From IMG/VR virus record IMGVR_UViG_3300045971_000121, positions 1-28,233 of that record: a stretch of 28,233 nucleotides of DNA. One strand, given 5' to 3'. The position numbers were made by a program, and so were the translations under genes. Below are positions 1 to 28,233 of the stretch, one piece after another; positions within the stretch are counted from its first letter, which is position 1; each line of letters opens with the position of its first letter. The notes below the pieces were generated by a model. That model was not told the origin of the DNA and did no database searches. It worked only from the letters and a program-made list of their open reading frames with translations. The stretch comes from a virus.

Positions 1-26
1 ATGACGAATCCAAATACTTTGACTAA

Positions 27-605
27 ATGAAACAAATCGTGTACTTACATGGGCTAAATTGTAGTCCAACAATCTTCTCTCATCTTCATCATCAACTCCC
101 AGAACACGAACCAATCTTTATTGAATATGATAGCTTTCAATCTGTAGAAGACTCTTATCAGTCTGTTCTATCTCAGATTAAGCAGAAGAAAATTTCAGTG
201 ATTGGGCATTCTTTGGGCGGTGTAATAGGAATGCTTATTGCATCTAGAGACAATGGGATTACAGTAGAGAAGCTTGCTACTATTTCATCTCCATTTGGCG
301 GAAGTAAAGCCGCCTTGGGAGCTAGAATACTCTTCCCTAGATTCAAAGTCTTCAAGGATATAGACCCAAAGTCTGAAATCATAAATGAAGTATCTAAAGC
401 TAAAATATCCCATCACTTGTCGATTATTAGTACTGGCGGTAGTCTTCCTATTATGTTTGATGACAATGATAGTGTGGTGAGTGTTACATCTCAAAGAGCA
501 TCTCAAACAAAAATGAAAGTAGAAGTTGAGTCAAACCACTTCGAAGCAGTGCAAAACACTGAAACTATTTCAGAAATAGACAATTTCCTATTCCGGACCG
601 TATAA
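27..605 (+). CDS. alpha/beta hydrolase (esterase/lipase-like)
   Basis: A 192-residue serine hydrolase of the alpha/beta fold. The N-terminal strand VYLHGL (residues 5-10) is the usual oxyanion-hole segment. GHSLGG (60-65) is the nucleophile elbow with Ser62. D148 in NDSVVS and H171 in SNHFEA sit where the acid and histidine of the triad are expected, so the enzyme looks intact. There is no signal peptide or membrane segment, so it should act in the cytoplasm unless released at lysis. The start follows a TAA in one frame and overlaps a TGA in another; the Shine-Dalgarno is weak. It lies just upstream of the terminase. Substrate cannot be inferred; esterase, lipase or thioesterase are all possible. 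Fold assignment is firm, role unknown. Confidence 0.82.
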   Translation: MKQIVYLHGLNCSPTIFSHLHHQLPEHEPIFIEYDSFQSVEDSYQSVLSQIKQKKISVIGHSLGGVIGMLIASRDNGITVEKLATISSPFGGSKAALGARILFPRFKVFKDIDPKSEIINEVSKAKISHHLSIISTGGSLPIMFDDNDSVVSVTSQRASQTKMKVEVESNHFEAVQNTETISEIDNFLFRTV

Positions 606-608
606 ATA
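601..608 (+). promoter_or_regulatory. T4-like late promoter (TATAAATA) for terminase
   Basis: An exact TATAAATA, the T4 late promoter core, spans the stop codon of the hydrolase gene, 55 nt upstream of the terminase start. Assignment rests on the octamer and its placement before a late gene. Confidence 0.75.
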
Positions 609-663
609 AACTACAGGTTTATTAAAACGTTACACGTGTCCCTGTAATATAATAGGAGATACC

Positions 664-2232
664 ATGGCTGGAAATGAGCTCATCAAACGAGCGTACACAG
701 AATCGGAATATACACCCGAGCTTATTCAAGAGCTCGTGAAGTGTCAGAAAGATCCTGTCTACTTCATTCGCAAATACATTTGGCTTCAGCACCCTACACG
801 CGGTAAAATCCTATTTGATCTCTATCCTTATCAAGAGGAACTAATTAGAGCGTGTGAAGATAGCACCCGTGTTATCGCTCTTATCTCCCGTCAGATGGGT
901 AAAACCCAAACGATTGCTATGTACATTCTATGGCATGCAATGTTCAATAGAGACCAGACTGACGTCATCGCTTCTAAGAACAATAGTCACGCTATGGAAA
1001 TTATGGATCGTATCCGATTTGCATACGAAGAACTTCCACACTGGCTAAAAGCAGGGTGTAAGTATTACAATAAGCACAACATTGAATTCGATAATGGTTC
1101 TCGCATTAAGTCTGAAGCAACTACTGAAAAGACTGGTCGAGGATTGTCAATCTCCAAACTGTATCTTGATGAGTTAGCGTTCATCTCGCCACGTGTTCAA
1201 ACAGAAATGTGGCGCTCCTTATCTCCTACACTATCAACAGGTGGTTCTGCTATCATTTCATCTACACCTAATGGTGATACTGATTTGTTTGCTACGTTAT
1301 GGAGAGGTGCAAACTCTGGTGAGAACAGCTTCAAGCCTGTATTCTTCCCATGGCATCTACACCCTGACCGCAAAGAAGCCTACATCAAACAGATGCAGGG
1401 CGAACTTGGGCCAATTGGTTTTAGACAAGAAGTTTTATGCGAGTTCATTTCATCAGATGCTTTACTGATGGACTCGCTCAAGCTCAGCTATATTAAGGCC
1501 ACTAAACCAATTACCCAGAACATGGGCTTTAACTTCTGGAAAGAAGAACTTGGTGGTAGAGGTAAGACCTATTTGATTGGCGTTGATCCTGCTACAGGTA
1601 ATGGTAAGGACTTTACTGTTATTCAGGTTGTTGAATATCCATCAATGATTCAGGTAGCTGAGTTTAGGAATAATACCGTTCACATACCACTTATCTATGC
1701 AAAACTGAAATGGTTGTTTAAGCACCTACGTCGACCTGACTCGAATCGAGGAAGGGCTGAAATTATATGGTCATTTGAACGCAATGGTGTTGGCGAGGCC
1801 CTAGTAGCAATGATTCAAAATGATGATGCTGCAGATGGTGGCATTTATTTGGATGGCGTTGAGCTTTACAATGAGAGCGCCACCAATGGAAGATTAGGCT
1901 GCTACACTACTGGTAAGTCAAAACTTCTCTCTTGTATGCAGTTAAAGAACCTAGTTGAAAAAGGTCAGGGAATAAAGATTAATTCTGAGTACTTACTCTA
2001 TGAACTTCAAAACTTTATCGCTATTAATGGAACATACCAAGCTAAACTAGGTTGCACTGATGATGCAATTATGGCTATGGCTGTCGTTATGAAAGTATTA
2101 GGTCGATTAGCATCATATGATGATGCTGCTAGAAAGATAGTGTACGAATCTGTGGACCCAGACGCTGATGAACAACCTGCTGAAAATCCTGATCAATTCG
2201 GAGATGAAGCTGTACCCTTTACATTTCTATAA
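664..2232 (+). CDS. 17: terminase large subunit (T4 gp17-like)
   Basis: DNA-packaging motor and headful nuclease, 522 residues (T4 gp17 is about 610). The N-terminal ATPase has the Walker A variant SRQMGKT (75-81), close to T4's SRQLGKT, Walker B LYLDE (166-170) and the coupling motif SSTPNG (199-204). The C-terminal RNase H-fold nuclease starts at IGVDPATGNGKD (D308), has the acidic FERNGVGEA segment in the middle and ends with GCTDDAIMA. It is expected to bind the portal and small terminase at the procapsid. The start has AGGAG upstream and a late promoter before it. In T4 the next gene is the tail sheath (18); here a tail fibre follows. Confidence 0.97.
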   Translation: MAGNELIKRAYTESEYTPELIQELVKCQKDPVYFIRKYIWLQHPTRGKILFDLYPYQEELIRACEDSTRVIALISRQMGKTQTIAMYILWHAMFNRDQTDVIASKNNSHAMEIMDRIRFAYEELPHWLKAGCKYYNKHNIEFDNGSRIKSEATTEKTGRGLSISKLYLDELAFISPRVQTEMWRSLSPTLSTGGSAIISSTPNGDTDLFATLWRGANSGENSFKPVFFPWHLHPDRKEAYIKQMQGELGPIGFRQEVLCEFISSDALLMDSLKLSYIKATKPITQNMGFNFWKEELGGRGKTYLIGVDPATGNGKDFTVIQVVEYPSMIQVAEFRNNTVHIPLIYAKLKWLFKHLRRPDSNRGRAEIIWSFERNGVGEALVAMIQNDDAADGGIYLDGVELYNESATNGRLGCYTTGKSKLLSCMQLKNLVEKGQGIKINSEYLLYELQNFIAINGTYQAKLGCTDDAIMAMAVVMKVLGRLASYDDAARKIVYESVDPDADEQPAENPDQFGDEAVPFTFL

Positions 2233-2235
2233 ATA
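2228..2235 (+). promoter_or_regulatory. T4-like late promoter (TATAAATA) for tail fibre
   Basis: An exact TATAAATA overlaps the last codons and stop of the terminase, 24 nt before the tail-fibre start. The same arrangement, with the promoter on the upstream stop codon, is seen at 601-608. Confidence 0.75.
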
Positions 2236-2259
2236 TCGTATTAAAGATGCGGAGATATT

Positions 2260-5118
2260 ATGCAACCATTTATCGTCAACTGGTCGAGTGCTACTGAATT
2301 TGCTGCTAATGAAGGAACAGTTGGCAAGACGCCAATTGTATTAGCCAATCTAGTAACAAATGCTAGTTCTACATCGCTAGTTTTAACTGGTCGTGGAACA
2401 TCTGAGTATGGCGAAATTCAACAAGAAAATTTCGTTAAGCTACTTGAAAATTTTGCGTCGAAAAATATACCACCACATCCTACAGTAGGCCAAACATGGT
2501 TTTGTACAACAGATAATACTCTTTATGTCTGTGCTGAGCTATCGACTGTTCCTTCTACAATGCAGAAGTATCATACAGCAGCCCCATTAACATGGGTGAA
2601 AGCTGGTGCATCTTCCACTGTAGCAGACGTCACATCTGCAATCGGGTATCAGCCAGTTAATACTGTTACTGTTTCACCCGTAGATACATCTGGAGTACTT
2701 CATTTTACAAAAGATGCTACAGGTTCGGTTATTAATTTATCTATAACCCAGTCTACAGCATCAGCTAATGGTTATCTGTCAAGCACAGATTGGGGCATAT
2801 TCAATGCTAAAGTAACCTATGTGGGGGCTACAGCTCCAATTGCATCATCTGGTGGAAAGACACCAACCATCTCTATTTCTCAATCAACCACAAGCACTGA
2901 TGGATTTTTAGGTCATGCTGACTGGAATACTTTTAATGATAAGATAACATCTATAAGTTTCTTGTCACCATTAGTTTCAACTAATGGTAAAACACCAAGT
3001 GTATCAATGCCACCAGCCGCTTCAGGTGTTAACGGTTACTTAGCAGGCGGTGATTGGTCTATCTTCAATGCAAAGGTAACCTCTGTCAGTTCTACTGGGC
3101 CAATTTATTCTTCAGGTGGAAAGACACCAAATATTTCCTTGGCCCCATCAGCATCTGGCATCGACGGCTATTTAACGGGTAGCGATTGGAATACATTTAA
3201 TGCGAAGGTTACATCTGTTAGTGCATCCGGCCCAGTAGTTTCATCTGGCGGAAAGACGCCTAACATATCAATGCCAGGATCAAATTCCGTAACTGACGGA
3301 TATTTAAGCAGTGGTGACTGGGGTATATTCAATGCAAAGGTTACATCTGTTGGCGCTGCTGGCCCAGTAGTTTCATCTGGCGGAAAGACGCCTAGCATAT
3401 CAATTCCCGCATCAAATTCCGTAACTGACGGATATTTGTCAGCAGGCGATTGGGGTACATTCAATGCGAAGGTTACATCTGTCACTGCGAGCGGTCCTCT
3501 TTCTTCTTCTGGCGGAAAGACACCTAACATATCTTTACCAGTATCAAATTCTGTAACTGACGGATATTTAAGTGCAAGTGATTGGGGAGTATTTAATAAT
3601 AAACAAAATGCACTATCTTATTCTTATATACCAGTTCAGTCAGTAGGTATTACATCGCCACTATATATCAGTGGTTGGTCAACTGCTACTAATCCTTCGA
3701 TAGGAATTTCGTTGGCAACTGCGTCGACTGATGGATATTTGAGTGCGAGTGACTGGGATAAGTTTAATAAGAAAATTGATGTTGCTGGTGGCACAATGAC
3801 AGCACCACTTACATTGTCGGGTGATCCGACTCTTGATAATCAGGCAGCTACAAAGCATTATGTTGATACTACAGGTGTTACCTATATTACAGCTGGGGCG
3901 AATATTTCCATATCTTCGAATACTGGAAGTATTGTTATTAGCTCAACTGGCGGATCTGGTGGTTCAGCTAGCACCCTTACTGAATACAATGCAGGGTCAA
4001 TAGTTTATTTTGCTATGAATGCCGCACCTACTGGGTTTTTAGCTGCCAACGGTGCACTCGTATCTCGTGTAGCATATCCTGATCTTTTTGCAGCTATTGG
4101 CACAACATATGGTGCTGGCGATGGCTCAACAACATTCAAATTACCAGAACTTCGTGGTGAATTTATAAGAGGTTGGGATGCTGGTAGAGGCATTGACGTT
4201 AATCGTATATTTGGCAGTTGGCAAGCTGACGATATGAAGAGTCACACACACAGTCTTGCAGTCGCAAGTATACAGAGTGGAGGCACAGTTGGTGGTGTGA
4301 ACAATCTGGTACAAAGCGGTGGTGGCAGCAGCTGGGTCACCGGCGCTACTGGTGCCGCAGATAATAGACCTCGTAATATTGCATTGTTAGCCTGTATTAA
4401 AGCTGTTAATACAATCACCTCGCCTGTGGGCATAACTATTGCAGATGATGCTAGTTCTGCAGCTTGGTATTACCCAACTATGTCGCTTGTTACTTCTGGC
4501 GTCATGTCAAGTGTAACAACAAGTGCGAATAAGTTTAGATTCCAACCAGCTACTGGTTCATTAATATTGCCTCAATTAATTCTAGGTGATGGATCTTATG
4601 CACGCCCATCCATAGCATTTGGTTCTGACGGGATGCAAGATACCGGTTTCTGCTGGGGCGGCGATGGATATATAAACTTTGTGACTCAAGGTGTTTATGG
4701 TGGTCAGATATCTCCGGGAGGTAACTTGCAGTTACCAGGCCAAGTTTCTGCTAACTCTTTTAACGGTCCATATGCAGCATTCACTAGCCAAATTACTGTT
4801 CCAACGCAAGCATCGGGCGATTCAAGTACCAATGCAGCTAGCACAGCATTTGTTCATAGTCTTGTTAGCTCTACTCCTACTGGAGCACCAGCAATAACAG
4901 GTACATACCAAGCGTTAGGCAACTGGACTGTTTTTAATGGTACCACCTTACCAGCAGGTGGTGTATGGGTATACCATAGTATGTCTGTGGCAGATGATGG
5001 TAATGTCGTTGACTGTAGAGGCGTTAGCGGTATAGCTGCAGGCGGTTCATATGTACAGGGTGGTAATAATGGTGGTGGCTCCGGCGGTTACTACGGATTT
5101 GCTTGGAGAATTGCATAA
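2260..5118 (+). CDS. tail fibre protein with repeat array and collar domain
   Basis: A 952-residue receptor-binding or side-fibre protein. Residues 1-130 form a unique head. Residues 170-433 hold six 44-residue repeats (pattern DGYLSxxDWxxFNxKVTSV, then SSGGKTPxIS), followed by two degenerate copies at 434 and 491. A motif NQAATKHYVDT near 527-537 is typical of T4-type fibre and baseplate proteins. A phage tail collar domain begins near 578 (GSIVYFAMNAAPTGFLAANG, then TTFKLPELRGEFIRGWD), with an HTHS metal-binding-like motif shortly after. The C-terminus is glycine-rich and ends FAWRIA. The next gene overlaps its stop (TAATG) and resembles a fibre chaperone. Adhesin role is firm; receptor unknown. 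Confidence 0.9.
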   Translation: MQPFIVNWSSATEFAANEGTVGKTPIVLANLVTNASSTSLVLTGRGTSEYGEIQQENFVKLLENFASKNIPPHPTVGQTWFCTTDNTLYVCAELSTVPSTMQKYHTAAPLTWVKAGASSTVADVTSAIGYQPVNTVTVSPVDTSGVLHFTKDATGSVINLSITQSTASANGYLSSTDWGIFNAKVTYVGATAPIASSGGKTPTISISQSTTSTDGFLGHADWNTFNDKITSISFLSPLVSTNGKTPSVSMPPAASGVNGYLAGGDWSIFNAKVTSVSSTGPIYSSGGKTPNISLAPSASGIDGYLTGSDWNTFNAKVTSVSASGPVVSSGGKTPNISMPGSNSVTDGYLSSGDWGIFNAKVTSVGAAGPVVSSGGKTPSISIPASNSVTDGYLSAGDWGTFNAKVTSVTASGPLSSSGGKTPNISLPVSNSVTDGYLSASDWGVFNNKQNALSYSYIPVQSVGITSPLYISGWSTATNPSIGISLATASTDGYLSASDWDKFNKKIDVAGGTMTAPLTLSGDPTLDNQAATKHYVDTTGVTYITAGANISISSNTGSIVISSTGGSGGSASTLTEYNAGSIVYFAMNAAPTGFLAANGALVSRVAYPDLFAAIGTTYGAGDGSTTFKLPELRGEFIRGWDAGRGIDVNRIFGSWQADDMKSHTHSLAVASIQSGGTVGGVNNLVQSGGGSSWVTGATGAADNRPRNIALLACIKAVNTITSPVGITIADDASSAAWYYPTMSLVTSGVMSSVTTSANKFRFQPATGSLILPQLILGDGSYARPSIAFGSDGMQDTGFCWGGDGYINFVTQGVYGGQISPGGNLQLPGQVSANSFNGPYAAFTSQITVPTQASGDSSTNAASTAFVHSLVSSTPTGAPAITGTYQALGNWTVFNGTTLPAGGVWVYHSMSVADDGNVVDCRGVSGIAAGGSYVQGGNNGGGSGGYYGFAWRIA
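2767..3771 (+). repeat. 132-bp tandem repeats inside the tail fibre gene
   Basis: Six in-register 132-bp units (44 codons) run from 2767 to 3558, with two divergent units starting at 3559 and 3730. Each encodes DGYL-x-DW-x-FN followed by SSGGKTP. Copies near 3230 and 3362 are almost identical in DNA over the SSGGKTP segment, which suggests recent duplication or recombination. Confidence 0.9.
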
Positions 5119-5528
5119 TGTCAAAATTACAAGAACTAGGATTAACTGGTCCGTTTACCGCTAATGCGGATGGTAGTGTTAATGGTACATTTAGTAAGTA
5201 TGAATGTCAATATCATATTCACGAGACTGCTACACCAGACGTTTGGCAAGCTCTTCAATCTGATATTGCAGATGGTCTTGTGACTGTCGTCGCATATGTC
5301 GACCCTATTCCAGACTTAGCCGCGATTGAAGAGGAGCGCATTACAGCATTGAAATTTGCAGCTAAGCTTGCTATAAGACAATCTGATATCACAATTATTA
5401 GATGCGCAGAATTTAGTGTTGCTATTCCGGAAGAATGGAAAGATTACAGAACAGCACTAAGAGCTATCATGGCTGGTACAGATACTACAACCTTACCCAC
5501 AAAACCAGCATATCCTGCTGGCACTTAA
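5118..5528 (+). CDS. tail fibre assembly chaperone-like protein
   Basis: A 136-residue protein starting at the ATG that overlaps the fibre stop (TAATG), with GGAG 9 nt upstream; a longer start at 5103 lies inside the fibre gene and is not needed. The C-terminal half has the pattern of phage tail-fibre assembly proteins: AIRQSDITII, then IPEEWKDYRTALRAI and a proline-rich end (TLPTKPAYPAG). The N-terminal half describes a small domain (GPFTANADGSVNGTF). Translational coupling to the fibre supports a chaperone that helps it fold or trimerise. It could instead be a small fibre tip. Confidence 0.65.
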   Translation: MSKLQELGLTGPFTANADGSVNGTFSKYECQYHIHETATPDVWQALQSDIADGLVTVVAYVDPIPDLAAIEEERITALKFAAKLAIRQSDITIIRCAEFSVAIPEEWKDYRTALRAIMAGTDTTTLPTKPAYPAGT

Positions 5529-5567
5529 GTTTACTTAGAAATTAATTAGTATAGAGGTATTGAACAT

Positions 5568-6059
5568 ATGTTAAGTTTTCCGACAAGCCCAACAACAGGC
5601 CAAGTGTACTCTGCGCCAAGTGGCTCCACTTACACCTGGGATGGTACTCGGTGGGTGGGCGTTGCCAATTCAACAGTGGGACCTACTGGTCCACAAGGGC
5701 CAACTGGACCTACTGGCCCACAGGGACCCGCTGGTTCAAATGGCACTAACGGCACAAATGGTACGGGAAGCGCTGTTGTTATTGAATCTGGTGTGGTAAG
5801 CTATGGTGGATATGGACAAGCTCCAAACCCAATTGACATTGCAGTGCAAACTTTAGTAGGCCGATATTCTACTATATCTAATGACTGGTCATGGTGGTCT
5901 GGTTCTTCTAGCTATGGACCATACTTAGTAGCTTTTTCACAATTCTGGCAATCTAGACCAGACAAAGGAGCTGGTTGGTCCTTTATACGGATATACTGGG
6001 ATGCACGTGGCGGGTCGGTTACACCAGGTCAAATTACTTGGTATATTTACGGCGGATAA
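5568..6059 (+). CDS. collagen-like virion protein
   Basis: A 163-residue protein with a tail-fibre-like N-terminus (GSTYTWDGTRWVG, 19-31), then about ten Gly-X-Y triplets at residues 38-67 (GPTGPQGPTGPTGPQGPAG followed by SNGTNGTNGTG) and a compact, tryptophan-rich C-terminal domain (NDWSWWSGSSS, ITWYIYGG). Collagen-like triplets drive trimerisation in phage fibres, so this is likely a short trimeric fibre or tip. The start has a modest AGAGG site. It sits in the fibre module. The C-terminal domain is not recognised. Confidence 0.7.
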   Translation: MLSFPTSPTTGQVYSAPSGSTYTWDGTRWVGVANSTVGPTGPQGPTGPTGPQGPAGSNGTNGTNGTGSAVVIESGVVSYGGYGQAPNPIDIAVQTLVGRYSTISNDWSWWSGSSSYGPYLVAFSQFWQSRPDKGAGWSFIRIYWDARGGSVTPGQITWYIYGG

Positions 6060-6077
6060 GAAATAAGGAAATTAAAT

Positions 6078-6344
6078 ATGTTTGACGAAACTTTAAATTA
6101 TGCCCCAGGTGCAACAGTAATGGTAGTAGTAGACAAGACTACACGCGCAGCAGTTCGGTATATCTGGGTGGAAACAGCGTTTACTGAAGTTGCGGCCCAG
6201 CTTGACGCCACTTTATTCGAAACGTTTATATTTGAGAGAGCATCACTTCTACCAAATAAAAATATCTTAGTTAGCGCAGGTGGGGTACTTTCATTCACTG
6301 ACCCCATTCCAGTATCTACTGACCCAGCTTTCGGCGCCAGCTAA
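6078..6344 (+). CDS. small protein of tail-fibre module, unknown
   Basis: An 88-residue protein with AAGGA upstream of its start. It contains hydrophobic beta-like stretches (TVMVVVDKTTRAAVRYIWVE) and ends in a proline- and serine-rich tail. It has no recognisable motif, signal peptide or membrane segment. Position after the collagen-like gene and before an early promoter suggests it closes the fibre operon, so a small structural or accessory role is an inference only. Confidence 0.6.
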   Translation: MFDETLNYAPGATVMVVVDKTTRAAVRYIWVETAFTEVAAQLDATLFETFIFERASLLPNKNILVSAGGVLSFTDPIPVSTDPAFGAS

Positions 6345-6374
6345 GTTTACTTTCTAGTTAGTTCAGGATATAAT
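6345..6374 (+). promoter_or_regulatory. early-type promoter GTTTAC-N18-TATAAT
   Basis: GTTTAC at 6345-6350 and TATAAT at 6369-6374 are separated by 18 nt. It lies immediately after the stop of the preceding gene and 26 nt before the next start. A weak TTAAC/GTTAA inverted repeat (6374-6378 and 6385-6389) partly covers the following AAAGGA site; the start of transcription, near 6381, would fall after its left arm. Confidence 0.7.
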
Positions 6375-6399
6375 TAACATAATAGTTAAAGGATTAGAC

Positions 6400-6597
6400 A
6401 TGTATAGGATGGCAGGATATACTTTGAGAGATGGTAATGGGGATTTTGTTCCTCAATTGTTTAAGACGCGTGCGCAGGCAGTTGAAGTACAAAGACAGAA
6501 TAATTTGCCAGATTCTGCAGTGGTACAGTTATTCTCATTTGAGAAGCTTGAATATAAAGAACCAGTTGAACAGAAAGAAAATGATGGAACAGCTTGA
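6400..6597 (+). CDS. small protein, unknown
   Basis: A 65-residue, rather polar protein (MYRMAGYTLRDGNGDFVPQ at the start, acidic and lysine-rich tail). AAAGGA sits 7 nt before the ATG and an early-type promoter precedes it. The pattern GYTLRDGNGDFVPQLFKTRAQAVE looks like a small antiparallel domain in which a residue modulates a regular Phe/Leu spacing, but no family is recognised. It overlaps or abuts the next gene depending on the start chosen there. Confidence 0.6.
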   Translation: MYRMAGYTLRDGNGDFVPQLFKTRAQAVEVQRQNNLPDSAVVQLFSFEKLEYKEPVEQKENDGTA

Positions 6598-6604
6598 AGG
6601 ATTT

Positions 6605-6898
6605 ATGGTATTTTGGATCGATGTTACTGATATCGGTTCACACAGTGCATTTTTCGACTATGCAGATTACGTTAACCCGATGGGCGAAGCAATGAATCTT
6701 ATGGCTGAACTTCGCAAAGAACCTAAAAACCAGTTCGTCACGATGTCTTCGCAGAATCTAAACTCAGTGGGGAAGCCTGGGGTTGATTCGATTATTGATG
6801 GCAAGACTCCTGATGGATTTGCCTATGAATGGTCAAAGGCTGGTCGTGCTGGAAAGATGAAACGATCTGAAATGACTAAGGTCAATGTAATAGAGTAA
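6605..6898 (+). CDS. small protein, unknown
   Basis: A 97-residue protein when started at 6605 (MVFWIDVTDIG), which has GAAGGA just upstream, though the spacing of 3 nt is short. Starts at 6581 or 6584 would add eight or seven residues and overlap the previous gene by 17 bp or 14 bp. The frame stays open further upstream but that part is the shadow of the preceding gene. The C-terminus is basic (AGRAGKMKRSEMTK). No motif is recognised. It is followed by a strong hairpin, so it ends the transcription unit begun at 6345. Confidence 0.6.
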   Translation: MVFWIDVTDIGSHSAFFDYADYVNPMGEAMNLMAELRKEPKNQFVTMSSQNLNSVGKPGVDSIIDGKTPDGFAYEWSKAGRAGKMKRSEMTKVNVIE

Positions 6899-6899
6899 C

Positions 6900-6930
6900 A
6901 ACAAAGTAACCTTAATTTGGTTACTTTGTT
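6900..6930 (+). terminator. 12-bp perfect hairpin terminator
   Basis: AACAAAGTAACC (6900-6911) and GGTTACTTTGTT (6919-6930) are perfectly complementary with a 7-nt loop, directly after the stop of the preceding gene and just before the promoter at 6943. The run of T is interrupted (TTTGTT), so efficiency is uncertain; on the symmetry it could also work in the other direction. Confidence 0.65.
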
Positions 6931-6942
6931 ACTAAAATAACT

Positions 6943-6972
6943 GTGTACATTTGACAGGTTACAGAGTATAAT
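6943..6972 (+). promoter_or_regulatory. early-type promoter GTGTAC-N18-TATAAT
   Basis: GTGTAC at 6943-6948 and TATAAT at 6967-6972, 18 nt apart. The predicted start of transcription, about seven bases after the -10 box, falls at or next to the ATG at 6979, so the message could be leaderless. Confidence 0.7.
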
Positions 6973-6978
6973 ACATCT

Positions 6979-7308
6979 ATGAAAACGAAAGATGCTATGA
7001 ACCTCTCTACTAACTTTATTGGCCAATGCTATTCTTCTGATGATTTCTTCTGGGATAAGATTGGTCGTTTGTTTAAATCTGATGTCTCTGATACCCCGGC
7101 AGTTCTTCGTCAATTGTATAACGATTCGATGGACCTTGGATTTGCAATGCATTCTGTAAAAACCGGTAATATCGTTTACTTCAGTCTTGCCACTGCCCAA
7201 CGTGATCGTGAAGGAGATATGGAATTTTGGTCTTTCGAACCTACTCCAAACTCTGTCAAAGCTAATCCTGGTCTCGCAGATATCAAGGTTATCGTGTTCA
7301 ACGACTGA
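6979..7308 (+). CDS. unknown protein, possibly leaderless message
   Basis: A 109-residue protein without recognised motifs; it alternates aromatic and acidic residues (SDDFFWDKIGRLF, DMEFWSFEPTP) and looks soluble. There is no Shine-Dalgarno before the ATG at 6979, which coincides with the predicted transcription start. Met7 at 6997 is an in-frame alternative with only a weak GAAAG upstream. It is the first gene of a unit of small, mostly unknown genes running to 9049. Confidence 0.65.
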   Translation: MKTKDAMNLSTNFIGQCYSSDDFFWDKIGRLFKSDVSDTPAVLRQLYNDSMDLGFAMHSVKTGNIVYFSLATAQRDREGDMEFWSFEPTPNSVKANPGLADIKVIVFND

Positions 7309-7316
7309 AAGAAATA

Positions 7317-7751
7317 ATGGAATACACCGTTGAAGGAAGCCCTAAGAATCGCAAGTTCGCGACTTCTTTGATGCCGTCCATTATAAAACAACTCAAACTT
7401 GAAAAGAGCAATGCTGCAGTCTGTGTGATCATTGAAGATTTTGGTGATAATGAAGGTACTGCAGTTGATTTGAATGTGCTTGGTGTCGGTGGCTTTCTAG
7501 TTCTGATAAAGCCACAGAATCTCCGAGGTAACAAGTTTATTATCGGGCACAGGGAATTGGCTATCTCTCTTTCACACGAGATGGTTCACATCAAGCAAAT
7601 GGTTAAGGGACAATTAAAGAGTGGTCCCGATGGTTCTCAAACTTGGTTGGGTAAGAATTACCCGGCTAGTACTCCTTATTTGGATCGTCCTTGGGAGATA
7701 GAAGCTTTCTCCCGTCAAGAATTAATTATGCGTCGAGCTATCGAGTTGTAA
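7317..7751 (+). CDS. HExxH putative zinc metallopeptidase-like protein
   Basis: A 144-residue protein with the zinc-binding motif HEMVH at residues 87-91 inside a helix-like SLSHEMVHIKQMVKGQL, and glutamates in WEIEAF (E127, E129) that could supply the third ligand as in gluzincins. The region before the motif (VLGVGGFLVLIKP) would be the edge strand of a minimal metallopeptidase fold. It is much shorter than most proteases, but small HExxH proteins are known in phages. No secretion signal. The substrate is unknown; the site appears intact, so a protease or a domesticated zinc protein are both possible. A GAAAG site precedes the ATG. Confidence 0.7.
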   Translation: MEYTVEGSPKNRKFATSLMPSIIKQLKLEKSNAAVCVIIEDFGDNEGTAVDLNVLGVGGFLVLIKPQNLRGNKFIIGHRELAISLSHEMVHIKQMVKGQLKSGPDGSQTWLGKNYPASTPYLDRPWEIEAFSRQELIMRRAIEL

Positions 7752-7937
7752 ATGTGGACACTTCTCTTGATCACTCTCATAAATGGCGGAGAACAAACTA
7801 GATTTGAAACTCGAGTTTATCAGACTGAAGAACAGTGTATAATTAATCAACGCAGATATGAAACACCAAATACCTACGGGTATTGCGAACTAGTAAAGAA
7901 AGATTCAGATGTGCATCACCACTTTTCTCCACGATAG
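7752..7937 (+). CDS. small protein, unknown
   Basis: A 61-residue protein whose ATG directly follows the stop of the metallopeptidase-like gene, which suggests coupled translation. It begins with a short hydrophobic stretch (MWTLLLITLI), too short for a confident membrane segment, then a polar body with two cysteines (C29, C45) and a histidine-rich tail. A GTTTAT/TATAAT pair 17 nt apart lies inside it (7815-7843), a weaker version of the early promoter. Confidence 0.5.
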   Translation: MWTLLLITLINGGEQTRFETRVYQTEEQCIINQRRYETPNTYGYCELVKKDSDVHHHFSPR

Positions 7938-8253
7938 CGAGTTAAATGTTCCTACCTCTAATAAGGAATTGAACAAGCTTTTGATTACCGTTAGAGAAGA
8001 AACAAAAGAGAACTGGCAGATTACCGAACGCACTTATACGGTGAGCAAAGCTTGGGGTATGCGCCACGAAGAAGTAAAGGTTTACGATCTTTACAAGTGG
8101 GTTGGCGGATGTGGCCCTTGGCAGTTGATCAACTTCTACAGTTCCAAATCTGGAACCTCGATCAACACATCAAATTCTGTTGAAGTTATTATGGCATTCC
8201 TACTTGGAATTCGTTCTGGTTTTTACGCTGAAGGAGCAAAAAATGCAAGTTGA
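7909..8253 (+). CDS. unknown protein
   Basis: A 114-residue soluble-looking protein overlapping the previous gene by 29 bp, with AGAAAGA upstream of the ATG. The centre is aromatic and basic (ITERTYTVSKAWGMRHEEVKVYDLYKW), followed by GGCGPW. No family is recognised. The next gene begins inside its 3' end, so it is part of a coupled run. Confidence 0.6.
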   Translation: MCITTFLHDSELNVPTSNKELNKLLITVREETKENWQITERTYTVSKAWGMRHEEVKVYDLYKWVGGCGPWQLINFYSSKSGTSINTSNSVEVIMAFLLGIRSGFYAEGAKNAS

Positions 8254-8572
8254 TCCACTCAAGACTCAAATCAATCTAGCTTTGAAAGCTGCAGCAGATG
8301 CTGCCCAGAAACTGATCAATGAAAATCCAGATGTCTGGTATCCCTGTGGTTTTGCATGGGTAAAGATTCGGCCAGCTCGTGGTCCAGTCGTAAAGGCTCT
8401 CAAGGAAATGGGTCTCGGTGATATCGACGGTTATGCTGGCGGATACATGGTCTACAATCCAAGTGGTAATGCTACTCAATGGATGGATGCAAAGGTTGCT
8501 GGTGCTCGCGCTTTTGCAGATGCTCTCAAAGAAATGGGAGTTAAAGCAACTGTTGAATCTCGGATTGACTAA
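8243..8572 (+). CDS. unknown alanine-rich protein
   Basis: A 109-residue protein started at 8243, where GAAGGAG gives a good ribosome site; the longer frame from 8180 is within the preceding gene. It has an amphipathic N-terminal helix (INLALKAAADAAQKLI), a central WYPCGFAWVKIRPARGPVVKALKEMGL and a repeat-like second KEMG at the end (ADALKEMGVKATVE). The two KEMGhh halves hint at an internal duplication. Function unknown. Confidence 0.62.
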   Translation: MQVDPLKTQINLALKAAADAAQKLINENPDVWYPCGFAWVKIRPARGPVVKALKEMGLGDIDGYAGGYMVYNPSGNATQWMDAKVAGARAFADALKEMGVKATVESRID

Positions 8573-8793
8573 TGACTGAACAATACTTCAAGCACATGTC
8601 ACCAGAAAGTTCTCGGTGGTTTGTGAGATGTTTGAATGAAGTATTGATCAATCAGTTTGCTGTTCAGCAAGGGCATTATGAATATCTGTTAGTGCAGATA
8701 CCGGATGAATCAGAACACAGAGTGTGGAAATCAATTTTGCCAGTAATGGTCGCGATGATGCAAAGGAGAATGGAAGATGCTAAACCTGAATAA
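8572..8793 (+). CDS. small protein, unknown
   Basis: A 73-residue protein whose ATG overlaps the previous stop (TAATG) and whose 3' end overlaps the next gene by 17 bp. It is helical in character, methionine-rich near the end (MVAMMQRRMED) and carries no recognised motif. Confidence 0.6.
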   Translation: MTEQYFKHMSPESSRWFVRCLNEVLINQFAVQQGHYEYLLVQIPDESEHRVWKSILPVMVAMMQRRMEDAKPE

Positions 8794-9049
8794 AACAGTG
8801 GTGGTAAAGATTGATCCTAAGTTTTCTGCTAATGATTGGCAATTGTATACTGCTTCCATGCCATGTAAACGTGCTGCAAATGCTCTCAACTCTAATCTGA
8901 AGAAGCTTGTTAATACTAAGGGAAGTACTGTTGATTCTGTGCGCTCTGGTATGTCAAGTACTATGGCAAAGTATTCTAAGTTTGGTGCATACGATTCTGA
9001 GCCGATCTGGTTTCTCGACCATATTCTTAATCAAGTTTACAAAGAATAA
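8777..9049 (+). CDS. unknown basic protein
   Basis: A 90-residue, lysine-rich protein started at 8777, with AAAGGAGA upstream. Segments such as SMPCKRAANALNSNLKKLVNTKG are helical and basic. No motif is recognised. Its last 13 bases overlap the 3' end of a minus-strand endonuclease, which probably inserted right at this boundary. Confidence 0.62.
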   Translation: MLNLNKTVVVKIDPKFSANDWQLYTASMPCKRAANALNSNLKKLVNTKGSTVDSVRSGMSSTMAKYSKFGAYDSEPIWFLDHILNQVYKE

Positions 9050-9702
9050 TGCATCAATAGATTAGAAAAGGTTTCTAATCGCAAATGAATATTTTTATAC
9101 CCTGGTAAATCAAGTTCAGTTTTTACAACAAATAATTTGCCATATTTTTGTTTGCCAGCAGTTATTTTTTCACTATTATGCTCAAGTAGTTTAGATGGTT
9201 TTATTTCAAAAATATGACCATCTTTACCTTCAAAATCTGGGAAATATGTGCGACCTGATGGAAGTATGACCGATTTTTCTTTTCGCTCTGCACTTTTTGG
9301 CATTTCATTATAAAGATTGTAATACCATTCTAAGAATGCTAACTCTAATAGACTTCTAAAGGGTAAATCATTCCAAGAACCGCTTCGTCCTCTGCCGGAT
9401 TTCAGTGGGGAGGGTTTACCAAACATTGGATTATTACTACCAGAAGTTAGTAAAGAATGTTGCTTCTTTAGAACTTGAAGTTTTTCACTAAACTCTTCTT
9501 TAGATAAAGTATTTTCCCACTTGACTTTCCAACTTGTTCCATACATTGGATTATTTTTCCCACGTAATCTTTCCAAATCCCCAGAATGGGATTTGGTAAC
9601 ATAGCATGATTTACAAGGTGTTACACTTTTTATTGCATTCTGATAACATCTCTTGCTTTTATAGGTTATAATACTATTACAGTTTGGACAGTTTCGTTCC
9701 AT
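9037..9702 (-). CDS. homing endonuclease, zinc ribbon + NUMOD3 + PD-(D/E)XK
   Basis: A 221-residue free-standing homing endonuclease. From Met at 9702 the GGAG site is 7 nt away; an ATG at 9708 is only 1 nt from it and is unlikely. The N-terminus has a CxxC...CxxC zinc ribbon (C7, C10, C32, C35 counted from the 9708 start). Two NUMOD3-type DNA-binding motifs, GKNNPMYG and GSNNPMFGKPSP, follow. The C-terminal part looks like a PD-(D/E)XK nuclease: E122, PDF with D158, then EIK with E168 and K170. Such genes cut phage DNA lacking the insertion and spread by recombination. It has its own late-type promoter on the minus strand. Confidence 0.82.
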   Translation of the reverse strand: MERNCPNCNSIITYKSKRCYQNAIKSVTPCKSCYVTKSHSGDLERLRGKNNPMYGTSWKVKWENTLSKEEFSEKLQVLKKQHSLLTSGSNNPMFGKPSPLKSGRGRSGSWNDLPFRSLLELAFLEWYYNLYNEMPKSAERKEKSVILPSGRTYFPDFEGKDGHIFEIKPSKLLEHNSEKITAGKQKYGKLFVVKTELDLPGYKNIHLRLETFSNLLMHYSL

Positions 9703-9723
9703 ATGCATACTCCATGATATAGG

Positions 9724-9733
9724 ATTATTTATG
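9724..9733 (-). promoter_or_regulatory. minus-strand late-type promoter CATAAATAAT
   Basis: CATAAATAAT read on the minus strand, 21 nt upstream of the endonuclease start at 9702. It overlaps the start codon of the HD-domain gene on the plus strand. The identical 10-mer precedes the second minus-strand endonuclease. Confidence 0.6.
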
Positions 9734-10318
9734 AGTTTTCAGGATTTTTGGCATCAATTTTCTAAATCAGATATTGCAATATCTATGAAGAATACCTATG
9801 AGAATTCTCCTTGGCACAGAGAAAGTTCTGTATGGGAGCATACCCAAATGTGTCTAAAGTGGTATGATGATAATCTGTTTAGTTCTCGCACTGAAACGCA
9901 GCGAATGATTACGCGCATGGCAATAGGTTTTCACGACATTGGGAAGCCAATGGCTCAAGTAGTAAAGGAATCCCCCGAGAAGGGTGTCTATCGTGCTTAT
10001 GCTGGCCATGAGCAACTGTCTGCTCGCATGTGGGTTGATTTTGCAATGCAGAATCCAGATGCAATGAGAGCAATCGGTTTTGATATGGGTGATATCGGCA
10101 ACGTTTCGATGATGCTGGAATATCACGTGCCATGGTCGCTGAAGGATAAGACAAAGCGCGCAAACTTGAAGAAGGCTTTCATGCTGCGTATGGAATCTTC
10201 TGGACATCAGGCCTGGATTGATTTACTTTTAGCTGACCAGCACGGGCGCATTGCAGATGAGCAAGCTAAACATCTAGCAGAGGTTGATGCATGGCTTGTT
10301 GAGTGGCAGCAAGTTTAG
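9731..10318 (+). CDS. HD-domain phosphohydrolase
   Basis: A 195-residue HD-superfamily metal-dependent phosphohydrolase. Metal ligands are visible in order: H37 in WEHT, H68-D69 in HDIGK, H93 in AGHE, H132 in EYH and D169 in LLLADQ. The HDIGKP and LLLADxxGR pattern resembles the HD domain of bacterial CCA-adding enzymes and of nucleotidases. AGGA lies 6 nt before the ATG. Both flanks are homing endonucleases on the other strand, one of which overlaps its 3' end by 53 bp. The substrate (nucleotide, cyclic nucleotide or 2',3'-cyclic phosphate) cannot be told from the sequence. Confidence 0.85.
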   Translation: MSFQDFWHQFSKSDIAISMKNTYENSPWHRESSVWEHTQMCLKWYDDNLFSSRTETQRMITRMAIGFHDIGKPMAQVVKESPEKGVYRAYAGHEQLSARMWVDFAMQNPDAMRAIGFDMGDIGNVSMMLEYHVPWSLKDKTKRANLKKAFMLRMESSGHQAWIDLLLADQHGRIADEQAKHLAEVDAWLVEWQQV

Positions 10319-10940
10319 CTTTTCTAGTTTCCCAGCCTTTAGAATAAACTGAAGGTGGGAAACTTGTGGTTCCATTTTTTCGTTTTGTTTCAACTGCTTT
10401 TGCATAAGCTTCTGGCGATCTAGTATATCCTCCATTTGATTTTATACTAGCAACTCGCTTAGCTATGGTTTCTGGAGATTGTTTTGTTATACCTTTTGCA
10501 AGGATAGTTGCTTTTCTCTTTGCTTTAGACTCTTCACTTAGTGCATAACTATTATTTGCTTTTCTAGTTGCCACTCTTTTAGCTATTGATTCAGCACTAG
10601 GCTTATTAGTTCCATTTTTCTCTTTAGTTCTAATACCTTTTTCTAAAGATTCTTTTGATTTCTTTATGCCAATAGTACCTTCACCACCATCAGTTCTATT
10701 TCGAAGTATACCGGTTCCATTATCTTTTCTGCCATAAAAAGCAATCCAATATTTTTCTAGTTCTTTTGCTTTATCAAATGTCAGATTAGATTCTAGTATA
10801 ATGATTTGGGAATCATCCTTGGGTTTTAGTTCAATATTTCCATGTTTGTGAGGCGCGAATGGTCTATTCATATCACCAATGCCAATGTAGTATGGTGAGT
10901 TGTCGATTTTCCTAACGTACATGTAAAGAATTTTATTCAT
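10266..10940 (-). CDS. GIY-YIG homing endonuclease with repeat-type DNA-binding tail
   Basis: A 224-residue free-standing endonuclease. The N-terminal GIY-YIG nuclease shows YMYVR (6-10) and YYIGIG (17-22), a candidate catalytic arginine R26, and ELEKYWIAFYG with E62, then LRNRTDGGEG. The C-terminal two thirds hold lysine-rich repeats of the type SxESIAKRVATRKANxxY (near 115-200), which resemble nuclease-associated modular DNA-binding motifs. Its end overlaps the HD gene by 53 bp, tail to tail. Shine-Dalgarno is weak (GAAAAG). A late-type promoter lies 32 nt upstream. Confidence 0.85.
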   Translation of the reverse strand: MNKILYMYVRKIDNSPYYIGIGDMNRPFAPHKHGNIELKPKDDSQIIILESNLTFDKAKELEKYWIAFYGRKDNGTGILRNRTDGGEGTIGIKKSKESLEKGIRTKEKNGTNKPSAESIAKRVATRKANNSYALSEESKAKRKATILAKGITKQSPETIAKRVASIKSNGGYTRSPEAYAKAVETKRKNGTTSFPPSVYSKGWETRKAKLAATQQAMHQPLLDV

Positions 10941-10970
10941 GTTTACTTTTCATAAGAAGCGATATACAAT
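10941..10970 (+). promoter_or_regulatory. early-type promoter GTTTAC-N18-TACAAT
   Basis: GTTTAC at 10941-10946, an 18-nt spacer and TACAAT at 10965-10970, 57 nt before the kinase start. It is back to back with the minus-strand late promoter at 10971-10980. Confidence 0.65.
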
Positions 10971-10980
10971 ATTATTTATG
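10971..10980 (-). promoter_or_regulatory. minus-strand late-type promoter CATAAATAAT
   Basis: CATAAATAAT on the minus strand, identical to the copy at 9724-9733, and 30-odd nt upstream of the GIY-YIG endonuclease start. Confidence 0.6.
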
Positions 10981-10981
10981 G

Positions 10982-11020
10982 GTGGAGCTAGTTATCTCCG
11001 CTAATCAGTAAAGAACGGAG
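10982..11020 (+). promoter_or_regulatory. alternative hairpins over the kinase ribosome site
   Basis: GTGGAG (10982-10987) can pair with CTCCGC (10996-11001), one G-U included. CTCCG (10996-11000) can instead pair with CGGAG (11016-11020), the Shine-Dalgarno of the kinase gene. The two pairings exclude each other. The helices are short, so regulation is only suggested. Confidence 0.4.
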
Positions 11021-11026
11021 AATAAG

Positions 11027-11563
11027 ATGGTGAAAAAGGTTGGAGTAATAATGGTTGGAGTATCCGGCTCTGGCAAGTCTACGTACATCGCTGGACTGGA
11101 GAAGGAATTTCCTGATGAGAAGATGGTTACTTTCTCTCTGGATAAGTGCCGCCTGGATATGTGGGTATGCGCTCACTTTGGTGGTGAAATCCCTGATGAT
11201 GTTTATCGTGCTGCATTTGATTATGCTACTGCTAATCAGAAAATGTTTGATGAGTTTGTTTCCACTTCATGGGAGTGGGCTCTGAAGGCAGATGTGGTGG
11301 TTGTTGATAACACCAATCTGACCCGCAAGTCTCGTGCTCGCTGGATTCAGGATATGCGTAAGCACGGTTTCGTAATCGTTGGTTATGAAATGCTGACTCC
11401 TCTGCAAGTAGTACTGGACCGTCAGGATACTCGTGGTGATAAGGCTGTGCCTAAGTCTGTCGTTCGCGATATGTACATGCGCCAACAGTCTCTGCTGCTG
11501 GGTTCTGAAGTCGATGTCCTGCACATCGTTGATGGTGTTACTGGTAATCGCATAATGTTCTAG
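11027..11563 (+). CDS. P-loop 5' kinase (T4 PseT kinase-domain-like)
   Basis: A 178-residue P-loop kinase resembling the 5' kinase half of T4 polynucleotide kinase. Walker A GVSGSGKST is at 11-19. D39 and R42 in SLDKCR match the Asp/Arg that contact the 5'-OH in T4 Pnk. DNTNLTRKSR (94-103) and DRQDTRGDKAVPKSVV (131-146) give the lid arginines. The 3' phosphatase domain of T4 Pnk is absent: the protein stops where that domain would begin. A role in RNA or DNA 5' end repair fits; related small nucleotide kinases cannot be excluded. CGGAG precedes the ATG. Confidence 0.72.
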   Translation: MVKKVGVIMVGVSGSGKSTYIAGLEKEFPDEKMVTFSLDKCRLDMWVCAHFGGEIPDDVYRAAFDYATANQKMFDEFVSTSWEWALKADVVVVDNTNLTRKSRARWIQDMRKHGFVIVGYEMLTPLQVVLDRQDTRGDKAVPKSVVRDMYMRQQSLLLGSEVDVLHIVDGVTGNRIMF

Positions 11564-11592
11564 TTTACATCCCTCTTCGGAGGGTGTATAAT
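11563..11592 (+). promoter_or_regulatory. early-type promoter with hairpin in the spacer
   Basis: GTTTAC at 11563-11568 starts on the last base of the kinase stop codon; TATAAT is at 11587-11592. The 18-nt spacer contains CCCTC-TTCG-GAGGG (11571-11584), a UUCG-capped hairpin that could act as terminator or pause for the kinase message. Confidence 0.7.
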
Positions 11593-11598
11593 AAATTC

Positions 11599-11670
11599 AA
11601 TTCTATCGGAAGTGCAATGCTTCCGTATAATAAGAATAATGATGATAAGATAGAATTTTAGATTCTATCT
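11599..11670 (+). promoter_or_regulatory. structured gp32 leader with two exclusive folds
   Basis: Fold 1: AATTCTATC (11599-11607) pairs with GATAGAATT (11649-11657), enclosing CGGAAG (11607-11612) with CTTCCG (11620-11625). Fold 2: AGATAGAAT (11648-11656) pairs with ATTCTATCT (11662-11670) around a 5-nt loop. Both use the GATAGAAT strand. The predicted transcript from 11563-11592 begins at about 11599, so fold 1 would use its 5' end. Confidence 0.55.
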
Positions 11671-11695
11671 CCCGTTGAAAATCTGGTTGACCCCT

Positions 11696-11703
11696 TATAA
11701 ATA
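11696..11703 (+). promoter_or_regulatory. T4-like late promoter (TATAAATA) for gp32
   Basis: An exact TATAAATA 59 nt before the gp32 start. Together with the upstream early-type promoter it gives gene 32 two start points, in keeping with its need throughout infection. Confidence 0.72.
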
Positions 11704-11705
11704 AA

Positions 11706-11756
11706 TTTGTAGCAATTGCTACGGTTTATTTTACTTTGATTTTTAATTTTTAGGAG
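11706..11756 (+). promoter_or_regulatory. candidate gp32 autoregulatory operator
   Basis: GTAGC-AATT-GCTAC (11709-11722), extendable by G-U pairs, sits at the predicted 5' end of the late transcript. A 27-nt U-rich unstructured tract follows up to AGGAG (11752-11756), 6 nt before the ATG. In T4, gp32 represses its own translation by binding a pseudoknot plus unstructured A/U-rich leader over its ribosome site. The layout here is similar; the pseudoknot itself was not established. Confidence 0.5.
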
Positions 11757-11762
11757 ATTTAT

Positions 11763-12647
11763 ATGTCTGACGCAAAAAGCAAACTTGACGCACTTAAGAG
11801 TGCATTTGATAAGAAGGCTACCAACACAGGTAGCGGTGACCAATCTTGGAAGCTGAAGTATCCCTTCTGGAAAATGCCCGACGACTCTACAGCAGTTGTT
11901 CGTTTCCTCCCCGACCTTGACGACGAAAATAACCTTGGTTTCCTTGTTGAAAATCTTCAACATGAGTTGATTGTTAATGGACAGAAAAAGACTGTTCCTT
12001 GCCTTTCTATGCATGGCGAAGACTGCCCAATCTGCCAACTCTCACGTAAGTACTACGATGAGAAGAACGACGAAATGGGTAAGAAGTACTACCGCAAGAA
12101 GTCTTACCTTGGACAGGTAATTGTTATCGAGTCCCCAATTGAACATGACCAATCTCAACTTGTCAAGTTGATTGAGTTTGGACCGGCAGTGTTCAAGCAA
12201 ATTCAGGCTGCATTCCAGTCTGGAGACTTGGAAGTTCCTCCTTACGAGCTTAAGGGTGGATATAATTTCCGTATCAAGAAGACCAAGAATGGTCAGTACG
12301 CTTCTTACACCACATCCAGCTTTGCTCCTAAGCAATCTGATTTGGAAGATGAGATTCTTGAAGCCATCAACCTTTACAACCTTGCTGACTACCGTGGTGC
12401 CAAGATGGACCGCGCTACAGTTGAAGCTCTGCTTACCGCAGACCAAACTGGTGCAGCATTCAAGGAAGGTCATCATGATGAAGATGAAGCTCCTGCCGCA
12501 AAGCCAGCTGCAAAGCCAGCTCCAGTAGCAACAAAGCCAACACCTACTCCTGAGGAAGCACCAGCTCCAGCACCAGCTAAAACTGGTTCAGTCCTTGAGC
12601 AACTCAAGGCTCGCGCTAAAGCTAAAGCAGCAGCTGAAGCTCAGTAA
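11763..12647 (+). CDS. 32: single-stranded DNA-binding protein gp32
   Basis: A 294-residue T4 gp32 homologue (T4 is 301), which coats ssDNA in replication and recombination and works with UvsX and UvsY. The zinc site H67-x12-C80-x7-C88-x2-C91 (in HGEDCPIC) matches the T4 arrangement H-x12-C-x9-C-x2-C closely. The N-terminal basic segment serves cooperative binding. The OB-type core continues to about 230. An acidic patch HHDEDE is then followed by a proline/alanine linker and a basic helix (LEQLKARAKAKAAAEA), instead of the acidic C-terminal tail of T4. AGGAG precedes the start. Confidence 0.95.
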   Translation: MSDAKSKLDALKSAFDKKATNTGSGDQSWKLKYPFWKMPDDSTAVVRFLPDLDDENNLGFLVENLQHELIVNGQKKTVPCLSMHGEDCPICQLSRKYYDEKNDEMGKKYYRKKSYLGQVIVIESPIEHDQSQLVKLIEFGPAVFKQIQAAFQSGDLEVPPYELKGGYNFRIKKTKNGQYASYTTSSFAPKQSDLEDEILEAINLYNLADYRGAKMDRATVEALLTADQTGAAFKEGHHDEDEAPAAKPAAKPAPVATKPTPTPEEAPAPAPAKTGSVLEQLKARAKAKAAAEAQ

Positions 12648-12651
12648 TAAT

Positions 12652-12715
12652 TAAAGAGGGCGGCGCGAACAGCACCGCCGGGTAAGCAGAAGAGCAGGTC
12701 TTCTGCCCCTCTTTA
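12652..12715 (+). ncRNA. 64-nt three-way-junction RNA between gp32 and uvsX
   Basis: Outer stem TAAAGAGGG (12652-12660) with CCCTCTTTA (12707-12715), nine Watson-Crick pairs. Helix 2 CGGCG (12661-12665) with CGCCG (12676-12680) begins directly at the outer stem. A 5-nt linker GGTAA follows (12681-12685). Helix 3 GCAGAAGA (12686-12693) with TCTTCTGC (12699-12706) is again flush with the outer stem. Every helix is perfectly paired. It lies 17 nt before the uvsX start and is GC-rich in an AT-rich genome. It may be a terminator, an mRNA stabiliser or a regulatory RNA; no known class was recognised. Confidence 0.6.
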
Positions 12716-12732
12716 TCATCACAGGGAAAAAT

Positions 12733-13809
12733 ATGGCTGGATTATCATTTCTAAAAGATTTCCAAAAGGCTGCTAAGAAAATCAGTACGATCTCCGTTGG
12801 GGTTCGACAGGTTAATGAGTGGCTTTCATCTGGAAATTATGCACTAAACTACTCGCTTACGGGCGACTGGAATAAATTTGTACCACTAGGTCGTTCTACA
12901 TCTCTTGTAGGTCCATCTGGTTCAGGCAAATCATTCCTAGCAACCTCTGCTATTCGTGAGGCTCAGCGACTTGGCTGGCACGTATTGCTTCTTGATTCTG
13001 AAAATGCTCTTGACATTACCTTTCTTCAAAAGATCGGTGTTAAGATTGACGAAGACTCAATGACATACATCAAGGTCACTATGATCGAGGATGTGAATCA
13101 AGTTCTCTCCGAATTCTTCGGTTCATACATCAAGGCCCACGGTACCAATAACTATGATGCACCACGTGTTCTTATCGTTCTTGATTCTTTGGCGATGCTT
13201 GCATCTACTACTGAATTGGAAAACTACGAACGCGACGGAACAGTTAAGGGTGACCAAGGTCAGCTTGCTAAACGTCGTAAGGCAATGTTGAAGATGCTTC
13301 ATGGCAAAATCGCAATGCTTCCAATGGCTCTTGTATTCACAGATCACGTTTATCCTCAGGACATCATGATGGGTGATGGAGCATGGGCAATGACCAATAG
13401 CGTGAAGTTCTTCCCATCCATTACTGCTTTGGCTACCAAGCTTAAGTTGAAGGAAGGTACTGACGTTGTTGGTATCAGAATGCGGGTTGAAACTTACAAG
13501 TCGCGCTTCGCTAAAATCGGAAGTAAGGTTGAACTAGAACTTCCATACAGCACTGGATTATCTGCATTCTCTGGTCTTCCAGAGCTTTTAGAAGATCTCG
13601 GTGTAATTACCAAATCTGATGTTCCTGGTAAAAAGCAGGGATGGATGATGTCTACTGAACCTATTGACGGTGCAGTGTATTTCTTTAAGCCTGACAAAAT
13701 GACAGATGAAGATGCAGCAATGCTCTTCAAGCATCCTAAGGCACAACCAGTAATTTCAGCAACTGAGATGCCAGAGCTTCCGGATCTTGACGCTGACGAA
13801 GGAGAATAA
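12733..13809 (+). CDS. uvsX: UvsX RecA-like recombinase
   Basis: A 358-residue RecA-family strand-exchange ATPase (T4 UvsX is about 390). Walker A GPSGSGKS is at 60-67; LLLDSENAL follows with the catalytic glutamate, and the Walker B strand VLIVLDSLAML precedes a long DNA-binding loop region (ERDGTVKGDQGQLAKRRKAM). The C-terminus is acidic (LPDLDADEGE), as expected for contacts with gp32 and UvsY. GGGAAAAA precedes the ATG. It polymerises on ssDNA displaced from gp32 to drive recombination-dependent replication. Confidence 0.96.
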   Translation: MAGLSFLKDFQKAAKKISTISVGVRQVNEWLSSGNYALNYSLTGDWNKFVPLGRSTSLVGPSGSGKSFLATSAIREAQRLGWHVLLLDSENALDITFLQKIGVKIDEDSMTYIKVTMIEDVNQVLSEFFGSYIKAHGTNNYDAPRVLIVLDSLAMLASTTELENYERDGTVKGDQGQLAKRRKAMLKMLHGKIAMLPMALVFTDHVYPQDIMMGDGAWAMTNSVKFFPSITALATKLKLKEGTDVVGIRMRVETYKSRFAKIGSKVELELPYSTGLSAFSGLPELLEDLGVITKSDVPGKKQGWMMSTEPIDGAVYFFKPDKMTDEDAAMLFKHPKAQPVISATEMPELPDLDADEGE

Positions 13810-13810
13810 G

Positions 13811-14014
13811 ATGGCAAAAAATACATACGGTGAATCAATCACAATCGAAATCGTCGCTGGCGGTTTCATTCTTTCCTACCCAGTTAAGAGTGATGCTGCT
13901 TCTGATTCTTATGATAACATGCAACGTGAAGTCTTTGCTTCACCACGTAAGTTGAATAAGAAAATCCAAGAGGTCATCAAGGACATTGGATTAGTAGCAG
14001 ACGAAGCGGAGTAA
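13811..14014 (+). CDS. small protein, unknown, downstream of uvsX
   Basis: A 67-residue protein started at 13811, one base after the uvsX stop, with GAAGGAG upstream; a longer start at 13787 lies within uvsX. The N-terminal half is beta-like (SITIEIVAGGFILSYPV) and the C-terminal half a charged helix. No family is recognised. A UUCG-capped terminator follows immediately. Confidence 0.65.
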   Translation: MAKNTYGESITIEIVAGGFILSYPVKSDAASDSYDNMQREVFASPRKLNKKIQEVIKDIGLVADEAE

Positions 14015-14016
14015 AT

Positions 14017-14036
14017 AGAGGGACTTCGGTCCCTCT
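14017..14036 (+). terminator. UUCG-capped terminator
   Basis: AGAGGGAC (14017-14024), TTCG loop, GTCCCTCT (14029-14036), then TCTT. Eight perfect pairs closed by a cUUCGg tetraloop. It would end the gp32-uvsX unit. Confidence 0.75.
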
Positions 14037-14044
14037 TCTTACAT

Positions 14045-14335
14045 ATGAATAACTACATCACATACTGCGCTCGTGCTAAATTCAATCGTCTGATTGAAAG
14101 CACGCCAGGTTGTTGCGCCATTGCTCTTAAAGCAGATAGACTTTGGGGTGGATTTGAAATAGAATTTTTGTTTACTGATGTTAGCATTAGTGATATAATG
14201 ATCTCTAATTCACCAAAAGTTTTTACTGACATCCCAACACTTCAACTAATGAAGGAAGCGTCAGTAGATTTTAATTATGACTCAGGTGAATTCATAATAA
14301 CAAAGGATTCAAATGTCGTTCCTGCTATTGCTTGA
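14045..14335 (+). CDS. unknown protein
   Basis: A 96-residue protein whose ATG lies 8 nt after a terminator hairpin and has no Shine-Dalgarno, so its own start is not well supported. It carries paired cysteines (GCCA) and a beta-rich middle (GGFEIEFLFTDVSIS). An exact early-type promoter lies inside it (14170-14199) and the next gene starts within its last 23 bases. No family recognised. Confidence 0.5.
   Translation: MNNYITYCARAKFNRLIESTPGCCAIALKADRLWGGFEIEFLFTDVSISDIMISNSPKVFTDIPTLQLMKEASVDFNYDSGEFIITKDSNVVPAIA
14170..14199 (+). promoter_or_regulatory. intragenic early-type promoter GTTTAC-N18-TATAAT
   Basis: GTTTAC at 14170-14175 and TATAAT at 14194-14199 match the class exactly, inside an unknown gene and 114 nt upstream of the UvsY-like gene, which it would serve. 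Confidence 0.55.
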
Positions 14336-14774
14336 AGAAGATAAATTAGGTGAGGTGTTAGATAGATTGCCTGCCTATGAAAAGAAACTTCAAGATGCTG
14401 AACCTATCTTCAAACTAGAAGGTAGACGTCTTGAAGAGATTGCTCGAACACTCCCTTACTACCAGGTCTCTTATGACCAAACTTACCAAGAGTTGAAAGC
14501 TCTTGAAGAGTGGTTGAACAACATCAAAGACAAACGCACTGCTAAATTCTGGAAGAAATATCTCGAAGGTTATCAGCGCACCCTTACATCTCGCGATATT
14601 CAAGCATACATTGCTGGTGAAAAAGAAATCGTAGAGATGAATCAAATCATTATTGAAGTTACTCTTATGAAGAGTAATGCTCTGTCTGTCGTAGAGGCTG
14701 TAAAGAATCTAGGATGGATGTTAGGACACATAACTAAACTGAGAGTTGCAGAAATGCAAGATGCTGTACTATGA
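14313..14774 (+). CDS. uvsY: UvsY-like recombination mediator
   Basis: A 153-residue, largely helical protein (T4 UvsY is 137). Like T4 UvsY it has a basic central region (KDKRTAKFWKKYLEGYQR) and a C-terminal helix ending in a pattern comparable with the T4 end (NALSVVEAVKNLGWMLGHI, then MQDA). UvsY loads UvsX on gp32-coated ssDNA as a hexamer. The position between uvsX and uvsW supports the call. AAAGGA precedes the ATG. The match is by eye and by context, so the family is likely but not certain. Confidence 0.65.
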   Translation: MSFLLLLEEDKLGEVLDRLPAYEKKLQDAEPIFKLEGRRLEEIARTLPYYQVSYDQTYQELKALEEWLNNIKDKRTAKFWKKYLEGYQRTLTSRDIQAYIAGEKEIVEMNQIIIEVTLMKSNALSVVEAVKNLGWMLGHITKLRVAEMQDAVL

Positions 14775-15097
14775 ATATTCCAGGAATCACAGGCACATTT
14801 AAAACAGATGAAGCAATGCTTAGTAAGATTGCGGGGCTTGAAGATAAAGAACTTCCATCTCCTAAGTATGCTTACATTACATCAGCACCGGCTTATGTTA
14901 CGCCAACTATAATTCTTAACTGCCATGCTAGCCAGCGACGCTTTAAGTTTAATCCTCAAGAAGATATTTCTACATTTGAACTTGCTTGGATAACTCAGAT
15001 GTTGGTTGTTATTTCTGCCTCGCATGGGGCTATAAATGTTGATGTAGATTCCTACATCACAGAACATAAAATAGAACGACACTTCGAAATCATATGA
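14771..15097 (+). CDS. unknown protein between uvsY and uvsW
   Basis: A 108-residue protein joined by ATGA overlaps to both neighbours, so it is translated with them. It has a proline-rich N-terminal part (PSPKYAYITSAPAYVTPT), a beta-like core and a hydrophobic helix (ELAWITQMLVVISASHG). No motif is recognised. Coupling with uvsY and uvsW suggests, but does not show, a role in recombination. Confidence 0.65.
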   Translation: MNIPGITGTFKTDEAMLSKIAGLEDKELPSPKYAYITSAPAYVTPTIILNCHASQRRFKFNPQEDISTFELAWITQMLVVISASHGAINVDVDSYITEHKIERHFEII

Positions 15098-16557
15098 AAT
15101 GTTTCATCACGGTTCGTGACGAAGTATGGTGTTTCATCACTGGAATTACACCTACCCACACCGAAAGTTTAAGTAAAGCCTTCGCGGTTCACCCTGAAGG
15201 TTATTTCTTTATGCCAGCATACAAACTAGGCAGATGGGACGGTTTCATTCGATTCTTTGAGAAGACAGGCAAGACTTATGTTCGTCTTCTAGATAAGATT
15301 GTTCCCTATTTAGAGCAGTGGGGCTATGAAATTGAACTTGTAGACAATCGAAAGTACTTCGAACCTCCCACAGTTGGTGGTAAACTTCTAACTATAGATC
15401 CAGTTGGCATTGCGTTAACTGCTTCTGACACTAACATCATGGGTGATGATATTGTAGTTGGTGGTAAGGTATTCAACCTTCGCCCATATCAATTACAATG
15501 TGTAAAGATTGCTGTCGAACATGGTAGTGGTTTCATTATCGCTGGTACTGGTGCTGGTAAAACATCCATCACTGGTGCACTATCCTATTACTATGCCAAC
15601 GCTGGCTATAAAGTAATCACAATCGTTCCCTCTGGCGATCTTGTAGATCAAACAGCAGAGTGGTATGAACTTCTAGGTCTCGATGTAGGTACTTATTCTG
15701 GTACTGAGAAGGACCTTGATCACATGCACATCGTTGCAACATGGCAAGCGGTACAGTATAATCCTACAATCATGCAAGACTTCCAGTGCTTGATCTGGGA
15801 TGAAGCACATGGTATTAAAGCAACCGTTGCTCAAAAACTAATCAATGATAATGGCAAGCACATTGCATTCCGCTTTGGTGTTACAGGAACCTTCCCTAAA
15901 CCAGAAGCAGAGCAGATGTCTTTGCTATCTTCTATTGGCCCTATCCTCAAAGAGATTCCTGCAGCATGGTTAATTGATCATGGCTATCTTGCTAAGGTTC
16001 AGATTCAGCCTGTTGAGTTGAATGAGACTTACATTGATGAAGACTTTCCTGATTACACTGCAGAGAAATCCTTCTTATCGAAGAGCACTAATCGAATGGA
16101 GATTATTGCAGACCTTATCATCTCTCAATGCGCTACTCATGGTAATACTCTTGTCCTTGTTAACTCGATTCCTTTTGGTGAGAAGTTAGCTAAGCTGATT
16201 AAGGGGGCGGTCTTCTTGTACGGTGAATCACCAAAGGATTTGCGTCGCGAACATTACGATATGTTTGAAGAGAATGATGATATAATAGTAATAGCCTCAG
16301 CGGGTATTGCTTCAACCGGTTTGTCTATTGACCGTATTTTCTGTATGATGTTCATTGATGCTGGTAAATCCTTTATCAAGGCTATTCAATCAGTAGGACG
16401 TGGTCTTCGTATTGGACATGATAAGGATTCCGTTATGGTGGTTGATGTTCACTCTAAATTGAATTGGGCTATGAAGCACTTCAAGGAACGAGCGAAGCAT
16501 TACAAAGAAGCTGGATACCCAATAAACAAGAAACAAACTTTGAAAGTAAAAGGATAA
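15094..16557 (+). CDS. uvsW: UvsW-like SF2 helicase
   Basis: A 487-residue SF2 DNA/RNA helicase (T4 UvsW is about 503) that unwinds R-loops and branch-migrates recombination forks. The N-terminal accessory domain carries YKLGRWDGFIRFF. Motif I GTGAGKTS is at 151-158; motif II WDEAH at 235-239; motif III VTGTFPKP; the C-terminal RecA fold ends in SVGRGLRIG (motif VI). In T4, UvsW is late-expressed and shuts origin-dependent initiation. The ATGA overlap couples it to the previous gene. Confidence 0.93.
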   Translation: MKCFITVRDEVWCFITGITPTHTESLSKAFAVHPEGYFFMPAYKLGRWDGFIRFFEKTGKTYVRLLDKIVPYLEQWGYEIELVDNRKYFEPPTVGGKLLTIDPVGIALTASDTNIMGDDIVVGGKVFNLRPYQLQCVKIAVEHGSGFIIAGTGAGKTSITGALSYYYANAGYKVITIVPSGDLVDQTAEWYELLGLDVGTYSGTEKDLDHMHIVATWQAVQYNPTIMQDFQCLIWDEAHGIKATVAQKLINDNGKHIAFRFGVTGTFPKPEAEQMSLLSSIGPILKEIPAAWLIDHGYLAKVQIQPVELNETYIDEDFPDYTAEKSFLSKSTNRMEIIADLIISQCATHGNTLVLVNSIPFGEKLAKLIKGAVFLYGESPKDLRREHYDMFEENDDIIVIASAGIASTGLSIDRIFCMMFIDAGKSFIKAIQSVGRGLRIGHDKDSVMVVDVHSKLNWAMKHFKERAKHYKEAGYPINKKQTLKVKG

Positions 16558-16558
16558 T

Positions 16559-17077
16559 ATGCAGATACTACCAGACTACGGTCGCCCATACTTAATTGAT
16601 TCATTGACTGCTCCCGTCGTTGTTAAACATAATTGGATTTTCAATGCTCCCTTAACGGATTTTTGTCTATCGCCAATTACATATTTGGAAGAAACTACTG
16701 GTGCAGTTATAAAGGTTAGAATTAATAACACTGAATTCTGGGTACCTGCTACGTGGAATATTCTTGTCACTGAACGAGAAACATATCAACTTGATACTGT
16801 TGGATTTCAATCTTGCGCGTCAACTAAGCATTTAGCATTTAGTTTTTCTCCAGATGAAATGAAACTTCGCACTCTCGATATCATGGTTATTGATTATGCT
16901 GATAGCATGTCATTAGTACACCCAATGATTACTAAAGGTACTGCTCTTGTTCATCCAGTTGGCCCAGCACCAACTATTAACAATGGCAAGCCACTCCAGC
17001 TCGCAGTGGTGATCGGTCCTCACGATCTGTATAAACATTTAAGCGGTAAGGTGATTGGCGACATTTTTAGCTGGTAA
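16559..17077 (+). CDS. unknown protein downstream of uvsW
   Basis: A 172-residue protein starting one base after the uvsW stop, with AAAGGA upstream. It is beta-rich with alternating hydrophobics (GAVIKVRINNTEFWVPATWNI), has HP-containing loops (LVHPMITKG, LVHPVGP) and no membrane segment. No family was recognised. The tight spacing suggests co-translation with UvsW. Confidence 0.65.
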   Translation: MQILPDYGRPYLIDSLTAPVVVKHNWIFNAPLTDFCLSPITYLEETTGAVIKVRINNTEFWVPATWNILVTERETYQLDTVGFQSCASTKHLAFSFSPDEMKLRTLDIMVIDYADSMSLVHPMITKGTALVHPVGPAPTINNGKPLQLAVVIGPHDLYKHLSGKVIGDIFSW

Positions 17078-17105
17078 CCTGCCTATAAAATTATTCCGGT
17101 CAGTG

Positions 17106-17113
17106 CATAAATA
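17106..17113 (+). promoter_or_regulatory. late-type promoter CATAAATA for endolysin
   Basis: CATAAATA differs from the T4 late core by one base. The 14-mer ATAAATATTCTATC here (17107-17120) recurs exactly before the holin-like gene at 21784. The predicted start of transcription, near 17119, falls inside the left arm of the hairpin over the ribosome site. Confidence 0.6.
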
Positions 17114-17132
17114 TTCTATCTTACGATAGGAG
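17114..17132 (+). promoter_or_regulatory. hairpin sequestering the endolysin ribosome site
   Basis: TTCTATC (17114-17120), 4-nt loop, GATAGGA (17125-17131), seven pairs with one G-U; the right arm contains most of AGGAG (17128-17132). A transcript started upstream would hide the site; one started at the late promoter lacks most of the left arm. T4 lysozyme gene e is controlled in this way. Confidence 0.6.
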
Positions 17133-17137
17133 TATTT

Positions 17138-17719
17138 ATGACTGACTTTACAGATGCTTATTTGAATGCATTTAATCATGCAATGAAATATGAGGTAGGT
17201 GTATTTTGGGATCCAAAAGACCCTGAAGTTATTGCGGGTCTTATTGAAACAAAAGATCAGCGCCGTAAAGTTGGCTATGTAAATATTCCTGAAGATACGG
17301 GTGGTGAAACAAAATACGGTGTAGCAAAGAATGCTAACCTTGATTTGAATATCACCACGCTCAATTTAGACGGTGCAATGAATGCATATTTTGCGAGGTA
17401 TTGGAATGCTGGAAAAAGCGATGAGCTTCCTGGTGCTGTTGCTATTATCCACTTTGATGGATGCGTTAACCACGGCGTCGGTAGGGCTTGTAAATTTCTT
17501 CAAATAGCAGCGGGAGTAACTCCTGATGGTGCGATTGGCCCAGCAACATTAGCAGCGGTTAATAGCAAAACACAAGAAGAAATTATTAATTCAATAGCAG
17601 ATCAAAGAGAAGCATTTTACAATGGTATTGTAGCAGCAAAACCAAATCAAGTAAAATTCCTAAAAGGCTGGATGGCTCGTATTATCGACATCAGAGCATT
17701 TGCACTTTCCAAAGTTTAA
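17138..17719 (+). CDS. GH108 endolysin with C-terminal peptidoglycan-binding segment
   Basis: A 193-residue cytoplasmic endolysin of glycoside hydrolase family 108 (N-acetylmuramidase). The catalytic glutamate is expected at E19 (KYEVG), where most members have EGG. The second block GGETKYGVAKNA lies about 50 residues on, an insertion compared with typical members, in which the two blocks are closer. DGCVNHGVGRACKFLQ and PDGAIGPATLAAV mark the C-terminal peptidoglycan-binding type 3 region. No signal peptide, so it needs a holin. Two holin-like genes follow downstream. Expression should be late, from CATAAATA, with an occluding hairpin. Confidence 0.88.
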   Translation: MTDFTDAYLNAFNHAMKYEVGVFWDPKDPEVIAGLIETKDQRRKVGYVNIPEDTGGETKYGVAKNANLDLNITTLNLDGAMNAYFARYWNAGKSDELPGAVAIIHFDGCVNHGVGRACKFLQIAAGVTPDGAIGPATLAAVNSKTQEEIINSIADQREAFYNGIVAAKPNQVKFLKGWMARIIDIRAFALSKV

Positions 17720-17733
17720 TAAAATTTAACGCC

Positions 17734-17791
17734 ATCTTCTGATTGCATTGTATCTTAGATTAATTCTATGATACAATTGCCATTAGAAGAT
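17734..17791 (+). terminator. long imperfect inverted repeat before nrdA
   Basis: ATCTTCTGATTGCATTGTATC (split as 17734-17740 and 17741-17754) pairs with 17770-17791 around a 15-nt loop: 19 Watson-Crick pairs, one G-U, one mismatch and one bulged A. It is followed after a short gap by TTTT. It may end the endolysin message and also embeds a weak promoter in its arms. Confidence 0.55.
17748..17777 (+). promoter_or_regulatory. weak early-type promoter in hairpin arms, for nrdA
   Basis: TTGTAT (17748-17753), 18 nt, TACAAT (17772-17777). The -10 is 5 of 6 to consensus and the spacing fits; the -35 matches GTGTAC at only four positions. Both boxes lie in the paired arms of the inverted repeat. 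Confidence 0.35.
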
Positions 17792-17816
17792 AATAGTTTT
17801 CGGAGAAAAATAAAAT

Positions 17817-20141
17817 ATGTCAACAGAGATTCATGTCGTTAAGCGGAGTGGTAAAAGAGTTCCGCTGAATATTGAAAAATGGCAGGCTCAAATCCAAAAG
17901 GTATGTGAAGGTGTAGATGGCGTATCTCCTTCAATGATTGAAATAGCAGCTCAAGCCCACTTCTACGATGGAATGGAAACAAGAGAATTAGATCGCATGG
18001 CTCTTCGAGCTATGATTGATTTGATAGATGAAGAAGAACACCCAGATACAGGTAACATCAATTATCAATATGCAGCTGGAAGACAGCGCATCTCAATGCT
18101 TCGTAAAGATGTTTATGGAGATTACACCCCACCTTCCCTTTTGAGCATCGTAAAGAAGAATGTAGAAACTGGTCTCTACACTCCTGATCTTTTAACTTGG
18201 TACACTGAAGATGAGTGGAACCAAATGGAAAAATTTATTGACCATGACAAGGATGAAACATTACCATATGCCGCAGTTGACCAACTCATTGAAAAATATC
18301 TCGTACAAAATCGATCCAAATCAAACTCAGTCGTGGAGACCCCTCAAGTCCGATACATCGTCGCTGCTGCAACAGCTTTCCATGCTGAAACAAAAGACCG
18401 CATGCGATGGATCAAAGACTTCTACAACTTCAGTTCGGATGGTTTGTTCACCTTGGCTACACCAGTTCTTGCAGGACTCGGAACAAAAACAAAACAGTTC
18501 AGCTCGTGTGTTCTCATCAAGTCTGATGACACCCTCAAATCAATCTTTGCTAGCGGACAAGTCATGGCAGACTATGCCGCCAAAAGGGCAGGAATTGGTT
18601 TGGATGTCGGTCGCCTCCGCCCGCTTGGGGCTCCTATACGGGGCGGAGAGGTCAAACATACTGGGTATATACCTTTCCTTAAAAAATGGTTTGGCGATCT
18701 CCGCTCGTGCAGCCAAGGAGGCATCCGCAATGCCTCAGCAACAATAAACTTTCCAATCTGGCATTACCAGTTTGATGACCTTATCGTTCTAAAGAACAAT
18801 CAAGGCACTGATGAGACGCGCGTCCGTCATATGGACTATTGCGTTGTAATGAACAAAATGTTCTGGAAGCGTTTCAAGAATCAAGGAATGATTACCTTCT
18901 TTGATCCTAACGAAGTGCCAGACTTGTATGAAGCATTCTATTCTGACTCTGTAAAGTTTGAAGAGCTCTATGAAATTTATGAAGCTCGCACTGATCTTCG
19001 CAAGAAGGTAGAGCCAGCAGAAGTTGTTATTAAGGATTGGTTGATCAAGGAACGCGGTGATACGGGTCGTTACTACATTCTGAATATTGACAATGTTGCT
19101 AATCAAGGTCCTCTAGACCCGCATGTTCATCCAATCTATCAGACTAACTTGTGTACTGAAGTCATGCAGCACACTCGTACATTCCAAACGATTGACGATC
19201 CAGATGGTCGCATTGCACTTTGTACATTAGGCTCGATGAATTGGGGTTGCTTTCGTAATCCAGAAGATATGAAGCGTCCATCAGTTGTATTGCACCGCGC
19301 TCTTCATAACCTTCTTCAGTACCAAGACTTCCTTTCAGTTCATTCGGAATTACACAACAAGGAATTTGAGCCACTTGGTATCGGTATTACAAATCTTGCT
19401 TACTGGCAAGCTAAGCGTAAGCTAAAGTATGGCGAGCCAGAACAGCTTGCAGAAGTAAAACGTTGGATGGAACATCAAGCATTCTATCTTACTCAAGCAA
19501 GTGTAAAGCTTGCAAAAGAAAAGGGACCATGTTTGATGTCAAGTCAGACCCGTTACGGTCAAGGTATCTTCCCATGGGAACTTCGTGCTGAAGGTGTTAA
19601 TGAACTAACTGACTTTACTCCTTCTGAAGATTTAGGCTGGGAAGAACTAAGAACTGAAATGAAGACCTACGGTGTTCGCAATGCTACTATCATGGCTATT
19701 GCTCCAGTAGAATCTTCTTCTGTTGTTATCAACTCAACAAATGGTTTCAATCTTGTTAAGCAATTGATCATCATTAAGGAATCTAAAGCTGGTGCATTCG
19801 CTCAAGTAGTTCCAGAGTACCGTAGATTGAAGAACAACTATCAATTGCTTTGGGATCAAAAGGATTGCATCGAATACATCAAGACTGCTGCAGTTCTGCA
19901 AGTCTATGTTGATCAAGGTATTTCTACTGACACATTCTACTCAGGGAAATATTTCCCTGAAGGAAAGATTCCTGCTACATTGATTGCTAAGAACCTAATG
20001 CTTGCACACAAGTGGGGTATCAAGAGCTTCTACTATGACCTTCGCGATAAGCAAGGTTCAAAAGACATGCTTCAAGAAAGTTTTGTTCCAGTTGTAGCTG
20101 AACCCGAAGTTGAAGAATTTTGCGAAAGCTGCGTACTTTAA
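17817..20141 (+). CDS. nrdA: class Ia ribonucleotide reductase alpha subunit
   Basis: A 774-residue large subunit (T4 754, E. coli 761) that reduces ribonucleoside diphosphates to deoxy forms. The ATP-cone starts KRSGKRVPLNIEKW (9-22). Redox cysteine C231 lies in FSSC, the radical-site motif NLCTE is at 444-448, the second redox cysteine C469 in LCTLGSMNW, and the C-terminal shuttle pair CESC at 769-772. A tyrosine pair in SFYYDLRDKQG serves radical transfer from NrdB. All catalytic residues are present. GGAG at 17802-17805 precedes the ATG. NrdB follows 11 nt later and glutaredoxin, its likely reductant, further down. Confidence 0.97.
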   Translation: MSTEIHVVKRSGKRVPLNIEKWQAQIQKVCEGVDGVSPSMIEIAAQAHFYDGMETRELDRMALRAMIDLIDEEEHPDTGNINYQYAAGRQRISMLRKDVYGDYTPPSLLSIVKKNVETGLYTPDLLTWYTEDEWNQMEKFIDHDKDETLPYAAVDQLIEKYLVQNRSKSNSVVETPQVRYIVAAATAFHAETKDRMRWIKDFYNFSSDGLFTLATPVLAGLGTKTKQFSSCVLIKSDDTLKSIFASGQVMADYAAKRAGIGLDVGRLRPLGAPIRGGEVKHTGYIPFLKKWFGDLRSCSQGGIRNASATINFPIWHYQFDDLIVLKNNQGTDETRVRHMDYCVVMNKMFWKRFKNQGMITFFDPNEVPDLYEAFYSDSVKFEELYEIYEARTDLRKKVEPAEVVIKDWLIKERGDTGRYYILNIDNVANQGPLDPHVHPIYQTNLCTEVMQHTRTFQTIDDPDGRIALCTLGSMNWGCFRNPEDMKRPSVVLHRALHNLLQYQDFLSVHSELHNKEFEPLGIGITNLAYWQAKRKLKYGEPEQLAEVKRWMEHQAFYLTQASVKLAKEKGPCLMSSQTRYGQGIFPWELRAEGVNELTDFTPSEDLGWEELRTEMKTYGVRNATIMAIAPVESSSVVINSTNGFNLVKQLIIIKESKAGAFAQVVPEYRRLKNNYQLLWDQKDCIEYIKTAAVLQVYVDQGISTDTFYSGKYFPEGKIPATLIAKNLMLAHKWGIKSFYYDLRDKQGSKDMLQESFVPVVAEPEVEEFCESCVL

Positions 20142-20152
20142 AAGAGAAAAAT

Positions 20153-21238
20153 ATGATTAGAGATTTTAGTATTGTTCCAAATTATTCCAAGCGCCAGATG
20201 TTCTTGGATAAAGCTGGCCCTGTAACCACCCAGCGTTTTGATGACTACGCATATCCAAAGATTGCAAAGTTTGATGAGACACAGCGTGGTGCATTCTGGG
20301 TACCAGAAGAAATCACTCTCACTAAAGATAAGATTGACTTCAAGGAAGCAAGTAGAGCAGTTCGCCACATCTTTACTTCTAACTTGCTACGTCAGACCAC
20401 TCTTGATTCTATTCAAGGCCGTGCACCTGCTCAAATCTTTACACCTGTTATTTCAATTCCCGAACTTGAGTCCATGACATTGACTTGGACCTGGTTTGAA
20501 TTAATTCACTCTCGTGCTTACTCGCATGTCATCCGAAACATCTACAATGTTCCTAAGGATGAGTTCAACAAGATTCATGACAATGCTGAAATCGTTGCTA
20601 TGACTTCCTCTATTGGAAAGTATTACGATGATCTTCACCTTCTTAATTGCAAGAAGGAAGTCGGGATGGAAGTATCTGAACATGATCACGTCAAAGCAGT
20701 TTATCTTGCAATGATTGCATCTTACGGCCTTGAAGCTATCCGCTTTACAGTCTCATTTGTTACTAGCTTAGGTATGGTCGAGAACAAAATCTTCATTGGC
20801 AATGGAAATGAGATCGCTCTTATCCTTTCTGATGAAATGCTACACGTGGACTGGACATCTTACATTATAAATACTATCGTGAAAGATGATCCTCGCTTCA
20901 CTCAGGTAGCAGCTGAGTGCAAGAAGGAAGCATATGACATGCTTATGGCAGTTATTGCTGAAGAGAAGTCTTGGGCTAAGTATCTCTTCAAAGAAGGTTC
21001 AGTTATCGGTATGAATGAACGTACTATGGTTGGTCAAGTAGATTGGACGGCGCAGTATCGTTTGAAAGATATTGGAATCAAGTATGATGCTGGTGTTAAG
21101 GCAACACCCACACCTTGGTTCAACAAGCATCTTAACACAAATAAGAAACAAACAGCTCTTCAAGAAAATGAGAGCGTGGCTTATATTATTGGTTCAATGA
21201 CCAATAGTATAAATTATGATGAACTTCCAAATTTGTAA
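20153..21238 (+). CDS. nrdB: class Ia ribonucleotide reductase beta subunit
   Basis: A 361-residue diferric-tyrosyl radical subunit. It starts at 20153 (MIRDFSIVPNYS), with AGAGAAAAAT upstream; a start at 20120 would overlap nrdA by 22 bp. Iron ligands are D85 (LDSIQGR), E116 and H119 (FELIHS), E194 (YGLEAIRF), E228 and H231 (DEMLH), and the radical tyrosine is Y123 in HSRAY. The set is complete. It forms a complex with NrdA and should be co-expressed. A TATAAATA inside the gene (from about 20866) is likely chance. Confidence 0.96.
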   Translation: MIRDFSIVPNYSKRQMFLDKAGPVTTQRFDDYAYPKIAKFDETQRGAFWVPEEITLTKDKIDFKEASRAVRHIFTSNLLRQTTLDSIQGRAPAQIFTPVISIPELESMTLTWTWFELIHSRAYSHVIRNIYNVPKDEFNKIHDNAEIVAMTSSIGKYYDDLHLLNCKKEVGMEVSEHDHVKAVYLAMIASYGLEAIRFTVSFVTSLGMVENKIFIGNGNEIALILSDEMLHVDWTSYIINTIVKDDPRFTQVAAECKKEAYDMLMAVIAEEKSWAKYLFKEGSVIGMNERTMVGQVDWTAQYRLKDIGIKYDAGVKATPTPWFNKHLNTNKKQTALQENESVAYIIGSMTNSINYDELPNL

Positions 21239-21250
21239 AGGAAAATTATT

Positions 21251-21484
21251 ATGGCAACAAACGAAAACATCCAGTCAGCTATTAATGAAGCTGTAGTAGG
21301 TCAACTAGTAGGCAATAAAAAATGGTATGAGTCTAAAACATTTTGGGCTAATATTGTGGCTGGTTTGACCATGATTGGTCAAATTAAATATGGTTTTGTA
21401 ATTCCAGCGGAATACCAAATGCTTTTGATGTCATTCATCAACATTGGTTTACGCAAGATTACTAAGGATGCAATCATCTGGTAA
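21251..21484 (+). CDS. small membrane protein, holin-like
   Basis: A 77-residue protein with a hydrophilic N-terminus and two hydrophobic helices (about 31-47, FWANIVAGLTMIGQIKYGF, and 56-67, YQMLLMSFINIG), then a basic end RKITKDAIIW. The pattern KTFWANIV...INIGLRKITK is common in small phage proteins annotated as holin-like. It has AGGAAAAT upstream and follows nrdB. A true holin role is uncertain because a second candidate lies at 21847. Confidence 0.5.
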   Translation: MATNENIQSAINEAVVGQLVGNKKWYESKTFWANIVAGLTMIGQIKYGFVIPAEYQMLLMSFINIGLRKITKDAIIW

Positions 21485-21486
21485 AT

Positions 21487-21506
21487 AGAAGGGCTTCGGC
21501 CCTTCT
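21487..21506 (+). terminator. UUCG-capped terminator
   Basis: AGAAGGGC (21487-21494), TTCG, GCCCTTCT (21499-21506), followed by TTCAT. Eight perfect pairs with a cUUCGg loop, placed after the holin-like gene. Confidence 0.75.
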
Positions 21507-21521
21507 TTCATAAGAAAGAAT

Positions 21522-21773
21522 ATGGACTACTACACGATTTACTCCAAACCAAATTGTACATATTGTGAGCAAGCAAAAAAGCTTCTCACATCTAAAGGCT
21601 TAACTTACGAAGAACTTATCATTGATGTCGGCCAGATTAAAGATGATGATCGCAAATATGTATCAGTTCAGCAACTAAAAGACAGAGTTCCATCTGCTCA
21701 AACAGTTCCACAAATATTCAAAGGTTCTGAGCATTTGGGCGGCTTTGAAGCTCTAAAGAAATCTTTAGGATAA
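21522..21773 (+). CDS. glutaredoxin
   Basis: An 83-residue glutaredoxin of the thioredoxin fold. Active site CTYC (12-15) follows the first strand; the cis-proline motif TVPQIF is at 61-66 and LGGF at 72-75 binds glutathione. It is the likely hydrogen donor for the ribonucleotide reductase encoded upstream. AAGAAAG precedes the start; a terminator lies in between, so it may depend on read-through. Confidence 0.92.
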   Translation: MDYYTIYSKPNCTYCEQAKKLLTSKGLTYEELIIDVGQIKDDDRKYVSVQQLKDRVPSAQTVPQIFKGSEHLGGFEALKKSLG

Positions 21774-21782
21774 TGATCTCCA

Positions 21783-21790
21783 AATAAATA
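21783..21790 (+). promoter_or_regulatory. late-type promoter AATAAATA for second holin-like gene
   Basis: AATAAATA is one base from the T4 late core. The 14-mer ATAAATATTCTATC at 21784-21797 is identical to that before the endolysin (17107-17120). It is 57 nt upstream of the next start. Confidence 0.5.
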
Positions 21791-21846
21791 TTCTATCAAA
21801 TATTAGAGGACTATGACTCCCTTAAGTCAATCAAAAAGGGGACATC

Positions 21847-22236
21847 ATGACAGAATTAAATATGATAGAATTATTTGGATACCATATCAATCTTTTCGCA
21901 GTTTCAATTTTCGCATTCTTTGCGATTTTCGGTATTGCACTATACAGAGCTCAGACGTCTAATAGATTAGATTGGACTGACATGCTTACTAGAGATGGTA
22001 GCAAAGTTTCAACAACTAAACTACTTCAGCTTATCGGCGGGTTTGTTGCTACATGGGTTATCGTCAAGCTAACCCTTACTAAAGAGCTAAACATGGATAT
22101 GTTTGTAACTTATCTCATGTACATCGCAGGTTCAGACGGATATGCGAAGTACATCATGGCTAAGTATGGTCAGGCAGCTTCAGATGATTCACATGTAAGC
22201 CCAGCATTACCTTCAGGTTCAGCTAAAGCAGAATAA
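21847..22236 (+). CDS. membrane protein, holin candidate
   Basis: A 129-residue protein with two clear transmembrane segments (14-33 and 59-77), possibly a short third (86-95), separated by a polar loop DWTDMLTRDGSKVS. The C-terminal tail is soluble and alanine/serine-rich. This fits a holin or antiholin or another membrane lysis factor. A 14-mer late promoter shared with the endolysin supports co-expression at lysis. AAGGGG lies 6 nt from the ATG, with a short CCCTT complement at 21819-21823. Family not recognised. Confidence 0.55.
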   Translation: MTELNMIELFGYHINLFAVSIFAFFAIFGIALYRAQTSNRLDWTDMLTRDGSKVSTTKLLQLIGGFVATWVIVKLTLTKELNMDMFVTYLMYIAGSDGYAKYIMAKYGQAASDDSHVSPALPSGSAKAE

Positions 22237-22241
22237 GATAA

Positions 22242-22799
22242 ATGAAAATAAATGAAATAATGAATTCTACTGCTATTTTGAAATGGCAGACTAATGGGCG
22301 ATTTTTATTAGCCGCATTTGAAGAAGACAATAAGACATTTATTATTCAATTGGAAAGACGTCAGTTAGTGCAAATTCCTGAATTAAAGAAATTGAGAACA
22401 GCTGAAGGTTCATTTTATCAGGACAATATTAAAGATATTGATAAGGCGTTTGGCACAACAAAAAATGCTTCTAAGATTCCAGTTGCTGTATATGGAAAAG
22501 TTTCTAATGGATTTATAGAAAAACTTCCCGAGTTTGATGCACTATATTTTATAGCAGCGAAAAAACACTCAGAAGATGAAAGTGATTATGCAAGTAAGAA
22601 GCGCATTTATGCATTTATAGCTGATAAAATTGTAAAGAGCACTTCGAAATTATTTTACTATGAAGCCGAAAATAATTATGAAGCTGAGTTTCTAATTTCA
22701 AAAGTGCAGCTATCGGAAGAAACGAAAAAATCTTTAGGATTCAAAAATCCATTGTCTGAAGCAATAGTTAATTTGAATTTTGGCGCAGGATTTTATTAA
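22242..22799 (+). CDS. unknown protein
   Basis: A 185-residue protein starting 5 nt after the previous stop, without a strong Shine-Dalgarno, so it may depend on coupled translation. It starts MKINEIM, an opening common among T4-type virion proteins. The body alternates beta and helical parts, is rich in lysine and glutamate, and ends in LNFGAGFY. No catalytic motif was recognised. The gene has an AT-rich codon choice. Confidence 0.6.
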   Translation: MKINEIMNSTAILKWQTNGRFLLAAFEEDNKTFIIQLERRQLVQIPELKKLRTAEGSFYQDNIKDIDKAFGTTKNASKIPVAVYGKVSNGFIEKLPEFDALYFIAAKKHSEDESDYASKKRIYAFIADKIVKSTSKLFYYEAENNYEAEFLISKVQLSEETKKSLGFKNPLSEAIVNLNFGAGFY

Positions 22800-22809
22800 A
22801 CAGGTTAGA

Positions 22810-22839
22810 GATTACGAAGCCTTTCTAAGTTAGTATAAT
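22810..22839 (+). promoter_or_regulatory. early-type promoter for acb1-thg1 operon
   Basis: GATTAC (22810-22815), 18 nt, TATAAT (22834-22839). The -35 is one base from GTTTAC. The -10 box lies in the left arm and loop of the hairpin at 22820-22859, and transcription should begin near 22846, after that arm. Confidence 0.6.
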
Positions 22840-22864
22840 TGACATACTAACTAGAAAGGTTTTT
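22820..22864 (+). terminator. 16-bp hairpin and T-tract covering the acb1 ribosome site
   Basis: CCTTTCTAAGTTAGTAT (22820-22836) pairs with ATACTAACTAGAAAGG (22844-22859), with one bulged A and a 7-nt loop, followed by TTTTT (22860-22864). It looks like an intrinsic terminator. Its right arm also holds AAAGG, the ribosome site of acb1, and its left arm holds the promoter -10. Confidence 0.7.
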
Positions 22865-22866
22865 GC

Positions 22867-23328
22867 ATGTCGGGAAAAAAAGGAACTTACGTAGGTCTGC
22901 GAGTGCTTGCTCCAGCCAATGAACTTCTATACAAACACTGTAAAGATGCTGGGGTACCAGTACGAACTTCTATGTTCGAAAATCGATTGCATACGACCGT
23001 AATTTACAGCAGAACAAAGTGCGATGTTCTAAATCTTGACCCAGATTACAAATACATTGCTCGATTTGCAGGGTATGAAATCTTTAGCGGTCAGAAGGGC
23101 GAAAAAGTTTTAGTGATGAAGCTTGAGGCTCCTGGAGTATCTGCTCTTCACAACCAGATTATGCTTGAGAATCCAGATGCGACGTACGACTACGCTGTAT
23201 TTAGACCACACATCACGCTCAGTTACAACTACACTGACAACAACACAATGGGTATTCCAATCTTCCCGCATGACATTATACTGGGATTGGCATATGCAGA
23301 AGATTTAGATTTGGAATGGGGTAGATAA
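22867..23328 (+). CDS. acb1: anti-CBASS phosphodiesterase Acb1 (T4 57B-like)
   Basis: A 153-residue 2H phosphoesterase. The two catalytic motifs are LHTTVIYSR with H42 and T44, and RPHITLSYN with H115 and T117. These segments and the C-terminal LDLEW (W151) match T4 57B (Acb1, 152 residues; LHTTIVYSR, RPHITLSYN and LDLEW as recalled). T4 Acb1 hydrolyses the cyclic oligonucleotide messengers of CBASS defence, so this gene should block CBASS. Related fold families are RNA ligase or cyclic phosphodiesterase. Coupled to Thg1 by TAATG. Its ribosome site is within a terminator-like hairpin. Confidence 0.88.
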   Translation: MSGKKGTYVGLRVLAPANELLYKHCKDAGVPVRTSMFENRLHTTVIYSRTKCDVLNLDPDYKYIARFAGYEIFSGQKGEKVLVMKLEAPGVSALHNQIMLENPDATYDYAVFRPHITLSYNYTDNNTMGIPIFPHDIILGLAYAEDLDLEWGR

Positions 23329-24107
23329 TGGAAGAAACAAAGACAATGGATCCGATGGGTGATCGCCTTAAGGCAGCTGAACGAGTAGAAGCTGGAAGAC
23401 GTTGCGACCCAAACAAGCCGCTAATGGCTCGTCTTGATGGCAAAGCATTTCACACCTTTACTAAGGGGCTGGCTCGTCCTTACGATGTTCGCCTTAGCAC
23501 TCTGATGGTTGACACTGCTCGCTATCTTGTTGAACATACTCATGCAAAGCTTGGCTACACTCAGTCGGATGAGATCACTCTCTACTGGATGAACAAGCAG
23601 CCGCTTGAAGAATCGTCGTACATGTTTGATGGTAAGTTTCAGAAGCTAACTTCTGTTCTTGCTGGAATGGCTAGCGCATTCTTCACTAAGGAACTTGAAG
23701 CTCGTCTCCCCGAAAAAGCACATCTACTTGGTATCTTTGATTGCCGAGTTTGGAATGTAGAAAGCTTTGATGAAGTTAAGGATAACTTCATCTGGCGTCA
23801 GGACGATGCTGTTAAGAATAGTATCTCCATGGCAGCACAGGCTCTATTCTCGCACAAGGTTCTTCATGGAGTCGGTAGCGAAGCTAAGAAGAAAATGCTT
23901 CGTGAAGCTGGTAAGCCATGGGAAGATGAACCAGAATTCTTTAAGTGGGGTTCGTATGTTTCGAGAGTCAACTTCGAAGCTCCTCTTACTGAAGAACAGC
24001 TTGCTAAAATCCCAGAAAAGTTTAGACCTACTGGGCTTGTAACACGTAGTGAAGTTCAAGTGCGCGATTTTGGTTATGTCCGCAACAACCCTGAGGTAAT
24101 TAGCTAG
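23328..24107 (+). CDS. Thg1-like tRNA guanylyltransferase / 3'-5' polymerase
   Basis: A 259-residue Thg1-superfamily enzyme, which adds nucleotides to tRNA 5' ends in the reverse (3'-5') direction. Metal-binding residues are D37 in ARLDGKAFH and D81-E82 in TQSDEITLY; the Thg1 segment FDCRVWNV and WRQDDAVKNSISM are also present. It has the typical length. In bacteria and some phages Thg1-like proteins (TLPs) repair 5'-truncated tRNAs rather than make the eukaryotic G-1. The start overlaps the acb1 stop (TAATG), so both are made together. No signs of truncation. Confidence 0.92.
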   Translation: MEETKTMDPMGDRLKAAERVEAGRRCDPNKPLMARLDGKAFHTFTKGLARPYDVRLSTLMVDTARYLVEHTHAKLGYTQSDEITLYWMNKQPLEESSYMFDGKFQKLTSVLAGMASAFFTKELEARLPEKAHLLGIFDCRVWNVESFDEVKDNFIWRQDDAVKNSISMAAQALFSHKVLHGVGSEAKKKMLREAGKPWEDEPEFFKWGSYVSRVNFEAPLTEEQLAKIPEKFRPTGLVTRSEVQVRDFGYVRNNPEVIS

Positions 24108-24112
24108 CCTCA

Positions 24113-24142
24113 GTTTACTTTAGTCATTAAATTGACTATAAT
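24113..24142 (+). promoter_or_regulatory. early-type promoter GTTTAC-N18-TATAAT
   Basis: GTTTAC at 24113-24118 and TATAAT at 24137-24142. A short CTGAGG/CCTCAG hairpin (24091-24096 and 24108-24113) touches the -35 and may end the Thg1 message. Confidence 0.7.
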
Positions 24143-24145
24143 ACC

Positions 24146-24175
24146 TTCAGTGGATATAATTCTGTATCCACTGAA
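24146..24175 (+). promoter_or_regulatory. 11-bp hairpin at the 5' end of the message
   Basis: TTCAGTGGATA (24146-24156), 8-nt loop, TATCCACTGAA (24165-24175), all Watson-Crick. The predicted start (about 24149) leaves nine pairs at the extreme 5' end, which would protect the mRNA from decay. Confidence 0.55.
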
Positions 24176-24213
24176 TTAGCTTTAAGCCAGAAAACCTTAA
24201 AATGGAGTTATCT

Positions 24214-24663
24214 ATGACACATCCACTCGGCCTGAAAATCGGTCAATCTTTCACCCTTACCCCCGCAGACTTTACTCTTAAGCTTGCACATTCGAAATCT
24301 GCAGAAGCCAAAAAAGGTTTTGCGATTGACGCACATATTAAATCACTCTTGAAAGAGAAGGGTATTAATGTACCAGCAAGTCAATATGCGCCTTATGATT
24401 TTGAATATAAGGGAACAAAATATGATATTAAATCATATGCAAAGAGTTCAATAACAATTGGACCTAAAGAATATGATCAGGGTATTAATGAAATTAATGA
24501 TGGTAAAGATTTAATTTACACAGTGTTCCAACAAAATGACGGAGATGGTTTTACTTTTAAGGGATTCGTTTCCTTGAAAGCATTGATCAAATCCAATAAG
24601 ATTCGTAATTCCCAATTCAACGATACTTATTATTTCAGTATTGGTTCTGCTCCGCTGATGTAA
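24214..24663 (+). CDS. possible PD-(D/E)XK nuclease-fold protein
   Basis: A 149-residue protein. GGAG at 24204-24207 stands 6 nt before the ATG at 24214 (MTHPLGLKIG); an ATG at 24202 contains the GGAG and is an unlikely start. E31 in a helix (SAEAKKGFAIDAHIKSLL), D62 in YDFEYKG and D71-I-K73 in YDIKSYA follow the order of a PD-(D/E)XK nuclease core (E, D, D-x-K), then a strand (ITIGP) and YDQG. This is a visual match to a short and variable motif, so the nuclease call is tentative. It has its own promoter and 5' hairpin. Confidence 0.5.
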   Translation: MTHPLGLKIGQSFTLTPADFTLKLAHSKSAEAKKGFAIDAHIKSLLKEKGINVPASQYAPYDFEYKGTKYDIKSYAKSSITIGPKEYDQGINEINDGKDLIYTVFQQNDGDGFTFKGFVSLKALIKSNKIRNSQFNDTYYFSIGSAPLM

Positions 24664-24681
24664 CTAGTTACAGCGAAAATC

Positions 24682-24779
24682 ACCTGGAAGAAGTACTTTT
24701 ATTACCTAAATAACAGTGTACTTTTTCCAGGTTGTAGTGTATAATTACTTGTACGCTGATAAAACAACCTGGAAAAAGT
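24682..24779 (+). promoter_or_regulatory. three-element RNA switch before the helicase gene
   Basis: Element A, ACCTGGAAGAAGT (24682-24694), and element C, ACAACCTGGAAAAAGT (24764-24779), are near-copies. Element B, ACTTTTTCCAGGTTGT (24720-24735), is a perfect 16-bp complement of C and pairs with A over 13 positions, one being G-U. C contains GGAAAAAG, the ribosome site of the helicase. A:B and B:C cannot form together. Confidence 0.7.
24716..24745 (+). promoter_or_regulatory. early-type promoter nested in the hairpin
   Basis: GTGTAC (24716-24721), 18 nt, TATAAT (24740-24745). The -35 overlaps the first bases of element B and the -10 lies in the loop. Transcription starting near 24752 would omit A and B. 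Confidence 0.7.
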
Positions 24780-24780
24780 C

Positions 24781-26337
24781 ATGAAATTCGTTCCTTCTCG
24801 CTGGCAAGAACTCTCGGAACAGCAACAAGCTGTTATCCGTTGGGTCATCGAAGACAAAGGTTCTCTCGAACTGATGGCTCGGGCAGGTTGCGGAAAGACT
24901 TACACGATCATGAAGGTCGTGGATGCTATCGTTGAAGGTAAGCTTGGCGATATCGCTATCATGGCTTACAACAAGTCCATTGCTGATGAACTCAAGGCTA
25001 AGCTGGAAAAGACCGGCTACGACTGGAGAGTTGCTCAAGCTGGAACGGTTCACTCTTTCGGTTACGGTGCTTGGAGAAAAGTTGCTCCTCACGTGCAAAT
25101 CGAAAACAAGAAGATGTATAACATCGTTCAAGAATGTGGCTATGATCAAGGTGGAGACATCTTCCTGTTTGCTTCTGAAGCAATTGTTAAGCTTTGCGGA
25201 TATGCAAAGCAACGTGCAGTTGGTCATCTCTCCTCCATCGACGATACTTCGGTTTGGATGGATATGTTCGATCACTTCGGTCTTGAAAACGATATCACAG
25301 AAGATGTTGACGCTTACGATGTTATTAAGGCCGCACAACGCGCTTACCGTATCTCCTTGAAGCAATGCCGAGAAGTTATCGATTTTGATGACATGATTCT
25401 GGCACCACTTTACTTCAAGGCACGTTTCTGGCCCAAGGACTGGGTTGCAGTTGACGAATCGCAAGATACAAATCCTGCTCGTCGTGCTCTTGCTTTGGCT
25501 ATGCTGAAGCCCCGCACCGGTCGTATGATCTTTGTTGGAGACCCTGCTCAAGCAATCTACGGTTTCACTGGTGCCGATTCTGACTCCATGAACCAATTGA
25601 AGATCGCTACCAATGCCAAGACTCTTCCTTTGAACGTTACTCGCCGTTGCCCCAAGACGGTTGTGGAACTTGCAAAGCGTTTGGTTCCTGATTTTGTTGC
25701 TCACGAATCTGCTCCTGAAGGTGTTGTTCGTGCTATCGAATACAAGGACTTGGTTGCTGAAGTTCTCACCAAGAATGATGCAATCCTTTGCCGTAACACT
25801 GCTCCTCTGGTTCAAACAGCTTACTCACTGATTGCCAAGGGTGTTGCTTGCCGAGTCGAAGGTCGCGAAATCGGTACTGGTCTTATCAAGCTGGCACGTC
25901 GTTGGAAAATCAAGACCCTCGACAAACTGCTTGTCAAGCTGGAAGATCACCAAGCTCGTCAGACCGCTCGCTTCATGAGCAAAGGTCAAGAAGAACGCAT
26001 TGAAGGTTTGGTTGATCAATGTGATTGCCTCCGTGTAGTTATCAGCCGTTGCTTGCTGGCTAAGAAGACCAGCATTGATGATCTGGTTGCTGACATTGAG
26101 AACATGTTTGGTAACACCAAGGAAGGTGAAGCTCCCAAGGTTTTGACTCTCTCGACTGTTCACAAGTCTAAAGGTCGGGAATGGACACGGGTCTACGCTC
26201 TCGGTCGCGCAAAGTTCATGCCTTCTCCTTACGCTAAAAAGGAATGGCAAGCTGTCCAGGAATCTAACCTGGAATACGTGATGATTACTCGGGCGATGTC
26301 TGAGTTCATCGATGTCCCTATGTCTGAAAAGGAATAA
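24781..26337 (+). CDS. UvrD/Rep-like SF1 DNA helicase
   Basis: A 518-residue SF1A-type helicase. The Q motif (LSEQQQAVI) is followed by Walker A ARAGCGKT (33-40), motif II VDESQDT (224-230), motif III GDPAQAIYGFTGAD (253-266), the motif IV region LPLNVTRRCPKT, motif V STVHKSKGREW and motif VI EYVMITRA near 500. It is smaller than UvrD (about 720). The T4 counterpart in this role would be Dda, but the motifs are of UvrD type. Codon use is richer in C-ending codons than in neighbouring genes, which hints at a separate origin. GGAAAAAG is the ribosome site. Confidence 0.92.
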   Translation: MKFVPSRWQELSEQQQAVIRWVIEDKGSLELMARAGCGKTYTIMKVVDAIVEGKLGDIAIMAYNKSIADELKAKLEKTGYDWRVAQAGTVHSFGYGAWRKVAPHVQIENKKMYNIVQECGYDQGGDIFLFASEAIVKLCGYAKQRAVGHLSSIDDTSVWMDMFDHFGLENDITEDVDAYDVIKAAQRAYRISLKQCREVIDFDDMILAPLYFKARFWPKDWVAVDESQDTNPARRALALAMLKPRTGRMIFVGDPAQAIYGFTGADSDSMNQLKIATNAKTLPLNVTRRCPKTVVELAKRLVPDFVAHESAPEGVVRAIEYKDLVAEVLTKNDAILCRNTAPLVQTAYSLIAKGVACRVEGREIGTGLIKLARRWKIKTLDKLLVKLEDHQARQTARFMSKGQEERIEGLVDQCDCLRVVISRCLLAKKTSIDDLVADIENMFGNTKEGEAPKVLTLSTVHKSKGREWTRVYALGRAKFMPSPYAKKEWQAVQESNLEYVMITRAMSEFIDVPMSEKE

Positions 26338-26348
26338 TCCTGATTGAA

Positions 26349-26378
26349 GTTTCAAATTAATCTGCCATAGGATATAAT
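26349..26378 (+). promoter_or_regulatory. early-type promoter GTTTCA-N18-TATAAT
   Basis: GTTTCA (26349-26354), 18 nt, TATAAT (26373-26378). Transcription would start near 26385, about 15 nt before the chosen start of the next gene. Confidence 0.6.
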
Positions 26379-26399
26379 GATTTTATTATGGAGTCAAAC

Positions 26400-26645
26400 A
26401 TGGAATCATTCTTAGATAAAATCGGTGATGTTATTCAGGACTTAGAAGATGCTAGGAGTAAATGTTTAGCTCTTGGGTTGGATACGCTAGCCCTTAGGTT
26501 GCATGAGTCTGTAAATACTATGCTTGATCTACAGGAAGCAACCGAGAAGGTAAAGGTTCCTTCTGCTACAACGTATAATAATTCTGGCGAAATAATGGCT
26601 TTGATAGCTAAACAACTTATGGAGAGAACAAATGAGCAAAGCTAA
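26400..26645 (+). CDS. small helical protein, unknown
   Basis: An 81-residue protein. The ATG at 26400 has GGAG 6 nt upstream; an ATG at 26388 contains that GGAG and would be almost leaderless. The first 60 residues read as two amphipathic helices (DKIGDVIQDLEDARSKCLA, LALRLHESVNTMLDLQEA) that could form a coiled coil. No family recognised. It overlaps the next gene by 14 bp. Confidence 0.6.
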   Translation: MESFLDKIGDVIQDLEDARSKCLALGLDTLALRLHESVNTMLDLQEATEKVKVPSATTYNNSGEIMALIAKQLMERTNEQS

Positions 26646-27006
26646 GAACGATGATGAGAAAGATGTAAAAGATCCAATCCTCCTGGCCTGTTCAAAGCAT
26701 GCAAATGAAACTGCTGATTTGGTTGATACTAGTGATAATCATGCAGCACTTTACTTTGGTGCAAAATACACTGAAGGTACTGACAAGGTAAAGGAATCAG
26801 TAGAGACCTACATTATGGCTGTTGGATATTTCGGTATCCTTGGTGAAGGTCTGTATTCTGAACTCCGCGATCAACTTGAAAACGGCGAACCACAACTGTT
26901 TGCAATCCTCCGCGATGTTATCCATGATCTTGAAGAAGACATGAACATCGACCCTGATGAAGACTTTGGAATGGATGACGATGACACCTCAAAAACTGTG
27001 CATTAA
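26632..27006 (+). CDS. acidic protein, unknown
   Basis: A 124-residue, strongly acidic protein (tail EEDMNIDPDEDFGMDDDD) with GGAGAG upstream. The central part (DLVDTSDNHAALYFGAKYTEG) and the following helices show no known motif. Acidic phage proteins of this size sometimes mimic DNA, but nothing more supports that here. Its 3' end overlaps the deaminase gene. Confidence 0.6.
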   Translation: MSKAKNDDEKDVKDPILLACSKHANETADLVDTSDNHAALYFGAKYTEGTDKVKESVETYIMAVGYFGILGEGLYSELRDQLENGEPQLFAILRDVIHDLEEDMNIDPDEDFGMDDDDTSKTVH

Positions 27007-27466
27007 CCCAAATCGCATTGAGCTCGACGAAGCCTACATGCAAATGGCTGAAGTGTGGGCTAAGCGTTCAAAAGCAAATCGTCTTCAAGTTGGTGCTTTG
27101 ATTGTTAAGGACCGCCAAATCATCAGTGATGGATATAATGGGATGCCCGCCGGTTCCAAGGATGATGTCTGTGAAGAGTGGGCAGAAGCTGATGGTCCCG
27201 GCATTGTTGCTGGAACTTACCTTAAGACTAAGACCATTGTACTTCACGCAGAGAGCAACGCGATTTTGAAAGCCGCAAAGAATGGTGGTCAAGGTTTAGA
27301 TGGTGCTACAATTTACACCACTTATTCTCCATGCCCTGAATGTGCAAAGCTTATTAAGCAAGCTGGAATTACGCGCGTAGTTTATCGCCACAACTACCGT
27401 CTCCTTGATGGTATTGAAATGTTGAGAGAGTTAGAAGTCCCTGTTGAACAATTGAAAGGTAAATGA
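26957..27466 (+). CDS. cd: dCMP deaminase
   Basis: A zinc-dependent deoxycytidylate deaminase (169 residues from 26957; T4 Cd is 193), supplying dUMP for thymidylate synthesis. Zinc and catalytic residues: H97-A98-E99 in HAESNAIL, and C126, C129 in SPCPECAKL. The start is unclear: ATGs at 26957, 26975 and 26981 all lie inside the acidic protein gene and none has a strong site; a start at 26981 (MTPQKLC) would reduce the overlap. It works with NrdA/NrdB upstream in nucleotide supply. Confidence 0.92.
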   Translation: MKTLEWMTMTPQKLCINPNRIELDEAYMQMAEVWAKRSKANRLQVGALIVKDRQIISDGYNGMPAGSKDDVCEEWAEADGPGIVAGTYLKTKTIVLHAESNAILKAAKNGGQGLDGATIYTTYSPCPECAKLIKQAGITRVVYRHNYRLLDGIEMLRELEVPVEQLKGK

Positions 27467-27753
27467 TGCAAGTAAAAGGTACTGAAATTGCCAAGCGGCA
27501 AGTAGAGGTTGAAATTAGTCCTCGAGATGTCTTTACATCTCTACGCGGTGAAGTCTTTTCAAAGTTGAAACTTCCGACATATGATATCCCATACGTCAAG
27601 AATGGAAAGATTTATATTGATGAAGAAGAACACGGTCATCGTACTACTTGGGATACCAAACTTATTGCTGAAGTTCCATCGGAAGATCAGCTTACTGCTA
27701 TTGAAACATTCCAAAATCTTATAGCGCTGATTCAAAAACTGGAGATTCGATAA
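27463..27753 (+). CDS. unknown protein
   Basis: A 96-residue protein with an ATGATG start that overlaps the deaminase stop (ATGA). The centre (SLRGEVFSKLKLPTYDIPYVKNGKIYIDEEEHGH) is a beta-hairpin-like segment, with helices on both sides. No family recognised. Coupled on both sides, so translated with dCMP deaminase. Confidence 0.6.
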   Translation: MMQVKGTEIAKRQVEVEISPRDVFTSLRGEVFSKLKLPTYDIPYVKNGKIYIDEEEHGHRTTWDTKLIAEVPSEDQLTAIETFQNLIALIQKLEIR

Positions 27754-27983
27754 TGACTACATCCGCTGATATGCTTGGACAATCTGGTATCCTCCGTAAT
27801 GCTCGCATTGAGCGCTATGAGTTCGACCCCACTAAAGCTGCACATTTGGATTCTTTGCGTAACTATTTGCTAACTGGTAATTGGGGTGATATAATGTTCT
27901 ACACAGAAGCACCTTATTTAAACGTCCCAGAAACTGTTCTTCGTAAGACTGCAGACTGGGCGCTACGGATGGCAGGACGGTGA
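27753..27983 (+). CDS. small protein, unknown
   Basis: A 76-residue protein whose ATG overlaps the previous stop (TAATG). Aromatic and basic residues alternate (ARIERYEFDP, LRNYLLTGNWGDIMFYTEAPY). No motif recognised. The next gene starts with GTG on its stop codon. Confidence 0.6.
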   Translation: MTTSADMLGQSGILRNARIERYEFDPTKAAHLDSLRNYLLTGNWGDIMFYTEAPYLNVPETVLRKTADWALRMAGR

Positions 27984-28233
27984 AAACAGAACTTAGCATT
28001 AGAACACTTTGGTTTGATGGGACTAGTCAGGTTGCACCTGATGATGTCCCAAGTTTGATTTTGTCAGGGTGTTCGTTAGATCAAATCGTTGTCAATGAGA
28101 TGAATGACGATGTAGATCAGTTCAATCTTATTGAAGATGCGATGATCAGTATGGAGAAGAATGAAAATAAGCCATTTAACTTCGAATACAACATCCCTAA
28201 AGTTTATCAGGACTTAAATGTTCCGTTAATCCT
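27980..28233 (+). CDS. unknown protein, 5' part (GTG start, runs off the window)
   Basis: An open frame from the GTG at 27980, overlapping the previous stop (GTGA), with AGGA at 27974-27977. At least 84 residues: (M)KTELSIRTLWFDGTSQV..., then an acidic NEMNDDVDQFNLIEDAM and ...VYQDLNVPLI at the window end. It is open throughout. The non-ATG start and coupling explain why it is easy to miss. No family recognised from this part. Confidence 0.55.
   Translation, partial: MKTELSIRTLWFDGTSQVAPDDVPSLILSGCSLDQIVVNEMNDDVDQFNLIEDAMISMEKNENKPFNFEYNIPKVYQDLNVPLI

Follow-up and report, generated by a model that had tools for sequence, protein, structure and literature searches.

The genes e, soc, 49, I-TevI, I-TevII, I-TevIII and segB of phage T4, as well as mobE of Aeh1, are known for leaders in which RNA from upstream promoters has its ribosome site paired, while a promoter located inside the 5′ arm of the hairpin gives RNA that is devoid of this arm and is translated (PMC2988022, PMC3014915). 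In T4, the structure formed in the long RNA has been reported to cut lysozyme synthesis 100-fold (PMC2988022, PMC3014915), and middle promoters are also listed among the nested promoters of this type (PMC2988022). For the B. subtilis gene sigG, read-through RNA has been proposed to be kept from translation by a large hairpin of at least 20 pairs, which cannot form in RNA from sigG's own promoter (PMC5942855).

Analysis of the 28.2-kb viral contig IMGVR_UViG_3300045971_000121 (hereafter ‘the window’, to which all coordinates refer; features lie on its + strand unless noted) points to a leader of the same kind upstream of a gene for a UvrD-like helicase. The first-pass annotation had likened the locus to T4 gene e and others, which is apt: the literature reports the same design for e, soc, I-TevI, segB and mobE (PMC2988022, PMC3014915): the combination of a paired ribosome site with a nested promoter, known there, is predicted here. 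However, the nested promoters of the T4 group are late (or middle) promoters, a late promoter being typical of the group but not strictly defining, whereas the one in the window is sigma70-like (GTGTAC/TATAAT), is marked by a CAGGTT box and precedes a UvrD-like helicase gene. The sigG leader follows the same read-through hairpin logic, but belongs to a cellular gene with other promoters and another sequence, and is unrelated by descent.

The source phage is T4-related. The terminase encoded in the window is 41–42% identical to the terminases of the large phages PA5oct and XacN1, and the window also encodes a UvsX-like recombinase, a phage single-strand binding protein, a ribonucleotide reductase and an endolysin. 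A Thg1-like tRNA-His guanylyltransferase (23328–24107) is located between an Acb1-like gene and the ORF starting at 24202.

Architecture and predicted folding of the helicase leader

The helicase, a superfamily 1 protein of 518 residues (PF00580, PHROG 1967), is encoded at 24781–26337 and is preceded by an ORF of 153 residues without family match (24202–24663), which would be the source of read-through RNA. Three elements, A, B and C, had been recognized in this region by the first-pass annotation, and its placement of all three holds. B (24720–24735) and C (24764–24779) are complementary over the full 16 nt, so that the perfect 16-bp helix described for them is indeed encoded. Within the window, B:C is the sole perfect inverted repeat of at least 14 nt with a loop of up to 100, and none of 60 sequences simulated with matching dinucleotide content contains a perfect inverted repeat of 16 nt; B:C as a chance repeat was accordingly rejected. 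In 28 kb, the sequence ACCTGGAARAAGT is matched perfectly at exactly three positions, all of them at this locus. The A:B pairing had been given as 13 positions with one G-U; the single G-U stands, but the length has to be corrected, since A (24682–24696) matches 24718–24732 over 15 nt with 14 Watson-Crick pairs and one G-U.

The nested promoter GTGTAC-N18-TATAAT is present at 24716–24745 as had been described. Its −35 hexamer (24716–24721) reaches only two bases into B, the remainder of B, including CAGGTT (24728–24733), constitutes the promoter spacer, and the −10 hexamer (24740–24745) is located inside the hairpin. In addition, an inner helix pairs 24736–24744 with 24749–24757, and transcription is predicted from the −10 hexamer to start at about 24751–24753, that is, within the 3′ strand of the inner helix and downstream of B. 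Element C forms the 3′ arm, contains the weak helicase ribosome site GGAAAAAG, and is identical in the window and in its close relatives L003 and L004. An Rfam search of the locus and a DNA search of named phages returned no match; the pattern ACCTGGAARAAGTAC, scanned across viral contigs, is too short to be informative.

For the hairpin (24716–24783), a folding energy of −32.9 kcal/mol (z −9.2) is predicted. The read-through RNA (24664–24840, 177 nt) likewise exhibits a significant predicted fold (z −5.6), and the short RNA from the nested promoter exhibits none (z 0.1). Around the ribosome site, bases are predicted to be unpaired with a mean probability of 0.14 in the long RNA and 0.71 in the short RNA. 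Folding of both RNAs, proposed earlier as a check, bears out in silico that B:C buries the helicase ribosome site in read-through RNA and that the nested-promoter RNA, beginning at the predicted start, carries only C and leaves the site open.

We consider it probable that the B:C hairpin, together with the promoter nested in it, acts as a silencer of read-through translation of the T4 gene e/I-TevI type. RNA from the upstream genes would contain both B and C and fold such that pairing occludes the helicase ribosome site, allowing for little helicase synthesis, while RNA begun at GTGTAC-N18-TATAAT would start after B, contain C alone, and be translated. With read-through RNA silenced and nested-promoter RNA translated, helicase output would thereby be coupled to the gene's own promoter and not to neighbouring operons. 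B would at the same time represent the spacer of a CAGGTT-marked promoter family of this phage group, with the leader fitted to B, and element A would be a lineage-specific addition at a variable junction, outside the conserved mechanism.

Parallel hairpins are predicted in the same window. One of them (17098–17147; z −6.9) lies over the late-promoter-like sequence CATAAATA at the endolysin ORF (17138–17719); in the predicted fold, CATAAATA is part of the 5′ arm and pairs with the endolysin ribosome site and ATG, the layout being the same as in T4 gene e. Another (22816–22863; z −5.7) lies over a GATTAC-N18-TATAAT promoter, has AGAAAGG of ORF 22867 in its 3′ arm and is followed by TTTTT, so that it is also terminator-like. 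ORF 22867 is Acb1-like (anti-CBASS), and its ribosome site constitutes the 3′ arm of the hairpin at 22810–22867. The corresponding hairpin in contig L189 (∼11385–11305, minus strand) has G-U in place of an A-U pair and one additional closing pair, with pairing kept.

The leader in close and distant relatives

The helicases of L003 and L004 are, respectively, 97% and 94% identical to that of the window. An 87-nt block at the leader is 97% identical in both, and the leader itself differs by one deleted base, while the fourfold-degenerate sites of the helicase gene have drifted to only 78% (L003) and 71% (L004) identity. Across the three sequences, 97.3% of the hairpin cells are still paired: L003 has one broken pair, and L004 has one U-G, with the last pair of its outer helix lost and its inner helix strengthened. 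Double compensatory changes in B:C are absent among the three, and the comparison therefore establishes constraint, not covariation. The ribosome site is predicted to be largely inaccessible in the long RNA and open in the short one (unpaired probability.08 versus.83 for L003 and.08 versus.80 for L004).

The part kept in L003 and L004 comprises promoter, B, leader and C (24702–24780) and ends just 3′ of A. This boundary, at ∼24702, is sharp; upstream of it, in the region of A, the window, L003 and L004 do not align, and A is absent from both relatives because their upstream sequence differs. In L189, the contig of L003, reading revealed a homolog of ORF 24202 with 50% identity (quick scans of phage and viral collections returned no homologs of this ORF), which is separated from the UvrD helicase gene by ∼5 kb of other genes. 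Given this separation and the unalignable upstream sequence, A is thus specific to the junction present in the window. The ∼5 kb of intervening genes (L189 minus strand, ∼9500–4175) are absent from the window and, as judged by eye, apparently include helicase-like and methylase-like ones; AGTCAAATCCCTGG, which resembles part of element A, is found near both ends of the stretch. The promoter leader of ORF 24202 has a hairpin of its own, TTCAGTGGATA/TATCCACTGAA (24146–24175), which in L189 (∼10010–9980, minus strand) is replaced by a different one, ATCTACAGCAG/CTGCTGTAGAT, such that the structure is retained and the sequence is not.

Among more distant orthologs, helicases with a recognisable promoter of the nested type were tested by comparing spacer:leader pairing with shuffles. 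In L009 (73% identity), the spacer pairs with the region around the ribosome site and start codon (p 0.000, that is, <0.01 with either shuffle); the same holds for spacer:leader pairing in L491 (40% identity, confirmed as UvrD; p 0.000), and L477 (43% identity) yields p 0.01. In these supported orthologs the 3′ arm is located on the helicase ribosome site or start codon. L005 is a weaker case, in which a shuffled spacer gives p 0.04 and a shuffled leader p 0.10; its pairing includes a single compensated pair (G-C to A-U) as well as a G-U. L017 (p 0.10), whose ribosome site is no less accessible in the long RNA, and L010 (p 0.14) are suggestive only. Predicted accessibility in long versus short RNA is.46 versus.82 for L009,.01 versus.48 for L477 and.28 versus.65 for L491, so that the site is less accessible in the long RNA in all six supported cases (window, L003, L004, L009, L477 and L491). 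Several orthologs are devoid of the design: the helicases of L007 and L008 are leaderless and start at the first bases of the transcript, and a hairpin is therefore impossible; L006 and most distant orthologs have no promoter of the nested type; spacer:leader pairing in L272 and L286 is not significant; and uncertainty over its start codon makes L274 equivocal. Comparison at the sequence level supports that the two-element design, a putatively hidden ribosome site with a nested promoter, is kept in distant helicases as an architecture with unrelated sequence. The proposal that read-through RNA hides the site and that nested-promoter RNA escapes is accordingly strengthened by conservation in L003 and L004 and by recurrence in L009, L477 and L491.

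Element A, the CAGGTT promoter family and rival readings

Mutually exclusive A:B and B:C helices, as predicted for the window helicase leader, are a feature of three-element attenuators and riboswitch-type leaders such as that of trp. Unlike those leaders, however, the present one has no ligand domain, no Rfam match and no conservation of A, and, unlike in attenuators, no upstream leader peptide is seen that could set the choice. In a three-element switch, A:B would form first and open the site, C would displace A and close it, and some signal would shift the balance. We regard this as unlikely, even though the folding model does contain the two states that had been claimed: A:B and B:C amount to −53.7 and −53.8 kcal/mol in 177 nt (−35.0 and −37.6 kcal/mol in 137 nt), enforced A:B releases the ribosome site to 0.57–0.69 unpaired, compared with 0.57–0.59 in the short RNA, and A:B is dominant in the growing RNA until ∼24776, when C is nearly complete, with B:C prevailing afterwards. 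Moreover, the A:B pairing in the window exceeds chance (p 0.007–0.008 against shuffles), and A matches B further than it resembles C (at the GTAC end) and is therefore not just a copy of C. On the other hand, (i) A is missing from L003 and L004, and A-like pairing is absent from L009, L477, L491 and L017, (ii) in none of the other orthologs tested does upstream sequence pair with the spacer better than shuffled sequence does (p 0.2–0.7, compared with 0.007 in the window) and A-like pairing is not significant across the CAGGTT promoter family (z −1.6, p 0.06), (iii) B:C holds 77–94% at equilibrium in the model, (iv) the inner helix together with TTGT would provide a toehold for C and allow quick displacement of A, and (v) there is no sign of an input by ligand, protein or ribosome, neither an Rfam family nor a candidate that would shift the balance being seen.

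What the first-pass annotation had called a switchable state is hence upheld as bistability in the folding model, and not as a conserved, evolved switch; likewise, of the A/B/C pairing that it expected in relatives, B:C is kept as an architecture and A is not. A lineage-specific switch deserves a small share of credence, because the match of A to B is unlikely to be due to chance and the two states are balanced: in the window lineage, an evolved A might render read-through RNA bistable, such that helicase translation is set by co-transcriptional A:B/B:C strand exchange, though we doubt that it does. A:B bistability may, as modelled, matter in the window phage alone. A third element added to a T4-type hairpin was not found described and, if true, would be a new addition to that design.

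The promoter itself belongs to a family. The whole of IMG/VR contains just 30 stretches with GTGTAC-N6-CAGGTT-N6-TATAAT, confined to a small group of contigs with several copies per contig. Without a fixed spacing, the pattern gives 90 distinct hits, 78 of which have a 17- or 18-nt spacer, and in related records 15 of 23 GTGTAC-N18-TATAAT spacers contain CAGGTT or AACCTG (0.16 expected). A scan for GTGTAC-N18-TATAAT identified none in PA5oct and one repeated site, without CAGGTT, in XacN1, and no description of a GTGTAC/CAGGTT promoter family was found in the literature searched. The extended consensus GTTACA..GTGTAC-N6-CAGGTT-N6-TATAAT is seen at 6943–6972 and 24716–24745 of the window and in L189, L217, L220, L308 and L423–L447, with CAGGTT sometimes inverted or palindromic (e.g. 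AACCTGCTCAGGTT in L189). In many family promoters (L007/L008, L189, L429, L431, L432, L441, L447 and at 6979 of the window) an ATG follows TATAAT by ∼5–10 nt, implying that the mRNAs are probably leaderless. The gene at 6979, behind the second family promoter of the window (6943–6972), is such a case, and therefore no C element is possible there. In a broader set of phages (L154, L175, L469, L477, L488 and L511), the predicted first transcribed bases ATACCAACC stand opposite CAGGTTG(G) of the spacer, and the two constitute an inverted repeat around the −10 hexamer whose 3′ arm is not always on a ribosome site. Judging from its sequence, B is probably a promoter element first, because its core CAGGTT is the spacer box of an often leaderless promoter family. 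Conservation of CAGGTT is thus owed to its place in the promoter, where it may be the site of a regulator, and C appears to have been fitted to the CAGGTT spacer at the helicase.

Within the CAGGTT family, spacers pair better with their own leaders than when partners are permuted (z −4.3, or z −3.6 when the window clade is left out). The strongest three of 50 family leaders all belong to helicases; a random draw of three would hit these with a chance of 1 in 19,600, and the ranking was noticed only after the fact. Promoters with GTGTAC at large exhibited excess spacer:leader pairing in a first set (z −5.2), but no such excess was seen among the 55 of an independent set (z −1.1, p 0.13). The hairpin as a general trait of GTGTAC promoters was rejected on this ground, and our claim for the design is limited to the helicase and to individual genes and does not extend to the promoter type.

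It could be argued that CAGGTT/AACCTG is a DNA operator recognized by a phage regulator, with A, B and C as three binding sites and their complementarity as a by-product. The frequent occurrence of the motif in either orientation, the preference for 17- or 18-nt spacers, its palindromic form in L189 and the nine leaderless family members that cannot form a B:C hairpin all speak for such a site. Yet an operator would cover merely the 6–8 nt core, while the B:C complementarity spans 16 nt; the extensions beyond the core vary between promoters and nevertheless match their own leaders, AACCTG is present in the leader of just 7 of 56 family members, and the helicase hairpin of L009 exists without any CAGGTT, which in sum renders the operator reading improbable. 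That the repeats are functionless products of template switching at replication is even less credible. Quasi-palindrome correction would leave copies such as A and C, each of which nearly reproduces the complement of B, and A is located at a junction that differs among relatives; for B:C, however, such an origin is already disfavoured, given that the block remained 97% identical while fourfold sites drifted and that unrelated sequences yield the same architecture at the same gene. Least of all do we expect the helix to be an RNase III-like processing site or a terminator instead of a translational block. Its 25 pairs in total would make a plausible substrate for a double-strand RNase, and the Acb1 hairpin in the same window, with its TTTTT, has the look of a terminator, but processing would not require the 3′ arm to coincide with the ribosome site or start codon, as it does in the supported orthologs. 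An intrinsic terminator at the helicase was likewise rejected: C is followed by CATGAAATTC, with no T-run at 24780, and the terminator scan made no call at this site.

Implications for large phages

Silencing of read-through translation by the B:C hairpin, if correct, suggests that the trick known from T4 lysozyme extends beyond late lysis genes and homing endonucleases. The locus differs from the known leaders in the helicase as the gene concerned, the sigma70-like nested promoter with its CAGGTT box, and the recurrence at one gene in distant phages. The CAGGTT family, with its 17- or 18-nt spacer and often leaderless genes, provides a concrete target for start-site mapping, and the hidden-site design, as predicted, recurs with unrelated sequence at the UvrD-like helicase in several distant large phages.
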